NCBI RefSeq assembly: GCF_003344885.1
Contig: NZ_CP031155.1
Span: 310,001 to 374,000 of the forward strand
Length of the DNA stretch: 64,000 bases
DNA from: Altererythrobacter sp. ZODW24
Lineage (GTDB): Bacteria > Pseudomonadota > Alphaproteobacteria > Sphingomonadales > Sphingomonadaceae
Direction of reading: 5' to 3'
Positions 1-64,000 of this stretch are shown piece by piece; position 1 is the first letter of the stretch, and each line of letters opens with the position of its first letter. Under the pieces are notes generated by a model, which ran no database searches, had not been told where the DNA came from, and saw only the letters and a program-made list of their open reading frames with translations. A program made the translations under genes and the position numbers.

Positions 1-155
1 AGAAACGGCAACAACCATAGAGCGTATGCCGCTTGCGCACCGAAAACCCTCGATACCGGCCGGCGAAGAACCAGTACGAGAGCAATCAGTACACCCGTCC
101 AAATCAATGTATCCGCCAGCCATGCGGCTGTCTCACTGCTTACGAGCGCGCTCAT
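1..155 (-). CDS. M56-family (BlaR1-like) membrane peptidase, N-terminal part
   Basis: Only the first 51 or so codons are in the window; the gene runs off the left edge. The ATG (complement of 153-155) overlaps the stop of the upstream BlaI-type repressor as ATGA, so the two are translationally coupled. The visible protein has one hydrophobic segment (about residues 12-30) followed by RRPVSRVFGAQAAYALWLLP. A membrane segment followed by an A-Y-A-L-W-L-x-P stretch is typical of the N-terminus of BlaR1/MecR1 M56 proteins. In that family the zinc protease domain is released from inhibition by a sensor signal and leads to loss of the repressor. The protease motif lies outside the window, so activity cannot be judged. 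Confidence 0.75.
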   Translation of the reverse strand, partial: MSALVSSETAAWLADTLIWTGVLIALVLVLRRPVSRVFGAQAAYALWLLPF

Positions 156-553
156 TTCCGCAGCTCCTTCAGCAGGATCTCGATTTCAGCGAGATCGGCG
201 TCAGTTAGCGCTTCCTGTTCGGCAAGATGCGCGAACAAAGGCGCCGCGCGGCCACCAAACAGGCGATCGACCAAACGGCGGGATTCGCCGCCGAGATAAT
301 CGGTACGTTCTAAAACCGGGCGATACAGGAAGCGCCGGCCATCAGGTTCGGTCGCAATCGCTTGCTTCGTCACAAGGCGTGATAGCAATGTCTTCACAGT
401 GGCGAGCGACCAGTCGCGTGACTGGCAAACCTGTTCGCATACTTCAGCCGCAGTCAGCGGGCTGCGCGTCCACAGCGATTCCATGACTGCATATTCGGCT
501 TCGCTAATGCGTTCCGGCTTGCCGCCTGTGGCTGTATTTGCACCATCCGTCAT
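152..553 (-). CDS. BlaI/MecI/CopY-family transcriptional repressor
   Basis: A 133-residue winged-helix regulator. The core ISEAEYAVMESLWTRSPLTA and the following DWSLATVKTLLSRLVTK stretch match the BlaI/MecI DNA-binding domain, and the C-terminal 50 residues resemble the dimerisation and cleavage region. I chose the ATG at 553: an upstream in-frame start at 637 would add an Arg/Lys-rich tail unlike the family and would run through the likely operator. The gene is coupled to an M56 peptidase gene downstream by ATGA overlap, the standard arrangement for an autoregulated sensor pair. The target regulon is not evident. A B3 metallo-beta-lactamase lies 5.6 kb away, but nothing in the sequence links the two. 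Confidence 0.88.
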   Translation of the reverse strand: MTDGANTATGGKPERISEAEYAVMESLWTRSPLTAAEVCEQVCQSRDWSLATVKTLLSRLVTKQAIATEPDGRRFLYRPVLERTDYLGGESRRLVDRLFGGRAAPLFAHLAEQEALTDADLAEIEILLKELRK

Positions 554-575
554 AATGACCTCGCTGAGTCGTCGT

Positions 576-607
576 TTACGTCTGTAGGCACAACGATTAC
601 GTTTGTA
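576..607 (-). promoter_or_regulatory. Putative tandem operator of the BlaI-type repressor
   Basis: Two copies of TTACGTYTGTA (576-586 and 597-607, read on the + strand) are exactly 21 bp apart, two helical turns, and sit 23-54 bp upstream of the repressor start. BlaI-family boxes are rich in TACA/TGTA half sites, which these resemble. Binding is inferred. Confidence 0.45.
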
Positions 608-677
608 AACATGAAGCCTAGATGAATGATTTACCATCCATCTGGCCTAACCGCAAAAAGCGGGGCATCATGCCGCT

Positions 678-1328
678 ATGTTCAAAACCTTCGCCATTGC
701 TGCCGCCCTCGCCTTCAGCCACTCCGCGTTCGCACAGGATGCCGTCGAGGGAGCGCCGCCCGCTCCCGTGACGGAACCCGAAACAACCGAAGTCGTTCTG
801 GAAACCACATTGGGCGACATTACCGTGTCGCTCGAAACCGAACGCGCGCCGATCACGGCGGCAAATTTCCTGAAATATGTCGATGAAGGCCGCTTCGACG
901 GGATCGTCTTCTACCGTGCGATGCAGCTCAATTGGGGCGAGCAGCCCAACGGCCTCGTCCAAGCCGGCACACAATATGACCCGAAGCGCATCTTGCCGCC
1001 CATCGCGCATGAGCGGACCACCGACACCGGCGTCCTCCACCTGCGCGGAGCCCTATCCATGGCGCGCAACGAGCCCGGAACAGCCACAGGCGACTTCTCG
1101 ATCATGCTGCAAGACCAACCCGGCATGAACGCCGATCCCGAAAACCCCGATCCCAACTGGCAAGAAGGCTACGCCGCATTCGGCTATGTGATCGAGGGCA
1201 TGGACATTATCGAAGCCATTCACGCCGCCCCGACCGACCGGAACAAAGGCGAAGGCTGGATGAAGGGCCAGATGCTGGCCGAACCGGTGGTGATTGTGAA
1301 GGCGCGACGGGTTGAGGGTGAAGGTTAG
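678..1328 (+). CDS. Secreted cyclophilin-type peptidyl-prolyl cis-trans isomerase
   Basis: A 216-residue cyclophilin. Residues 1-20 form a signal peptide (hydrophobic core, cleavage near AFAQD), followed by a short Pro/Glu linker and a cyclophilin-like domain starting at TTLGDITVSLETERAP. The domain carries NFLKYVDEGRFDGIVFYRA and later GALSMARNEPGTATGDFSIM, which correspond to the beta-strands and active-site loops of bacterial cyclophilins. The usual FHRV is FYRA here, and the active-site loop reads SMARNEPGTATGDFSI, common for the divergent alphaproteobacterial branch. Expected role: proline isomerisation during folding of periplasmic or outer-membrane proteins. It stands alone, with no coupled partner. 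Confidence 0.9.
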   Translation: MFKTFAIAAALAFSHSAFAQDAVEGAPPAPVTEPETTEVVLETTLGDITVSLETERAPITAANFLKYVDEGRFDGIVFYRAMQLNWGEQPNGLVQAGTQYDPKRILPPIAHERTTDTGVLHLRGALSMARNEPGTATGDFSIMLQDQPGMNADPENPDPNWQEGYAAFGYVIEGMDIIEAIHAAPTDRNKGEGWMKGQMLAEPVVIVKARRVEGEG

Positions 1329-1588
1329 AAAGACTGGTTTTGGGATGTGAAGCGGTCATTCGAGAAATTCGAGGGTTAGGCTGCTTCAAATGTTTTTCAT
1401 CGTAACGTTCGATTTTTTGTTCACGGCCACTAGTATTGGGTAAACCGAGCACCATTTCGATGATACTGCGATGGTTTATTTCCCAAGCGCGGTGTCTCCT
1501 TCCAGCGACATAATCGATGGCGGACCCGAGACGGGTTCTCCGAGCGCTCGTTGATCCGATGGTCACGGCGCCATTAAGGCATTGCGCC

Positions 1589-2527
1589 ATGATTGCTTAC
1601 TTCATTCTAGTTCATCGCTATCCCGAGCAATTCAAAAGGATGTTTCGTACAATTTACGAACCCGGAAATCAGTATCTTGTCCACGTAGACAAATCTTCAG
1701 GCGAAGAACTCGCCGCAGACATTGCCAAGTTTTTGCAGCCCTATCAGAACGCAGAAATCCTTCCCGCAAAACGGGCAGTTTGGGGCGGCTTTAGCCTCGT
1801 CGATGCCGAGCTGAGGGGTATGAAGCGCTTGCTGGAAATGGATGCGGGATGGACTCACTACATCAACTTAAGCGGTCAAGACTTTCCGCTCAAATCGCAA
1901 AGCTACATGCGGTCGTTCTTGGAAGCGAATTACGGCAAGCAATTCATCCGGGCGGTTAGCCAGCGCGAAGAGCGGCCGGACACGTTAAACCGCATTGAGA
2001 AACATTATCTCGAAGGCGGCGGGCGCATCTTCCGGACCGGTTTTGCAAGGGCGTTTCTGACCGATACCGTCCCTTGGATTGGGACCCAGTGGAAAGTTGT
2101 CGACCGCGCATTTTGCAAGTTCGTAACCAGCGATCCACGTGTCAGCAGGTTTCGCAAATTCTACAAGACCAGTTTTATTGCGGATGAGGCCTTTTTCCAG
2201 ACCGTCATGATGAACATCGGCGAGCATGGTAAAATGATGAACGATGATCTGCGGACCATCGATTGGGTTCCCGACGGCGAAATCAAACTCCGCCCGCGAA
2301 CTTATAGGATTACCGATGCCCATAACCTAGTCAAAGGACGGAACTTCTTTGCTCGTAAGTTCGACGCTACCGAAGATGACGCAATCCTCGATTTCCTTGA
2401 GGCGCATATCAAATTGACCAGCGAAAGAGAGGCTTCGCGCCGATCCCCTACTGTGCGCGGCATCAAGCGTCGGCCGAAAAAGGTGCCAGCCCTATCTGGC
2501 CCCGATACTCTGCCGGTTGCAGCGTAA
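1589..2527 (+). CDS. Family 14 glycosyltransferase (core-2/I-branching enzyme type)
   Basis: A 312-residue putative beta-N-acetylglucosaminyl/xylosyl-transferase. The start MIAYFILVHRYPEQF is the usual N-terminus of bacterial Branch/GT14 proteins, so I prefer the ATG at 1589 over an in-frame ATG at 1517. Family signatures visible are the early HVDK motif, AVWGGFSLVDAELRGMKRLL, and THYINLSGQDFPLKS with the S-G-x-D-x-P-L core. There is no membrane segment, so it is probably cytosolic and would transfer a sugar onto a surface polysaccharide or lipid-linked acceptor. A 260-bp AT-richer gap precedes it and no other glycan gene is nearby, so it may be a single-gene insertion. The acceptor cannot be deduced. 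Confidence 0.8.
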   Translation: MIAYFILVHRYPEQFKRMFRTIYEPGNQYLVHVDKSSGEELAADIAKFLQPYQNAEILPAKRAVWGGFSLVDAELRGMKRLLEMDAGWTHYINLSGQDFPLKSQSYMRSFLEANYGKQFIRAVSQREERPDTLNRIEKHYLEGGGRIFRTGFARAFLTDTVPWIGTQWKVVDRAFCKFVTSDPRVSRFRKFYKTSFIADEAFFQTVMMNIGEHGKMMNDDLRTIDWVPDGEIKLRPRTYRITDAHNLVKGRNFFARKFDATEDDAILDFLEAHIKLTSEREASRRSPTVRGIKRRPKKVPALSGPDTLPVAA

Positions 2528-2686
2528 GCATCACACCTGCTTGGCAATGCACATACTCAATGTTCCAGAACGATCCGGCGAGGGATGAGGATGTTGAATT
2601 GCCAAAGCTGGTGTACTGAGAATCGCACGCAAGTTGGGTAAAAGGACCACGAAGGATGTCCGCAATTGGGTCGTTAACGGACGTAG

Positions 2687-2715
2687 AAAGGGCCGGAAGC
2701 AAACTGCTCCGGCCC
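2687..2715 (-). terminator. Rho-independent terminator of the sdhCDA operon
   Basis: GGGCCGGAAGC (2690-2700) pairs with GCTCCGGCCC (2706-2715) around a 5-nt loop. Read on the minus strand it lies just past the sdhA stop and is followed by a short T-rich stretch (TTTCT). Confidence 0.75.
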
Positions 2716-2738
2716 TAGTTAATCAAAAAACGACCAGT

Positions 2739-4562
2739 TCAATAAACCCGCTTCTTCGGTTTGATATACTCCGCGTCATCCGTGAGCGTGTATTCGTGTA
2801 CCGGGCGGTAGTCGATTTTCATCTTGCCGCCTTTTCCGCCCCAGCCCTCGAACCACGCTGCGGTATGTTTCATCCACTTCTTGTCGTCGCGATCAGGGAA
2901 GTCTTCGTGGCTGTGAGCGCCGCGGCTTTCCTTGCGGTTTTCCGCGCTGGCCATTGTTACGCTGGCCTGCGCCATCAGATTGTCGAGCTCGAGCGTTTCG
3001 ATGAGGTCCGAATTCCAGATCAACGAACGGTCGGACACGTGAATGTCTTCCATGCGCTTGTTGGTCTTAGCCATCATGTCGACGCCTTCGGACAGCAGCT
3101 TGCTATCACGGAACACCGCCGCATGCTTCTGCATTGTCTTCTGCATCTCGCCGCGAATTTCTGCCGTCGGCGAACCACCCTGCGCGTGGCGGAAATGGTC
3201 AATGCGGGCGAGCGCCATGTCGGCGCTGTCTGCTGGCAAGCCATCATGGGCAGTACCTGGCTTGATCAGTTCTTTCAGGCGGTGACCGGTTGCGCGGCCA
3301 AATACCACGAGATCGATCAGCGAATTTGAACCAAGGCGGTTTGCGCCGTGAACCGAAACACAGGCCGCTTCACCCACGGCGAACAGGCCCGGGACAACAG
3401 TATCGGCGTTGCCATCCTTGCCAATCGTCACAACTTCGCCGTGATAATTGCAGGGAATGCCGCCCATATTATAGTGAACCGTCGGGGTCACAGGCAGCGG
3501 TTGGCGCGTCAGATCGACGCCTGCGAAAATCTTACCGCTTTCGGTAATGCCGGGCAGGCGCTCGCCCAGCACTTCGGGATCGATGTGATCGAGGTGCAGG
3601 AAGATGTGGTCGCCATCCGGCCCCACGCCGCGCCCTTCGCGCATCTCCAGCGCCATCGAACGCGACACGACATCGCGTGATGCGAGATCCTTAGCCGACG
3701 GAGCATAGCGTTCCATAAAGCGCTCGCCTTCGGAGTTGGTCAGATAACCGCCCTCCCCGCGTGCGCCCTCGGTAATCAACACGCCTGCGCCATAAATGCC
3801 GGTCGGGTGGAACTGGACGAACTCCATGTCCTGCAATGGCAAGCCAGCGCGCAGCACCATGCCGCCGCCGTCGCCGGTGCAAGTATGAGCCGATGTCGCC
3901 GTGTAGTAGCAGCGGCCATAACCGCCGGTTGCAAGCACGACCGAATGCGCGCGGAAACGGTGGATCGAACCATCGTCCATGCACAAAGCAATCACACCGA
4001 CGCATTTGCCATCCTTCATGATCAGATCGATCGCGAAATATTCAATGAAGAAGTCTGCGTCATACTTCAGGCTCTGCTGATACAGAGCGTGGAGCATTGC
4101 GTGGCCGGTACGGTCGGCTGCGGCGCAGGTGCGCTGGACCGGAGGGCCTTCGCCCATATTCTGCATATGGCCGCCGAACGGACGCTGATAGATCGTGCCA
4201 TCATCGTTGCGCGAAAACGGAACACCGGCGTGCTCAAGTTCGTAAACTGCCTGAGGAGCCTCGCGAACAAGATATTCAATCGCGTCTTGGTCACCCAGCC
4301 AATCGGCACCCTTTACGGTGTCATACATGTGCCATGACCAATGGTCCGGCGTGTTGTTACCCAGCGAAGCGGCAATGCCGCCTTGCGCCGCAACAGTGTG
4401 CGAACGTGTTGGGAAAACCTTAGAGATACAGGCTGTACGCAGGCCGCTTTCCGCCGCGCCCATTGTGGCACGCAGGCCCGAACCGCCGGCACCCACGACG
4501 ATAACGTCATAGGTGTGGTCGATAATCTTGTAAGCTGGTTGTGTGTTGTCACTAGTGGACAT
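2739..4562 (-). CDS. sdhA: Succinate dehydrogenase flavoprotein subunit
   Basis: A 607-residue SdhA, the normal length. It oxidises succinate to fumarate and passes electrons via FAD to the iron-sulphur subunit at the inner face of the cytoplasmic membrane. Visible motifs: the FAD dinucleotide fold [14 protein letters not shown] near the N-terminus, [13 protein letters not shown] with the covalent-FAD histidine, the substrate region [11 protein letters not shown], the [11 protein letters not shown] loop, and the [13 protein letters not shown] segment near the C-terminal third. The start [12 protein letters not shown] (4562) was chosen because longer versions run into sdhD. It follows sdhD with a 1-nt gap and ends just before a strong terminator, so sdhB is not in this operon. 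Confidence 0.97.
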
Positions 4563-4563
4563 T

Positions 4564-4947
4564 TCAGGCGCCTCCAAGCGCAAGACGGACAATGCAGAAT
4601 ACGCCGAACAACGCGCCGCCAAGCGCGGCAAAGTTCAGCAATGTGAGCAGGGCAAACTTGTTGCCCGATGTGTGGATGTAATCTTCCATCAGCACCTGCA
4701 GGCCAAGCCGTGCGTGCCAGAAGGTCGAGATAATCAGCAGCGCCATTGCGGTGGCCGAGATTGGTTCCGCGAGCCATTTGCTGACAGTGCCGTAAGACAT
4801 GTCTTTCATCAGCAGCAGCGAGACGATGAACCACAACGCCAGCACCAGATTGCCGACAGCAGTAAACCGCTGGATCAGCCAGTGATGCGCGCCCGTGCGG
4901 GCCGAGCCGAGACCGCGAACGCGGCCGATGGATGTTCCGTTACCCAT
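4564..4947 (-). CDS. sdhD: Succinate dehydrogenase membrane anchor subunit
   Basis: A 127-residue SdhD with three transmembrane segments (about residues 30-50, 60-80 and 100-122). The first is preceded by [20 protein letters not shown], where the Ser/Arg/His cluster matches the region that helps bind quinone and haem in SdhD. The central helix has [20 protein letters not shown], which holds the conserved haem-ligand histidine and the Asp-Tyr pair at the quinone pocket. It lies between sdhC (9-nt gap) and sdhA (1-nt gap), which supports the identification because SdhD proteins are poorly conserved. Confidence 0.93.
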
Positions 4948-4956
4948 GTCTAAATC

Positions 4957-5337
4957 CTAAACCAAAAGAGCCAAAGCCCAGAAACCGGCAGTGAGCAAAA
5001 TGCCCAGGACCGGTGAGGCGATGGACCACATCTTGTTCGTATTGAGTTCGTAACCGGCGCCAATATCCATGACGAAGTGGCGCAGACCGGAAACGAGGTG
5101 ATTGAAGAAGGACCAGCTAATACCAACCAGCACGATGTAACCGACCGGCGACGTCGCGAGTTCGATAAAAGTCGCGTAAGCCGCAGGCCCGGATGCAAGC
5201 GCGCCAAGCCACCACAGGAGCAAAGGCAGCGCACCAAGCGCCAGCGCATCACCCGATACCCGGTGAAGGATCGAAGTCAGCATATGCGGACCCCATTTCC
5301 ATATCTGCAAATGGGGTGAAAGTGGTCGGTTTGCCAT
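4957..5337 (-). CDS. sdhC: Succinate dehydrogenase cytochrome b556 subunit
   Basis: A 126-residue SdhC. The start MANRPLSPHLQIWKWGPHML (5337) is standard for alphaproteobacterial SdhC; longer in-frame versions would add an unconserved tail. The N-terminal SPHLQIWKW and the ILHRVSGDALALG motif (conserved Ser and Arg at the quinone site, entering the first helix) are diagnostic. Three transmembrane segments follow, with LVSGLRHFVMDIG carrying the haem-ligand histidine. First gene of the sdhC-sdhD-sdhA operon; the promoter should lie in the 155-bp region shared with the divergent SDR gene. Confidence 0.95.
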   Translation of the reverse strand: MANRPLSPHLQIWKWGPHMLTSILHRVSGDALALGALPLLLWWLGALASGPAAYATFIELATSPVGYIVLVGISWSFFNHLVSGLRHFVMDIGAGYELNTNKMWSIASPVLGILLTAGFWALALLV

Positions 5338-5492
5338 CGGGGCTCCAGCTTGAAACTCAGGTGTTTGAAGTGTCCTTAGCGAATGCGGCGGACGGTGCAA
5401 GCTGGGACATAGTAGGTATGTGCCCCGTGTGTGGACCACTATGATGCCATCCGCTGCTTGGCCTGCCCGTTCCGAACGACTATCGCAGCAAA

Positions 5493-6209
5493 ATGATCCA
5501 AAAGACTATTCTCGTTACTGGCAGCAGCAGAGGCATCGGCGCGGCAATCCGTGCACAGCTGGAGGAACGCGGAATCCGCGTTATCGGTCACGCGAGCGAA
5601 GCCTATGACGACGCGACGATCGGCGCGGACCTTACGGATCCGCTGGCTCCGCAGGCCTTGTGGGACGAAGCCCTTGAGCGCGCCGGAGGCCGAATTGACG
5701 CAGTAATCAACAATGCCGGGCTGTTTTCCGCCACTGCGCTGGACACGTCGGACATTGATTGGCTCGACGGCTGGGAGGAAACCCTGCGCATCAACCTCAC
5801 CGCAGCTGCGCAGCTTTCGCGCTTTGCAGTCAGGCACTGGCTGGACGGCAATCATGCAGGCCGGCTCGTCCATATCGCCAGCCGCGCAGGCCACCGGGGC
5901 GATTCGCCGGCCCATTGGCATTATGCCGCGGCAAAGGGCGGAATGCTCGCGATGCACAAAACCATCGCGCGTGCTTACGCGAATAAAGGCGTGCTGAGCT
6001 TCGCCATCGCGCCCGGCTTCGTCGATACATCAATGGCGGACGATTATCTGACCTCGCGCGGCGGAGATGGCTTGCTGGCAGATATTCCGCTTGGCCGCGT
6101 TGCCGAACCGGACGAGATCGCCACGATGGCCACTTTCTGCGCTTTGGACGCACCCGGCAGCATGACGGGCGCCGTGCTGGATGCAAATGGAGCAAGTTAT
6201 GTCCGCTAA
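5493..6209 (+). CDS. Short-chain dehydrogenase/reductase
   Basis: A 238-residue classical SDR. It has the TGSSRGIGAA cofactor motif at residues 8-17, the NNAG motif, a catalytic Ser in HIASRAGH, and the YAAAK (Tyr-x3-Lys) catalytic pair. Residues 190-200 give the usual APGFVDT loop. Arg15 after the TGSS motif hints at NADP preference, a family-level expectation. The substrate is unknown. Its last 11 bases overlap the start of the metallo-beta-lactamase gene, so the two are co-translated. It is divergent from sdhC. No strong Shine-Dalgarno precedes the ATG. Confidence 0.88.
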   Translation: MIQKTILVTGSSRGIGAAIRAQLEERGIRVIGHASEAYDDATIGADLTDPLAPQALWDEALERAGGRIDAVINNAGLFSATALDTSDIDWLDGWEETLRINLTAAAQLSRFAVRHWLDGNHAGRLVHIASRAGHRGDSPAHWHYAAAKGGMLAMHKTIARAYANKGVLSFAIAPGFVDTSMADDYLTSRGGDGLLADIPLGRVAEPDEIATMATFCALDAPGSMTGAVLDANGASYVR

Positions 6210-7116
6210 GTTCGCCCTTCCCTTGATGGTGTCGCTCTGTGTGGCGGCATGCGCATCCCCGCCTACTCAACCGGAAGCAGCTGCCCCAAACGGAGTCGCT
6301 TCGGACATGGCAAAATGGGCAGCATCTTGTGAGAAGTTCGACGATTGGGACAAGGCCGGTCCACCGTACCGTATTTATGGCGGCACCTATTACGTGGGCA
6401 CCTGCGGTATCTCAGCAATCCTGATTGTGGGCGAAAGCGAACATATTCTGATCGACAGCGGCACTCAGGCCGGTGCCGATGTAGTGTTGCAGAACATCGA
6501 AGCGCTTGGCTTCTCGGCCGATCAAATCGGACTGATCCTGCATAGTCACGAACATTTCGATCATGTTGGCGGCATCGCAAAAATCCAGAAGGCGAGCGGC
6601 GCAGATATTGCCGCGTCAGCAGAGGCGAAGACCGTCATAGAGACTGGCAAGAATTCGCCCGACGACCCCCAAGCCGGGATGCTCAAAGATTTTCCCGCTG
6701 CGACCGTTGGCACAACGGTGGTGGACGGGCAGAAGATCGAATTTGGTTTCAACACGTTGACCACAATTGCAACGCCAGGACATACACCTGGCGCGCTGAG
6801 TTGGAGGTGGACGGAATGCGAAGGCGATGACTGCAAAACTATCGTCTATGCCGACAGCATGAGCCCGATCAGCAACGATGCCTACCGCTTCAGCGATGAC
6901 CCGCGATTTGTCGCAGAATACCGCACCGGCATTGCCAGAATCGAGAATACAGCATGCGACATTCTTTTGTCGCCGCACCCATCATCCAGTCAGATGGAAA
7001 CACGCTTGATCGACGGCTCGGTGCTGGTCGATAACTCCGCCTGTAGCCGCTATGCAAACTCGGTCCTCAAACGTTTAACGGCACGTTTGGTCCAAGAGAC
7101 AGTCAATGCCAAATAG
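6199..7116 (+). CDS. Subclass B3 metallo-beta-lactamase, lipoprotein-like
   Basis: A 305-residue zinc hydrolase. The signal peptide ends in SLCVAACAS, so it may be a lipoprotein with Cys in a V-A-A-C lipobox. Both zinc sites look complete: LILHSHEHFDHVGG (H-x-H-x-D-H), the later TPGHTPGALSW histidine, and LLSPHPSS for the distal histidine. YYVGTCGISAILI and DSGTQAGAD are typical of B3 enzymes rather than B1, B2 or glyoxalase relatives. Expected activity is hydrolysis of beta-lactams, including carbapenems, in the periplasm; some chromosomal B3 homologues are weak. I chose ATG 6199 because GGAGCA lies 5-10 bases upstream. It overlaps the SDR gene before it and prmA after it by about 11 bases each. 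Confidence 0.85.
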   Translation: MSAKFALPLMVSLCVAACASPPTQPEAAAPNGVASDMAKWAASCEKFDDWDKAGPPYRIYGGTYYVGTCGISAILIVGESEHILIDSGTQAGADVVLQNIEALGFSADQIGLILHSHEHFDHVGGIAKIQKASGADIAASAEAKTVIETGKNSPDDPQAGMLKDFPAATVGTTVVDGQKIEFGFNTLTTIATPGHTPGALSWRWTECEGDDCKTIVYADSMSPISNDAYRFSDDPRFVAEYRTGIARIENTACDILLSPHPSSSQMETRLIDGSVLVDNSACSRYANSVLKRLTARLVQETVNAK

Positions 7117-8017
7117 CTGGAAGATCAGCGCATACGATCGAAAGGTAATCATCCAGGACGCGCTGATTGCGCATGAAGTGGATGAGGAATTCGATCCGAC
7201 GATTGTCATAACCGGGTTCGAAGTCTTGCCTCATGAACCCGATGATTGGGTGCTGGAGGCATATCTCCCGCGCAAGCCGACTAAGGCTGACAAGGCATCG
7301 TTCGCCGGACTCTTCAGCGACGATGCGCCCAAACTTGTGATCGAAGAATTACCCGAGACCGATTGGGTGACCGAAAGCCAGCAAGGCGTTGATCCGATCC
7401 GTGCGGGCCGTTTTTATGTTCGCACAGCCGAGCATGACACACCGCGCGATCAGAGCCTCACCGATTTCGTAATCCCCGCCAGTCAGGCATTCGGCACGGG
7501 CCAGCATGAGACAACTGCCGGCTGCCTAGCCATGCTTGACCTGATGAAACGCCAAGGCGTGATCGTGCGCAATCACGCTGACATCGGCACTGGGACGGGT
7601 TTGCTCGCATTTGCAGCGATGGATTTGTGGCCGGATGCCCTTGCGACTGCCAGCGATATCGACCCCGTTTGCGAGGATGTGGTCGAGGTCAACGCCGTCA
7701 CCAATCACTTCGCGCTGGGCGACAGTAACGGCGAGTTGTTGATGGTGACTGCAGACGGGATGATTGATCCGGTGCTCGAAGTACGTGGGCCGTATGACTT
7801 GCTCATCGCCAACATACTTGCTGGCCCGCTTGTCGAACTAGCACCTGAGTTTTCGAACGCGGTGATCGAGGACGGACACATTCTGCTCGCGGGACTGCTC
7901 ACGGAACAGGAACCGGACGTGAGGCGCGCTTATCGCCGGGCGGGCTTCCGGCTTGCGAAACGGCTCGTCAATGGAGATTGGTCAATCCTATGGCTGCGCA
8001 AGCGCACCTCCTTTTAA
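7106..8017 (+). CDS. prmA: Ribosomal protein L11 methyltransferase
   Basis: A 303-residue SAM-dependent methyltransferase that trimethylates ribosomal protein L11. The N-terminal 120 residues form the substrate-recognition domain. Residues 128-145 contain QAFGTGQHETTAGCL, the PrmA hallmark, then motif I DIGTGTGLLAFAAM, an acidic SAM-ribose residue in SDIDP, and the catalytic-loop motif YDLLIANILAGPL (N-I-L-A). The start overlaps the metallo-beta-lactamase stop, which places prmA in a coupled run SDR-MBL-prmA-DUF2459. Confidence 0.95.
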   Translation: MPNSWKISAYDRKVIIQDALIAHEVDEEFDPTIVITGFEVLPHEPDDWVLEAYLPRKPTKADKASFAGLFSDDAPKLVIEELPETDWVTESQQGVDPIRAGRFYVRTAEHDTPRDQSLTDFVIPASQAFGTGQHETTAGCLAMLDLMKRQGVIVRNHADIGTGTGLLAFAAMDLWPDALATASDIDPVCEDVVEVNAVTNHFALGDSNGELLMVTADGMIDPVLEVRGPYDLLIANILAGPLVELAPEFSNAVIEDGHILLAGLLTEQEPDVRRAYRRAGFRLAKRLVNGDWSILWLRKRTSF

Positions 8018-8700
8018 GTCAAAAACTGGCCCGTACGCTTAAGTGGCTGGTCGCGGGGCTTGCGACCGTCGCGACATTGTTTCTGCTGACCGCATGGATC
8101 GGTTCAGCCATTCCGCGCAATTCCGATTGGGCCCAACCAAGCACTGGTGTGGAGATCATGGTCGAGACCAACAGTGTCCACACCGCGTTGGTTTTACCGC
8201 TGGTGAGCGACGCCAAAGACTGGCGGAGTGAATTTCCCGCAAGCGACGTAGACGCTGCCCACTTGCCCTACACACATGTCTCAATCAGCTGGGGGGAGCG
8301 TGAAGTCTTCCTCAACACGCCAACGTGGAGCGACCTATCGCCAATGACTGCGCTGCGGATCGTCGGGGTCGGGGGAGAGGGGTTGCTCCATATTGCCCAT
8401 TATGTGCGCCCTGCCCCGTCAGATGATCTGCGCCCCATGCGCATTACTGACGAGCAATATCGCCAACTTGTTGCAGAGATTGAACGCAGCATCGGACGTA
8501 ATCCAGAACGAAAATCATACCCTGGCTATAACGCGCAAGACGTCTTCTATGATGCTCCTGGAGAGTATTCCGTCACAAACACTTGCAATCAATGGACCAG
8601 CAACACGCTTGCCGCCGCTGGCATCAAGACGGGCTGGTGGACCCCGCTCGCAGGCGGGGTGATGAAATGGGTGCCATCTCTCGACAACACCGAGACATAA
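7990..8700 (+). CDS. DUF2459 family membrane-anchored protein
   Basis: A 236-residue protein of the DUF2459 (TIGR02117) family. An N-terminal transmembrane anchor (about residues 15-37) is followed by a periplasmic domain with the family features: VETNSVHTALVLPL near the start, HVSISWGEREVFLNTP in the middle, and CNQWTSNTLAAAGIKTGWW near the end. The conserved His and the Cys in CNQW resemble a papain-like arrangement, but no enzymatic function is established that I know of. The gene starts inside the prmA 3' end (28-base overlap). I chose ATG 7990; a TTG 12 bases upstream is possible. Confidence 0.82.
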   Translation: MAAQAHLLLSQKLARTLKWLVAGLATVATLFLLTAWIGSAIPRNSDWAQPSTGVEIMVETNSVHTALVLPLVSDAKDWRSEFPASDVDAAHLPYTHVSISWGEREVFLNTPTWSDLSPMTALRIVGVGGEGLLHIAHYVRPAPSDDLRPMRITDEQYRQLVAEIERSIGRNPERKSYPGYNAQDVFYDAPGEYSVTNTCNQWTSNTLAAAGIKTGWWTPLAGGVMKWVPSLDNTET

Positions 8701-8715
8701 GCCCACTAGGCAAAA

Positions 8716-9267
8716 ATGCACAAAGCTCCAGAACAGCCGATATTCGGCCCCGAAGACCCCAAACTCGCCCCCAAAAGCCCGCCTCGCATCAAAACCTCCC
8801 GCTCAATAGCGAAGACAATATCGTGGCGCGTGGTCGGGACAATCGACACGCTGATCCTGTCATATCTGCTGATCACCTATCTCGGCCCCATGTTCGGCAT
8901 GGAAAATACCGAAGGCGAGGCGCTGCAGGCTGCAAGTTATATTGCGATCACCGAAGTCGCGACGAAAATGGTCTTCTACTACCTACACGAACGCCTGTGG
9001 GTCTGGCTAACCTGGGGCACATCAGTAGTGAATGGCAGGCGTAAGGAAACGGTCGCGCGTTCCACAACCAAGACAGCGACGTGGCGCACAATCGCGTCTC
9101 TGGATACGATGCTTCTGGCGTGGTTCTTCACGGGTAACATCGCAACCGCCGTTTCAATCGGCGGCTTGGAAGTCTGCACCAAACTGATCCTGTATTTCTT
9201 CCATGAACGGATTTGGTCAAACTTGCCATTCGGAATCGTGCATGACGCCGATGTGAGGGTCAATTAG
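8716..9267 (+). CDS. DUF2061 tandem-repeat membrane protein
   Basis: A 183-residue protein with two copies of the DUF2061 unit. Each copy begins with a basic S-x-x-K-T-x-x-W-R motif (RSIAKTISWRVVGTIDTLIL and RSTTKTATWRTIASLDTMLL), continues with a transmembrane helix, and ends in a second helix closing with (F/Y)-x-H-E-R-(L/I)-W. Four short transmembrane segments are expected. The internal duplication is clear from the sequence; the function is unknown. It follows the DUF2459 gene by 15 bases and ends the plus-strand run; the next gene is convergent. Confidence 0.85.
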   Translation: MHKAPEQPIFGPEDPKLAPKSPPRIKTSRSIAKTISWRVVGTIDTLILSYLLITYLGPMFGMENTEGEALQAASYIAITEVATKMVFYYLHERLWVWLTWGTSVVNGRRKETVARSTTKTATWRTIASLDTMLLAWFFTGNIATAVSIGGLEVCTKLILYFFHERIWSNLPFGIVHDADVRVN

Positions 9268-9278
9268 GCGGCTGGCAA

Positions 9279-10016
9279 TTAGTCGCCACGGGTGCAGAAA
9301 TAGATCGTGTTGCCCTCTGAAAGCCGTGCTTTTTCGGCAAAGGCGACATCAGTGAGATCGCTGGGCCGCGTTTCAGTCACTACAAAATCAGCCACGCGCA
9401 GCCGGTCGACATAATCAGGTCCATAACGCCGGACGTGATCGCTTTGCCCAAAGTGCTTCAGGCGCTCCTCAGGATCGGTGATCGATGGGTCTTCATAGGT
9501 CTTTTCGGCAGAGATCGGGACGAGCAAAATCGCCCACCCATCCTTCTTGAGCACACGGCGGAATTCGCGCATCGCTTTGCGGTCATCATCGACATGTTCA
9601 AGGACATGGCTGCAATAGATGACGTCGAAGGTCTCATCGGGGAATTGGATGTCCTGAATGTCCATTTTGACATCGACATTGGAGACTAAAAAATCCGCGG
9701 TAAGGTAGTCTCCTGCGAATTGCTTAGCAAAGTGGTCTCGCAGACATTCTTCAGGTGCAACATGCAGCATCTTGCCGCCGGTACGAGTGAAAATGTCTGT
9801 TCGTTCCTTCAGGAAAAGCCATAGCAAACGGTGCCGCTCAAGCGAGCTGCAATGCGGGCACATAACCTCGCTGCGAGGCGGTACACCGAAGTCGAGAAAG
9901 CGAGCCGAGTGTTTGTCACACATCGGGCAATAGTGGTTTTTCCCGCCGAGCGATGATCCTGCAACCAAGCGCTTTGCGCGGTCTCCCAATCGCTCCAATT
10001 TCGTCGCTAGTCCCAT
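9279..10016 (-). CDS. Class I SAM-dependent methyltransferase with N-terminal zinc ribbon
   Basis: A 245-residue protein. Residues 28-60 hold two Cys pairs (CPMCDKHSARF and CPHCSSLERHRL) that look like a zinc-ribbon module. After a linker comes a Methyltransf_11-like domain: FAGDYLTADF in the SAM-binding region, then IQFPDETFDVIYCSHVLEHV, typical of small-molecule methyltransferases. Proteins with this zinc-ribbon plus H-R-L-L-W-L-F segment are often found with polysaccharide or glycosyltransferase genes, but there is none adjacent here. The substrate is unknown. It is monocistronic, between two convergent or terminal gene ends. Confidence 0.85.
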   Translation of the reverse strand: MGLATKLERLGDRAKRLVAGSSLGGKNHYCPMCDKHSARFLDFGVPPRSEVMCPHCSSLERHRLLWLFLKERTDIFTRTGGKMLHVAPEECLRDHFAKQFAGDYLTADFLVSNVDVKMDIQDIQFPDETFDVIYCSHVLEHVDDDRKAMREFRRVLKKDGWAILLVPISAEKTYEDPSITDPEERLKHFGQSDHVRRYGPDYVDRLRVADFVVTETRPSDLTDVAFAEKARLSEGNTIYFCTRGD

Positions 10017-10087
10017 TATAGATATTCCCCGTTCGCCGTCTTGATTGATGCCTAGGGCAACATGGTTACCGGGTTCTTAACCATGCC

Positions 10088-12154
<2,067 letters not shown>

Positions 12155-12244
12155 TTACTAATCCCTCGCGGACCTATAAGCCATCCTTTCACAAGACGGT
12201 TTGCACAGTGCGAAACGTTGGTTGGCAATGAACAGGGTGGGCAG

Positions 12245-13189
12245 ATGCTACGGATATTTTTGATGTGTTTTGCCGCGGCCGCAATGGTCGTATCGGCGGG
12301 CGGAACAGCAGAAGCGCAAATCGGCGGCCTCATACGCAAGGTGACCCCGAAGGTGAAACTGCCGAACTTGCTGGCGGGCAAGCCGCCCATCTCAACCAAC
12401 ATCAAAGACGCGATTTACGGCGATCCTTCGCAGGACGCGTTCAACCCGGGCCCCGAAATGTCGCTCACCAGTTTGCAGCGTAGCAAGACCGGCGGCTTCA
12501 TTCTGCGCGCAGGCTATTACTCGATGGAAGCCCAGAGCTATTGCCTGCATGCGGGCACCTATGGCCCAACCAGCGGCGACGGTTATTTGTATGCACCCGT
12601 AAAAGGCTCAGCCAAGAAGATTGTCACAGCGATCCTTCAGAATTCCACCAAGCACCCCGAGATCGCGCAACGCGATATTCAGATGCTCCTGTGGGCAGTG
12701 GTCGCCCGCGCAAAATTTGAGAACTTGAATAACCGTCTTAAGATAGTCGCCGCGCAGCTGCTGACACAAAAGCAGCTCGCATCGATGAACCGCAGCGCTT
12801 TGGATGTATTGACCAACCGGCAAGTTCAACAAGTCACTGGCGGCCTACCCGAACCGATTGCGCGGATCGCCCGGGCAGAGGCCGACATGCGGCGGATGCT
12901 ATCAGGCGGGTCGAGCTATTCCGACCTCGAAAGTGTCGCAGTTTTGGCCGGTATCGCACCGCGCGGTGCTGGCAGCATCGATGTACCGGCGCAGCGTTGG
13001 AGCAAACACCCTAAAGGCTATTGGGTGCGCTACAACGCCCGGTCTTACAGCCGCACCAAGGTCGAGATTTTTGTCGCGCCCGGTAGCAAGGCTGAAGGCA
13101 AGGAGTATGATCCAGCTACCGCGATTGCTGTGCCGGTGAATACTGCCAAGCAGAGGCTTGGTCAGTCGGCGCGGGTTTATGGGGCGTAG
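12245..13189 (+). CDS. Secreted protein of unknown function
   Basis: A 314-residue protein I do not recognise. Residues 1-25 are a clear signal peptide (MLRIFLMCFAAAAMVVSAGG, cleavage near AEAQ), so I start at ATG 12245 and not at the in-frame GTG or ATG upstream. The mature part opens with a basic segment, then an alternating helical region (LLWAVVARAKFENL, AAQLLTQKQLASMN) and a C-terminal beta-rich part with KGYWVRYNARSYSRTKVEIFV. There is no metal or hydrolase motif. Codon use resembles the neighbours. Likely periplasmic or outer-membrane associated; function unknown. Confidence 0.75.
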   Translation: MLRIFLMCFAAAAMVVSAGGTAEAQIGGLIRKVTPKVKLPNLLAGKPPISTNIKDAIYGDPSQDAFNPGPEMSLTSLQRSKTGGFILRAGYYSMEAQSYCLHAGTYGPTSGDGYLYAPVKGSAKKIVTAILQNSTKHPEIAQRDIQMLLWAVVARAKFENLNNRLKIVAAQLLTQKQLASMNRSALDVLTNRQVQQVTGGLPEPIARIARAEADMRRMLSGGSSYSDLESVAVLAGIAPRGAGSIDVPAQRWSKHPKGYWVRYNARSYSRTKVEIFVAPGSKAEGKEYDPATAIAVPVNTAKQRLGQSARVYGA

Positions 13190-13222
13190 TTTCACTGATC
13201 GCTTTGGGTGCGAATTAGCTAG

Positions 13223-13408
13223 CTACAAATTAGTATCCAGCCAGATTATTCCCCACGGCACAATTCCTAGCGAAAGGCCAACACCAAAATACAGAAATTT
13301 GTCGCGCCACTCCTGCTCTCGAAATCCGAGAAGAATGGTGATGATTCCCAAGATCACACCGATTATGAACACCCAGCCCATAACAAGTTGAAAGCCGGAA
13401 ATCGGCAT
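13223..13408 (-). CDS. Small two-helix membrane protein, unknown
   Basis: A 61-residue protein with two hydrophobic helices (about 7-27 and 39-56) separated by the charged loop FREQEWRDKFLYF. The ATG at 13408 overlaps the stop of the recN 3'-end remnant as TGATG, the same junction the intact recN has with its own downstream gene. This suggests the gene once followed a complete recN. The arrangement of charged loop and helices supports a real membrane protein. Function unknown. Confidence 0.6.
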   Translation of the reverse strand: MPISGFQLVMGWVFIIGVILGIITILLGFREQEWRDKFLYFGVGLSLGIVPWGIIWLDTNL

Positions 13409-13491
13409 CAAACACGCTCCGGCAAACGGTCCGCTTGCGCGCGCGCTTCGGTCGTAAGCGTCGAGTGCTGCAGTGTTCGCGCAATCTCTTC
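13408..13491 (-). pseudogene. Remnant of a second recN 3' end
   Basis: Read on the minus strand, the last 27 codons before a TGA at 13408-13410 encode a peptide beginning EEIARTLQHS and ending EARAQADRLPERV. It aligns without gaps to the last 27 residues of the intact RecN (EEIARMLSGA ... EARAQADRLLEGV), with 18 of 27 identical by my count. The similarity begins abruptly at 13491 and no upstream recN sequence is present. It is a duplicated or displaced recN tail. A short 34-codon frame starting with ATG at 13512 could still be translated, but there is no reason to think it functions. Confidence 0.75.
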
Positions 13492-13516
13492 GTGATACCG
13501 AACCTTTACCATCCGG

Positions 13517-13906
13517 CTAGGCGTCAAACCCGACCGGCAAAGTCTCCACCCGCATCCCAAAGTCTGCAATCAGTGGCCGACCGTTCGCGATGGCATCCTG
13601 AACGGCGGGAAGCTTCAGACTGTTTGTATGGTCGGTCTTGGTGTTCCAGACTTCGGTGATCCAAATCGCGTTTTCATCCGCAAGATCTTTGCCAATGATG
13701 TAGGCGCGGTTGCCCGGCATGTCGCGCGTGCCCCTGAAGAGATGACCAATCAGCTCGTCGCGCTTGCCCGGGGCAGCCATCATCTGAGCGATCAACCCGT
13801 ACATCTCTTCCATTTCGATCTTTCCTAATTTTGAAGTCGGTGCTGCGCCAACACATCCAGCAAGGAGCGCTACGGCGCCAGCTCCGACAAACTCTCGGCG
13901 CTCCAT
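13517..13906 (-). CDS. Secreted antibiotic-biosynthesis-monooxygenase (ABM) domain protein
   Basis: A 129-residue protein. The N-terminus MERREFVGAGAVALLAGCVG combines an RR motif with a lipobox-like LAGC, so it is probably an exported lipoprotein, possibly via Tat. The rest is a dimeric ferredoxin-like ABM fold: MYGLIAQMMAAPGKRDELI, then GNRAYIIGKDLADENAIWI, then EVWNTKTDHTNSLKLP (the E-x-W ... H motif typical of putative quinol monooxygenases such as YgiN). ATG 13906 overlaps the recN stop as TGATG. The substrate is unknown. The gene sits between the intact recN and a recN-tail remnant. Confidence 0.8.
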   Translation of the reverse strand: MERREFVGAGAVALLAGCVGAAPTSKLGKIEMEEMYGLIAQMMAAPGKRDELIGHLFRGTRDMPGNRAYIIGKDLADENAIWITEVWNTKTDHTNSLKLPAVQDAIANGRPLIADFGMRVETLPVGFDA

Positions 13907-15570
13907 CACACCCCCTCCAACAAACGATCCGCCTGCGCCCTCGCCTCGCTCGTTATCTCCGCACCAGACAACATCCGTGCGATCTCTTCCTGACGCCCGG
14001 CTTCATCGAGCAGCGCTACTGAAGTCTTGGTCACAGTCCCGGTCGACGATTTCGCGATCATGTAATGCACTTGCCCGCGCGCTGCGACCTGCGGACTATG
14101 CGTTACGGCCAGCAACTGACCGCCACTCGCCAGTCTGGCTAACCGCTCGCCAATTGCACTGGCCACTGCGCCGCCGACACCGCGATCAATTTCGTCGAAG
14201 ATTACCGTGGCCGCCCCGCCCTGTTCGGCCAAGGCCACCTTTAGCGCGAGGATAAAGCGCGACAATTCACCGCCGCTGGCAATCTTGCCAAGCGGCGCGA
14301 AGTCGGCGCCGGGGTTGGTGGAGATAAGATACTCGACCCCGTCGATTCCATGCGGACCCCAACGATCCTCGGGCAGCTCAGACACAGAAGTCTTGAAGCG
14401 CGCAGCATCCAGTTTGAGCGGGGCGAGCTCAACTGCAACCGCCTTGTCGAGTTTTACGGCCGCAGCCACGCGGGCCTTATGCAATTTCTCCGCCCGATCG
14501 CGGTATGCCTGATGCGCCGCCTCGGCAGTTTTCACCAGTTGTGCAATGTCAGCCTCACCGCCCTCGATGGCGTCTAGCGCCGCACGCATTTCGCGCATCT
14601 TCGCTGGCAGTTCATCCGCCTCACAGCGGTGTTTTCTCGCCAATGCGCGCAGTTCGAACAGCCGCGTTTCCATGCGGTCGAGTTCGAGCGGATCGTGCAC
14701 CATGGCCTCACCCGCTGCGGCCAGCTTTTCCTCCGCCTCGCCCGCCTGAATAACCGCGCCGTCCAGAGCCTCCAGCGCCTCTTTCAACAAAGGGTGTTCT
14801 TCAGCTATCCGGTCGAGACGCCGCGCCGCAGAGCGCAATTGCGCGAGCGCCGAATCCGAACCGTCCCAGAAGCGCCTCAGCTCCTCCAGATCACCTGACA
14901 GCTTCTCGCCCTTCTGCATGGTCGCGCGCGACAGAGCGAGTTGCTCCTCCTCGCCTTCTTCAGGCGCTAGCCTTGTCAGTTCGGCCAGATGGGCGATCAG
15001 CAGATCCTGATCATCCTTCGCCTGCACAATATCGGCGCGCGCCTTCGCCAAAGCGTCTTCTGCGGCGCGCCAGTTCTTCCAAGCCGACTCAACTTTCGCC
15101 AAGTCGGCACCGGCATAGCGATCCAGCAGCAGCCGGTGGCCGCGCGGATTGACCAGTCCGCGGTCATCATGCTGACCGTGCAATTCCACCAAAGCCGGGG
15201 CCAGTTGACGCAGCAACGCCGCACTGACGGGTTGGTCATTCACGAACGCCTTGGAGCCGCCATCGGCCTTTACCCGGCGGCGAAGGATCAGTGGTTCGCC
15301 CGGCTCGATTTCGACTTCTGCGTCATTTAACACGTCGCGCAGCAGATCGGGCAGTTGAGAAAACTCAAACGTAGCTGTCGCGCTCGCCTGATCCTCGCCA
15401 GCCCGAACGAGCGCGGATTCTGCGCGGTTGCCCAGCACCAGACCCAGCGCATCAAGCAGAATGGATTTACCCGCGCCGGTTTCACCAGTCAGCACGCCCA
15501 ACCCGCCCGCAAAGTCGAGGTCGAGCGCCTCAATCAACACAATGTTGCGGATAGACAGCCGGGTCAGCAT
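13906..15570 (-). CDS. recN: DNA repair protein RecN
   Basis: A 554-residue SMC-like ATPase for double-strand-break repair. Walker A is GETGAGKSILLDALGLVLG at about residues 30-48. The middle 300 residues form the coiled coil (Ala/Glu/Leu/Lys-rich). Near the C-terminus lie the signature ASGGELSRFILALK and Walker B TVIFDEIDRGVGG, followed by the H-loop VTHSPQVAA. The start MLTRLSIRNIVLIEAL is the usual RecN N-terminus. It is coupled to the downstream ABM gene. A degenerate second copy of its last 27 codons lies 500 bp downstream. Confidence 0.97.
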   Translation of the reverse strand: MLTRLSIRNIVLIEALDLDFAGGLGVLTGETGAGKSILLDALGLVLGNRAESALVRAGEDQASATATFEFSQLPDLLRDVLNDAEVEIEPGEPLILRRRVKADGGSKAFVNDQPVSAALLRQLAPALVELHGQHDDRGLVNPRGHRLLLDRYAGADLAKVESAWKNWRAAEDALAKARADIVQAKDDQDLLIAHLAELTRLAPEEGEEEQLALSRATMQKGEKLSGDLEELRRFWDGSDSALAQLRSAARRLDRIAEEHPLLKEALEALDGAVIQAGEAEEKLAAAGEAMVHDPLELDRMETRLFELRALARKHRCEADELPAKMREMRAALDAIEGGEADIAQLVKTAEAAHQAYRDRAEKLHKARVAAAVKLDKAVAVELAPLKLDAARFKTSVSELPEDRWGPHGIDGVEYLISTNPGADFAPLGKIASGGELSRFILALKVALAEQGGAATVIFDEIDRGVGGAVASAIGERLARLASGGQLLAVTHSPQVAARGQVHYMIAKSSTGTVTKTSVALLDEAGRQEEIARMLSGAEITSEARAQADRLLEGV

Positions 15571-15662
15571 AGGGCGCAAGCGTAGCGCAGCGCAAACCGC
15601 GCGTCACGAGTAATGTTCTGGTTTTGGACAGGCGCGTTCAGGCACCCAAATGGCAGGCTTGA

Positions 15663-16460
15663 TTAGCCGCCCAGTTGCGTAGGGGCCTTCTTACCGATCA
15701 GCTCGTAAGCCTTGTCGTACCATTTGCTGCCGGGATAGTTCGCGCCCAGCACAGCAGCGTATTTCTTCGCTTCTGAGGGAACGCCCAGCGCAAGACTGCT
15801 TTCGGTCAGTCGAAAAAGCGCTTCGGGTGCGTGGCTGGTGGTTTGATATTGTTCGACAACGTTCTGGAAACGGATCTGGCTAGCGAGCCATTTTCCGGAC
15901 GTTTGGTAATACCGCCCGATTTCCATTTCCTTGCCCGCAAGGTGATCGTTCACGAGGTCGATCTTCAGCCGCGCGTCAGCGGCATATTGCGTGGTGGGAT
16001 ACCGGCGGTTGATTTCATTGAGCGCGGTCAATGCTTGCAGAGTAATACCCTGATCGCGCTGCACGTCGCTGATTTGCTCGTAATAGCTCAGCGCGATCAG
16101 ATAATAGGCATAGGGCGCATCTTTGTTACCTGGGTGGATCGACAGAAAGCGCTGGGCCGACTGGATTCCCTGATTGTAATCACGCGCCACGTAATAGCTG
16201 AATGCGCTCATCAACTGGGCACGGCGGGCCCATGGCGAATAAGGATGCTGGCGTTCAACTTCGTCAAACAGCGCCGCTGCAACCTTGGTGTCGCCCCGGT
16301 CGAGCCGGTCCTTGGCTGCCATGTAAAGCGTTTCCACATCGCGGGCGACATAGGCCGTATCTTTCTTCGCGCCGCCGCCGCCGGCACAGCCGGTGGTCAG
16401 CATCAGCGCGCCGAGTGATGCGGAAAGGATGGCGAATTTCGTTGATCGAGCAGCTGTCAT
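15663..16460 (-). CDS. bamD: Outer membrane assembly lipoprotein BamD
   Basis: A 265-residue lipoprotein of the BAM complex, which inserts beta-barrel proteins into the outer membrane. The start MTAARSTKFAILSASL (16460) leads to a lipobox ending LTTGCAGGG, giving a lipidated Cys at about residue 21. The rest is five TPR-like repeats; recognisable BamD segments are VARDVETLYMAAKDRLDRGD, VERQHPYSPWARRAQLMSA, FLSIHPGNKDAPYAYYLIAL and RRYPTTQYAADARLKIDLV. It lies between recN and a cyclic-di-GMP gene. In sphingomonads bamD is often followed by recN, as here. Confidence 0.95.
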   Translation of the reverse strand: MTAARSTKFAILSASLGALMLTTGCAGGGGAKKDTAYVARDVETLYMAAKDRLDRGDTKVAAALFDEVERQHPYSPWARRAQLMSAFSYYVARDYNQGIQSAQRFLSIHPGNKDAPYAYYLIALSYYEQISDVQRDQGITLQALTALNEINRRYPTTQYAADARLKIDLVNDHLAGKEMEIGRYYQTSGKWLASQIRFQNVVEQYQTTSHAPEALFRLTESSLALGVPSEAKKYAAVLGANYPGSKWYDKAYELIGKKAPTQLGG

Positions 16461-16568
16461 GACCAGCGCTATAACCAGCCCGCTGCTGAACGCCAAGTGA
16501 AGTTAAAGCGCTTTTGCCCCTGTAGTTTGATTGGGGTGTTTGTTTGCCCGCTAAGACATGCCCGTGGA

Positions 16569-18824
16569 TTAAGCGACGCGGAGGACGGTACCGCCGGCTT
16601 CTGACTGGGTGAATGAGGGCAGTGAGAAGCCCTTGCCGTTCTGCTGGGCAGTCTCTTCATTCATGACAAGCGGGTAATGGCCAGACGGAAGCGCCGCCAA
16701 CGGCATACCGGCAGCGGCCAGCACATAAGGCGACACGCGTGACCGGGTGCAAAGGCCATCGGAGCCGTCAGAAATCAGCGGAACTTCGAATTGCAGCCCT
16801 TGTTTGTCGTTCATCGAACGCCGCACGGTAGCCACCGCCAATTGCCCTTCGCCGAAATCGATCACGAACTGGGTCCCCTTGGGAACATCGTTCAGACCTT
16901 CAATCAGCGCACCTGTCATCGACACGTTGCGCATGGTAACTTCGTAGCGATGATCTTCGTGGATCACGCCGACCTTGCGATAAAGTGTTTTGCGGTCCGA
17001 GCGGTTCATCTCAGGGCCGGTTGGTTTGATGACCAAATTGCCTTCGCTGAGCGTCTCCATGATATCTTCATAGTGCAGCGGCCGGCTGTATACGTAACCT
17101 TGAATGTGGCTGACGCGCAGCTTCGTGATCAGCTCCAGCGTATCGAGTGTTTCGATGCCCTCAGCGGTCGTCTCCATACCAAGCGCCTCGGCCAGGCTGA
17201 CGATGGCCGTGATAATTGCCGCATTGCGGTTGCCCGGCATCGCAGCATCACGCACGAAGCTTTGATCGATCTTGATTTTGTCGAACGGGGCGCTCTTCAA
17301 ATAGGAGAGCGAAGAGTAGCCCGTGCCGAAATCATCAAGCGCCAAGCGGACTCCAAGCTTCTTAAGTGCGCCGAAGGTCTGATCAATGTCCGAACCCTCA
17401 CCCAGAAACACGCTTTCGGTAATCTCAAGCTCGAGCCTGTCTGGTGCAAGGCCAGAATTGGCCAGCGCCGATGTCACCAACTGCGGCAAGGCAGAGTGTT
17501 CGAACTGAATTGGTGATACATTGACTGCAACGCGCGCCGAGCCGGGCCACGATGCAGCATCTTCACAGGCCTTTCGCAGCGCCCATTCGCCAAGCGGAAC
17601 AATGAGATTCGCTTCTTCGGCAATAGGGATGAAGATACCTGGCGAAATCGCGCCGCGTTCCGGATGCTCCCAGCGCATCAGCGCCTCGAAACCAGAAATT
17701 TCGTTCGTGCTGGCGCTGACCACTGGCTGATAGGCAAGCCACATTTCTCCGCGTTCCAACGCATCGCGCAGTTCATCTTCAATTTGGCGTAAATCTTCGG
17801 CGTCGGCGTGAAGGTCAGTCGAGTAGAAGCGATAGCGCCCGCGTCCGTCATTCTTCGCAGCATATAGCGCCAAATCGGCGCTCCGGGTCAGTTCTTCGCT
17901 GGTGATCCCATCATAGGGCGCAATGGCGACCCCGACCGAGGCGCCAATGACGCAGCGCGTGCCGTCGATTGTATATGGCTGCGATATCATGGCGATAATC
18001 TTCTTAGCAGCGTCAGCAACTTCTCCGCGGTCGTCCATGTCTGGAATGATGACTTGGAACTCGTCACCGCCAAGACGGCCAACATCCCAGCCATCCTTCG
18101 CGACGCGGGTCAGGCGCTGTGAGGCTTGCTTGAGCAGTTCATCACCGGCTTGATGACCCAGCGTATCATTGATCTGCTTGAACCGGTCGAGATCGATCAT
18201 CAGCAGCGCGCAGCTGCGTTTCGCGATCTTGTAAGCTTGCAACGCCTTGTCGAGGCGCTGCGAAATCTTGTGCCGGCTGGCGAGGCCCGTCAGCGTGTCG
18301 GAATGCGTCAGGCGGCTGCTCTCATCGCGGCTCTGGCGGTCGGTCGTGACATCAATGCCGCTGCCCCAATAGCCGAGGAATTCACCCTCTTTGCTCAGAT
18401 CCGGCTGCCCCGATACGGACCACCAAATCTCCGGCCCGTCATAATCCGCGCGCACTTCCATGTTGGAGAATTTACTGCGGGTGTTGAGCAGCAGACCGGT
18501 GGTGCGATTGCCTGCACTGCCTTCCGCAAGCTCGTCGTTGAACAGATCTTTGATCGAGGTGCCCAGCATCTCGGACGGTTCGCGGCCCAACCGCTTGGCG
18601 ATGTGATCGGAGACATAGGTCAGCCGCAGTTCGGCGTCGGTTGCCCAGAACCACCCGCGCTTTGAACTTTCGAAGATTTGCGCCAGTTTCGCGAGTTGCT
18701 TTGGCGGGGGGAGAGCTTGCACGACAGGCGCGGCTTCTTTGGGCGCGTTGAAGTACTTCCGCCAGCCTTTGGCAGAAGCATCCGCGCCGCTTTCGGGCCT
18801 TTGTTGGTCGTCAGTCGCACTCAT
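16569..18824 (-). CDS. PAS-GGDEF-EAL-PilZ cyclic-di-GMP protein (paralogue 1)
   Basis: A 751-residue cytosolic protein. A disordered N-terminus (1-45) precedes a PAS domain (about 48-165: RGWFWATDAELRLTYVS, WWSVSGQPDLS), a diguanylate cyclase domain (GRLGGDEF at 249-256), an EAL phosphodiesterase (GFEALMRWEHP about 378-388; LEITESVF; DDFGTGYSSLSYLK; KIDQSF; AEGIET) and a C-terminal PilZ-like domain with NVSMTGALIEG. Catalytic motifs of both enzymes look intact, so it could be bifunctional. There is no RxxD inhibitory site just before GGDEF (KDGW there). The PilZ Arg motif is not canonical. It is closely related in plan to the gene at 25107, but lacks the membrane region. Confidence 0.92.
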   Translation of the reverse strand: MSATDDQQRPESGADASAKGWRKYFNAPKEAAPVVQALPPPKQLAKLAQIFESSKRGWFWATDAELRLTYVSDHIAKRLGREPSEMLGTSIKDLFNDELAEGSAGNRTTGLLLNTRSKFSNMEVRADYDGPEIWWSVSGQPDLSKEGEFLGYWGSGIDVTTDRQSRDESSRLTHSDTLTGLASRHKISQRLDKALQAYKIAKRSCALLMIDLDRFKQINDTLGHQAGDELLKQASQRLTRVAKDGWDVGRLGGDEFQVIIPDMDDRGEVADAAKKIIAMISQPYTIDGTRCVIGASVGVAIAPYDGITSEELTRSADLALYAAKNDGRGRYRFYSTDLHADAEDLRQIEDELRDALERGEMWLAYQPVVSASTNEISGFEALMRWEHPERGAISPGIFIPIAEEANLIVPLGEWALRKACEDAASWPGSARVAVNVSPIQFEHSALPQLVTSALANSGLAPDRLELEITESVFLGEGSDIDQTFGALKKLGVRLALDDFGTGYSSLSYLKSAPFDKIKIDQSFVRDAAMPGNRNAAIITAIVSLAEALGMETTAEGIETLDTLELITKLRVSHIQGYVYSRPLHYEDIMETLSEGNLVIKPTGPEMNRSDRKTLYRKVGVIHEDHRYEVTMRNVSMTGALIEGLNDVPKGTQFVIDFGEGQLAVATVRRSMNDKQGLQFEVPLISDGSDGLCTRSRVSPYVLAAAGMPLAALPSGHYPLVMNEETAQQNGKGFSLPSFTQSEAGGTVLRVA

Positions 18825-18934
18825 TACCCTCGCGCTAGGGGAAAATGCTTAATATAGAGGAAATCTATACTTGAATGACTACGGCCCGAAACAGGATTTT
18901 CCTACACGCGATGTTTCGTGCAGGGCCTCCCCCC

Positions 18935-19633
18935 ATGAACACACCCGCCACAACCCTGCCCGCCTTCACCCCCGTCCCGCGCAAGCGAGAGCGCAGCAAC
19001 GGGTGGAAGCCCGAGGTCCAGCGCGCCTTTATCGAGGCGCTGGCCGATACGGGCAGTGTGAAGGCGGCCTGCAAACGCGTGGGCCGCGCAGAGGTGGGCG
19101 CCTATATGCTGCGCCGCCACCCGCAAGCGGAGAGTTTTCGCAAGGCGTGGCAGGCCGCGCTCGATCTCGGCATCCAGAAAATCGAGGATGTGGCGATGGA
19201 CCGCGCGCTCAACGGGGTGGAGGTGCCGGTCTATGCTTACGGCAAGATCATCGGCACGCGCACGGTGTATAATGACCGCCTGCTGATGTTCATGCTGAGA
19301 AACCGCGCACCCGCGCGATTTGCCGCCGATGGGGCCAGAGGGATGAGCGCCGTCGACCAGACGATGCTGAAACGCCTGAAGAAACAATGGCGCGAGGAAT
19401 GGGAGCAGGAGGAATATGGCAACGAGCAGGAAGTGCTCGACAGTATCGATGATGTAATCGACGATATGAAGGCCGAATGGCAGGCGTCCCTGGACAGACT
19501 AAGCGCCCCCGCCCGCGCCGCCTATGATGAGTATAAGAGGCTCGCTGCATTGGAAGAAGAGGATGAGGGGGATGAAGGGAATGAGGGGGTGGACACGCAA
19601 ACCAGCCTCCCCGCCCCTGATGAAGGGGATTGA
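18935..19633 (+). CDS. HTH protein resembling a phage terminase small subunit
   Basis: A 232-residue protein. After a short Pro-rich start comes NGWKPEVQRAFIEALADTGS then VKAACKRVGRAEVGAYMLRR, a helix-turn-helix like those of terminase small subunits and related DNA-binding proteins. FRKAWQAALDLGIQKIEDVA follows, and the C-terminus is very acidic (long Glu/Asp runs). I chose ATG 18935 (a Pro-rich in-frame extension begins at 18875). There is no terminase large subunit or other phage gene in the window, so a prophage role is not supported; it may be a domesticated or regulatory protein. It borders the accessory segment that starts just after it. Confidence 0.6.
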   Translation: MNTPATTLPAFTPVPRKRERSNGWKPEVQRAFIEALADTGSVKAACKRVGRAEVGAYMLRRHPQAESFRKAWQAALDLGIQKIEDVAMDRALNGVEVPVYAYGKIIGTRTVYNDRLLMFMLRNRAPARFAADGARGMSAVDQTMLKRLKKQWREEWEQEEYGNEQEVLDSIDDVIDDMKAEWQASLDRLSAPARAAYDEYKRLAALEEEDEGDEGNEGVDTQTSLPAPDEGD

Positions 19634-19680
19634 GGGAGAGGCGGTGGACCAAGAGTAGATGAGTCTTTTGTTTGGACCCT

Positions 19681-19889
19681 CAAGCGCCGGGCGCCGACAT
19701 CCGTCGGCTTGGCTACGCGCCATAAGGCGCGGCGGCCGGTCGGCCTTTGACTGCCGTGACCAAGGCTCTTGGTACCGGGATCGATGGCTTGGAATGCTCG
19801 GTCGGCGACCAGCCGACCGCAAGGCCGACCGGCCGCCCGAGCTTATGCGAGGTAGGCAAGGGATGCGGATGCATCCCGCCCGCCGCTTG
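19681..19889. repeat. Nested imperfect palindrome of about 209 bp
   Basis: This is the 336-bp gap between the terminase-like gene and the small ORF at 19971. Outer arms CAAGCGCCGGGCG (19681-19693) and CGCCCGCCGCTTG (19877-19889) pair with one mismatch. Inner arms CGGCCGGTCGGCC (19733-19745) and GGCCGACCGGCCG (19823-19835) pair perfectly. Local hairpins CCGACATCCGTCGG and ACCAAGGCTCTTGGT lie inside. The whole can fold as a cruciform or a structured RNA. It looks like a non-autonomous repeat element, but copy number cannot be judged from one window. Confidence 0.6.
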
Positions 19890-19970
19890 AGGGACTAAAC
19901 AAACGACTCCAACACCCGCCTCACCGAACCCGCGCTATCAATCAATCACCCGACAAACAGGACCCCGCTA

Positions 19971-20192
19971 ATGAGCATCACCATTCACAAAAACTTCCTG
20001 AAAGAGGGCGACCCAGCCCTCACCTACCCGCATGGCAAGACCTACTCGCCGCTGCATCCAAAGGGCGTGCCGAATTTGCCGGAGTGCGGCGATGAGCAGT
20101 ACGAGCGGGAGCGGATGGTGCGGGAGTGGCTAACTAAACTTCAATGTGATGATATTCGCGATGCCAATTTAAAAACGCAGGGTGTGGCTTAG
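19971..20192 (+). CDS. Small protein of unknown function (73 residues)
   Basis: A 73-residue reading frame with a plausible Shine-Dalgarno (AGGACC about 8 bases before the ATG). The protein is hydrophilic and protein-like in composition: MSITIHKNFLKEGDPALTYP, a Pro/Gly-rich middle with PLHPKGVPNLPECGDEQYER, and a helical C-terminus. No transmembrane segment or known motif. Its 3' end overlaps the 3' end of the convergent HNH endonuclease gene by 59 bases. It is isolated in the accessory segment. It may be real, but support is limited to RBS and composition. Confidence 0.45.
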   Translation: MSITIHKNFLKEGDPALTYPHGKTYSPLHPKGVPNLPECGDEQYERERMVREWLTKLQCDDIRDANLKTQGVA

Positions 20193-21030
20193 ATGCTAGA
20201 CGCTCGGGTACCAATGCTCGGCCAGTATTGTTAACAATCGCCTCGACACTCTGTCGATCATTGACCTTTCTTGAGATCACAATTTCGTGATCGTCAGCAA
20301 GGCTGATTAGACCGCGATCAAACATCCAGTGCGCTGTACCTGATAGCGCCAACCCGTTCTGAATGCTATCAGGCCCGTTGTGCTCAACAGGTCTTATGTG
20401 AGCGGCCTGAACTTCGGCGCGACCCCCGCCGTTCAATAGCTTCCATCCTGTCACAGCGCATTGATTGTCATAAGCTGCCAACACGGCCCGCCTGAACAGC
20501 TGATCACGCTTTTTACGCGAAACGAGCGTTTGGATAATAGGTCGATCTACCTCAAATGGCGCCTGCTCGTCTTTGACGCGGTTCTCATCGCTGGCCTCAT
20601 CTACACGCGGCAGAAAATCGTCATCATTTGGTAGGCCCGCCTCTACAATACGAGCGAAGTCCGGCCCAGACAACGGCCGAACTGCGGCTTGAGCCCGTCC
20701 TGAGAGGGCACCTGCCGCGTTCAGCAGTCCTTTTTCGATCGGACCATCGGCGCTGCTGAAGGGCACATTTTTCGCAAAGTCGATATATGATCCGGGCTCA
20801 ATTAGTGCCAGATACATATCGGCCTTTGTCGGATCAGGAATGATCTTTTCAATCTTTGCAGCGGCGAAGTACCCTCGAGAATTCGCTACTTTCTTTGGCT
20901 CTAAATAAATGATCCAACTACCGACTGAAGGCATCGCTCGCGAGAGATATTGCGTGGGAAACTGATATCGAGTGGCAGGACTGTCGTCATATATAGAGTC
21001 CGCTCGATGAAGAAATACCGCGAATGACAT
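20134..21030 (-). CDS. HNH endonuclease (predicted restriction-type nuclease)
   Basis: A 298-residue protein. The C-terminal HNH domain is clear: YDNQCAVTGWKL, then EVQAAHIRPVEHNGPDSIQN with the catalytic His region, then GLALSGTAHWMFDRGLISLA. This H-I-x-P ... N-G-(L)-x-L ... H-x-x-F-D-x-G pattern is shared with predicted restriction endonucleases of the COG3440 type. The N-terminal 110 residues (PSVGSWIIYLEPKKVANSRG, YFAAAKIEKIIPD, YIDFAKNVPF) look like a PUA/EVE-like modified-base reader domain, which is an inference from pattern only. Such fusions usually restrict modified DNA. There is no methyltransferase next to it. Codon use is less GC-rich than in the core genes nearby, which fits horizontal transfer. 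Confidence 0.8.
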   Translation of the reverse strand: MSFAVFLHRADSIYDDSPATRYQFPTQYLSRAMPSVGSWIIYLEPKKVANSRGYFAAAKIEKIIPDPTKADMYLALIEPGSYIDFAKNVPFSSADGPIEKGLLNAAGALSGRAQAAVRPLSGPDFARIVEAGLPNDDDFLPRVDEASDENRVKDEQAPFEVDRPIIQTLVSRKKRDQLFRRAVLAAYDNQCAVTGWKLLNGGGRAEVQAAHIRPVEHNGPDSIQNGLALSGTAHWMFDRGLISLADDHEIVISRKVNDRQSVEAIVNNTGRALVPERLASKPHPAFLNWHREYHHIEV

Positions 21031-21113
21031 ACTTATACCAACCGTAAACGGCCGAAAAATGCAAATATATTTAGCGGCCGCCTTGTATTAAAACGGCAAT
21101 CTACTAATTTAAG

Positions 21114-21251
21114 CAGGCTTACTTGGGCGATGATCGCGGCAGGCGGGATTTCCGCGCTGACCATGAATCATTGCCACTGCTTGGCCCAGGCGAATGCCGA
21201 AGCCACGTTCGTGCGGCACGGGCCTTTGGGAACCGCTGCAGGGTATAGCGC
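21114..21251. repeat. 138-bp direct repeat, copy 1
   Basis: Identical base for base to 21496-21633 by my reading (offset 382). It begins CAGGCTTACTTGGGCGATGA and ends GCAGGGTATAGCGC. Inside, GGCCC (21183-21187), GCCG (21196-21199) and CAC (21204-21206) can pair with GGGCC (21220-21224), CGGC (21214-21217) and GTG (21211-21213), a potential hairpin. Copy 1 lies in the 644-bp stretch between the HNH gene and the reverse transcriptase, which has no convincing gene. The first 80 bases of that stretch, next to the HNH start, are AT-rich and probably hold its promoter. Confidence 0.9.
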
Positions 21252-21495
21252 CGACCCGTCGGACGAAACTGAGCTAGCTGTAGCTGTTATCATTAAGGGT
21301 AACTGTCGGGCGGCTAGTAGCATTAATTTCGATGGCGGGGCGGAGGCCGGACGCGCGCTTTCGCGCCTTGCCAGCAGGCCCAAAAAGGCTACGCTAAGGT
21401 GAGGAGTGATGACGTGAAGAAGACATGCAAAAACGTGCCAACTTTCGGGCACGGACTGGTGAATTAGCTCTCGCGATTGCGAAGTTGTTGTTCGC

Positions 21496-21633
21496 CAGGC
21501 TTACTTGGGCGATGATCGCGGCAGGCGGGATTTCCGCGCTGACCATGAATCATTGCCACTGCTTGGCCCAGGCGAATGCCGAAGCCACGTTCGTGCGGCA
21601 CGGGCCTTTGGGAACCGCTGCAGGGTATAGCGC
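21496..21633. repeat. 138-bp direct repeat, copy 2
   Basis: Perfect second copy of 21114-21251, separated from it by 244 bp of unique sequence. It ends 41 bp before the preferred GTG start of the reverse transcriptase, so it would lie in or form the 5' leader of that gene. The same internal hairpin is available. The two copies diverge sharply at both ends. Confidence 0.9.
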
Positions 21634-21674
21634 TCCGTCAGACGGGTTTGGCGTACCGACAGGACCCGCAAGAC

Positions 21675-23015
21675 GTGAAACAAACTTTGGCGAAAAAAGC
21701 CCGGAAATTCAAAAACCTTGAAGATGCTTGGCGCGTCATTCAGCGAAATGGTCGCTATTCAAAATCTGATGAGATCAGACACGATATCGAGGCGTTTGCG
21801 GAGAACGCGACTTCACACCTGCGCTCAATCCAACATCGGCTTTCTCGAGACCAATTTGAGTTTGGCAAAGCTAAGGGTGTGCCGATCAAGAAATTAGATG
21901 CTCAAGGACGGCCAACAGGTAAAATTCGACCAATTGTGATTTCACCTCTGGAATCACGTATAGTTCAGCGGGCAGTTTTGAATGTACTTAATGATGTCCC
22001 TCAACTGCAAGGCTATATCAAGACCCCGTACAGTTTCGGCGGCCTTAGGAAAGATGCAAAGCCCCAGTCTCCGCAGGACCTAAATCTCTCGGCCGTGCCA
22101 GCCGCAATTAGTTCAATTTTAAGCGAGATAGGAAATGGTGCTCGATGGGTTGCATGCGCAGACATTTCCGCTTTTTTTACGAAGATATCCAAAGCTTCGG
22201 TCTTGAACATTGTTAAGTCCGGTTTGAACGGCGACACTGAATTTTTTGAGCTAACTAAAAAGGCAGTTTCAGTCGAGTTGTCAAACCTCACAGAAATGCG
22301 AAATTTTGCTGACGATTTCCCAATTGAAGATATGGGGGTCGCACAGGGGAACTCTCTTTCTCCACTCCTCGGCAATATCACACTTGCTGCATTTGATGCA
22401 GAAATGAACATCGGAGACTGCGCCTGTATCCGCTATATCGATGACTTCATAATTCTCGGTCCAACTGCAAAAGCAGTCAATGCAAGGCTGAGAAAGGCTG
22501 CTAGCTTACTCAACGCGTTGGGGATGGATTTGTCGCCTGAGAAATCGAGCAAGAAGGCGCAAGAAGTAGAAAAGGGTTTCGAGTTTCTTGGTATAGAAAT
22601 CGCTGCGGGTCTTATTCGTCCTGCAGCGAAATCCAGATCAAGATTTCTGTCAAAGGTGACTTCGTCACTCAGGGAAAGTGAACGCGCAATACTTGGTCTA
22701 AAACACGGAAATAGAATAACAAAATCTCTCTCTGTGATCCAAACCTTAAAGAGGATTGATGGAATTGTGGACGGTTGGGGAAAACACTATTGGTTCTGCA
22801 ATGATGGGAAGACTTTTAGAGATCTAGATATAAGCATCAGGAAATACATAGAAAGCTACCTTTCAACCTATCACAATATCAAGCAATCGCTTAAAGAAGA
22901 GCAAAAGCACCTTCCACTTGGTATTCTAGAGCTTGGTCAGAGATCGAAGCACTCATTCCAATTTCCGTCATTGCAATCAAACGATGGGTCGATTGACGGC
23001 AAAGTGACCGCTTAG
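21675..23015 (+). CDS. Group II-like reverse transcriptase, no intron recognised
   Basis: A 446-residue RT (GTG start at 21675 preceded by AGGACC; an ATG at 21576 inside repeat copy 2 would add 33 residues that look uncoded). RT blocks in order: GKIRPIVISPLESRIVQRAV; WVACADISAFFTKI with the first catalytic Asp; GVAQGNSLSPLLGN (Q-G-x3-S-P, not the S-Q of diversity-generating elements); IRYIDDFIILG with the YIDD centre at about 254-257; and KGFEFLGIEI. The C-terminus, RIDGIVDGWGKHYWF then KTFRDLDISI, resembles the group II intron maturase motif. There is no endonuclease domain. The gene is clearly AT-richer than its surroundings. Candidates: a degenerate retroelement, or a group II-like or defence-type RT. 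The catalytic core appears complete. Confidence 0.85.
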   Translation: MKQTLAKKARKFKNLEDAWRVIQRNGRYSKSDEIRHDIEAFAENATSHLRSIQHRLSRDQFEFGKAKGVPIKKLDAQGRPTGKIRPIVISPLESRIVQRAVLNVLNDVPQLQGYIKTPYSFGGLRKDAKPQSPQDLNLSAVPAAISSILSEIGNGARWVACADISAFFTKISKASVLNIVKSGLNGDTEFFELTKKAVSVELSNLTEMRNFADDFPIEDMGVAQGNSLSPLLGNITLAAFDAEMNIGDCACIRYIDDFIILGPTAKAVNARLRKAASLLNALGMDLSPEKSSKKAQEVEKGFEFLGIEIAAGLIRPAAKSRSRFLSKVTSSLRESERAILGLKHGNRITKSLSVIQTLKRIDGIVDGWGKHYWFCNDGKTFRDLDISIRKYIESYLSTYHNIKQSLKEEQKHLPLGILELGQRSKHSFQFPSLQSNDGSIDGKVTA

Positions 23016-23170
23016 AGAAAGTCGCTGTCGATGTTCGAGAAAGTCAAACAACCGGTGATTGCGGCGATGTTTCTTTTTTGAGCATGATGCTTGATCGACA
23101 TAACCGCTAGGTCGTCGTTTATGTGATGTCAGGTGCTTCCGCTAGCCGCGGATTGGTCATGCTTCGAGAA

Positions 23171-23214
23171 GACCAGTCCGATGGCGAAGACAACTATTGT
23201 GCCATTGACTGGTC
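23171..23214 (-). terminator. Possible terminator downstream of lepA
   Basis: GACCAGTC (23171-23178) and GACTGGTC (23207-23214) pair, with an inner ATGGC/GCCAT extension, just past the lepA stop on the minus strand. The following T-rich stretch is weak (TTCTCG). The rest of the 214-bp gap between the RT and lepA shows nothing recognisable. Confidence 0.4.
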
Positions 23215-23229
23215 GGAAGGCTAGCCTCC

Positions 23230-25047
23230 CTACTCCTCCCCCATCCGAAGCGCAGCAATAAACGCCTCCTGCGGAATAGACACATTGCCATATTCCCGCA
23301 TCTTGGCCTTGCCCTTCTTCTGCTTGTCCAAAAGCTTCTTCTTGCGGCTGATGTCGCCGCCGTAGCATTTGGCCGTCACGTCCTTGCGCATTGCCGCAAT
23401 CGTCTCGCGGGCGATGACTTTGCCGCCGATGGCGGCCTGGATCGGCACTTTGAATAGGTGGCGCGGGATCAGGTCTTTTAGCCGTTCGCACATGCCGCGG
23501 CCGCGGCTTTCGGCGACGTCGCGGTGGACGATCATGCTGAGCGCGTCGACCGGCTCGTTATTCACCAGAATGCTCATTTTCACCAGATCGCCTTCGCGCA
23601 GGCCGATCTGTTCGTAATCGAAGCTGGCATAGCCGCGGCTGATCGATTTCAGGCGGTCGTAGAAGTCGAACACCACTTCGTTGAGCGGCAGTTCATACGT
23701 CACTTGCGCGCGGCCGCCCACGTAAGTCAGATCTTTCTGGATACCGCGGCGATCCTGGCACAGCTTCAATATGCTGCCGAGATGTTCGTCGGGGGTGTAG
23801 ATCACCGCCTTGATCCATGGTTCGTCGATCTGTTCGATCCGGCTGGGATCAGGATAATCAGACGGGTTGTGCAGCATGATCTCGCGCGCGTCATCGTTGC
23901 GGCTTTTGCTCAGCTGGATGCGGTAGACGACCGATGGCGCGGTGGTGATGAGGTCGAGGTCATATTCGCGCGTCAGCCGTTCCTGAATGATCTCCAGATG
24001 CAGCAGGCCGAGGAAGCCGGCGCGGAAGCCGAAGCCCAGCGCGGCGCTGCTCTCCATCTCGAAGCTGAAGCTGGCGTCGTTGAGCCGCAGCTTGCCGATG
24101 CTTTCGCGTAATTTGTCGAAATCCGCCGCGTCGACGGGGAACAGGCCGCAGAACACCACGGGCTGGACTTCCTTATAGCCTTCCAGAGCCTCCGTCGCGC
24201 CGCCCTTCACCGTGGTGATGGTGTCGCCGACCTTGGCCTGTTCGACTTCCTTGATCTGCGCGGTGATAAAGCCGATTTCGCCGGGGCCGAGTTCGGGCAG
24301 TTGCTCGATCTTGGGGCGCATGCAGCCGACGCGGTCGATCAGATGCTGCGTGCCGCCTTGCATAAATTTGACGTTCTGGCCCTTCTTCAGCACGCCTTCG
24401 AGCACGCGGACGAGGATGACCACGCCGAGGTAGGGATCGTACCAGCTGTCGACCAGCATAGCCTTGAGCGGGGCGTCGCGGTCGCCCTTGGGCGGGGGGA
24501 TTTTGGCGACGATGGCTTCGAGCGTTTCTTCGATCCCGATGCCCGATTTGGCGGAAGTGAGGACGGCCTCCGAAGCGTCGATGCCGATGATGTCTTCGAT
24601 TTCCTTGCGGACCATTTCAGGTTCAGCCGCGGGGAGGTCGATTTTGTTGATGACGGGGACGATTTCGTGGTCATGCTCGATGGATTGGTAGACGTTGGCG
24701 AGGGTTTGCGCCTCTACCCCTTGCGCCGCGTCGACGACCAGCAGCGCGCCTTCGCATGCGGCGAGGGAGCGGGAGACCTCGTAAGCGAAGTCGACATGGC
24801 CCGGTGTGTCCATGAGGTTGAGCTGGTAGGTCTTGCCGTCCTTGGCCGTGTAATCGAGGCGGACGGTCTGGGCCTTGATGGTGATGCCGCGTTCGCGTTC
24901 GATGTCCATGTTATCAAGGACTTGCTCCGACATCTCGCGCGCGGTCAGGCCGCCAGTGTGTTGGATTAGGCGGTCAGCCAGCGTCGACTTGCCATGGTCG
25001 ATATGGGCAATGATGCTAAAGTTACGAATAAGAGCAAGGTCAGTCAT
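23230..25047 (-). CDS. lepA: Elongation factor 4 (back-translocating GTPase)
   Basis: A 605-residue LepA, full length. G1 is [14 protein letters not shown] near residue 13-26, G2 [15 protein letters not shown]3 [18 protein letters not shown]4 [10 protein letters not shown]. The LepA-specific C-terminal domain ends in [12 protein letters not shown] ... [14 protein letters not shown], with the KRQKKGKAK-type basic tract ([18 protein letters not shown]) before it. It acts on stalled ribosomes and in initiation-complex assembly. Apparently monocistronic, bounded by the accessory segment downstream and the second GGDEF/EAL gene upstream. Confidence 0.97.
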
Positions 25048-25106
25048 TCCAGCCCCCTAGCGCCCTAAGAATGCGATGTCAGCAAAGCATTGGATACTCC
25101 GTCCAA

Positions 25107-27827
25107 TCAGCCTGCTTTACGGATTGACCTCTGTGCCACTTCACCGCCCAATACCTTGCCGGCGGCACTTAGCTTTACGGGGTTGGCGAATTCGATGCCC
25201 ATGCGGTCCTTCGTGCACCAACGCGTGGTGGCGGTGACCGTTTGCGTTTCACTCAGTGCGATGGTGAAGATTGTACCGACTGGTACGTTCCACAGCCCCT
25301 CCACCAGCGCTCCGGTCGTAGAGATATTGCGGATAGTCCCGTTGTAGAACTGCCCGTCATGATCGAGCACGATTTTGCGGAGCATAGTCTGCCTAGAAGC
25401 GCGTGCTGAACGCGGTCCCTTGGCCAAAGCTTGAAGCCCCGATTCAAGGCGCTCAAAGGCTGCGTCCGCGCTCAGGGCTTTCTCGTAAATATAGCCTTGG
25501 ATGTGGCTGCATCCGTGCATGCGAACTAGGTCCAACTCATCAAGCGTTTCCACGCCCTCTGCAGTGGTGTCCATACCTAGCGCATGCGCAAGGCTAGTGA
25601 TCGACGCGATAATCGCGCCATTGCGGCTGCCAGGCTCTGTCGCGCCTCGCACAAAGCTCTGATCGATCTTAATCTTATCGAACGGCGCTTTCTTCAAATA
25701 GCCAAGTGAAGAGTAACCGGTCCCGAAATCATCCAGCGCTAGACGTACACCAACGCCCTTTAGCGCAGCAAACATGGCGTCAGTGCCTTCATCATCGTTG
25801 AGGAAGACACTTTCTGTGATCTCAAGCTCCAGCCGCGACGGGTGAATGCCGTTCTGGGCCAAAGCGCTTGTCACAATGGCAGGCAGCTGTGGGTTGGCAA
25901 ATTGCAGTGCAGAAACATTGACTGCGCAGCGCACGTTTTCAGGCCATTTGGCCAAGTCATGGCACGCGGTGCGCAAGGCCCATTCGCCAATCGCACCGAT
26001 GAGTCCGGCATCCTCGGCAATAGGAACGAATCTTGCTGGAGAAATCCAGCCCTGCTTTGGATGGTTCCAACGCAACAGGGCTTCGAACCCCGCAATCTGC
26101 TCAGTCGCCGTAAGAACTACCGGCTGATAGAATAGCTCGAGGCCGCCTTGTGAAATCGCGTCGCGCAAATCGCTTTCAAGCTCACTGCGTTCTTCGGCCG
26201 CCGAGTGGAGATCGTTTGAATAGAAATGATAACGCCCGCGCCCACCATCCTTCGCAGCATATAGTGCAAGATCCGAATTACGGATCAGGGCTTCGCTGGT
26301 AACGCCGTTTGCTGGCGATCGCGCAATGCCGAGTGACGCGCCGATAACGACCCGCTGCCCGTCAATGGAGTATGGCTGCGAGAGGCTGCCGATTATTTCA
26401 TGCGCGAGGTTTGCGAGCTTTTCAGGCTCTTCCCGGCCTGGGATCAAAATCTCGAACTCGTCGCCGCCCAAGCGACCTACCCGGCCAAGCTTGCCAACAG
26501 TTGCCTCTAACCGCTGCGCGACTTGTTTGAGCAAGGCATCACCCGCTGGATGGCCCATGGAATCATTGACCTGTTTGAACCGGTCAAGGTCGAGCAAGAA
26601 GATCGCACACTCCCGCTGCGTTTCGTGTGGTGCCGCGAGAATTTTCTCTAGTGACTGCGCCATCTGGAAACGGTTCGCTAGGCCGGTTAGGGAGTCGTAA
26701 TGCGCTAGACGGGAGGCGTTCTCCTGACTGCGCTTTTTCTCGGTAAGATCGGTTCCTGATCCGCGAAAGCCAACGAAGTTCTGGAAGCTATCATACATCG
26801 GACGGCCGCTGACCGACCACCAACGCTCTTCATCGATACGGGCAGCTCGGACGGGCAGCTCATGAAATGATGAACGCGCCGACATGTGAAATGTCAGCGT
26901 GCGCTCGCCCTCTTGACGATCTTCGCCAAGGTTGAATATCTGTAAGAACGGCTTGCCTAGCAGCTCCTTTTGCGAACGCCCCAATGTCTTGGCGACCCGC
27001 GGTGAGACATAGCTCAACAGCCCGCGGCGATCGGTTTCCCAAAACCAACCAAGCCCTGCATCCTCATACTCGTTGAGCATGGAACGGAACCGGTTGTGAT
27101 GCCGCCGCTGTTCTTCTCTGCGAGAGGCGGCCTTCTTCGCGAGCAATAGCTGGTGCCGTGCGACAACAACGAGCACGGCGGCCGCCGCACCAAGGGAGGC
27201 CATCGCTTCAAAGCTTCCGTCCATCACACAGACCGGCGCCCAAGCGCAGAGAATTGCCATGAACAGTATCGGCAATCTGCGGCTCAGCAACGTGGAGGTG
27301 AAAGCGTTGAACGAAATCAGCACTCCGACGCCCCAACGCCAATCGAGCGTGCCGTATTGCAGCCAATAGCTTTGGGCAAAGCTCGCTAGCAAAATCGGCA
27401 AGAAGACTGTGAAACTGACGGCGACAGCGACCAAGTGCTTCGGCCGCTCTTCCGCACGTTCCCAAGCGACTAATTTGCGGCTGGAGGCGGCGATCGCCGC
27501 CGCAATAATCGCGGTAACAATGGTTGGCCAAGGTGCGAAATTGAAGGATACCAGCATCCCCGAGGCAAGCGGCGCCAGCACCACCAAAGCCATCAAATAC
27601 CAGTCGTTCGGGATAAGCCCGTAACGTGCCTTCTGTTGAACTTTCTGCGCGTCCCGGCGCTCCGCATTGATGCGGCGTTGTAGTTCGGGCCGCTTTGTAT
27701 CGGTCAGGTTTTTGGCTGCCCCTTCCGCTGTGCTTTCTGTCAGCGCAGCTGGCACAAGCGGGCGGGCGCCATCATGCGCTGCCGAGCCATCTAAATCTGG
27801 CTGACTCTCTTGTGCTAACCCGCCCAT
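25107..27827 (-). CDS. Membrane PAS-GGDEF-EAL-PilZ cyclic-di-GMP protein (paralogue 2)
   Basis: A 906-residue protein starting at ATG 27827; the longer version would run into the phaC upstream region. After a hydrophilic N-terminus, about residues 65-235 hold five or six transmembrane helices, followed by a PAS domain (LGWFWETDRRGLLSYVSPR), GGDEF (GRLGGDEFEILIPG), EAL (GFEALLRWNHP, LEITESVF, DDFGTGYSSLGYLK, KIDQSF, AEGVET) and a PilZ-like C-terminus (NISTTGALVEG). Both catalytic sets appear intact; no RxxD I-site precedes GGDEF. The protein is built like the one at 16569 with an added membrane sensor. Probably a c-di-GMP switch responding to a membrane signal. Confidence 0.92.
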   Translation of the reverse strand: MGGLAQESQPDLDGSAAHDGARPLVPAALTESTAEGAAKNLTDTKRPELQRRINAERRDAQKVQQKARYGLIPNDWYLMALVVLAPLASGMLVSFNFAPWPTIVTAIIAAAIAASSRKLVAWERAEERPKHLVAVAVSFTVFLPILLASFAQSYWLQYGTLDWRWGVGVLISFNAFTSTLLSRRLPILFMAILCAWAPVCVMDGSFEAMASLGAAAAVLVVVARHQLLLAKKAASRREEQRRHHNRFRSMLNEYEDAGLGWFWETDRRGLLSYVSPRVAKTLGRSQKELLGKPFLQIFNLGEDRQEGERTLTFHMSARSSFHELPVRAARIDEERWWSVSGRPMYDSFQNFVGFRGSGTDLTEKKRSQENASRLAHYDSLTGLANRFQMAQSLEKILAAPHETQRECAIFLLDLDRFKQVNDSMGHPAGDALLKQVAQRLEATVGKLGRVGRLGGDEFEILIPGREEPEKLANLAHEIIGSLSQPYSIDGQRVVIGASLGIARSPANGVTSEALIRNSDLALYAAKDGGRGRYHFYSNDLHSAAEERSELESDLRDAISQGGLELFYQPVVLTATEQIAGFEALLRWNHPKQGWISPARFVPIAEDAGLIGAIGEWALRTACHDLAKWPENVRCAVNVSALQFANPQLPAIVTSALAQNGIHPSRLELEITESVFLNDDEGTDAMFAALKGVGVRLALDDFGTGYSSLGYLKKAPFDKIKIDQSFVRGATEPGSRNGAIIASITSLAHALGMDTTAEGVETLDELDLVRMHGCSHIQGYIYEKALSADAAFERLESGLQALAKGPRSARASRQTMLRKIVLDHDGQFYNGTIRNISTTGALVEGLWNVPVGTIFTIALSETQTVTATTRWCTKDRMGIEFANPVKLSAAGKVLGGEVAQRSIRKAG

Positions 27828-27947
27828 CCGCTCGCGGTGCCAGAACTCTGTGTTGAAACGGTTAACACCGCAGTCACGAATTACCGCAAAACCGCGATTT
27901 TCCATGGTTTCGCCTGCCTCAACTTGCCAACCTCAATACTGCCGTGC

Positions 27948-29687
27948 ATGAATGCGGTCATAGAGGCGGATAACAGCTTCACGGGGAACTTGATGGCAGA
28001 TCGTACGACGTTAGAAAACGAAGCGGCACAATCCACTACCGCGCTCGGACCGATGATCGGCTTGGCACGTGAAGATTTCGTTGGCGCAATTGCCCTGCTC
28101 TTGCGCGAGACCGCGTCTGATCCTGCTCGCAGCCTAAAACACGCTCGCTCGGTTGGCGAAGACATGGTCAAGATCATGACCGGCAAGTCAGAGCTGGCCC
28201 CCGATCCCAAAGACAAACGGTTCAAAGACCCTGCTTGGCAGTACAATCCTTTCTTCCGCGCAGGCGCTCAATATTTCCTTGCTGTTCAAAAGGGTATGAG
28301 TAACTGGCTAGAAGATCTCGAACTCGATGAGCTTGAGCGAGATCGTGCAAACTTCATTTCCAACATCATCATCGACAGCCTTGCCCCGACCAACAGTCTG
28401 ATGGGTAACCCGACTGCGCAGAAGCGCCTGATCGACAGCGGCGGCCTCAGCCTCGTTAAGGGGCTCAAGAACGCCTATAACGACATGGTCTATAATAAGG
28501 GCATGGTCAGTCAGGTCGACAAACGCCCGTTCAAACTAGGGGAAAATGTCGCAATTTCGAAGGGCTCCGTCGTCTTGCGCACCGAAATGATGGAGCTGGT
28601 TCATTACGCGCCCACTACGGATGAGGTGCACGAGGTCCCGCAGCTCACCATTCCGCCTCAAATCAACAAGATGTATATCAACGATCTGACGCCGGATAAG
28701 TCAGTGGTGAAGTATCAGCTCGACAATGGCATCCAGACATTCGTGATCAGCTGGCGCAATCCGTCGAAGGATCAGGGCCATTGGGACATGGCGGATTATA
28801 TCGCATCTTGCCGTGAGGCGATGGAAGCAGTCGCGGCGATCACCAAATCGAAGAAGGTCAATGTTTCAGCGGGCTGCTCCGGCGGTCAAACAGCTGCAAT
28901 GCTGGCCAGTAAGCTATCAGCAGATGGCGACGACCTGCTTGGTTCACTTACGCTCATGGTTTGTGTCTTGCACCCCAAACAGAACGATATCGAGGCTGGC
29001 TCACTGGTTAGTGAGAACGGCATGGAGCTTGCCCGCGGGCGCGCAGCGAAAAAGGGCGTGATCGAGGGGGACTCCCTTGCACGCGGATTTGCTTGGCTGA
29101 GACCAAATGACCTCATTTGGAACTACGTCATCAACAATTATCTGCTTGGCGAAGATCCACCCGCATTTGATGTGTTGTTCTGGAATGCAGATGCAACCAA
29201 CCTGTCAGCCAGCCTGATGGGCGACTTCTTGACGATCTTCGAAACGCTCGCCTTCACCAAGAAGGGCGAGGTTGAGATGGTAGATCACAAGGTCGATCTT
29301 TCGAAAGTGAAGAGCGACCTGTTCATCCTCGGCGGCGTGACCGACCATATCACTCCGTGGAAAGCGACGTATCGCTCGACGCAGCTATTTGGGTCGAAGG
29401 ATGTAACCTATGTGCTCAGCCAAGCAGGGCATATGCAGGCGATCCTCAATCCTCCGGGCAATCCGAAGGCGAAATATTACGTTCAAAAGAAGAGCGGCAA
29501 GCTTCCTGCAACGGCGGATGAGTGGCTACAAGGCACGGAAGAAACACCGGGCAGCTGGTGGCCGTTCTGGATGGAATGGGTTCAAGATCGCTCAGGCAAA
29601 CTGAAGGCCGCCCCCAAGAAGCAGGGCAATACGAAATTCAAGCCGCTAGATCCGGCACCGGGCCTCTATGTTCTCGAAGAACACTAA
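27948..29687 (+). CDS. phaC: Polyhydroxyalkanoate synthase, class I
   Basis: A 579-residue PhaC that polymerises 3-hydroxyacyl-CoA into storage polyester granules. The catalytic Cys is in VSAGCSGGQTAAML (G-x-C-x-G-G lipase-like box), and the general base and acid are in ILGGVTDHITPWKA (Asp) and SQAGHMQAILNPPG (His). N-terminal features FKDPAWQYNPFFRAGAQYFL and VFRTEMM-like VLRTEMMELVHY are standard for class I. ATG 27948 was chosen; a later ATG at 27993 is possible. It is divergent from the c-di-GMP gene at 25107 with a 120-bp shared upstream region. A depolymerase-like gene follows by 33 bp. Confidence 0.93.
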   Translation: MNAVIEADNSFTGNLMADRTTLENEAAQSTTALGPMIGLAREDFVGAIALLLRETASDPARSLKHARSVGEDMVKIMTGKSELAPDPKDKRFKDPAWQYNPFFRAGAQYFLAVQKGMSNWLEDLELDELERDRANFISNIIIDSLAPTNSLMGNPTAQKRLIDSGGLSLVKGLKNAYNDMVYNKGMVSQVDKRPFKLGENVAISKGSVVLRTEMMELVHYAPTTDEVHEVPQLTIPPQINKMYINDLTPDKSVVKYQLDNGIQTFVISWRNPSKDQGHWDMADYIASCREAMEAVAAITKSKKVNVSAGCSGGQTAAMLASKLSADGDDLLGSLTLMVCVLHPKQNDIEAGSLVSENGMELARGRAAKKGVIEGDSLARGFAWLRPNDLIWNYVINNYLLGEDPPAFDVLFWNADATNLSASLMGDFLTIFETLAFTKKGEVEMVDHKVDLSKVKSDLFILGGVTDHITPWKATYRSTQLFGSKDVTYVLSQAGHMQAILNPPGNPKAKYYVQKKSGKLPATADEWLQGTEETPGSWWPFWMEWVQDRSGKLKAAPKKQGNTKFKPLDPAPGLYVLEEH

Positions 29688-29720
29688 GCGCCCTACCCTA
29701 ACAGATTCAAGGAATTCGAT

Positions 29721-30569
29721 TTGAGTGATCCGATGAGCACTGCCGAAGTTACGATGGAAAATGTCGGCGGCCGGACCCTGCGTGTTGCGCGCTGGCGTAT
29801 GGATATGAAGAGCGATCATCCGCCGATCCTGTTCTTCAACGGCATTGGCGCGAACATCGAAGCCGTCGCACCGATGGCCGAGGCATTCGACGACCGCGCT
29901 TTCATCATGTTCGACATGCCCGGCATCGGCGGATCACCTTCGCCAGTTATCCCTTACAACATCGTCACAATGGCTTGGACTTCTGCGCAATTGCTCGACA
30001 GATTCGATATCGATACCGTCGATGTGATGGGCATAAGCTGGGGTGGCGGCATGGCGCAGCATTTCGCGATCCAGCATCCCGGCCGCACCCGCCGGTTAGT
30101 GCTTATCGCAACGAGCGCAGGCATGCTGATGATGCCGGGCAATCCCAAGGCTTTGACCAAAATGGCTAACCCGCGCCGCTATGTTGATCCAGAATTTATG
30201 ATGAAGAACTTCGAGACACTTTACGGCGAAGGTCTCGGCAAGGGTCCGGGCAAGAAGGGCCACATGTCGCGCCTCACCCCGCCAACGCCGCGCGGATATA
30301 TGTATCAGCTTCTGGCGATGCTCGGCTGGACCAGCGCTCCCGCCCTGCCCTTCATGAAGAAGGAAACGCTCGTTCTGATGGGTGACGATGACCAGATCGT
30401 TCCACTCGCTAACGGCAAGTTCCTCAACTCGCTCATACCCAATAGTGAGCTCGTGGTTATCGAAGGCGGCGGGCATCTTTTCGTGCTCAGTCACAAAGCG
30501 GAATCACTTGGCAAGATGCGTGAATTCCTCGACGTGCCAGATGCAGCGGAACTTTCCGAAGCGGCCTGA
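29721..30569 (+). CDS. Alpha/beta hydrolase, PHA depolymerase-like
   Basis: A 282-residue alpha/beta hydrolase. The nucleophile elbow is VMGISWGGGMAQHFA (G-x-S-x-G), the oxyanion loop follows FFNGIGANIE, the acid is in LVLMGDDDQIVPL and the His in VIEGGGHLFVLSH. This pattern and its place directly after phaC match the intracellular PhaZ-type depolymerases of medium-chain PHA clusters. It is an inference from context as well as sequence. A TTG at 29721 has a well-placed AAGGA; ATG 29733 is the alternative. Its stop overlaps the next gene as TGATG. Confidence 0.8.
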   Translation: MSDPMSTAEVTMENVGGRTLRVARWRMDMKSDHPPILFFNGIGANIEAVAPMAEAFDDRAFIMFDMPGIGGSPSPVIPYNIVTMAWTSAQLLDRFDIDTVDVMGISWGGGMAQHFAIQHPGRTRRLVLIATSAGMLMMPGNPKALTKMANPRRYVDPEFMMKNFETLYGEGLGKGPGKKGHMSRLTPPTPRGYMYQLLAMLGWTSAPALPFMKKETLVLMGDDDQIVPLANGKFLNSLIPNSELVVIEGGGHLFVLSHKAESLGKMREFLDVPDAAELSEAA

Positions 30570-31888
30570 TGCGGCACATCGCGATCATTGGTTCCGGTCC
30601 GGCCGGATATTACACGGCAGAGGCCGCAGCCAAGCATTGGGGCGATGATGTTCGCGTCGATATTTTCGATACATTGCCAGTACCTTACGGCCTGATACGG
30701 ACAGGTGTTGCGCCGGATCATCAGTCGATCAAGGGCGTGTCACGGCGATACGAAAAGACCGCGCTGACGGACAATGTTCGCTTCGTTGGTAACGTTACTG
30801 TTGGCAAGGACATCACGATTCCCGAGCTACAGGAATTGTATGATGCTGTTGTGCTCGCAACCGGCGCGCCCAATGACCGCGAACTGGGCATGGAGGACGA
30901 GAACCTCGCTAATGTGTTCGGCAGCGCTGCATTCGTCGGTTGGTACAATGGCCACCCGCAATTTGCCGACCTCGATCCTGACCTCTCGGGGAAGCACGCA
31001 GTCGTTATCGGCATGGGCAATGTCGCGCTCGACGTCGCGCGCATCCTTTCCAAGACCGAAACCGAATTTGCCGGCAGTGACATCGTCGGCCACGCGCTCG
31101 ATCTGCTGCGCAGCTCCAAGCTGGAAAAGATCACGATCTTAGGCCGCCGAGGTCCGCATCAGGTTGCGATGACACCTAAGGAGCTTGGTGAATTGCTCCA
31201 TCTGGAGCGCGCTACTCCGCGCGTCGATACAGAAGATTTGCCCGATGAGGCGGAAGACGCGATCTTGGAACCCGGGACCCGCAAATCGGTCACACATCTC
31301 CGCAGCTTTGCCGCCATTCCCGAAAGCGTCCACGCCGACGCGAAGATCGAGATATACTTCGATCTCTACGCCAGCCCGACTGTAATGCACGGTGATGGCA
31401 AGGTTGCGTCGGTGGAGGTCGAGCGCACGACGGTGGAAAAGGGCCGCGCCGTCGGCACTGGCGAGATGTATTCCGTTCCCGCAGACCTCGTCGTGAGCTG
31501 CATTGGCTACCGCACCTCGCCGATCCCCGATGTGCCTTTCGATCAGCGCGCTGGCCGCTTCGCCAATGACGAGGGGCGCATTCTAACGGGGCTCTACTGC
31601 GTTGGATGGGCACGGCGCGGGCCAACGGGCACGATCGGCACGAATAGGCCCGACGGTTATGGTATGGTAGAAAAAATCGCTGAGGACGACGACGCCGGCT
31701 TGCTCGGTTCAGGCCGCAAAGCTGGCCGCGAAGGCTTTGACGCTTTGGCCGCCTCGCGCAAACTGGACGTGGTGACCTTCAGCGACTGGAAAAAGATCGA
31801 AGAAGCCGAAGCCGCCGCCGCAAGAGACGGCGCACCGCGCGAGAAGTTCGTCGATATCGAAGCAATGATCGCTGCGCGCGGAAGCTAG
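30569..31888 (+). CDS. Ferredoxin-NADP reductase, adrenodoxin-reductase (FprA) type
   Basis: A 439-residue flavoprotein. FAD motif IIGSGPAGYYTAEAAA at the N-terminus, PVPYGLIRTGVAPDH, the central NADP fold VVIGMGNVALDVARIL, and the C-terminal GWARRGPTGTIGTNRPDG that closes the FAD site. This order is diagnostic of adrenodoxin-reductase/FprA proteins, which transfer electrons between NADPH and ferredoxins. It is translationally coupled to the PHA-depolymerase-like gene, so electron transfer may serve lipid or PHA metabolism here, but no ferredoxin or P450 gene is in the window. Confidence 0.93.
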   Translation: MRHIAIIGSGPAGYYTAEAAAKHWGDDVRVDIFDTLPVPYGLIRTGVAPDHQSIKGVSRRYEKTALTDNVRFVGNVTVGKDITIPELQELYDAVVLATGAPNDRELGMEDENLANVFGSAAFVGWYNGHPQFADLDPDLSGKHAVVIGMGNVALDVARILSKTETEFAGSDIVGHALDLLRSSKLEKITILGRRGPHQVAMTPKELGELLHLERATPRVDTEDLPDEAEDAILEPGTRKSVTHLRSFAAIPESVHADAKIEIYFDLYASPTVMHGDGKVASVEVERTTVEKGRAVGTGEMYSVPADLVVSCIGYRTSPIPDVPFDQRAGRFANDEGRILTGLYCVGWARRGPTGTIGTNRPDGYGMVEKIAEDDDAGLLGSGRKAGREGFDALAASRKLDVVTFSDWKKIEEAEAAAARDGAPREKFVDIEAMIAARGS

Positions 31889-31908
31889 AACCAACTGGAG
31901 CAAAGACA

Positions 31909-33663
31909 ATGCCTGCATTCGACCTAATTATCCGCAATGGAAGCATCGTGGACGGGACAGGCGCTGCGCGCTTTGCTGGAGATGTCGCGATCAAAGACGG
32001 CATGATCGCGCAGGTTGGCGACGTGCATGGCGACACAAATGAGGAAATCGACGCTGGCGGTCATCTGATCACCCCAGGCTTCGTCGACATCCACACGCAT
32101 TACGATGGTCAGGCGACTTGGGACCAGGAAATGGCTCCCTCCAGCTGGCACGGTGTCACCACCGTCGTCATGGGCAATTGCGGCGTCGGCTTCGCGCCCG
32201 CCTCGCCTGAGCGCCATGAATGGCTGATCAGCCTGATGGAAGGCGTGGAGGACATACCCGGCACCGCGCTGGCTGAAGGTATGACGTGGGACTGGGAAAC
32301 CTTCCCCGAGTATCTCGACGCCCTCGAGAAACTGCCCCGCACGATCGATGTTGGCACGCATGTCCCACACGGCGCGGTGCGCGCTTATGTTCTTGGCGAC
32401 CGTGAGCAGCCCGGCGCTGTCCCGACTACCGATGACATGGCGAAGATGTCAGAGATCGTGGAAGAAGGCGTCCGCGCCGGCGCACTTGGCTTCTCCACAA
32501 GCCGCACCGTTCTGCATAAGTCTGTCGACGGCGAATTGGTCCCCGGTACAACCGCAACACCCGAAGAACTCATCACAATCGGCCGCGCAATGGGCCGGGT
32601 TGGCTATGGCGTATTTGAAATGGCCAGCGACTTGCAGCGCGACTGGAACGAGTTCGAATGGATGGGCAATCTCAGCCGCGAGACAGGTCTGCCCGTGACC
32701 TTTGCGGCCCTGCAAAGCATCGCCAAAGAAATACCACTCGACGAGCAAATCTCCACCATGCGCGCTCAAAACGACAATGGCGCCAACATCGTCGCCCAGA
32801 TCGCCTTGCGCGGTAACGGCATCATCATGGCGTGGCAGGGAAGTGTAAACCCGTTCGTCTATCGCCCCAGTTGGCAGGCCATTTCGGACCTTCCTTGGGA
32901 CCAGCAGAAAGCCAAGCTGCTCGATCCGACTTTCAAAAAGCAACTCCTGTCAGAAGCCAATAACTATTCCGAAGCCCCGCAGGACATCCTGCCGGTCGTG
33001 ATGGTTGTCACTCAAGGTTGGGCGCTGCAATATGAAATGGATCCGGATTTCGACTATGAGCCGGAGCAGTCCGCCAGTCTCAATTCGCGGGCCAATGCCA
33101 AGGGTATAGACCCACAGGAATATGCTTACGACCTGATGTGCAGCGACGATGGCAAGGGATTCATCTATCTGCCTATCCTCAACTATCAGGACGGGAATCT
33201 CGATTTCCTGCATGACTTGCAGCAATCAGACGATTGCGTGAACTCGCTGTCCGATGGCGGCGCGCATTGCGGTACGATTTGCGATGCAGCGAGTCCGACC
33301 TTTATGCTCGAACATTGGGTGCGCGACCGAAAACGCGGTGACCGTATTTCTCTGGAACTAGCGGTTAAACGCCAGTGTCTCGACACGGCGAAGCTCTATG
33401 GTCTCGAAGATCGCGGTGTGATTGCGCCGGGATATCTCGCCGATCTCAACATCATCGATTTCGAGCGGTTGAAGCTCGGCAAGCCATGGCTCGCTTTCGA
33501 TCTTCCTGCTGGCGGTAAACGCTTGCTGCAGAAAGCAGATGGCTATGTCGCCACGATCAAGAATGGCGAAGTCACATTCCGCGAAGGCAAATGGACCGGA
33601 TCAACGCCGGGCGGTCTCATCCGCGGACCTCAGCGCGCTGAATTGGCCGAAGCTGCCGAATAG
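31909..33663 (+). CDS. N-acyl-D-amino-acid deacylase-type amidohydrolase
   Basis: A 584-residue amidohydrolase-superfamily protein. Features: N-terminal [20 protein letters not shown], metal ligands in [13 protein letters not shown], the deacylase marker [10 protein letters not shown] with the metal-binding Cys, and the late [14 protein letters not shown] carrying the catalytic Asp. The C-terminal beta-sandwich includes [17 protein letters not shown]. These fit D-aminoacylase/N-acyl-D-glutamate deacylase relatives. The true substrate is uncertain since many members act on other amides or cyclic compounds. It follows the FNR gene by 20 bp and ends the PHA-block operon at a strong hairpin. Confidence 0.9.
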
Positions 33664-33689
33664 GCGGGCGCCCTGAAACGCCCGCCCTT
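33663..33689. terminator. Bidirectional terminator between convergent genes
   Basis: GGCGGGCG (33663-33670) pairs with CGCCCGCC (33679-33686) around an 8-nt loop, between the deacylase stop and the outer-membrane protein stop. The T-tract is short on the plus strand and minimal on the minus strand. Confidence 0.55.
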
Positions 33690-33695
33690 CCCGTA

Positions 33696-34778
33696 TCAAA
33701 AGGCTTTCTGCCACCCGACATTGAGCGACCAATCACCCGCCATCTGCGGACCATTGAGGTTCTGGTAGATCGGTGCCCCGACTTCCAACCCGATACGGTG
33801 GCCTGCAAGCGGACCATGCGTTGCGACCAGATTGATACCGCCGAGAACGTCAATTCTCTCACCACCTTGGAAATCGGGGTTTGCGGTCTGCACCGGCCCC
33901 ATGATCATCGGATCAATGCCATCAACACGCCCGGTTGTCCGGGCGCGTGTACGGGCTGAGAAGCTGATCCACTGCTTGGCGTTATAGCTAACCCAAACGG
34001 ACCCTTCGTGCACATCGCCGAACGAGTATCCCTCGTCGTTAGTGCCAGTCCGGATGGTGCCGGCATATTGCACGCCGTATCCCAGTTTGCCGTCCCATCC
34101 CTTGAACGTAGCAGACGGTTTGATGTCCCATGTCCCGGACCCGATCTGCATCATGTAAGGCGTGCGAACCGTCGGCTCCGCATTCATCGGACTGAGAATT
34201 TGCGCGGTTTCGGTTGTGCTGCCTGTCGGGATCGAAACCGAAGCACCGACGGTCATCTCCTGACGGCTCTTCGATGTTCGATCGCCGTTCTTCATCACCG
34301 GGAATAAGGCCCCGACAGAGATGTCTCCGAACCCTTCTGGCGACGTTTCGAAAGTGCCGAGCGGCGTTGTACCCATGCCGCCCTGATAGGTGATGTGCGA
34401 CATATCCTTGGTGATGTAACTGCCCATCGCCATCAGCGTAACCCAGTCTGCGGGCGCATACATCGCGCCGATCATGACCATGTCGGTATTCATTTCAGTC
34501 GGAACGATGCGCAATGTCGGAGGCTGCATCGGTGCGCCGAAAAAGCGATTGGGAATGGTCGTGACAATCGTGTCGGGCGTAACGCCGTCGGTCCCGATCT
34601 GGTTTTCCGACATCGCCATATGCATGTAACGGACGGAGATCATCACCTCGCCCTTCTCATGCGTATGGTCGCCCATCACACCTATCGGAGCATGGTCATC
34701 AGCTTTGACGTCGTGAGCGATTGCGGGCGATGCGCTTAGCACCGCCGCCAGCGCGAGTGCGCTTGAATGGTTTTTCAT
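33696..34778 (-). CDS. Outer-membrane beta-barrel protein, Met/His-rich, metal-linked by context
   Basis: A 360-residue exported protein with a signal peptide (MKNHSSALALAAVLSASPA, cut near AIAHD). The mature N-terminus is rich in His and Asp (HDVKADDHAPIGVMGDHTHE) and the next region is unusually rich in Met (VRYMHMAMSENQ, MNTDMVMIGAMYA). The rest alternates hydrophobic and polar residues and ends in a terminal aromatic (GWQKAF), as outer-membrane barrels do. It resembles uncharacterised transporter proteins distantly related to MetA-pathway barrels. Met/His richness and the DUF2946-like gene next door suggest copper handling, but this is inference. Confidence 0.7.
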   Translation of the reverse strand: MKNHSSALALAAVLSASPAIAHDVKADDHAPIGVMGDHTHEKGEVMISVRYMHMAMSENQIGTDGVTPDTIVTTIPNRFFGAPMQPPTLRIVPTEMNTDMVMIGAMYAPADWVTLMAMGSYITKDMSHITYQGGMGTTPLGTFETSPEGFGDISVGALFPVMKNGDRTSKSRQEMTVGASVSIPTGSTTETAQILSPMNAEPTVRTPYMMQIGSGTWDIKPSATFKGWDGKLGYGVQYAGTIRTGTNDEGYSFGDVHEGSVWVSYNAKQWISFSARTRARTTGRVDGIDPMIMGPVQTANPDFQGGERIDVLGGINLVATHGPLAGHRIGLEVGAPIYQNLNGPQMAGDWSLNVGWQKAF

Positions 34779-34831
34779 TGTAAGTTCCTGAATTCAAATA
34801 CGTGCCTGTGGTCAGGCAAAATGTCGAAAGG

Positions 34832-35230
34832 TCAGGCTCTTACGGGCGGTCCGGTTGATAGCGGGCTGGCGCGCGGTGTCCTTACAGACAGAGCGGGCAG
34901 GCCCGATGTGATGGCGAACGCACAGGATGTGCTGGCCACGTCAGCCGCATTGTCCGGTTTCAGGGCATGTGTATCGAAACCGGCAATGGAGCATCCATCG
35001 CGGACCTCGTTCTCGGAACCGTGAGAGCTATCATCACTCTCGCCATAGATCGCGGCATAGGCTTCATAACGTGGATCATCGCGCGTGATTACGGCGCTAT
35101 CAGCACCGCGCCCCGAACAGATGCTGATCGAAATACCTTCCGCGCTGGCCGACGCCATATATCCCGGCGGGTTAAGTGCCGAGACAACAAGCGCAACCAG
35201 CGCGAAAATAAGAGATCTGAAGCGTTTCAT
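34832..35230 (-). CDS. DUF2946-like small exported protein
   Basis: A 132-residue protein with a signal peptide (RSLIFALVALVVSALNP) and the family-like segments PPGYMASASAEGISISICSG and the late TSCAFAITSGLPA. DUF2946 proteins carry a P-x-G-Y-M motif, an I-C-x-G motif and a C-x-F-A motif, all visible here. They are often beside metal, usually copper, resistance genes; their function is unknown. It lies 54 bp upstream of the Met-rich outer-membrane protein on the same strand, so the two probably form an operon. Confidence 0.68.
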   Translation of the reverse strand: MKRFRSLIFALVALVVSALNPPGYMASASAEGISISICSGRGADSAVITRDDPRYEAYAAIYGESDDSSHGSENEVRDGCSIAGFDTHALKPDNAADVASTSCAFAITSGLPALSVRTPRASPLSTGPPVRA

Positions 35231-35257
35231 GACGAATCAGATAGGCCCTTTAGAGCA

Positions 35258-36331
35258 TTAGGGGTGGATGACGATACCCTTGGCAGGGTCGACTTTGCCG
35301 CCGACCATTTCCAGATAAGTGCTGCGCGCCGCGTCGATACCATCGCGCACCTCGACCTCCACGGTATCAGCCACCTCGGACAAGAACTGCTTCCAACTGA
35401 TCGCAATGGCTTCGCCAAATGCCTTGGGGCCCAGTTCTTTGACCGCTGCAACGGCGTAATGCGGTGCAAAAAACAGGATTGGCTCCGGCCCCGGCAATGC
35501 GCCAGCGCCGCCGTCGCGCCCGTCGATATGGGTTGCCCCGACGAGGCATGAATAGGCCAGGTTCTCACCAAGATGTTCGTGGATTGCGCGAAGCACCGAA
35601 GAGTTGCCCGCGAAATCAACCGAAACGCTGCGTACGTTTTCAAGCTCGCCGACCTGATCATATGTCAGCACCTGATCATACAGACCGGTTGCTTCGGTAA
35701 ACGCCACATTGCCCGGCGATGTCAGGCCTACGCGCTTGATTTCCGGCGACTTTGCCTTTGTTACGCTAGCGAGTGCCATCGAGGTCTTAGACGATGCACT
35801 GGTCATGATAACGACGCCCGCGCCGAACCAATCTTCGCTGCGGAACATCGTTTCGATCAAATAGCCTGTTTTGAACAGTGGGCCAAAGATCATCCGCTCC
35901 GGCTCGCGCGCTGCATCATGTTCAAGATCGGCAGCAAGGCGGGAATAGCCGTTATAGATTGGGCTCATCGGTTGACGATGTGCGGCCATGTCCATGAAGC
36001 TGCTTTCGCTGACCTTGCCTGGTTCGACATCGAGATGTGTTCCCATGGGAAGATAGCCATAGACCCGCTCGCCGACTTTGAACGCGTCATTGTTCGATTG
36101 CTCAACGACTGCGTGGCCCCACATCGGAACGACGCCAAATCCCTCGGGCGCGGGGAAGAAGTTCCAATAGGCCATCCGCTCACCGGCAACGGCATAGGTG
36201 ATGTTATTGGCCGTGACCGAGAAGCTCTCAATCTTCAGGCGGACTGCGCCCTCGGCAAGATCGCCCTTAGGCGTATCGACTAGCTGAGCGCTGGCGAGGT
36301 TATCGCGCGCTACGTGGACTGTTTGTGACAT
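35258..36331 (-). CDS. DUF2855 family protein
   Basis: A 357-residue protein of the DUF2855 family, related in fold to zinc-free medium-chain dehydrogenases. The N-terminal LKIESFSVTANNITYAVAGE and YWNFFPAPEGFGVVPMWGHA are family hallmarks, followed by VKVGERVYGYLPMGTH-like VGERVYGYLPMGTH and a Rossmann-type middle (VVIMTSASSKTSMALA). Catalytic residues are not established. Monocistronic here, separated from dnaN by about 90 bp. Confidence 0.88.
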   Translation of the reverse strand: MSQTVHVARDNLASAQLVDTPKGDLAEGAVRLKIESFSVTANNITYAVAGERMAYWNFFPAPEGFGVVPMWGHAVVEQSNNDAFKVGERVYGYLPMGTHLDVEPGKVSESSFMDMAAHRQPMSPIYNGYSRLAADLEHDAAREPERMIFGPLFKTGYLIETMFRSEDWFGAGVVIMTSASSKTSMALASVTKAKSPEIKRVGLTSPGNVAFTEATGLYDQVLTYDQVGELENVRSVSVDFAGNSSVLRAIHEHLGENLAYSCLVGATHIDGRDGGAGALPGPEPILFFAPHYAVAAVKELGPKAFGEAIAISWKQFLSEVADTVEVEVRDGIDAARSTYLEMVGGKVDPAKGIVIHP

Positions 36332-36422
36332 GAGTTTCTCCCGGTTTCGATCAGCAACTTAGCTTGCCGAAGCACAGGATGCGAGAGGCAATCCACACAG
36401 ACTGCCTCTCAATTCACGCAAT

Positions 36423-37550
36423 TCAGACCCGCATTGGCATCAGAACGTAGAGCGATGGGTTCTTATCGTCCTGACGGATCAAGGTCGGCGCTCCAGCATC
36501 GGCAAGATGCAGCTCAACAGTATCACTATCGATCTGGCTCAGGATGTCTTTGAGATAATTGGCGTTGAAGCCGATCTCGAAGCTGTCAGCACCGTAATCC
36601 GCCGCGACTTCTTCCGACGCCGTGCCATTATCCGGGCTGGTGACGGAAAGCGTGACCTTGTCCTTGTCGAGGCCCATCTTGACGGCGCGCGTCTTCTCGG
36701 TTGCGATGGTCGCAACGCGGTCGACACCGGCGTAGAGGCTCTTCGGATCAAGCTTCAGCAGCTTGTCATTACCTGTTGGAATAACGCGCGTGTAATCGGG
36801 GAATGTCCCGTCGATCAGCTTACTGGTCAGGACTACGCCGTTTTCACCGCCGAGCGTGAAGCGGATCTTGCTCGCCGACAGGTCGATCTGAACATTGGTA
36901 TCGAGCGATTCGTCGAGCAGCTTGCGCAATTCAGCGACGGCTTTGCGCGGCACGATCACGTCAGGCATGCCCTCGGCGCCGTCCGGGCGATCAAGCGTAA
37001 AGCGCGCGAGACGGTGACCGTCTGTTGCAGCAGCCCTAAGCAGCGGCTTGTCTTCGTCAGACACGTGCAGGAAAATGCCGTTCAGGTAATAGCGTGTCTC
37101 TTCGGTCGAGATTGCGAAACGCGTGCGATCAACCAGTTCGGCCAGCGTCTTGGCTGGCAGTTCGAAGCTGGTCGGCAGATCGCCCTCGACGATTACCGGG
37201 AAATCATCGCGCGGGAGTGTGGGCAATTTGAACCGGCTACGGCCCGCCTTCACTTCCATGCGGTTGTCCATCGTCTCGAGGCTGACCTGGCTACCCTCGG
37301 GCAGCTTGCGGGCGATGTCGAACAGCAGGTGAGCAGAAACCGTGATCGCGCCGGTATCTTCTACCGAGGCGGCGGCCATGTTCTCAATAACCTGCAGATC
37401 CAGATCGGTCGCCATGACGCGGACAGTGCCGCTGTCACCAGCCTCAATCAGGACGTTAGACAGGATCGGAATGGTGTTGCGACGCTCCACCACAGATTGC
37501 ACGTGCGATAGGCATCGCAGGAGCGTGGCGCGTTCGATTGTGGCTTTCAT
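36423..37550 (-). CDS. dnaN: DNA polymerase III beta sliding clamp
   Basis: A 375-residue clamp of normal length that encircles DNA and tethers the polymerase. It starts with MKATIERATLLRCLSHVQSV, has the domain-1 block VERRNTIPILSNVLIEAGDS, the domain-2 block DRTRFAISTEETRYYLNGIF, and ends with NPSLYVLMPMRV, the standard C-terminus. No dnaA or recF is next to it, as is common in alphaproteobacteria. The 183 bp upstream to fabG hold no gene. Confidence 0.97.
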   Translation of the reverse strand: MKATIERATLLRCLSHVQSVVERRNTIPILSNVLIEAGDSGTVRVMATDLDLQVIENMAAASVEDTGAITVSAHLLFDIARKLPEGSQVSLETMDNRMEVKAGRSRFKLPTLPRDDFPVIVEGDLPTSFELPAKTLAELVDRTRFAISTEETRYYLNGIFLHVSDEDKPLLRAAATDGHRLARFTLDRPDGAEGMPDVIVPRKAVAELRKLLDESLDTNVQIDLSASKIRFTLGGENGVVLTSKLIDGTFPDYTRVIPTGNDKLLKLDPKSLYAGVDRVATIATEKTRAVKMGLDKDKVTLSVTSPDNGTASEEVAADYGADSFEIGFNANYLKDILSQIDSDTVELHLADAGAPTLIRQDDKNPSLYVLMPMRV

Positions 37551-37733
37551 AATCCCGTATCTTCCCCTTTGCGCGCCCGCCTATAGCATAGGGGCCGGAA
37601 TCGCCCCGAAGCGCCGGAAATGTTCCGAATATCCTTAGCGGGCATGGCACTGGCGGCAAGATGACACGCCGTGGAAACACCGTAAATGCAGGCGAAGCTT
37701 GGGGATAACCCCGTATTTCGTCGTGCTCGACCC

Positions 37734-38486
37734 CTAGGACATCATCGCCATGCCGCCATTCACGTGCAGCGTCTGTCCAGTAATGTAGGATGCTTCCTTG
37801 GACGCGAGGTAGGCTACGGCAGCGCCGATGTCCTCACCCTCGCCCATGCGGCCCATCGGAATGCGGGCATTGAGCGCGTCTTTCTGGGCGTCTGGCAGTT
37901 CGTCGGTCATGGCTGTGCGGATGAAACCGGGCGCAACGCAATTTACCGTAATGCCGCGGCTGGCGAGTTCCTGCGCCAGGCTCTTGGACATACCCACAAG
38001 ACCAGCCTTGGCCGCTGCGTAATTCATCTGACCAGGATTGCCGGTCGCGCCGACTACGCTGGTGATGTTAATGATTCGGCCAAAGCGGCCCTTCATCATC
38101 GGGCGCGCGCTGGCCCGCATCAGGCGAAACGCCGCCTCAAGGTTCACCTTCATAACCTGTTCGTATTCTTCGTCTTTCATGCGCATCGCGAGATTGTCGC
38201 GTGTGATGCCGGCATTGTTGACGAGAATGTCGATCTTGCCGAGCGTATCGACAGTCGCTGGGATCAGCTTCTCAACACTTTCGCTGTCGGACAAATTGCA
38301 GGTAATCTCGACATGGTCGTGACCATATTCGTCGTTCAATTCCTCGCGGAATGCGCGGAGCTTATCGCCGTTGGAGCCTGAGAGTGCCAACCGAGCGCCT
38401 TGCGCAGCAAGCGAACGTGCGATGGACGAACCAATGCCGCCACTAGCGCCAGTCACAAGCGCATTCATTCCGGAAAGGTCAAACAT
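37734..38486 (-). CDS. fabG: 3-oxoacyl-[acyl-carrier-protein] reductase
   Basis: A 250-residue SDR of the fatty-acid elongation cycle: NADPH-dependent reduction of 3-ketoacyl-ACP. TGASGGIGSSIA cofactor motif, NNAGITRDNL, catalytic SVVGATGNPGQMNYAAAKAG (Ser, Tyr-x3-Lys), PGFIRTAMTDELP and a C-terminus ending HVNGGMAMMS. The start MFDLSGMNALVTGASG (38486) fits the family. It follows fabD and a GNAT gene on the same strand, which supports fabG over a generic SDR. Confidence 0.94.
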   Translation of the reverse strand: MFDLSGMNALVTGASGGIGSSIARSLAAQGARLALSGSNGDKLRAFREELNDEYGHDHVEITCNLSDSESVEKLIPATVDTLGKIDILVNNAGITRDNLAMRMKDEEYEQVMKVNLEAAFRLMRASARPMMKGRFGRIINITSVVGATGNPGQMNYAAAKAGLVGMSKSLAQELASRGITVNCVAPGFIRTAMTDELPDAQKDALNARIPMGRMGEGEDIGAAVAYLASKEASYITGQTLHVNGGMAMMS

Positions 38487-38499
38487 TCTCAATATTCCT

Positions 38500-38931
38500 T
38501 CACCATTCAAGGTAGTAAATTAGCGCTGGGTCGCCCTTAGCGCCGGTCTTTTCGTATAGCCTGCGGGCGGGCAAATTGTCAGGCTCCGTCCCCAGCCAAA
38601 TCTCATCTATACCGGCTTCGTCGGCACGAGCGAATACAGCCTTAAGGAGCAAACCGGCAACTCCCTGTCGGCGCCAATTATCTGCGGTGCCGATCTCATC
38701 GAGGTATAGCTCCGTCGGTTTATCCGGATGATGATGCACAACACACATACATTGCCCGATCACCAAGCCATCATTGACAGCAGCGGCCATCCAGTTGTTT
38801 GTATTGCTGAGATATCTACTAAGCCGGTTCTGCCGGATGGGTTCGTCGAAAACCCCGTCAGCCACATTGCCGAGGAGATGGCGATTGTCCGCTCCCAACC
38901 AAGCGATCTGTGGCCGCTCCCTATCAGGCAA
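38500..38931 (-). CDS. GNAT-family N-acetyltransferase
   Basis: A 143-residue acetyltransferase. Core motif A is ELYLDEIGTADNWRRQGVAG (acetyl-CoA R-x-x-G-x-A loop), followed by LLLKAVFARADEAGIDEIWL and the C-terminal EPDNLPARRLYEKTGAKGDP. The only start near the N-terminus is TTG at 38929-38931, abutting the fabD stop. It lies between fabD and fabG, which is unusual for this pair, and the 13-bp gap to fabG shows co-transcription. The substrate is unknown (protein, amine or aminoglycoside-like are all possible). Confidence 0.8.
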   Translation of the reverse strand: MPDRERPQIAWLGADNRHLLGNVADGVFDEPIRQNRLSRYLSNTNNWMAAAVNDGLVIGQCMCVVHHHPDKPTELYLDEIGTADNWRRQGVAGLLLKAVFARADEAGIDEIWLGTEPDNLPARRLYEKTGAKGDPALIYYLEW

Positions 38932-39867
38932 TCAAATCTCCTTCGCCAACGCTTCAATGTCTTCCATCGAAATTACGCTGGTGGTTTTAGCTTCTTTGTC
39001 AGTGCGAACGATCATCGGGCCGAGCACCTTGCCGCCAAGCTCGACAAATTCCTCGACGCCAGCCGCGCGCATCGCGAGGACGCTTTCGCGCCAGCGGACG
39101 CGGCCGGTAACCTGCTCGACGAGCAGGCGCTGAGCCTCTGCTGGTTCGGTCACTTCGTCGGCGGTGACATTGGCATAGAGCGGCAGGCGAAAAGCTGCTG
39201 GCGACGTTGCAGCCAGAGCTTCAGCCATTGCATCAGCCGCCGGTTGCATAAGCGGGCAATGGAACGGAGCTGAGACTGGAAGCAAAATGCCGCGCTTAAT
39301 CCCGTGATCCTTCACTAGCTCAATCGCGCGCTCGATAGCTTCGCGGTGGCCGGAGATTACGACCTGCCCCGGATCGTTATCATTGGCGACGGTGCAAATC
39401 TGACCCTCAGCAGCGGCATCAGCGAGAGCCTGCGCCTTCTCGATGTCTGCACCCAGTAACGCCGCCATGGCGCCCTCACCCACCGGAACGGCGGCCTGCA
39501 TGGCTTGTCCGCGCAGTTTCAGCAGTCTGGCCGTATCAGCCAGCGAAAACGCGCCGGCCGCACACAATGCAGTATATTCGCCAAGGCTATGTCCGGCGAC
39601 GCAATCGCCGGCCTCGGTCAACGAAATATTCGCATCTTTCTCCAGCACACGAAGCACGGCCATCGCATTGGCCATAATCGCTGGCTGGGCATTTTCTGTC
39701 AGGGTTAGAGCATCTTCCGGACCATCTTTCATGATCTGAAAGAGCTTCTGACCCAGCGCATCATCCACTTCTTCGAAGACTTCGCGGGCTGCGGTGCTGG
39801 CTTCGGCCAGTTCCACACCCATGCCGATTTTCTGACTACCTTGCCCGGGAAAAACGAAAGCGCGCAT
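38932..39867 (-). CDS. fabD: Malonyl-CoA:ACP transacylase
   Basis: A 311-residue FabD that loads malonate onto ACP for fatty-acid elongation. Nucleophile in VAGHSLGEYTALCAAGAF (G-H-S-L-G), GQGSQKIGMG at the N-terminus, the arginine loop in LRGQAMQAAVPVGEGAMAAL, and the catalytic His in PVSAPFHCPLMQPA. Standard length. First gene of the fabD-GNAT-fabG run. Confidence 0.96.
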   Translation of the reverse strand: MRAFVFPGQGSQKIGMGVELAEASTAAREVFEEVDDALGQKLFQIMKDGPEDALTLTENAQPAIMANAMAVLRVLEKDANISLTEAGDCVAGHSLGEYTALCAAGAFSLADTARLLKLRGQAMQAAVPVGEGAMAALLGADIEKAQALADAAAEGQICTVANDNDPGQVVISGHREAIERAIELVKDHGIKRGILLPVSAPFHCPLMQPAADAMAEALAATSPAAFRLPLYANVTADEVTEPAEAQRLLVEQVTGRVRWRESVLAMRAAGVEEFVELGGKVLGPMIVRTDKEAKTTSVISMEDIEALAKEI

Positions 39868-39911
39868 TGATAACTCCAGATGTTGAATTCAGCGTGATTT
39901 GCCCGCCGCGC

Positions 39912-40742
39912 CTAAGTTGACTGCGCCGGACTGGCAAGGCCGAAAGGCACTACGCAGTTGCCCGAATAATGGCCGATCTGCGCCCTTCCAAGATAGGGAA
40001 TTCCGTTGCGGGTGCACCAGAACTTGGCAATTTCCTCAGGCGTATGACCGAAATCACGGTCATTTTCAGGAATGGCGGTCACTTGTCCCAGCCGCAGACC
40101 TGCAACGCCAGGCAGCAAATTGGTGAGATTGAACATCAACCTGTCCACAGAATAGAGGTGCTCGCTAACCTCCTCCACCATCACAACATGGCCCTTGAGG
40201 TCAGGCATCAGAGGCGTTCCAGCAATCATGGTCAGTGTTATCAGGTTGAACGCCACAACCGGCGTCTTACCGTCCAGTGTTGGTTCAAGTCCGCTATTAT
40301 CGCCGCTAAACCAGCGCAGCATCCGGCGTACAGCCTCGCGCCCACGCTCGCTGCGCGCGCTTACCGGCATCGAGGCGTGGACTGGCTGACCAATTCCCGC
40401 GCGGTAAAGCTGTGCGAGCATATATCCGCAGTCGGAATATCCGGCGTAGGTCTTATCCTTGGCGGCTGATTTAAGAAACGGAATGGCCGCCTGAGCGATC
40501 CGGTTTGAACCATATCCGCCCTTCGCAAACCAAACTGCATCGAATGACGGATCATTCGCGCACTCGAGGAAAGCGTCGAGTCTTACGGCATCTGGTCCGG
40601 CGAAATGGCCCCATTCGGCAAAACACTGTTCATGGAAATAGACGCTGTGCTCGGGGAATTCTTCCGCAACCAACTGTTCAAGCGCCGCAGCATGTTCGCG
40701 GGTGATACGGGTAGCGGGTGCGCAAATTGCGATGCGTGTCAT
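39912..40742 (-). CDS. LD-carboxypeptidase (S66, muramoyltetrapeptide carboxypeptidase)
   Basis: A 276-residue S66 peptidase that removes the terminal D-alanine from muropeptides during cell-wall recycling. The nucleophile Ser is in WFAKGGYGSNRIAQAAIPFL, preceded by IAICAPATRITREHAAALEQ. The acid and base are in GHVVMVEEVSEHLYSVDRLM. There is no signal peptide, so it acts in the cytosol as recycling LdcA does. It is divergent from a Mpl-like Mur ligase across 56 bp, which fits the recycling role. Confidence 0.9.
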   Translation of the reverse strand: MTRIAICAPATRITREHAAALEQLVAEEFPEHSVYFHEQCFAEWGHFAGPDAVRLDAFLECANDPSFDAVWFAKGGYGSNRIAQAAIPFLKSAAKDKTYAGYSDCGYMLAQLYRAGIGQPVHASMPVSARSERGREAVRRMLRWFSGDNSGLEPTLDGKTPVVAFNLITLTMIAGTPLMPDLKGHVVMVEEVSEHLYSVDRLMFNLTNLLPGVAGLRLGQVTAIPENDRDFGHTPEEIAKFWCTRNGIPYLGRAQIGHYSGNCVVPFGLASPAQST

Positions 40743-40798
40743 GATCCCTCCATAACACCCGCTTCACATATTGCACGTCCCCGCGTAATCGGGCGCGC

Positions 40799-42238
40799 AT
40801 GTCTGAACAGAACTCCGCCACAAATGAAGCCGCCGCTGCCCTAACTGCCCATCCTTGGTTCTTCGTCGGTATCGGCGGATCGGGCATGTTGCCGCTCGCG
40901 ACAATCCTCAAAGGACGCGGCGCGGAGATTGCAGGCTCGGACCGCAGTTACGATCAAGGTCGCACACCTAAGAAGTTCGCTTGGCTGAAACGCAATGGCT
41001 TCGAGCTATTTCCGCAAGATGGCAGCGGAGTTGCTAGCTCAGATCAGGTTCTGGTTGCCTCTGCCGCCGTGGAAGACACCGTACCCGAAATGGTTCGTGC
41101 GAAAGAGTTTGGCTGCGCCCACATGACCCGTGCTGACCTGAATTCCGCGCTCTTCAACGCTGCGGACAAGGGTATCGCGATTGGCGGAACCAGCGGCAAA
41201 TCCACCGTCACCGGAATGCTTGGCTGGATCATGCAAGCCACCGGCCGCGAGCCAACGATTATGAACGGCGCGGTGATGAAGAACTTCGCCGATGCCGACG
41301 CCCCCTTCGCCAGCGCTGTCGTCGGGGGAAGTGGCACTTACGTGAGCGAAGTGGATGAGAGTGACGGGACAATCGCACTCTACCGGCCAGCCGTAGCGGT
41401 ACTGCTCAATGTCAGCCTCGACCATAAGAGCATGGAAGAACTGCGGGTATTGTTCGGCGACTACCTCGCTGCTTCGGCAGTGTCCGCAATCAACGCCGAT
41501 GATCCTGAGAGCATGTCTCTGGCTGGGCGCGCCAAGGAACTCCTCACTTTCGGGATTGGTGCACTAGACGCGCATATCGGCGTGAAATCAGGCTCCGTAA
41601 CGGATGGTACAACGCGGCAGACAGCAACCGTCGTCGACCGGCGCGACGGCAGCGAGCATCCGCTCACCCTAGCCCTGCCCGGCCATCACAATTTGTCCAA
41701 TGCACTGGCGGCGATTGCCGGAGCCGCCGCGACTGGCATGCCGGTCGCTGAAGCGGTTGCCGCACTGGGCAATTTCGAGGGTCTAGCCCGCCGCTTCGAC
41801 ATTATCGGCACTTCGTCAAACAACATCACCGTAATCGACGACTTCGGCCACAATCCGGAAAAATGCGCTGCCACTTTAAGAACGCTCAAATCGCACGAAG
41901 GCCGTGTCATCGCGTTCTTCCAACCCCATGGATACGGCCCCTTACGCCAGATGGGCGACGAGCTCGCGGGGACCTTCGCCGAGCAGCTGGGCCCGGACGA
42001 CATCACAATCTTCTCTGATCCCGTCTATTACGGCGGGACTACGGACAAGAGCGAAGGCAGCGAACGAATCATCAAACTGATCCGTGATGCAGGCGGAAAT
42101 GCAGAGCATATTGCCGAACGAGCCGATTGCGCTGATTACATCGCCGAAATCGTTAAGCCGGGTGACCGGATTGTGGTGATGGGCGCCCGGGACGACACTC
42201 TAACCGTGTTCGCTACCGAGCTATTTGCACGGCTTTAA
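40799..42238 (+). CDS. Mur ligase, MurC/Mpl-like
   Basis: A 479-residue Mur-family ligase. N-terminal Rossmann FFVGIGGSGMLPLATILKGRG, the ATP loop GIAIGGTSGKSTVTGMLGWI (GTSGKST where MurC has GTHGKT), the central SEVDESDGTIALYRPAVAVL and NVSLDHKSMEELR, and the C-terminal domain VIDDFGHNPEKCAATLRTL (D-D-F-x-H-x-P) and FFQPHGYGPLRQMGDEL. The pairing with LD-carboxypeptidase suggests UDP-MurNAc-tripeptide recycling (Mpl) and not primary MurC synthesis, which is normally in the dcw cluster. This is inference. The stop overlaps that of the convergent GST gene by 3 bases. Confidence 0.8.
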   Translation: MSEQNSATNEAAAALTAHPWFFVGIGGSGMLPLATILKGRGAEIAGSDRSYDQGRTPKKFAWLKRNGFELFPQDGSGVASSDQVLVASAAVEDTVPEMVRAKEFGCAHMTRADLNSALFNAADKGIAIGGTSGKSTVTGMLGWIMQATGREPTIMNGAVMKNFADADAPFASAVVGGSGTYVSEVDESDGTIALYRPAVAVLLNVSLDHKSMEELRVLFGDYLAASAVSAINADDPESMSLAGRAKELLTFGIGALDAHIGVKSGSVTDGTTRQTATVVDRRDGSEHPLTLALPGHHNLSNALAAIAGAAATGMPVAEAVAALGNFEGLARRFDIIGTSSNNITVIDDFGHNPEKCAATLRTLKSHEGRVIAFFQPHGYGPLRQMGDELAGTFAEQLGPDDITIFSDPVYYGGTTDKSEGSERIIKLIRDAGGNAEHIAERADCADYIAEIVKPGDRIVVMGARDDTLTVFATELFARL

Positions 42239-42873
42239 GCGGTAGAACCGGAAACCGCATCTTCGAGGGCCATTGCCTGCTTGAAGCCCTCACGCGCGGT
42301 GAGCGCCGCCAAATACTCGATCAGGCGCGGAGTCAGATATTCCTCCAACCCAATCCGGCGCGCCAAAAACAGAGCATAACCCACACAAATATCTGCAACT
42401 GTGAAACGATCGGCACACAGGAACTCGCGTGTCTCCAGGCGCTTCTCAACTTTGGTCAGACGTTTACCGAACCATTTTGCATAAGCATGGCCAGCTTCCT
42501 CGAACCCTTTATCCTTTTCGAACTTCGCAAAGCGTAAAAAGACTGTCTGCGGGAATGTGATCGTCGCATCGGCGTGATAGGTAAAATCAAGATAGGCTGC
42601 ATAGTCGGATGCCCCCGGCTCTACGATCAGTTCAAGCGCCCCGCCAATCACTGCCAAATAATGCGCGATCGCGCAGCTTTCGGTCATTTCGGCGTCGCCG
42701 TGCACCAGCATCGGGACAGTGCCCAACGGATTGATCTCAAGATATTCCGGCTTCAAGAAACGCGGCGGAAAAGGAAGCATGCGAAGGTCAAGCTCCACAC
42801 CGGCCTCACAGGCCGCCCAACTGGCCCGCAACCCGCGCGATCCGGCACAAGTATAGAGGGTGGGTTTAGCCAC
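42235..42873 (-). CDS. Glutathione S-transferase family protein
   Basis: A 212-residue GST. The thioredoxin-like N-terminal domain has TLYTCAGSRGLRASWA, EYLEINPLGTVPMLVHGD and the cis-Pro glutathione-site motif followed by MTESCAIAHYL; the helical C-terminal domain has FLCADRFTVADICVGYALFL (the D-x-x-x-A-D capping box is present as FTVADI). The start is GTG. It follows the DUF808 gene by 5 bp. The substrate is unknown. Confidence 0.87.
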   Translation of the reverse strand: MAKPTLYTCAGSRGLRASWAACEAGVELDLRMLPFPPRFLKPEYLEINPLGTVPMLVHGDAEMTESCAIAHYLAVIGGALELIVEPGASDYAAYLDFTYHADATITFPQTVFLRFAKFEKDKGFEEAGHAYAKWFGKRLTKVEKRLETREFLCADRFTVADICVGYALFLARRIGLEEYLTPRLIEYLAALTAREGFKQAMALEDAVSGSTA

Positions 42874-42878
42874 CCGGC

Positions 42879-43832
42879 CTATCCCGAAGCCCCTGTTTCA
42901 TGCCCCAGCTTGAACACCTTGTGCAGGATAAACACCAGCACAGCGCCAACGATAAGTCCGATGAGTGCCGAGATTCCCGCATAGGTTAGCCAGCCCAGAA
43001 AGCCGCCCATTCCGCCGGTAAGCTCTTCCACACCATGTTGTAGGCCGTGGCTGAAATCGGAAAGATTGTGAATTCCCAGCTCGTGCAACGCGTGGATCAA
43101 TATCCCGCCTCCGACCCAAAGCATCGCGACGGTTCCGACAACTGACAGGACCGTCAGAAGCTTGGGCATCGCGGCCAACAGGAAGTGACCGACCTTCTGC
43201 GCGACGGTGGAATCTCTCTTCGACAAATGCAGGCCGACATCGTCCATCTTAACGATCAGAGCGACGGCACCATACACGACCACGGTGATCGCAATGCCGA
43301 CGACTGCAAGCACGCCAGCACGCGTTAGCAAGGTCTCGGCAGCCACCTCGTTCAAAGTGATTGCCATGATTTCGGCTGACAGGATCAAGTCAGTACGGAT
43401 CGCGCCCGACGTGCGCTGTTTTTCAAACTCCTCGAGATCGTCAATGGGATCCTCAAGCGTCTTGCCATGCTTGGCACCGCCTAGCTTTTCGACGACCTTT
43501 TCTGCGCCTTCGTAACTCAGATACAGCCCGCCCAACATCAACACGAAAACAATCGCCGCAGGCAGGAATTCGCTGAGGATCAGCGCGCCCGGCAACAAGA
43601 TCAACAGCTTATTCTTCAAGCTGCCCTTGGTTATTTTCCAGATGATCGGCAACTCGCGCGCCGGAGAAAGTCCCGTAACATAGGAAGGTGTCACCGCAGC
43701 ATCGTCAATTACGACGCCTGCAGCTTTGGTGCCGGCACGGCTCGCCGCAATACCAATATCGTCAATCGAAGCTGCTGCAGTTCGGGCGATAACCGCCACA
43801 TCGTCAAGCAATGCTACTAATCCGCCTGGCAA
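42879..43832 (-). CDS. DUF808 family integral membrane protein
   Basis: A 317-residue membrane protein. The (M)PGGLVALLDDVAVIARTAA start, the AASRAGTKAAGVVIDDAAVTP segment and SPARELPIIWKITKGSLKNK are typical of DUF808 (YedI-like) proteins. About eight transmembrane segments follow, with a central acidic cytoplasmic loop (EDPIDDLEEFEKQRTSGAIR). The start is TTG at 43832, 7 bases after AAGGA; a TTG at 43838 is too close to that site. Forms an operon with the GST gene downstream. Function unknown. Confidence 0.85.
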   Translation of the reverse strand: MPGGLVALLDDVAVIARTAAASIDDIGIAASRAGTKAAGVVIDDAAVTPSYVTGLSPARELPIIWKITKGSLKNKLLILLPGALILSEFLPAAIVFVLMLGGLYLSYEGAEKVVEKLGGAKHGKTLEDPIDDLEEFEKQRTSGAIRTDLILSAEIMAITLNEVAAETLLTRAGVLAVVGIAITVVVYGAVALIVKMDDVGLHLSKRDSTVAQKVGHFLLAAMPKLLTVLSVVGTVAMLWVGGGILIHALHELGIHNLSDFSHGLQHGVEELTGGMGGFLGWLTYAGISALIGLIVGAVLVFILHKVFKLGHETGASG

Positions 43833-43969
43833 ACCCAATTCCTTCGTTTCTTGCTAATCGCTCTGACCTTTGCGGAATTGCCGCCGGTAAGACAAGCGCA
43901 GCCAGCCGGAAGGTTTACCGAATGCAAAGGTTTACCCCTTAAAACAGGATGAAATCTTGGGGGATTACA

Positions 43970-44629
43970 ATGCTCAAAATTCTTGCATCAGCAGCTCAGA
44001 CAGGCGGTTTCGCCGAAGACACCGATCTGTACAATCGCTCGGTCGAATCCACGAACTTCTTTTTAGATAATTGGTATATATGGTTTTTTACCGCTGTATT
44101 GGTAATCATGCTATATATTATCTGGGTCGTGCATGCCAATATCCAGGCAATGGATGAGCGTGTTGAAGCGTCATATGGCGATCTCGATGCGATCTTGGCT
44201 GAACGCCACGCGTTGATCCCCAATTTGGTTGAAACGGTCAAAGCCTTTGCCTCGCAAGAGCACAAGGTTCTGAAGGACGTGATTGATGCCCGCGCCAGTG
44301 CAATGCGCAGCGCAGGCAATGAAAAGCTGAAAGCAGAAGGCGACGTCGGTCAATCGCTCATGAACTTGCTGGCCATCACCGAGCAATATCCGGAGCTCGC
44401 CAGCTCCGAGCGTTTCGGGGATTTGCAGAACGAGCTCACGCATGTCGAGCAGCGCGTCACCGCGGCCCGCCGCTTCTACAACCTGTCGGTGGAAGAGCTG
44501 TATGCGTATTCGCGCGCTTTTCCGGGCAACGTGATCGCCAAATTCAGCCGCATTGGCGAGCATGACAAGTTCTCGCTCGGCGAACAGCGCGATGAACTCT
44601 CGCAGCCGGTTAAGGTAAGCTTCCAGTAA
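43970..44629 (+). CDS. LemA family membrane protein
   Basis: A 219-residue LemA protein. A single transmembrane helix (about residues 32-52, WFFTAVLVIMLYIIWVVHAN) is followed by a long helical domain with the family core DERVEASYGDLDAILAERH, ALIPNLVETVKAFASQEHKV and LTHVEQRVTAARRFYNLSVE. The C-terminal part has YSRAFPGNVIAKFSRI, another LemA signature. I chose ATG 43970, preceded by TGGGGGA; ATG 43949 lacks a good site. It is coupled closely with the M48 protease downstream, the usual LemA/M48 pair. Confidence 0.92.
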   Translation: MLKILASAAQTGGFAEDTDLYNRSVESTNFFLDNWYIWFFTAVLVIMLYIIWVVHANIQAMDERVEASYGDLDAILAERHALIPNLVETVKAFASQEHKVLKDVIDARASAMRSAGNEKLKAEGDVGQSLMNLLAITEQYPELASSERFGDLQNELTHVEQRVTAARRFYNLSVEELYAYSRAFPGNVIAKFSRIGEHDKFSLGEQRDELSQPVKVSFQ

Positions 44630-44648
44630 GCATACGAAGACACCCGCT

Positions 44649-46115
44649 ATGACAACCCCTGGTTTTGTATCCCATATTGCCCGTAACCGGCGGCTAATAT
44701 GGAGCTTTATCGCGTCTTACCTGTTGGCATTTAACGTGCTGGCAGCGGTCGCGGGGGTCATTTTCATTGGTATCTTTGATCCGGCTAATACGGTCATTAC
44801 CAATCCCATCGGCTATTTGACCAACTACGGGCTGATCGTTTTCGGGCTTACGCTCGTTCTGTTCGGCTATGTCTATTTCACCTTGCTGGACAACATCAGC
44901 CGCCGGTTAAAAATCCGCGTTACATCAAAGCTGGATGAGCGCCGTTTCGTGAGCATTGCCGAAACGCAGTGCATTGCTGCCGGTATCCGTCAGCCGCAAT
45001 TCGGCATCATCGAAGTTCCGCAGATCAATGCCCTATCCATCGGAGAGGGGCCGTCACGCGGCATGATCGTAGTCACACGCGGACTGCTCGACCACCTCGA
45101 CGATGATGAGTTGGCCGCTGTTATAGCACACGAGACTGCGCATATCCGCTTCGGCGACACACGCGTGCTGGGCGTCAATTACGCCCTTATGCGCACCGCC
45201 GTGAAGCTGCAGGTCCGCAACCCTTTGAGGTTGGAAGACTGGCGGCAATTGGTGTTGCCACTGATTTTCCCCCCGTTCTTGCTGCTGCTTGTAGGCGGCT
45301 CAATGTTCACTTGGATGTCCATCCAATGTGCGCGGGAAGCACGTCGCTGCCTGAACCTGTCGCGCGATCACATCGCCGATGCCGAAGCCATCCGCCTGAC
45401 ACATAATCCCGATGCTTTGCTATCTGCTATGAAAAAGATGTCAGGACGCGGACGATTCAAGGGCTCTGAGCGGTTTGATGATATGCTCTTCGAAGGCGAC
45501 GCAGAGGCTTCGGGCGGCACGCACCCCTCGTTGCACTCGCGGATCGAGGCAATCAATGATCTGTCAGGCAGTATGCTCGATCCCGCCCGTATTCGCAGGG
45601 ATACAAGGAAGAAACTCGAGCCCTCCACACCGCAAACTGCCGGAAACGCACAACCGGCCCCATTTGGCGGTATTGCGGCATTGGCGCCTGCGGTCGCAAC
45701 GTTCGGCAAACGCGGGCTTGTTCCCGCCGTTGCCGCGGCGGCTGCCACGGGTGCGGTGCTTGGCAAAGCGGGCGGATCACCTTGGGTTGCTGCGAAGCCG
45801 CTCACTTCCGCCATTCCGCTCCCGCAATCGGTTGTGCCAGAAGAGCCCGAACGCCCGATCGAACTGAAGGGCTTCGAGCCCCTTGCGCTATGGTGGCATG
45901 ATAACGAAGCCTATCACGCGCACATGACCAATTTCGAAGATTACTATGAATGGCGCGATACTGACGGACGCAATGCTTTGGGAATGCGTCCGGAAATGGC
46001 AATTTTGGTCACAGCAGTGACGGCGTTACTGTTGTTCATGCACTGGCCCGCGGATGGCAATTTTGGGAAGTTTGCGCGGACTTTCTCGCCCAACCTGTTT
46101 GGGGAAATGAGCTGA
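44649..46115 (+). CDS. M48 family zinc metalloprotease
   Basis: A 488-residue membrane metalloprotease of the HtpX/M48 group. Two N-terminal transmembrane helices, then the zinc motif AAVIAHETAHIRFGDTRV (H-E-x-x-H), a third and fourth hydrophobic segment (LVLPLIFPPFLLLLVGGSMF), and the third ligand region LNLSRDHIADAEAIRL (E/D-x-x-A-D). The C-terminal 150 residues are Pro/Ala-rich and include another hydrophobic stretch; this extension is longer than in HtpX. It lies 19 bp after LemA; pairs of this kind are thought to act in envelope stress. Confidence 0.9.
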   Translation: MTTPGFVSHIARNRRLIWSFIASYLLAFNVLAAVAGVIFIGIFDPANTVITNPIGYLTNYGLIVFGLTLVLFGYVYFTLLDNISRRLKIRVTSKLDERRFVSIAETQCIAAGIRQPQFGIIEVPQINALSIGEGPSRGMIVVTRGLLDHLDDDELAAVIAHETAHIRFGDTRVLGVNYALMRTAVKLQVRNPLRLEDWRQLVLPLIFPPFLLLLVGGSMFTWMSIQCAREARRCLNLSRDHIADAEAIRLTHNPDALLSAMKKMSGRGRFKGSERFDDMLFEGDAEASGGTHPSLHSRIEAINDLSGSMLDPARIRRDTRKKLEPSTPQTAGNAQPAPFGGIAALAPAVATFGKRGLVPAVAAAAATGAVLGKAGGSPWVAAKPLTSAIPLPQSVVPEEPERPIELKGFEPLALWWHDNEAYHAHMTNFEDYYEWRDTDGRNALGMRPEMAILVTAVTALLLFMHWPADGNFGKFARTFSPNLFGEMS

Positions 46116-46231
46116 CCGAGCACCGTCTCTGAGGACCACCCTACGCTGACGGGAAATGTCATTCCTGAACCTTCACAACGCTTGCATTTGCCCTTGCATT
46201 CGACGGCGAAACCGCTAGACGCGCGCCTTCG

Positions 46232-46322
46232 CTACGAAAGTAGGGAAGCAAAGAAAGTCGGAGGGGCCCCGCAATCCCGCGGATCAGCCAGCGATCGGCA
46301 TTAAAAGTGAAAGGAAGCGAAG
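46232..46322 (+). promoter_or_regulatory. Possible structured leader of rpsF
   Basis: The 207-bp leader before rpsF contains CTAC-GAAA-GTAG (46232-46243) and CCGC-AATCC-C-GCGG (46269-46282) hairpins ahead of the Shine-Dalgarno. Leaders that bind the S6:S18 complex are known in other bacteria. This one is only a candidate by position. Confidence 0.25.
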
Positions 46323-46688
46323 ATGGCTCATTACGAGCATGTCTTTCTCGCGCGCCAGGATCTGAGCCAAGCTCAGGTTGACGCATTGGCCGCAGCCGCC
46401 ACGGAAATCGTCGAAAAGAACGACGGTAAGGTCACTAAGACCGAAACGTGGGGCCTAAAGAATCTTGCATATAAGATCGAACGTAACCGCAAGGCGCACT
46501 TTGTTCTGCTGAACATCGAAGGCCCAGGTACGCTGATCGCAGAACTCGAACGCCAGACCCGCATCAACGAAGACGTGATCCGTTACATGACGATCCGCGT
46601 TGAAGAGCCTGAAGAAGGTCCTTCGGTAATGATGCGCAAGAATGACCGTGAGCGCCCCAAGCGCCGCGATCGGGATGGAGATAGCTAA
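46323..46688 (+). CDS. rpsF: 30S ribosomal protein S6
   Basis: A 121-residue S6. The ferredoxin-like core has [39 protein letters not shown] and [15 protein letters not shown]-like [15 protein letters not shown]; the C-terminal tail is charged (KRRDRDGDS). Its stop overlaps the rpsR ATG (TAATG), as is common. First gene of rpsF-rpsR-rplI. Confidence 0.98.
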
Positions 46689-46912
46689 TGGCACGTCCGT
46701 TTTTCCGCCGCCGCAAGTCTTGCCCGTTTTCCGGCAAGGGTGCGCCCGTAATCGATTACAAAGACGTTCGTCTCCTCCAGGGCTTCATGTCCGAGCGTGG
46801 GAAGATCGTTCCAAGCCGCATCACAGCCGTTTCTGCGAAGAAGCAGCGTGAACTTTCACGGGCCATCAAGCGTTCGCGCCAGATCGGCCTTCTGCCCTAC
46901 CTCGTTAAGTAA
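46688..46912 (+). CDS. rpsR: 30S ribosomal protein S18
   Basis: A 74-residue S18 with the typical N-terminus [19 protein letters not shown] and the core [20 protein letters not shown], then [20 protein letters not shown] ending YLVK. It binds S6 in the 30S platform and follows rpsF by stop/start overlap. The Cys in SCPFS is the zinc-free form usual in proteobacteria. Confidence 0.98.
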
Positions 46913-46925
46913 GGAGGACTAAATC

Positions 46926-47582
46926 ATGGATATTATCCTCCTCGAACGTATCGAGAAGCTCGGCACAATCGGTGACGTTGTCACTGTGAAAGACGGCTAC
47001 GCCCGTAACTTCCTGCTGCCTAACAAGAAGGCTCTTCGCGCCAACGAAGGCAACAAGAAAGTCTTCGAAGCGAACCGCGAACGTCTTGAAAAAGAAAACG
47101 TGGAACGCCGCGGTGAAGCTGAAAAGGCTGGTGAAAAGGTTGATGGCGCAGAGATCGTTCTGATCCGTGCTTCGTCAAACTCCGGCCAACTTTATGGTTC
47201 GGTTACTGTTCGCGACATTGCTGAAAAGCTGGCTGAACAGGATCTCACCGTCGACCGGAAGCAGATCATTCTTGGCGCCCCGATCAAGACCATCGGCATG
47301 TTCGATGTTCGCGTTCGCTTGCACCCTGAAGTCGACGTGACGGTAAAGGCCAACGTGGCCCGCTCCGACGACGAAGCCGAGCTGCAAACGCAAGGCATCG
47401 ACGTCATGGCGGCCATGTTCGAAGAAGAACAAGCTGAGAAGAAAGGCTTCACCGAAGAAGTCGATCCTTCGCTTGAGCCAGGTGAAATTCCTGCCGACAT
47501 GCTCGAAGAAGGCGCTGAAGCAGCGGCTTCTGACGAAGCACCTGCTGACGAAGCAGCGTCAGAAGGCGAAACCGAAGCATAA
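46926..47582 (+). CDS. rplI: 50S ribosomal protein L9 with acidic C-terminal extension
   Basis: A 218-residue L9; the E. coli protein has 149. Residues 1-150 are standard: [40 protein letters not shown] and the C-domain [16 protein letters not shown]. Residues 155-218 form an added acidic tail of Glu, Ala, Asp and Pro ([20 protein letters not shown], then [17 protein letters not shown]). A strong TAAGGAGGA precedes the ATG. Confidence 0.97.
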
Positions 47583-47605
47583 GCTAAACGGTTTTGACAG
47601 ATTTG

Positions 47606-47636
47606 GGGCGCGGCCTTTGCGGGCTGCGCCCTTTTT
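47606..47636 (+). terminator. Terminator of rpsF-rpsR-rplI
   Basis: GGGCGC (47606-47611) pairs with GCGCCC (47626-47631), with inner G/C pairs, followed by TTTTTCTTT. A clear rho-independent terminator just past rplI. Confidence 0.85.
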
Positions 47637-47695
47637 CTTTGTTAAATTTCATGCTGCGACTTCAAAATGTCATCCGCGCGCGCTATTAGCTGTAG

Positions 47696-49135
47696 ATGAA
47701 AACGATAAAAGACATTCTCTCCGAACTCAGCGCAATCTATAATCAGTCCGTCGAGACCTTGCGCGCCGACATCCTTGCATTTGGCAAGGAAGGCACCATC
47801 CCCCCCGCCCGCCGCCGCAATGATGGCAGCTATTGCTACCCTGAATTACGGATGAGTTTTGCCGGCGGTAACCAGCCCGAAGATCGCAGCCGCGCCTTTG
47901 GCCGGCTCAACGATGCCGGAATCTATGCCACCACGGTAACCAAGCCCGAACTCTTCGCCGATTATCTGACCGAACAGTTGGAACTGATAACCAGCGACTA
48001 TGAAGTCGAACTGAGTGTCGAACGTTCGCGGCAAGAAATCCCCTTCCCCTATGTGCTCGACGGTGAGGCTGGCGCGGAGCTGGCCGGGATAAGTCCGCAA
48101 GAACTGGCCCGCCATTTCCCGGCGACCGAACTGGCGATGATCGGCGATGAATTGGCCGATGGGATCGAGATACTCGACTCTGATCTGCCGATCCCGCTCT
48201 CACTGTTCGACGGGCTACGCACCGACTTCTCGCTCGCCCGTCTCGCGCATTACACCGGCACGAATACGGAGCATTTCCAGAAGTTTATCCTGTTCACAAA
48301 CTATCACCGCTATGTCGATGAATTCGTACAATGGGCCGGCACGCAAATCGGTGATGGCCATTACACGGCGCTGTCGGGCGCGGGCGGGATGTATCTCGAC
48401 GAAGCGACGGATAATGCCGGCGAACATGCCTCCGACGCCGCGTGGCGCAAGCACCAAATGCCCGCCTATCACCTGATGGCAGAGGGCCGAAACGGCATCA
48501 CGCTCGTCAATATCGGTGTCGGGCCGTCCAATGCGAAGACGATTACCGACCACCTGGCAGTGTTGCGGCCGGAAAGTTGGCTGATGATCGGCCATTGCGG
48601 CGGCCTGCGCCCCACGCAGAAGATCGGCGATTACGTCCTCGCTCACGCCTATCTGCGTGATGATCACGTGCTCGACAGCGTGTTGCCACCCGAAATCCCA
48701 ATCCCCGCCATTGCCGAGGTGCAGCAGGCGCTCGCCAAGGCCGCGGAGACGGTCAGCGGAACCGGCGGCGCCGACCTCAAGAAGCGCATGCGCACGGGCA
48801 CGGTAGTGACCACGGACGACCGCAATTGGGAGCTACGCTACACCGATTCCGCCCGCCGCCTCAGCCTCAGCCGCGCGGTCGGCATCGATATGGAAAGCGC
48901 GACAATCGCCGCCCAAGGCTACCGCTTCCGCGTTCCCTACGGCACATTGTTATGCGTCTCCGACAAGCCGCTCCACGGCGAAATCAAGATGCCGGGCCAG
49001 GCCAACAAGTTCTACGAAGAGGCGATCAGTGCCCATTTGAAGATCGGAACGATGACCTGCGGCCTGCTAAGGGCTGAGGGGCAAAGGCTGCACTCACGGA
49101 AATTGCGCGCGTTCAACGAGCCGCCGTTTAGGTGA
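47696..49135 (+). CDS. amn: AMP nucleosidase
   Basis: A 479-residue Amn, which splits AMP to adenine and ribose 5-phosphate. The N-terminal regulatory domain includes PPARRRNDGSYCYPELRMSF; the catalytic nucleoside-phosphorylase-like half includes VNIGVGPSNAKTITDHLAVL, IGHCGGLRPTQKIGDYVLAH and GIDMESATIAAQGYRFRVPYG with the Met-Glu-Ser substrate motif. Full length for the family. Monocistronic. Confidence 0.95.
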   Translation: MKTIKDILSELSAIYNQSVETLRADILAFGKEGTIPPARRRNDGSYCYPELRMSFAGGNQPEDRSRAFGRLNDAGIYATTVTKPELFADYLTEQLELITSDYEVELSVERSRQEIPFPYVLDGEAGAELAGISPQELARHFPATELAMIGDELADGIEILDSDLPIPLSLFDGLRTDFSLARLAHYTGTNTEHFQKFILFTNYHRYVDEFVQWAGTQIGDGHYTALSGAGGMYLDEATDNAGEHASDAAWRKHQMPAYHLMAEGRNGITLVNIGVGPSNAKTITDHLAVLRPESWLMIGHCGGLRPTQKIGDYVLAHAYLRDDHVLDSVLPPEIPIPAIAEVQQALAKAAETVSGTGGADLKKRMRTGTVVTTDDRNWELRYTDSARRLSLSRAVGIDMESATIAAQGYRFRVPYGTLLCVSDKPLHGEIKMPGQANKFYEEAISAHLKIGTMTCGLLRAEGQRLHSRKLRAFNEPPFR

Positions 49136-49145
49136 GAGCAGGCAC

Positions 49146-49673
49146 TTATGTCGTTGTAACTGGCGTCTTGTTGACCGGCCGCTTGTCACGCTCTTCCGCA
49201 AACACGACGTCAGCTACGCTATCAAGGCTGTCAGCATAAAGGCGAAGCGCGGAAACGAAAGTCTTCGTACTCATCCCCTCGCCCGTCAGAATATCCCACG
49301 TCACCCAAGGGTCGCCTTCGTCGTCGAGCGCGATCGCGACGAAGCGGTACTTGTTTACCAACCTTGAGATCATATGGGCCGGCATTGGCTCTTCACGGTC
49401 CAATCCCGCGACGAATTGAACGGCATCACATTTGTCATGCGTTTCTTCATCGCAGCCATAGAAATAGACAAAGCCCGGGCCGGTGCCGAAATCAGTCTTA
49501 ATCAGCGGATCACCATCATCGTCAGTGTCCAAAACCGCCTTATACCCAGCGAACTCCATCGCCGTAACAATGCCCTTTGGATCAGCAGCGCTCACCTGTT
49601 CAGATGGAGCCTTCGCCTGTAGCGGTGACACGAGTGCCACCGCTCCGAGCATGAGCAGCGCGATATTCTTCAT
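49146..49673 (-). CDS. YbjN-domain secreted protein
   Basis: A 175-residue protein with a signal peptide (LLMLGAVALVSPLQA). The body fits the YbjN/TY3 fold: KGIVTAMEFAGYKAVLDTDD, GDPLIKTDFGTGPGFVYFYG, NKYRFVAIALDDEGDPWVTW, and TKTFVSALRLYADSLDSVAD. YbjN domains are linked to chaperone-like and secretion roles in a few cases; nothing specific can be inferred. It follows the M2 peptidase gene downstream on the same strand by 20 bp and may share its transcript. Confidence 0.78.
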   Translation of the reverse strand: MKNIALLMLGAVALVSPLQAKAPSEQVSAADPKGIVTAMEFAGYKAVLDTDDDGDPLIKTDFGTGPGFVYFYGCDEETHDKCDAVQFVAGLDREEPMPAHMISRLVNKYRFVAIALDDEGDPWVTWDILTGEGMSTKTFVSALRLYADSLDSVADVVFAEERDKRPVNKTPVTTT

Positions 49674-49693
49674 GGATGATCCGATCGGTTGCG

Positions 49694-51541
49694 TTACCAG
49701 CCTTGTGGCTTGCCCTTGTTCTGCTCGTCAAGCCATGCCTTCAGCGGCGCGAAGTATTCGATCATCGCCTTGCCGCTCATTTCACGGGTTCCTGTGAAAG
49801 CTTCCAGCGCATCAGGCCATGGCTTGGATGCACCCATTTCGAGCATTGCACCCAGGTTCTTGCCGACTTCTTCGTTGCCGTAGAAGGAACAGCGGTGAAG
49901 CGGCCCTTCCCAGCCCGCCTGATCGCAGGCCGCCTTGTAGAATTGGAACTGCAGAATGCGCGCAAGGAAGTAGCGCGAGTAAGGCGTGTTGCCCGGGATG
50001 TGATATTTCGCGCCCGGATCGAAAGCGTCGGCAGGGCGATCAACCGGCGGTGTAATGCCCTGATACTGCTCTTTCAAGCCGTGCCATGCCGTGTTGTATG
50101 TATCGGGCGTAATCGAGCCGTCGAAGACACCCCAGCGCCATTTATCGACCAACAGACCGAACGGCAGAAAGGCGACCTTATCCATCGCCTGACGCAAGAG
50201 CAGGCCGATATCCTTATCCGCACCGGGGACATCGGCGCGATCGAGCATGTCGATCTGGACGAGATATTCAGGCGTGATCGAAAGAGCGACCATATCGCCG
50301 ATGGCTTCGTGGAAGCCGTCATTCGCGCCGTTCAAATGCAGATAGTCCTGCGTTTTATATGCGCGCTGGTAATAATTATGACCCAGCTCGTGGTGGATAG
50401 TGATGAAGTCGTCCGCGTTTTTCTTGATGCACATCTTGATGCGGATGTCGTCCTTATTGTCGAGGTCCCAAGCGCTGGCATGGCACACGACATCACGGTC
50501 GGCTGGCTTGGTGAACTGACTGCGCTCGTAGAATGTTTCCGGCAGCGCTTCGAAGCCGAGTGAGGAGAAGAAGTCTTCGCCAACCCGGACCATATCGACT
50601 TCTGACAGGCCCTTCGCCGTGATCAGATCAGTGAGGTCATAACCGATATCGCCAGCACCCTCAGGTGCAACCAACGGATAGATATTGCCCCATTCCTGAG
50701 CCCACATATTACCGAGCAAATCAGCACGGATCGGACCGGTAGCCGACTGGACATCGTCACCATATTTCTCGTTCAGCTTGCTGCGGACATAGGTGTGAAG
50801 GCTGTCATAAAGCGGCTTCACTTCCTGCCACATCCGCTCAGTTTCGGCGGTGAACTCGTCTGCTGGCATATCGTAGCCCGAACGCCACATCGCACCGACA
50901 TCGGTGAAGCCCAGCTCGGCTGCGCCTTCATTAGCGATGGCGACCATGCGGGCGTAATCGTCCTTCATCGGCGCACCGACCTGCGTGTGCCAACTTGCCC
51001 ACATCTCAGACAGCTCTTCCGGCGTGCGTTCGAGGTTGCCCATCTCGGCTTCGATATCCGAACCGTTGATCGGCTCACCGTTCAACTTGCCCTCGCCCTT
51101 GCCGTATTGCGATCCCAACTTGGTAGCGATTTCGTTGAGTTCAGTTGCGGCACCGGCTGTTGTCGGGGCAGGAAGAACGATGCCGTTGCGCAGCATATCG
51201 AGCTTACGGGAGACTTCGGCGTCCAAGCCTGAGACTTTCGCATACTCTGCCGCTTGAAGGGCGTAATCCACCGACTTTTCGGTACCCTCAGCGCCGACTT
51301 GGGCTGCCAAAGCGTCCGTATCGACTGTGATGTAGGTCGCGTTGACCCAATAAGTCTTGCTGGCTTCAACCGAGAAATCGAAAAGGTCTTTCTCGACCAT
51401 ATCAACCCAATCGGCTGCGCCTTCGGGTGTCATCGGGAAGCCTGCGTCCATTGCGACACCAGCTTCTTCATGATGCTCAGCATAGGCTGGCGTTGCGATA
51501 CCAATTGCGAGCGCGGCTAGAGCGACTGAAGCGAATTTCAT
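49694..51541 (-). CDS. M2 family peptidyl-dipeptidase (ACE-like)
   Basis: A 615-residue exported zinc dipeptidyl-carboxypeptidase. Signal peptide MKFASVALAALAIGIATPAY (ATG 51541 chosen; longer versions lack a signal). The zinc site is FITIHHELGHNYYQRAY (H-E-x-x-H), and the third ligand Glu lies in GANDGFHEAIGDMVALS (E-A-I-G-D). The substrate-chloride region DKWRWGVFDGSITPDTYN and HIPGNTPYSRYFLARILQFQ are typical of the family. Likely periplasmic peptide processing. Confidence 0.93.
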   Translation of the reverse strand: MKFASVALAALAIGIATPAYAEHHEEAGVAMDAGFPMTPEGAADWVDMVEKDLFDFSVEASKTYWVNATYITVDTDALAAQVGAEGTEKSVDYALQAAEYAKVSGLDAEVSRKLDMLRNGIVLPAPTTAGAATELNEIATKLGSQYGKGEGKLNGEPINGSDIEAEMGNLERTPEELSEMWASWHTQVGAPMKDDYARMVAIANEGAAELGFTDVGAMWRSGYDMPADEFTAETERMWQEVKPLYDSLHTYVRSKLNEKYGDDVQSATGPIRADLLGNMWAQEWGNIYPLVAPEGAGDIGYDLTDLITAKGLSEVDMVRVGEDFFSSLGFEALPETFYERSQFTKPADRDVVCHASAWDLDNKDDIRIKMCIKKNADDFITIHHELGHNYYQRAYKTQDYLHLNGANDGFHEAIGDMVALSITPEYLVQIDMLDRADVPGADKDIGLLLRQAMDKVAFLPFGLLVDKWRWGVFDGSITPDTYNTAWHGLKEQYQGITPPVDRPADAFDPGAKYHIPGNTPYSRYFLARILQFQFYKAACDQAGWEGPLHRCSFYGNEEVGKNLGAMLEMGASKPWPDALEAFTGTREMSGKAMIEYFAPLKAWLDEQNKGKPQGW

Positions 51542-51609
51542 AAAGCGGTCCCTATATTCTCGAAATGTCGTTGCTGTTGTTACCAGTCTGGACCTGCAGG
51601 GAGGCTTAA

Positions 51610-52128
51610 TCAAGCGCTCCGCTTGGCCGCCCGATAATCGATCAACAGTCCGGCGATCACGCCGACGAAGGTTGCGATCCAAGCCACCATTTTGACCGGA
51701 CGGACGGTCGCTGCGAGACCCGCGAGATCATCTGTCCCGCGAAAATTCGCCAACTGGATCAGCTGCACTGTGGTTTCGGCAAGATCGGTTAGCAGGAATG
51801 TAACCGCAGCGATGCTCACCAACGTCCCGAGCGTTCTTAAGCCCTGTCCGCCGGCACGCCGGAAATAGAGCCCGGCAAACAGCGATGCGACACCGTATAT
51901 TACGATGAATATGAGGTCAGAGATCATGGCTATCGCTGCCTCGTTCGAAACACCGCCCATTTTCCATGCTGCCTGAATTCGGTCGACTTCCACCGCTGTC
52001 CCGGCAGCCTGATGATCAAGAATTCCATTTGGAACGGCAGTCAAAATCAACGGTGCATGCAAGGCCAGAGTTACTGCAAACGAAGCCAGTCCAATCAGCC
52101 AGTACAAGAGCACCTTCGTACGGCTCAT
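51610..52128 (-). CDS. Four-helix membrane protein, unknown
   Basis: A 172-residue membrane protein with four predicted helices (about 8-28, 65-88, 100-122 and 145-163). The conserved-looking residues include an early ALHAPLILTAVPNGI loop. It overlaps the alpha/beta-hydrolase gene by ATGA and so belongs to the coupled run ending near asd. I do not recognise the family; it resembles uncharacterised DUF4386-type membrane proteins only in general plan. Function unknown. Confidence 0.7.
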   Translation of the reverse strand: MSRTKVLLYWLIGLASFAVTLALHAPLILTAVPNGILDHQAAGTAVEVDRIQAAWKMGGVSNEAAIAMISDLIFIVIYGVASLFAGLYFRRAGGQGLRTLGTLVSIAAVTFLLTDLAETTVQLIQLANFRGTDDLAGLAATVRPVKMVAWIATFVGVIAGLLIDYRAAKRSA

Positions 52129-52886
52129 GTATCTGCCTTCAGGAAAACTGCAATCGCAGCGCCTAGTTCGCGTTTGGTCACACAGCTCATATGCGTACCG
52201 GGGATTTCCACGTGGACGGCGTGAGGCAGCGCCTCGACCAAATCAGTCGGTGAACCATTGTCACGGTCTTCATCGCCGCAGATGACCGCGGTCGGCATGG
52301 CGATCTTGGCAAGCCCTTCTGGCGAGGTGTCGCTTACCGCCTGAAGCAGATGTCGCGCGGCCACGCGGTCAATCTTCATCGTCTTCATAAACTGTGTAGC
52401 AAAGTAGGCCGGATCACCGCGCTCGATACTATCAAAGCGGTCTATCGCATCGATGAAGAAGTCAGACCGTCCCGCCCAACCAGCAAGACCCTGTAGCCCC
52501 ATGCCGGAAAGAACCAGCTTTCCCGGCTCCAACCCCAACATCACCGCGCGCACTGCCGTTCGCGCACCCAGGGAGAAACCCACCAGATCGAAATCTTCAA
52601 GCTGGAGCGCCTCCGCAATTGCGATAGTATCGCGCGCCAGCACATCCTCAGGATAATCGGCGGCATCATGCGGTTTTGCAGAGGCGCCATGTGCGCGCAA
52701 ATCGGGCATGATGCATTCGAAGCCAGCCTCTACCAACTGAGCAGCGTGACCATAACGCACCCAGTTCATGTCCGCGCTGGAGAACAGACCATGAAGCATA
52801 AGAACCGGCCGTCCCTCGCCCGTCGAATGGACCGCTAGCTCCTGGCCATCAAACGATGGCACCATCAGCGTTGAGAACGTGCTCAC
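52125..52886 (-). CDS. Alpha/beta fold hydrolase
   Basis: A 253-residue hydrolase. HGLFSSADMNWVRYG at the oxyanion site, nucleophile elbow DLVGFSLGARTAVRAVML (G-x-S-x-G), acid in VICGDEDRDNGSPTDLVE and His in HVEIPGTHMSCVTKRELG. The substrate is unknown. It is coupled at both ends: ATGA overlaps with the DsbA-like isomerase gene upstream and the four-helix membrane protein downstream. Confidence 0.85.
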   Translation of the reverse strand: MSTFSTLMVPSFDGQELAVHSTGEGRPVLMLHGLFSSADMNWVRYGHAAQLVEAGFECIMPDLRAHGASAKPHDAADYPEDVLARDTIAIAEALQLEDFDLVGFSLGARTAVRAVMLGLEPGKLVLSGMGLQGLAGWAGRSDFFIDAIDRFDSIERGDPAYFATQFMKTMKIDRVAARHLLQAVSDTSPEGLAKIAMPTAVICGDEDRDNGSPTDLVEALPHAVHVEIPGTHMSCVTKRELGAAIAVFLKADT

Positions 52887-53533
52887 CGCTCGGCCAGACC
52901 CTTCTCATTCATTCGCCAAAGCACCATTTCTATCCGGTCCTGACCAAAGAATGGCTCACCATCAAATACCAGAGTCGGCACACCCCAATGGCCGGTTGCC
53001 TCAAGCGCATCCTGATTTCCGGCGATCTCTGCGTCGAGTGCCTCGAAGTCGGATTCAACCTCGGTTTCAAGCTCGGCATAGTCCAAACCGGAGCGCTCAG
53101 CCGCCCCTGCCAAGTGGGCGCCTTCATGCCAGTTGTCGGTCTTGCCGTTCCATATCAGCTTTGAAACTTCATCAGCGAACACCAGTCCCCTGCCCTTGCG
53201 CGCCGCAGCCTGCCCCATCCGCACGAGCCGGTATATATGAGGCTGCTCGGCAGAAATCGTCATGGTGGCGATATCCTGAACCACCGGATCAGGGCGCGGC
53301 CAGCGATAGGGGATATCCAAATGCTGAGCCACGCGCGCCGCGTCCATAAAGATGTAGCGTCCCGCCGCTTTGTTGCCCTCGGCAAAGAACTCCGGTTGCC
53401 GGATCGCCAGCGGATAGACGGGGCGCAGCGCAATTTCGACGTCATAAAGCTCAGTCAGCGCGCGGTATCTGCCAATCGCTAGATAGCTATAGGGTGAGCG
53501 GAAAGACCAGAAGAGTTCAGCTGTCTGGATCAT
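52883..53533 (-). CDS. DsbA-like thioredoxin fold, 2-hydroxychromene-2-carboxylate isomerase family
   Basis: A 216-residue GSH-dependent isomerase-type protein. It starts AELFWSFRSPYSYLAIGRYR (the S-P-Y-S-Y active-site stretch of the kappa-class/HCCA isomerases, Ser in place of Cys), then the helical insert, and the C-terminal GHWGVPTLVFDGEPFFGQDR with the cis-Pro loop. Substrates may be aromatic degradation intermediates. It overlaps both neighbours by 4 bases. Confidence 0.83.
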   Translation of the reverse strand: MIQTAELFWSFRSPYSYLAIGRYRALTELYDVEIALRPVYPLAIRQPEFFAEGNKAAGRYIFMDAARVAQHLDIPYRWPRPDPVVQDIATMTISAEQPHIYRLVRMGQAAARKGRGLVFADEVSKLIWNGKTDNWHEGAHLAGAAERSGLDYAELETEVESDFEALDAEIAGNQDALEATGHWGVPTLVFDGEPFFGQDRIEMVLWRMNEKGLAER

Positions 53534-54129
53534 CGGAAAAAGCAGTTCGTACCGGCGTAAAGGCTGTCGATCTGTTTCGCGTCATCATCGCCTGTGGTGA
53601 AGAAGCCAATCCCTTCGTCTGTGGCATATTCCTCGCCCAGCGTGCTGTCTTCCAGCGGATCCATGGAGTAAACGGCGCTCGCCTCCGTCAAAGTCGAACC
53701 GACACTAAGCCCTTCAGCTGTAGCGACCCGCTCTTTATCCGCGGGCTCCCTGAGGAACCAACCGACTAAATTCTCGTCCTGAAAATTCAATGTAAGCCCG
53801 CCAGGATATGCCGTGAATTCCATCGGACCAGCACCGCATTCGGCGTTTTCTTGACGGTCTTCTGGTTCACCAAGCGCCGCGGTGACAGCCGTCTCGGTCA
53901 GCTCACGCGTTGAACCAAAAGGAATGCGCAAGCCATCGGCGCCCGTGGTTCGGATGTCTTCACCAAAAAGGCGGACGTTTCCTGCAGTTTCGGAGGACTG
54001 ATCGTAGGGCGCTTCCATGCTGGTCTGCCCAGCGGGCGCCGTTCCGGGCTCTGCCGAACAGCCTGTGATCAGCAGCGTTGCCGTAGAGATCGAAAATAGT
54101 GCTTTCCAAGTCTGCATGGCTGCAGTCAC
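53530..54129 (-). CDS. Small lipoprotein of unknown function
   Basis: A 199-residue lipoprotein: after a short start, ALFSISTATLLITGCSAEPG places the lipidated Cys after ITG. The body is acidic and includes LRIPFGSTRELTETAVTAAL and an apparent disulphide pair (NAECGAGPM and GTNCFFR). It overlaps the asd stop by 4 bases as GTGA (a GTG start, or ATG 54117). Function unknown. Its coupling to asd is only positional. Confidence 0.72.
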   Translation of the reverse strand: MTAAMQTWKALFSISTATLLITGCSAEPGTAPAGQTSMEAPYDQSSETAGNVRLFGEDIRTTGADGLRIPFGSTRELTETAVTAALGEPEDRQENAECGAGPMEFTAYPGGLTLNFQDENLVGWFLREPADKERVATAEGLSVGSTLTEASAVYSMDPLEDSTLGEEYATDEGIGFFTTGDDDAKQIDSLYAGTNCFFR

Positions 54130-55151
54130 CCCTTCTTCAGATGCCGCCGCCCCAGCAATTCAGCGATCTGAACTGCATTAAGCGCCGCGCCTTTGCGCAA
54201 GTTGTCGGAAACGCACCAGAGTGACAAGCCATTCTCGACCGTAGGGTCTTCGCGCACGCGGCTGATGTAAGTTGCGCCCTCGCCTGCAGCTTCGGTTGGC
54301 GTGACATAGCCGCCATCTTCGCGCTTATCGACCAGCATAATGCCGGGTGCTTCGCGGAGAATTTCTTGTGCTTGCTCCGCCGTGATTTCCTTTTCGAACT
54401 CGATATTGATGCTTTCGCTGTGGCCAACGAATACCGGCACGCGGACGCAAGTGGCATTCATCTTGATCTTGGGATCGAGGATTTTCTTCGTTTCGACCAC
54501 CATCTTCCACTCTTCTTTGGTCGAACCATCGTCGAGGAATACGTCGATATGCGGGATTACATTGAAAGCGATCTGCTTGGTAAAGGTGCTTGGTTCAACT
54601 GCATCACCTACGAAGATCGCACGGCTCTGTGTGAAAAGCTCGTCCATGCCAGCTTTGCCTGCGCCCGATACTGACTGATAAGTCGAAACAACCACGCGCT
54701 TGATAACGGCGGCGTCATGCAGCGGCTTCAGCGCGACAACCAGCTGGGCGGTCGAGCAATTGGGGTTCGCGATAATGTTGCGCTTGGAATACATGTCGAT
54801 ATCGTCCGGGTTCACTTCCGGCACGATCAACGGCACGTCAGGATCCATGCGGTAGAGCGAGCTATTGTCGATCACCACACATCCTGCCGCCGCAGCCTTG
54901 GGCGCATATTCCTTCGCCGGGCCGGAGCCTGCGGAGAACAAAGCGATGTCCCAACCGGCCCAGTCGAAATGCTCGATATTCTTGCATTTGAGCATCTTGC
55001 CCGTGTCGCCGAATTCGACCTCACTGCCGTGGCTGCGCGAGCTGGCGACAGCGGCGATTTCGTCAATCGGAAACTCGCGTTCGGCAAGAATCTGCATCAT
55101 CTCGCGTCCGACATTCCCGGTCGCACCGACGACAGCTACCCGATAACCCAA
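54126..55151 (-). CDS. asd: Aspartate-semialdehyde dehydrogenase
   Basis: A 341-residue Asd for lysine, threonine, methionine and diaminopimelate synthesis. Cofactor loop VAVVGATGNVGREMMQIL, the catalytic Cys in IIANPNCSTAQLVVALKP, the active-site His in VRVPVFVGHSESINIEFEKE, and SVSGAGKAGMDELFTQS. Normal length. It heads the coupled minus-strand run (asd, lipoprotein, isomerase, hydrolase, membrane protein) and is divergent from a hydrolase gene. Confidence 0.96.
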   Translation of the reverse strand: MGYRVAVVGATGNVGREMMQILAEREFPIDEIAAVASSRSHGSEVEFGDTGKMLKCKNIEHFDWAGWDIALFSAGSGPAKEYAPKAAAAGCVVIDNSSLYRMDPDVPLIVPEVNPDDIDMYSKRNIIANPNCSTAQLVVALKPLHDAAVIKRVVVSTYQSVSGAGKAGMDELFTQSRAIFVGDAVEPSTFTKQIAFNVIPHIDVFLDDGSTKEEWKMVVETKKILDPKIKMNATCVRVPVFVGHSESINIEFEKEITAEQAQEILREAPGIMLVDKREDGGYVTPTEAAGEGATYISRVREDPTVENGLSLWCVSDNLRKGAALNAVQIAELLGRRHLKKG

Positions 55152-55253
55152 TTCAATTCTCCTAGCATTACACTGCTTATTGCACTTGTTGCGCCAGCCT
55201 CTAGCATCAATTTACCCGCGCGGAACCGCGCAATCGAATGCAAGGGCTGAACA

Positions 55254-56111
55254 ATGGCGATCTCGATAGAGCAGTGGCGTGGGCAAGCGAAGCATTTCCA
55301 ATTCGAGGGCAAAAAGATCAGCTATTGGACCGGCGGCGAAGGCGAGCCGCTGTTGCTGGTCCATGGCTATCCCACAGCCGCTTGGGACTGGGCGCCGACA
55401 TGGGACACGCTGGGAGCTCAGCATAGCCTGATTGCAGCGGATATGATTGGGTTTGGACTGTCGGATAAGCCGCGCTCGGGATACTCAATCCTCCAGCAAG
55501 CGGATATGCATCTGGCGTTGCTCAAGCATCTGGAAATCGGCGAATTTGACGCGATTGTGCATGATTACGGCGTATCCGTCGGACAGGAACTTCTCGCGCG
55601 CCAGCTAGAGGGCAGCGGCGCGGAGGGCCTTGGTAAGATGGTATTCCTCAACGGAGGTATATTCCCGGACCAGCACCGCCCCGTTCCTATTCAAAAGTTT
55701 GGCGTGTCACCGTTGGGGTTTCTGGTGGGCATGCTCATCAACCGCAAGGGCTTCGGCAAGAGTTTCTCCGCCGTATTCGGACCGGATACACAGCCCAGCG
55801 CGAAGGAACTAGACGAGTTCTGGTCGCTGATGACCGAACAGGACGGCCACCGGATCATGCACAAGCTGCTGCATTACATCGCCGACCGCCGCACGCATGA
55901 GCCGCGCTGGGTCGGCGTGTTGGAGCAGGTTCAGGACAAGATCGGCCTGATCAACGGCGCGCTCGATCCGGTGTCAGGCGAGCACGCCTTTAAACGCTGG
56001 GTGGAATACTTGCCCAACGCCAAGGCGCATCTGCTGCCCGACGTGGGACATTACCCCCATGTCGAAGCACCAGACCGCGTTGCGGCGAAAGCGCTGGAGT
56101 GGCTCACTTAA
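55254..56111 (+). CDS. Alpha/beta hydrolase, haloalkane dehalogenase/epoxide hydrolase-like
   Basis: A 285-residue hydrolase. The oxyanion motif LLLVHGYPTAAWDWAPTWDT, then DMIGFGLSDKP and the elbow DAIVHDYGVSVGQELLARQL, where the nucleophile position is Asp (H-D-Y-G) as in dehalogenases and epoxide hydrolases. His is in LPDVGHYPHVEAPDRV and the acid in LINGALDPVSGEH. The cap domain is in the middle. The halide-binding residues are not certain, so the activity stays open. Confidence 0.84.
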   Translation: MAISIEQWRGQAKHFQFEGKKISYWTGGEGEPLLLVHGYPTAAWDWAPTWDTLGAQHSLIAADMIGFGLSDKPRSGYSILQQADMHLALLKHLEIGEFDAIVHDYGVSVGQELLARQLEGSGAEGLGKMVFLNGGIFPDQHRPVPIQKFGVSPLGFLVGMLINRKGFGKSFSAVFGPDTQPSAKELDEFWSLMTEQDGHRIMHKLLHYIADRRTHEPRWVGVLEQVQDKIGLINGALDPVSGEHAFKRWVEYLPNAKAHLLPDVGHYPHVEAPDRVAAKALEWLT

Positions 56112-56114
56112 GGT

Positions 56115-58370
56115 TTACTCCGGCGGCGTGACGCCATTGTCCTGAAGGAAATCGAAGATCGTGTTCCACATATGCGGGCTGATCTTCTCGCCCGCCACGC
56201 GGTGGGTATAGCCGGGGTAGAGCATCATTTCGAACGGCACTGCCTCGCCCTGCATCTTGGCGATCAGCGCGGTGCTGTTTTCGAACACCACATTATCATC
56301 CGCCATACCGTGGATCAGCAGCATCGGATCGGTGATCTTCACCGAATCCTCAATCGCTGCGGACTTGGCATAGGCTTCCGCATCGTCTTGCGGCGTGCCC
56401 ATATAACGCTCGGTATAATGCGTGTCATAAAGCGACCAATCGGTCACTGGCGCGCCGGAGATACCCGCCGCATATAGCCCCGGATCAGCCTGCAATTGCT
56501 TCAGCGTCATATAGCCGCCGTAGGACCAGCCATAAATCGCCAGCTTGTCAGGATCGACATAATCCAGCGTCTTGAGGAACTCCGCCCCCGCCTTCTGGTC
56601 GCGGACCTCGACACCGCCCATAGCGCGGTAGAGCGGCTGTTCGAATTTCACCCCGCGATTGGCCGCGCCGCGATTGTCGAGCTCGAACCAGATGTAACCC
56701 ATATCGACGATCGCCTGAGGCAATGCGCCTTCCCAGCTCTTTGCGACCACCTGCGGCCCGGGGCCGCTATAATGGCTGAAGAACACGGGATAGCGCTTGC
56801 CCGGCTCCATTTCAGGCGTGATCATCGAATAATAGAGGTCGGTTTTGCCATCCTCCGCCTTGATTGTGCCATATGTCGGCATCCGGTGGCTCGCCAAATA
56901 GGGCGTATAAGGATGATCGGCGTCGAGCGCGTTTTCCTCAATCCAAGTCAGACGCTCGCCGCCCGCATCGGCGATATAGCTTTGCGGCGGCTGGCTGGAT
57001 GACGAGCGCGAAAGCAGCAGAGTCTCGCCCGATCCCTTCGCGCCATAGGAATGGCCCGGATCGGTAAGCCGTACGACCTTGGATGGATCGCTGAGAGCAA
57101 TCTGATAGATATGCGTTTCCAGCACGCCGTCGCGCTTCCCAGCAAAGGTAATCAGCCCTTTGTCCTGATCAACCGAGACGAGGCTGGTCACGCCCCACTC
57201 GCCCTTGGTCATCTGCGTCCAGTCACCATCCTTGAAGTGATACAAATGCCCAAACCCGTCGCGCTCTGACCACCAAATCAGACTGCCATCGTCGAGGAAC
57301 TTATAATCATCGGAGAGGTTTATCCAGTAATCCTCAACCGCAGCATTCTCGGTGAAGAACACCTCGCTTGCGCCCGTTGCCGGATCAACCTTCAGCATAT
57401 CGAGCACCGTCTGCTCGCGGTTCTGGCGCTGGACATAGACGGTCTTGCCATCGGGCGCCCAATCGACACGGGCGAGATAGATGTCTTTCTCTGCGCCCAG
57501 ATCAACCTCGACCCGGTTCTCGCCGTCGGGATCCATCAGGAACAATTGCACTTCGGCATTGGGCGTGCCCGCTGCGGGATAGCGCTGTTCGTAAACCTTG
57601 GTCCCGGTTGCGCCAATTGCCGCACGAGTGACGATGCCGACCGGCGCTTCATCAAAACGCTCGACCGCGATGCGGTCATCATTCGGCGACCACCAGAAGC
57701 CGGTCAGCCGCGCCATTTCTTCCTGAGCCACGAACTCCGCTTCGCCCCAGCGGATCGTTTCGCCTTCCTTGGGGGTGATCGGCGCGGCATCCCCGCCGAC
57801 TTCACCAGTCCATAGCTGACGGTCGCGGACGAAGGAGACATAGCCGCCTTCGGGGCTGAGCGTGGGGTTGAGCTCGCTCGCCTCTGTATCGGTCAGGCGG
57901 GTAACGGTGCCATCCAGCCCGGCAAGATAGAGATCGCCATCTAGCGGCACGAGGACAGACTTGCCATCCGCCGACCATTGGTAAGTAATGATGCCCTTGA
58001 GATTGCCGACCCGCGCGCGCTCGCGCTGCATTTTCTCATCTTCGGACAGCTCGCGGCCGGAACCCAGCTTCTCGCTGTCCACCAGCATGGTCCATTCGCC
58101 GCTTTCACGGTCATAGCCCCACAGATCGTAGCGATCCTTGTCATCCTCGCGGTTACGCAGCAACGTGAGATAGCGGCCATCAGGCGACAGCTTTGTCGCG
58201 CGCGGGCTGGAGCCGTTCAGGCTCGGGCTGGCAAACACCCGCTCGAATGTCAGTACGCCGTTCTCGGCAGTATCCTCGGCGCTCATATGGCCGTCCCTTG
58301 CGAGTGCGGGAAAGGCCGCCGAAGCGCAAATGAGCGTGGTGCAGAGCAGAGCTGTTCGAACGAAGCGCAT
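56115..58370 (-). CDS. S9 family dipeptidyl-peptidase IV-like enzyme
   Basis: A 751-residue exported serine peptidase (signal peptide LLCTTLICASAAFPALA). The beta-propeller N-terminal half carries the Glu pair region WGEAEFVAQEEMARLTGFWW, typical of DPP-IV. The hydrolase domain has the nucleophile YGWSYGGYMTLKQLQADP, the Asp in IHGMADDNVVFENSTALIAK and the His in LYPGYTHRVAGEKIS. It would remove X-Pro dipeptides in the periplasm. Convergent with the hydrolase gene at 55254 across 3 bp. Confidence 0.93.
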   Translation of the reverse strand: MRFVRTALLCTTLICASAAFPALARDGHMSAEDTAENGVLTFERVFASPSLNGSSPRATKLSPDGRYLTLLRNREDDKDRYDLWGYDRESGEWTMLVDSEKLGSGRELSEDEKMQRERARVGNLKGIITYQWSADGKSVLVPLDGDLYLAGLDGTVTRLTDTEASELNPTLSPEGGYVSFVRDRQLWTGEVGGDAAPITPKEGETIRWGEAEFVAQEEMARLTGFWWSPNDDRIAVERFDEAPVGIVTRAAIGATGTKVYEQRYPAAGTPNAEVQLFLMDPDGENRVEVDLGAEKDIYLARVDWAPDGKTVYVQRQNREQTVLDMLKVDPATGASEVFFTENAAVEDYWINLSDDYKFLDDGSLIWWSERDGFGHLYHFKDGDWTQMTKGEWGVTSLVSVDQDKGLITFAGKRDGVLETHIYQIALSDPSKVVRLTDPGHSYGAKGSGETLLLSRSSSSQPPQSYIADAGGERLTWIEENALDADHPYTPYLASHRMPTYGTIKAEDGKTDLYYSMITPEMEPGKRYPVFFSHYSGPGPQVVAKSWEGALPQAIVDMGYIWFELDNRGAANRGVKFEQPLYRAMGGVEVRDQKAGAEFLKTLDYVDPDKLAIYGWSYGGYMTLKQLQADPGLYAAGISGAPVTDWSLYDTHYTERYMGTPQDDAEAYAKSAAIEDSVKITDPMLLIHGMADDNVVFENSTALIAKMQGEAVPFEMMLYPGYTHRVAGEKISPHMWNTIFDFLQDNGVTPPE

Positions 58371-58453
58371 AACAAAGTGATACCCCTATGTTTCTTTATT
58401 GCGAGGTTAACGCGCCCACGCTTCAACGCAAGCCTATGGCCGAAAAACCACAG

Positions 58454-58488
58454 AAAAAGGGCGCCCCGGTCATCCCAGAGCGCCCCTT
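58454..58488 (-). terminator. Terminator of the ffh/rpsP...rplS operon
   Basis: On the minus strand, AAGGGGCGC pairs with GGCGCCCTT with one bulge around a 10-13-nt loop, then TTTTTCTG. It lies 23 bp past the rplS stop. Confidence 0.7.
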
Positions 58489-58510
58489 CAAATTCTCACT
58501 TACGGAGGAT

Positions 58511-58885
58511 TTACGCCTTAGGCGCGTTGTCGCGGCGTTCCGCGATGCGGGCACGCTTACCTGTGCGACCGCGCAGGTAGTAAAGTTTCGCACGACGCAC
58601 GACACCGCGACGGATCACGGTAATCTTGTCGAGGTTAGGCGAATACAGCGGGAACACACGTTCCACGCCTTCGCCGAAGCTCATTTTACGTACGGTGAAG
58701 TTGCTGCCCATGCCGCGGTTCGACCGGGCAATCACAACGCCTTCAAAATTCTGGACACGTTCACGTGTGCCTTCGACAACACGCACACCAATACGGACGG
58801 TATCGCCAGCCTGGAATTCGGGAATGTCTTTCCCGTCACTAAGAGCACCGATTGCTTCGGCCTCGAGAGTCTGGAGCAGGTTCAT
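58511..58885 (-). CDS. rplS: 50S ribosomal protein L19
   Basis: A 124-residue L19, usual length. [20 protein letters not shown], then [20 protein letters not shown] and [20 protein letters not shown], ending [18 protein letters not shown]. It overlaps trmD by ATGA and is the last gene of the operon. Confidence 0.98.
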
Positions 58886-59628
58886 TTACCTGGTTTCCTA
58901 TTTTCATGCCGCTCGCCAGAGGCAGACTGGTCCCGAACACCGATATGGCGTTCCCAAAGGTCCGGTCTGCGTAACCGTGTATGATCTTCCGACATGGCTT
59001 TACGCCATGCGGCGATCTTCGCATGATCCCCCGATCGCAGCACTTCAGGGATCATACGCCCGTCCCATTCCTGGGGCCGGGTGTATTGAGGATATTCAAG
59101 GAGCCCTTCTTCGAAGCTCTCCTCGGTACCACTCGAAGCCGCGCCCATTACGCCGGGAAGCAGGCGAATGCAAGCGTCGAGAATCATCAAAGCAGCAGGC
59201 TCTCCGCCCGACAGAACAATGTCCCCGACAGAGACTTCCTCAATGTCGCGCGCTTCGAAGATCCGCTCGTCAAATCCCTCGAACCGGCCGCATAGGATTG
59301 TGACCCCCGGCCCCGCAACGATTTCGCGGATGCGCTCCTGCGTTATGGGCTTTCCGCGCGGCGTCATGGCGAGGATCGGCGCCTTTGGCTGAACACGCTT
59401 CGCATGATCGACGGCTGCGGCGAGAACATCCACCTTCAGCACCATCCCCGCGCCTCCGCCCGCAGGCGTGCCATCGACATTGCTATGCTTGTCCGTCGCA
59501 AAATCGCGGATCTGGACCGTATCAAGCGACCACTTCTGCTCCTCAAGCGCCCGCCCCGCGAGCGACAGGCGCAAAGGCCCGGGAAACATCTCGGGATAAA
59601 GAGTGAGGATTGTGGCAGCGAAGGTCAT
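58882..59628 (-). CDS. trmD: tRNA (guanine37-N1)-methyltransferase
   Basis: A 248-residue SPOUT-family TrmD that methylates G37 of tRNAs. [20 protein letters not shown], then [34 protein letters not shown] and the knot region [20 protein letters not shown] are standard. The catalytic Asp is in [20 protein letters not shown]-type sequence. Overlaps rplS downstream and a small membrane-protein gene upstream, both as ATGA. Confidence 0.97.
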
Positions 59629-60029
59629 CGCGAGTCTCGATTGTTAAGAGTTTGCTTTTTTTGCAGTTCCACAAGAAGCAAAAGAGAGGCCACAAAGCTC
59701 AGCATTATAGCTGTGATATACAAATATCGTCCTTGGTGAGATACAAGAAACGCTCCGTAGAACGCGTCAGCGATCTTATCGCCGCGAACGAGCCCTTCAG
59801 CAAAGAAGATAGCAATAAACAGCCCTAAACCACTCAATGCAGAAATAATGACGGTCAGAACCTTAGGCAGAAAGTTGGCAATGCGGCCTAAGATGTAAGT
59901 GCTTCCGAGTGATACCAGAACGCAGGATACTAAAAAGATTAGCGGCCCAAGGGCTAGCTCAAGTGAACCCTCAATCGGAAATTGATCCTCGGGAGCATAG
60001 GCGGTCATATTCACTGTCTCTAATCCCAT
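59625..60029 (-). CDS. Small membrane protein, unknown
   Basis: A 134-residue protein with three predicted transmembrane segments (about 27-48, 55-80 and 105-124). Composition is typical of a real membrane protein and there is a charged C-terminus ([11 protein letters not shown]). It overlaps trmD by ATGA and the nitrilase gene by 10 bases. I do not recognise it. It is one of three genes inserted between rimM and trmD. AT-richer than its neighbours. Confidence 0.65.
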
Positions 60030-60970
60030 ACAACGCCACTTTTGACCTCAGTACTGACACTCAACTCAAACACATCAGGCCGCGAAAAATGCCCGTCTGT
60101 ATCGAGCGAAGCCAAACCGTTATCGATCTCGGACAAGTCCAGCTCTGCGTGTAGCATTTCCTCGCCCTCACCCGCCTGCGCCAACACTCGGCTGTCCGGT
60201 GCGATAATCTGGCTGCCGCCCTTGTTCAGCGCCTCGTCCGGGATTTCGTGGATCAGCGCTTCGGCCTCAGCATTCCCGCCAAGTGACGCCAGTCCGTCGA
60301 GCAAATCCTGCCGGTGCTGCACCAGCCCTGCGGCCAGCACGAAGCAGCGCCCCTCGAACGCATAGTGCCACGAGGCGATGGAATACGTCTCGCGCACAGT
60401 CGGCCATGCGGCGATATGCACCGCCTCGCCCAGATTATGCATCGCCGCGCGGGCGAGCGGCATCCAGTGTTCCCAGCAAATCAGATTGCCGACATTACCA
60501 TAGGGCGACTGGTGCACGCCCAGCGTGGAGCCATCGCCGCGTGTCCAGATCAGCCGCTCGCCATGCGTTGGCACCAGCTTGCGGTGCGGCAGCGGAGCCT
60601 CGCCCGGACGCAGCAGCAGTTGATTGTTGCACAGGCTCTGCCGCACCCGCTCATGCGCGCCGATAGAGATCATCGCATCATGGCGGTCGCAGAGCTCCTG
60701 CAAGGGCAGCAGACGCTCGTCACCCGCGACTATCGCCTGCTCCAACATAATCCGGTGGAGCGCCTTGCTGCCCGGATGATCCCACAAAGCCGCGCCGGGC
60801 GCTTCATCGAGCCACAGCGGATAACCTCCGAGGAAAGTCTCGCCAAATGCGACGAGTTTAGCGCCATGTTCCATCGCCTCGCCCGCCAGCTTTGCAGCCT
60901 TGGCGATCCCCGCTTCAAAGTTCAGCGGGATCGGCGCAGCTTGGCAAATGGCGACGGGCAGTGTGGTCAT
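60020..60970 (-). CDS. Nitrilase (carbon-nitrogen hydrolase superfamily)
   Basis: A 316-residue nitrilase. The catalytic Glu is in LVAFGETFLGGYPLWLDEAP, the Lys in LPHRKLVPTHGERLIWTRGD, and the Cys in VGNLICWEHWMPLARAAMHN. The GETFLGGYPLW and C-W-E-H-W forms point to true aliphatic/aromatic nitrilases (branch 1) and not to N-carbamoyl or omega-amidase members. It would turn nitriles into acids and ammonia in the cytosol. It lies inside the rimM-trmD interval, coupled to small membrane-protein genes on both sides. Confidence 0.9.
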   Translation of the reverse strand: MTTLPVAICQAAPIPLNFEAGIAKAAKLAGEAMEHGAKLVAFGETFLGGYPLWLDEAPGAALWDHPGSKALHRIMLEQAIVAGDERLLPLQELCDRHDAMISIGAHERVRQSLCNNQLLLRPGEAPLPHRKLVPTHGERLIWTRGDGSTLGVHQSPYGNVGNLICWEHWMPLARAAMHNLGEAVHIAAWPTVRETYSIASWHYAFEGRCFVLAAGLVQHRQDLLDGLASLGGNAEAEALIHEIPDEALNKGGSQIIAPDSRVLAQAGEGEEMLHAELDLSEIDNGLASLDTDGHFSRPDVFELSVSTEVKSGVVWD

Positions 60971-61290
60971 TCGAAGGCTGTCGCATGAAATTCGGTCAAA
61001 TTGTCGAGCTTACGCGTGCCCCAATATGCCACTGGCCAGCCAACCATTAGAATGGGGCCGATGATCGCTGCGGCGAGTCCGATGATCAAACCGGTGTCGA
61101 AAGCACCGCCGCTAAAGCCGCTCAGTGCAAACACGCCTGCGGGAAGCGCTGTGCCCATTACGGCGGCGCAGGCAATTCTTGTTGAGCGAGCAGCAGACGA
61201 AAACCAGATTCTGAGAGCGAGAACTGCGCCTAAAGTCGTCATGGCTAAGACAACGGCAAAGGCAAACAAATAATAGAAAACTAACAACAT
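60967..61290 (-). CDS. Small membrane protein, unknown
   Basis: A 107-residue protein with three predicted helices (about 3-24, 40-58 and 66-84). I chose ATG 61290, 5 bases after the rimM stop; a longer frame would start inside rimM. It ends overlapping the nitrilase ATG by 4 bases. Family unknown. Its position next to the nitrilase in two-gene or three-gene form suggests a joint function but nothing in the sequence proves this. Confidence 0.62.
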   Translation of the reverse strand: MLLVFYYLFAFAVVLAMTTLGAVLALRIWFSSAARSTRIACAAVMGTALPAGVFALSGFSGGAFDTGLIIGLAAAIIGPILMVGWPVAYWGTRKLDNLTEFHATAFE

Positions 61291-61294
61291 GCCG

Positions 61295-61786
61295 TCAGAT
61301 ATCGGCGAAATCCGCATTTATCACAAGGCGCTTCTCGTCCCACTCTGGAACCGCTGTCACATTCATCGGGACCATGAACTTCTTACCATCAGGCCGCTGG
61401 ATTTCGATCACATCACCCGCGCCGAAGTTCTCTACCTCGACGATTGTGCCTACGGCTTCGCCGCCATCGGTTACGACAGGCAGGCCTAGCAAGTCTGCGT
61501 GGTAATATTCGCCCTCGCCCAATTCGGGCAGCTGTGATGGGGCGATTGTCAGGACAGTGCTGCGCATTTTTTCAGCAGCGTTGCGGTCCTGTATTTCCGC
61601 GAAGCGAACGACAGCGCCGCCTTTATTGTCATCGCGGATCTTTTTCAGCGTATACGCGCCCTCGTTGAAGGTCTTGTAACGCTTCAATTCTGCCCAGCCT
61701 TCGCCGAACAGTTTTAAACGGACTTCGCCCGTCACACCATGCGCGCCGATTACAGCGGCGAGTGTGACGGGCTTGTCTTGTGCCAA
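61295..61786 (-). CDS. rimM: 16S rRNA processing protein RimM
   Basis: A 163-residue RimM, needed for 30S maturation near S19. N-terminal domain VTLAAVIGAHGVTGEVRLKL, the PRC-barrel linker AEKMRSTVLTIAPSQLPELG, then GEYYHADLLGLPVVTDGGEA and VEVENFGAGDVIEIQRPDGK, ending WDEKRLVINADFADI. It follows rpsP by 5 bp. Confidence 0.97.
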   Translation of the reverse strand: MAQDKPVTLAAVIGAHGVTGEVRLKLFGEGWAELKRYKTFNEGAYTLKKIRDDNKGGAVVRFAEIQDRNAAEKMRSTVLTIAPSQLPELGEGEYYHADLLGLPVVTDGGEAVGTIVEVENFGAGDVIEIQRPDGKKFMVPMNVTAVPEWDEKRLVINADFADI

Positions 61787-61791
61787 AGGAC

Positions 61792-62343
61792 TTAGCCTTC
61801 AGCCTTGTCGTCGGCAGGCGCTTCTTCAGCGGCTGGGGCTTCTTCAGCTTTTGCTTCTTCGGCCGGAGCTTCTTCAGCCTTAGCTTCTTCCGCTGGCGCT
61901 TCAGTCGCTGCTTCTTCAGCCGGAGCTTCGGTCGCTACTTCTTCTACAGGCGCTTCTTCAACCGGCGCAGGAGCTGCAGCAGCTTCCTTGGCAGCTTCTT
62001 CAGCTGCAGCGGCCTTTTCAGCCTTCTCTTCAGCGCGTTCCGTGGCTTTCTCGCCAGGCTTTGCCTTGTTCGGGTTGTTGCGCGGCTCGCGCTTCAGGAT
62101 ACCGGCAGCATCGAGGAAACGCAGAACGCGGTCCGAAGGCTGGGCGCCAACGCCGAGCCAGTAACGGATGCGATCTTCGTTTAGCTTTACGCGGCCTTCA
62201 TCATCCTTAGCGAGCAGCGGGTTGTACATGCCAACCTGCTCGAGATACTTGCCGTCACGCGCGCGGCGGCTGTCAGCTGCCACGATACGATAGTAAGGAC
62301 GCTTCTTGGCGCCGCCACGGGACAAACGCAGTGCAATTGCCAT
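61792..62343 (-). CDS. rpsP: 30S ribosomal protein S16 with long acidic Ala/Glu/Pro tail
   Basis: A 183-residue S16; the ribosomal domain is residues 1-80 or so ([40 protein letters not shown]). From about residue 85 the protein continues as a low-complexity tail built from repeats such as [20 protein letters not shown]. The tail is uninterrupted in frame and ends with a normal stop. Such tails are known in sphingomonad ribosomal proteins; the function is not established. It precedes rimM and follows ffh by 33 bp. Confidence 0.96.
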
Positions 62344-62376
62344 ATTAAATTACCTTCCGAGTATAAATAGTTGAAA

Positions 62377-63825
62377 TCATTTCTTATCTAGTAAATTTTG
62401 CAAATCCGGCGGGATATCGCCGCCAAGACCGCCCATGCCGCCACCGCCGGGTCCGCCGAGACCGGGCATGCCGCCGCCCATTCCGCCTTTTCCGAACATG
62501 GAAGCGAGGCCCTTCAGGCCGCCCATCTTCTTAATCTGCTTCATCGCGCGAGACATTTCCTGATGCATTTTCAGCAGCCGGTTTACATCCTGCACTTTCA
62601 AGCCCGAACCTGCCGCAACGCGCTTCTTGCGCTTGGCATTTAATAGTGCGGGATTAGAGCGTTCCTTTGGCGTCATGGAGCCAACAATCGCGTCCATATG
62701 GACCAGAACCTTGTCGTCCATGCCCGAATTGGCGAGCGCGGCTTTGGCCTTCTTCATGCCCGGCATCATGCCAGCGAGCATGCCGAGGCCGCCCATCTGG
62801 TTCATCTGGTTGAGCTGCATACGCAGGTCATTCAGATCGAACTGACCCTTCGCCATGCGCGCCGCCAACTTGTCGGCATCGTCCTTGTCGATCGTGGCCG
62901 CGGCCTTTTCGACTATGGAGACAACGTCGCCCATCCCGAGGATGCGGCTAGCCACGCGGCCGGGCTGGAATGCCTCGAGCGCATCGAGCTTTTCGCCCGT
63001 GCCGGCAAACTTAATCGGCTTGCCTGTGACGGCACGCATCGAGAGTGCCGCACCGCCGCGTGCATCGCCGTCCATACGGGTCAGTACAACGCCGGTAATC
63101 CCTACTTCGCCGCTAAAGCTCTGCGCAACGTTGACCGCATCTTGACCGGTGAGCGAGTCGACGACCAGCAGCACTTCGGTCGGTGCGGAAATCGACGCGA
63201 CAGCCTTCATCTCGGCCATCAGCGCTTCGTCGACATGCAAACGGCCTGCAGTATCGAGCAGCAGCACGTCTGAATTGTTCAACTTGGCAGCCTGCATCGC
63301 ACGGGTGGCGATTTCAGTTGGCTGCTGACCTTCGATGATTGGGAGCGTGGCAACATCGACCTGCTCACCCAGAATCGCGAGCTGTTCCTGCGCGGCAGGG
63401 CGATTGACGTCGAGCGAGGCCATCATGGCCTTCTTGCCGTGCTTCTCGCGGATGAACTTACCGAGCTTGGCAGTGGTGGTGGTTTTACCGGAGCCCTGCA
63501 GACCAACCATCATAATCACGACGGGCGGCTTGGCCTCTAAGTCGAGCCCTTCGGTCTGCTCGCCGCCGAGCATTTCGACCAGCTCGTCATTGACGATCTT
63601 TACGACCTGCTGACCCGGCGTAACCGAACGCAAAACGTCCTGACCGATAGACTTTTCAGTTACGGCGTCGATGAAGCGGCGGACAACCGGCAGCGCCACA
63701 TCAGCTTCGAGAAGCGCAATCCGCACTTCGCGCATGGCATCGCGCACATCCTGTTCACGCAGCGCACCGCGCCCACGCAGCTTGTCGAAAACACCGCCGA
63801 GGCGATCTGACAAGTTATCGAACAT
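62377..63825 (-). CDS. ffh: Signal recognition particle protein Ffh
   Basis: A 482-residue Ffh (start MFDNLSDRLGGVFDKLRGRG at 63825). N-domain helices, then G-domain motifs: GLQGSGKTTTTAKLGKFI (P-loop), DVNRPAAQEQLAILGEQ, DTAGRLHVDEALMAEMKAV and TRMDGDARGGAALSMRAVTG. The M-domain ends with Met/Gly-rich repeats (MGGLKGLASMFGKGGMGGGM). It co-translationally targets proteins with 4.5S RNA. First gene of the ribosomal-protein operon; the 175 bp upstream to the window edge show no gene. Confidence 0.97.
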   Translation of the reverse strand: MFDNLSDRLGGVFDKLRGRGALREQDVRDAMREVRIALLEADVALPVVRRFIDAVTEKSIGQDVLRSVTPGQQVVKIVNDELVEMLGGEQTEGLDLEAKPPVVIMMVGLQGSGKTTTTAKLGKFIREKHGKKAMMASLDVNRPAAQEQLAILGEQVDVATLPIIEGQQPTEIATRAMQAAKLNNSDVLLLDTAGRLHVDEALMAEMKAVASISAPTEVLLVVDSLTGQDAVNVAQSFSGEVGITGVVLTRMDGDARGGAALSMRAVTGKPIKFAGTGEKLDALEAFQPGRVASRILGMGDVVSIVEKAAATIDKDDADKLAARMAKGQFDLNDLRMQLNQMNQMGGLGMLAGMMPGMKKAKAALANSGMDDKVLVHMDAIVGSMTPKERSNPALLNAKRKKRVAAGSGLKVQDVNRLLKMHQEMSRAMKQIKKMGGLKGLASMFGKGGMGGGMPGLGGPGGGGMGGLGGDIPPDLQNLLDKK

Positions 63826-64000
63826 GCACTCACTCCTCAAAAACGCGGCATCCGACAACACGGAAGCGCAAAAAATGCCAAAAACGCCGGCGAACGAAAC
63901 CTCGTTGGCCAGCGTGCGGTCAAAGAACCGACTTTTTCAATTCTAAACCAATATGCTCTGGATTGGTTCAGGTCGGAAGCGAAAAGCGTGTTTCACTGTG

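Follow-up and report, generated by a model that had tools for sequence, protein, structure and literature searches.

Direct repeats upstream of a G2L4-type reverse transcriptase: proposed overlapping ends of a small, circularly permuted gene

Organization of the locus

The window analyzed here, that is, the whole stretch of DNA, comprises 64,000 nt of Altererythrobacter sp. ZODW24 (NZ_CP031155.1, 310,001–374,000; assembly GCF_003344885.1). As listed in Table 1, two direct repeats, designated A and B and separated by a spacer, precede a reverse transcriptase (RT) gene. The initial annotation had described them as identical 138-bp copies, and its coordinates proved exact: 138 of 138 bases match between A and B, whose starts are 382 bp apart. 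It had also proposed a search for further copies, many unrelated ones being the sign of a generic repeat. In the whole 2.81-Mb genome (2,813,282 bases, one contig), the 138-bp unit was found at two places only, indicating that the window repeat is not a generic one. The likely RT start is the GTG at 21675, with 41 nt between the end of B and this codon, and the RT open reading frame (ORF) stays open back to an ATG at 21576, within B.

The HNH-domain protein encoded beside the repeats scored 104 bits against the NCBIfam model of a phosphorothioated-DNA restriction endonuclease, which is below the cut-off of 180. In a P. aeruginosa plasmid relative, the neighbors of the RT include a TIR-domain protein and a recombinase. 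No Rfam family matched the whole window at gathering scores, or the region 20950–21720 at E ≤ 1.

Table 1. Features of the repeat–RT region and its surroundings (window positions)
Feature	Position	Strand	Remarks
GGDEF-EAL protein with PAS domains	16569–18824	−	Flanks the region
HNH-domain protein	20134–21030	−	Pfam HNH_2; opposite strand, immediately upstream of the repeats
Weak promoter-like sequence	21083–21113	+	TTGTAT-N16-TAATTT, directly upstream of A; in the window alone p = 0.76, not significant
Repeat A	21114–21251	+	138 bp; reading frame continues into 21250–21402
Proposed C-terminal part	21250–21402	+	50 codons open past A in the frame of the repeat, then stop
Promoter-like sequence	21368–21395	+	TTGCCA-N16-TACGCT inside the spacer; found by eye, no statistic; holds the first A5 run (21382–21386)
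98-aa ORF as the genome reads	21425–21721	+	Start, hydrophobic segment, repeat B, tail
Proposed N-terminal part	21425–21496	+	Within the 98-aa ORF
Conserved ATGCAAAAACGTGCCA motif and hairpin	21425–21453	+	Hairpin directly after the motif (21434–21453); start of the proposed N-terminal part
Repeat B	21496–21633	+	138 bp, identical to A
G2L4-type RT	21675–23015	+	446 aa from GTG; YIDD active site
lepA	23230–25047		
GGDEF-EAL protein with PAS domains	25107–27905	−	Flanks the region; PilZ above cut-off in this one only

Identity of the reverse transcriptase

Judged from its sequence, the window RT is a G2L4 (group II intron-like 4) RT. A profile of 25 sequences, from the window and relatives, was compared with solved structures; the G2L4 RT chains scored 398 (9d5x) and 396 bits, and the next family scored 177 bits. 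Furthermore, a Foldseek search with the AlphaFold model of the window RT (pLDDT 90.3) gave G2L4 RTs as all four top matches, with 34% identity to 9d4s and 29% to 9d5x. When the crystallized G2L4 chain was added to the tree, it fell inside subclade I, beside loci L026 and L072 (SH-aLRT 99; 49% identity). A search for the genomic locus of this crystallized P. aeruginosa protein gave no match. The clade with this PDB chain has 32 rows and a support of 99, and its subclades of 23 and 9 rows have supports of 99 and 100, respectively, all of them SH-aLRT values from a quick method without bootstrap. We refer to subclade I as G2L4 and to subclade II as its sister. The active site is YIDD in the window and in 19 of the 22 subclade I loci, the exceptions being L009 (YVDD), L030 (FIDD), and L032 (YLDD). 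The nine subclade II loci have YADD or YVDD; thus, YIDD as a family mark holds for subclade I only. Alignment with eight outgroup RTs showed that the window RT carries the RT3a insertion before the AQG motif, shorter by two residues than that of the PDB protein.

Profile collections gave lower-level matches. In PADLOC, the window RT scored 125.5 bits with the generic RT model and 106.6 bits with RT_UG17, the latter over part of the profile only. RT_UG17 was also the best-scoring named UG group for the members scanned (95–133 bits). A DRT10 label, derived from PADLOC, was dropped because the search of solved structures gave G2L4. True UG17 members were sought for the tree, and none was obtained from 150 genomes, where the controls were likewise silent (0 of 14). 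The NCBIfam Drt2 model, with a cut-off of 390 bits, gave 34.6 bits for the window RT and about 35–49 bits for six members. A group II intron was also rejected, as no Rfam intron RNA lies beside the RT and the NCBIfam group II maturase model gave 128.8 bits, below its cut-off of 300.

The first paper on G2L4 repair is reportedly that of Park and others in 2022. As described in passages of PMC12337344, the G2L4 RT acts in double-strand break repair by microhomology joining; it favors strand annealing and begins synthesis on short homologies.

Distribution of the repeat pair among related RTs

Relatives were drawn from genome contigs (3 loci), from 197, 385, 398, and 396 sampled genomes (overlapping draws), from viral contigs, and from plasmids; further scans yielded none. 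The clade on the tree has 31 rows without the PDB chain, the window included. A direct-repeat pair was found upstream of the RT in 24 of these 31 members (17 in subclade I and 7 in subclade II), and in none of the nine RTs outside the clade on the same tree. In the 24 loci, the repeats are 94–150 bp long with an identity of 0.963–1.0, their starts are 339–453 bp apart, and the gap from B to the RT start used is 18–103 nt. No third copy was detected in the 993–1,500 nt scanned upstream. Among the pair-bearing loci are some from IMG/VR contigs and plasmid records, and from both Alpha- and Gammaproteobacteria; L085, almost the same as L084, and duplicate retrievals of a single place are not counted among the 24.

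The position of the pair upstream of related RTs is conserved, and its sequence is not. B copies of different loci share 0.44–0.98 identity (11 locus pairs compared), while A and B within a locus share 0.96–1.0. Ten of 23 loci have no A/B difference at all, and the rest have 31 in total. Since the repeats differ among loci and yet agree within each locus, the copies are homogenised repeatedly. The initial annotation had taken the perfect identity as a sign of recent duplication or active maintenance; a recent duplication is not supported, as the layout is old and its copies are kept alike. It had also offered the footprint of an inserted element. The perfect identity in the window would fit such a footprint, or a recent chance duplication, but it is contradicted by the recurrence of the layout, with different sequences, at 24 loci, and we give this explanation hardly any credence. 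Its suggestion that the repeats belong to something that the RT uses is supported by their distribution inside and outside the clade; the accompanying picture of a retron-like hairpin RNA misses the overlap of a permuted reading frame described below.

A single copy is kept in four relatives, identified by alignment in L004 and L007 and by eye in L031 and L091, and AAAAAC is absent from the 700 nt upstream in all four. An RT kept with one copy, as in these loci, is the expected remnant of a deletion between A and B. The RT of L091 is interrupted by a stop at codon 392 (of 448); further upstream, this locus carries an unrelated 272-bp repeat. No pair was seen upstream of the RTs of L083 and L035. 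L032 was left unjudged because its upstream sequence is absent; L032, L101, and L102 all have too little of it. L008 consists of an RT minus its N-terminal part, without a repeat.

Among 40 other weak RT matches off the tree (L074 included, and some with short upstream sequence), none has this layout. Other kinds of repeats were noticed at L018, L039, L042, L041, L070, and L074. The RTs of L039, L042, and L018 are ~660–675 aa long and lie outside the clade, with imperfect repeats ~130–590 nt upstream whose periods are 68, 69, and 67 or 202 bp, respectively. These are perhaps another RT with a repetitive template. L074, a distant RT match (5001–5381), has a 102-bp pair of 87% identity, 1,380 bp apart, one copy of which overlies the RT start.

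A permuted reading frame across the repeats

We next consider the reading frame that passes through the repeats. In all 24 loci, this frame stays open for at least 44 codons past A, as the +1 frame does in 5 and the +2 frame in none. Past B, the same frame is open this far in two loci (L009 and L103). In 20 of 24 loci, a hydrophobic stretch of 19 residues (mean hydropathy ≥1.6) precedes B or coincides with its beginning; the corresponding place at A has one in a single locus (L099). The four loci below the threshold at B are L003 (1.54), L033, L096, and L097. In the other two frames, such a stretch was found in 0 of 22 loci. Upstream of A, six or fewer codons are open in 8 of 24 loci, leaving hardly any room there for a start of its own. 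In a comparison with shuffled spacers over 22 loci, the Fisher p was 3.9e-6 for openness and 7e-20 for the hydrophobic segment; of the 24, L072 and L093 were left out as nearly identical to L026 and L015, respectively. Taken locus by locus, openness reached p < 0.05 in 4 of 24 and was not significant in most.

A hydrophobic start before B, together with openness past A, indicates that the N-terminal context lies before B and the C-terminal context after A. A tandem or circular (repeat+spacer) product would therefore join the two parts. In the window, the joined frame would comprise 24 codons from the ATG at 21425, 45 codons of the repeat, and 50 codons after A. From these patterns, we interpret the repeats as the place where the ends of a small, circularly permuted gene overlap; in our reading, this overlap, unlike a retron-like hairpin RNA used by the RT, is their main point.

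Two alternatives bear on this pattern. The repeats could belong to two ordinary small genes, or to a gene and its decayed duplicate, with the B frame encoding a membrane protein that partners the RT, and A being an upstream paralogue whose likeness is maintained by gene conversion. The B frame indeed has a genomic start and a hydrophobic segment, and the annotation of P. aeruginosa includes an ORF of this kind. Nevertheless, the frame is open past A in every locus despite the few open codons upstream of A in eight of them, B closes sooner in 22 of 24, and duplication gives no reason for so complementary a pattern; we regard this explanation as quite improbable. More improbable still is retrohoming without mutation in the manner of diversity-generating retroelements (DGRs), in which A would be the template that the RT copies into B, a target lying where a small gene ends. 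The placement of A near the RT and of B towards the 3′ end of the small gene, and the likeness of A and B, would suit it. However, the 31 A/B differences (23 loci) have no adenine bias, as copy A has an A at 8 of the 31 and is 18% A; the RT is G2L4 and not a DGR RT; and the open frame past A would be unexplained.

Returning to the permuted gene, the two subclades differ in unit length. The subclade II units are 342, 339, 375, 399, 342, 453, and 381 bp, all multiples of 3 (7 of 7), and the frame is open all round the unit in all seven loci; for L015, L093, and L097, such an all-open frame also occurs in 42–56% of same-length shuffles. In subclade I, the unit is a multiple of 3 in 1 of 17 loci (L003, 369), and the 382 bp of the window is not divisible. 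For six groups of relatives, codon positions were counted on DNA alignments made without regard to frame. The third-position share of differences was 0.336 in the N-terminal part, 0.396 in the repeat (a slight excess), and 0.321 in the C-terminal part. With no third-position excess in the two outer parts and a slight one in the repeat, the amino acids are not visibly conserved. Openness and hydrophobicity are kept, and the residues are not visibly so.

An antisense frame of the DRT2 type was tried and rejected: the longest antisense frame of the concatemer reached p < 0.05 against shuffles in 0 of 14 loci, and the sense frame did so in 5 of 14. The lowest antisense value (p = 0.06) came from L019, which is open on both strands. 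In the spacers of L026, L029, L099, L005, and L090, the stop of the C-terminal frame was seen by eye to overlap the next start (ATGA or TTGA), an arrangement that resembles translationally coupled genes.

RNA structure, promoter-like sequences, and the AAAAAC motif

The 138-nt unit of the window folds at −60.1 kcal/mol (z −2.05), and 7 of 200 shuffles were equally stable; a separate run gave p = 0.065. Over 22 loci, the repeats are jointly more stable than their own shuffles (Fisher p 4e-8), most of them not being significant alone. In five window-like loci, 11 of the 53 pairs predicted for B and the stretch to the RT are changed on both sides, and the covariation term is only −0.84. On these predictions, the repeat unit looks like a structured RNA. 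A closing stem between A and B was rejected: the minimum-free-energy fold of the window pairs A with B, but over 24 loci, A–B pairs are not enriched (601, against 659 when the repeats are shuffled). The hairpin directly after AAAAAC is supported (13 loci, p 3e-4). No support was obtained for a hairpin behind the first A5 run (Fisher p 0.54 over 13 loci) or for structure past B (p 0.13 over 22 loci). Over all 24 loci, near-copies included, a promoter-like sequence adjoins A with a Fisher p of 2e-5.

The AAAAAC motif also concerns the start of the proposed N-terminal part. Starts with a ribosome-binding-site-like sequence lie in the AAA AAC frame, one off the hydrophobic frame, in L001, L005, L010, L026, L029, L072, and L103, as they do in L030 (a TTG far upstream) and L092 (a GTG past the motif). 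L090 and L094, which are without the motif, have a start in frame. In-frame candidates were found as well in L003, L005, L009, L029, L030, L072, L099, L103 (closed soon), and L104. The start scan gave third-frame candidates in other loci and missed some starts that are visible by eye. These frames suggest that a frameshift or slippage at AAAAAC (window 21414–21453 and the same place in relatives) is possible; L009 and L092 would need the same frameshift to remain open. As a search handle, ATGCAAAAACGTGCCA was unproductive: seven of the eight viral stretches matched gave no RT match, and the sequence available around them, down to 381 nt on the downstream side in L076, had neither a Y[IV]DD motif nor a pair of repeats.

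A model of gene assembly by reverse transcription

We propose, at roughly even odds, that the RT copies an A–spacer–B RNA and jumps between the repeats, and that the resulting tandem cDNA rebuilds a gene for a membrane protein that is probably anti-phage. As suggested by the promoter-like sequences in the set, the RNA would begin near A and run through the spacer and B. The RT would copy this template from B back to A. At the 5′ end of the RNA, the cDNA complementary to A would pair with the identical B and be extended again, a jump akin to retroviral strand transfer or the rolling-circle copying of DRT2. The product would be a tandem (repeat+spacer) cDNA. At each junction, the start and hydrophobic segment from the 3′ end of the spacer would run into the repeat and then into the C-terminal part from the 5′ end of the spacer. 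After second-strand synthesis, the joined frame could be expressed as a complete small protein that has a single membrane segment, or as an endless frame in the second subclade. Such a protein would most likely stop the growth of infected cells.

Copying with strand transfer was ranked likeliest because the layout tracks the RT, G2L4 RTs anneal strands and prime at microhomologies, and DRT2 offers a precedent. This precedent and the neighbors (the TIR-domain protein and recombinase; the HNH gene) are the grounds for the presumed role in defence. Against the copying model, the start with the best placement often lies in a different frame where the AAAAAC motif is present, the RT is kept with one copy in four relatives, and L083 and L035 have no pair. 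The codon-position counts, the openness that most loci do not reach significantly by themselves, the frequent all-open shuffles of L015, L093, and L097, the weak promoter match of the window before A, and the sense orientation of the frame, where DRT2 has antisense transcripts, also count against it. Furthermore, 3 nt of homology suffices for the DRT2 jump in the account given in parts of PMC11100668, compared with the 94–150 bp here.

The main rival is a switch by DNA recombination, in which crossing-over between A and B would excise a circle or duplicate the unit in tandem, thereby joining the gene, with the RT acting elsewhere or as an annealing helper. Long direct repeats recombine readily, and repeats of 94–150 bp fit recombination better than RT jumping. 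The single-copy loci L004, L007, L031, and L091 likewise match the outcome of an A–B deletion (L031 and L091 by eye). However, the layout follows one RT clade, no third copy was seen in the upstream sequence scanned at the 24 loci, and recombination alone leaves the RT unexplained. We consider this rival unlikely.

If the copying model is true, the actual work of a family of enzymes known from DNA repair may be the assembly of hidden genes, and genes that come into being only through reverse transcription would have a second example, from a different RT family. G2L4 RTs, of which structures have been solved, have been described as enzymes domesticated for DNA repair; the permuted, repeat-flanked coding unit, which stands beside most members examined (24 of 31 on the tree), is a candidate for their natural template. 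Somewhat more tentatively than the model itself, we suggest that the G2L4 family and its sister clade are gene-assembling RTs that natively turn a repeat-flanked, permuted template RNA into tandem cDNA for a membrane effector, that some lineages frameshift or slip at AAAAAC, and that the repair activity is a side effect of strand annealing for the A-to-B jump. Hidden genes of this kind can be found by sequence, from a shared frame with a start before one copy only and a continuation after the other only.

Comparison with known systems

The G2L4 RTs of known structure (PDB 9d4s and 9d5x) belong to the same family as the window RT: the crystallized protein lies within subclade I, has YIDD and the RT3a insertion, and is the best match by sequence and fold. 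In the passages of PMC12337344 and PMC13015716 found by term search, direct repeats, template RNA, and gene neighborhood are not discussed, and the terms “noncoding RNA” and “gene neighborhood” occur in reference titles only. Among the matches listed in the literature (titles and beginnings of abstracts), none reported a permuted gene, or repeats in direct orientation, beside G2L4 RTs, and an earlier remark on these repeats may exist.

DGRs similarly have two near-identical repeats of ~100–150 bp beside an RT; unlike theirs, the A/B differences here are not adenine-directed, and the RT groups with G2L4. In the R regions of LTR retroelements, the same sequence at both RNA ends allows strand transfer. 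The identical RNA ends proposed here would permit the same, although both repeats lie upstream of the RT and the genome of the window has one pair.

DRT10/UG17 is comparable in that RT_UG17 is the best named UG group in PADLOC and DRT10 makes tandem-repeat cDNA from an upstream noncoding RNA, with a 9-nt motif according to parts of PMC12632851. In contrast, the units here are hundreds of bases long and the RT belongs with G2L4. A SLATT gene, a DRT10 feature, had no match among the ten window proteins scanned, the neighbors of the RT included.

A precedent for the product is DRT2, where tandem cDNA makes a gene (PMC11100668 and PMC12039810, in part). As stated in sections of PMC12039810, DRT2 units are divisible by 3 with the neo frame open throughout, the majority of the conserved residues of Neo follow nucleotide motifs, and its codons favor hydrophobic residues; sections of PMC11100668 describe junction-spanning transcripts antisense to the noncoding RNA. 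The locus described here resembles DRT2 in having a permuted gene beside an RT, where tandem cDNA would create the frame, and in a hydrophobic product with little-conserved residues. Divisible-by-3 units and a never-ending frame are shared by subclade II; most subclade I units (16 of 17) have a length that is no multiple of 3, and the frame there runs into a stop. Unlike DRT2, the RT is of another family, with a Drt2 model score far under the cut-off, the frame is sense, and the place of a 3-nt jump site is taken by a repeat of 94–150 bp that is present twice in the genome.
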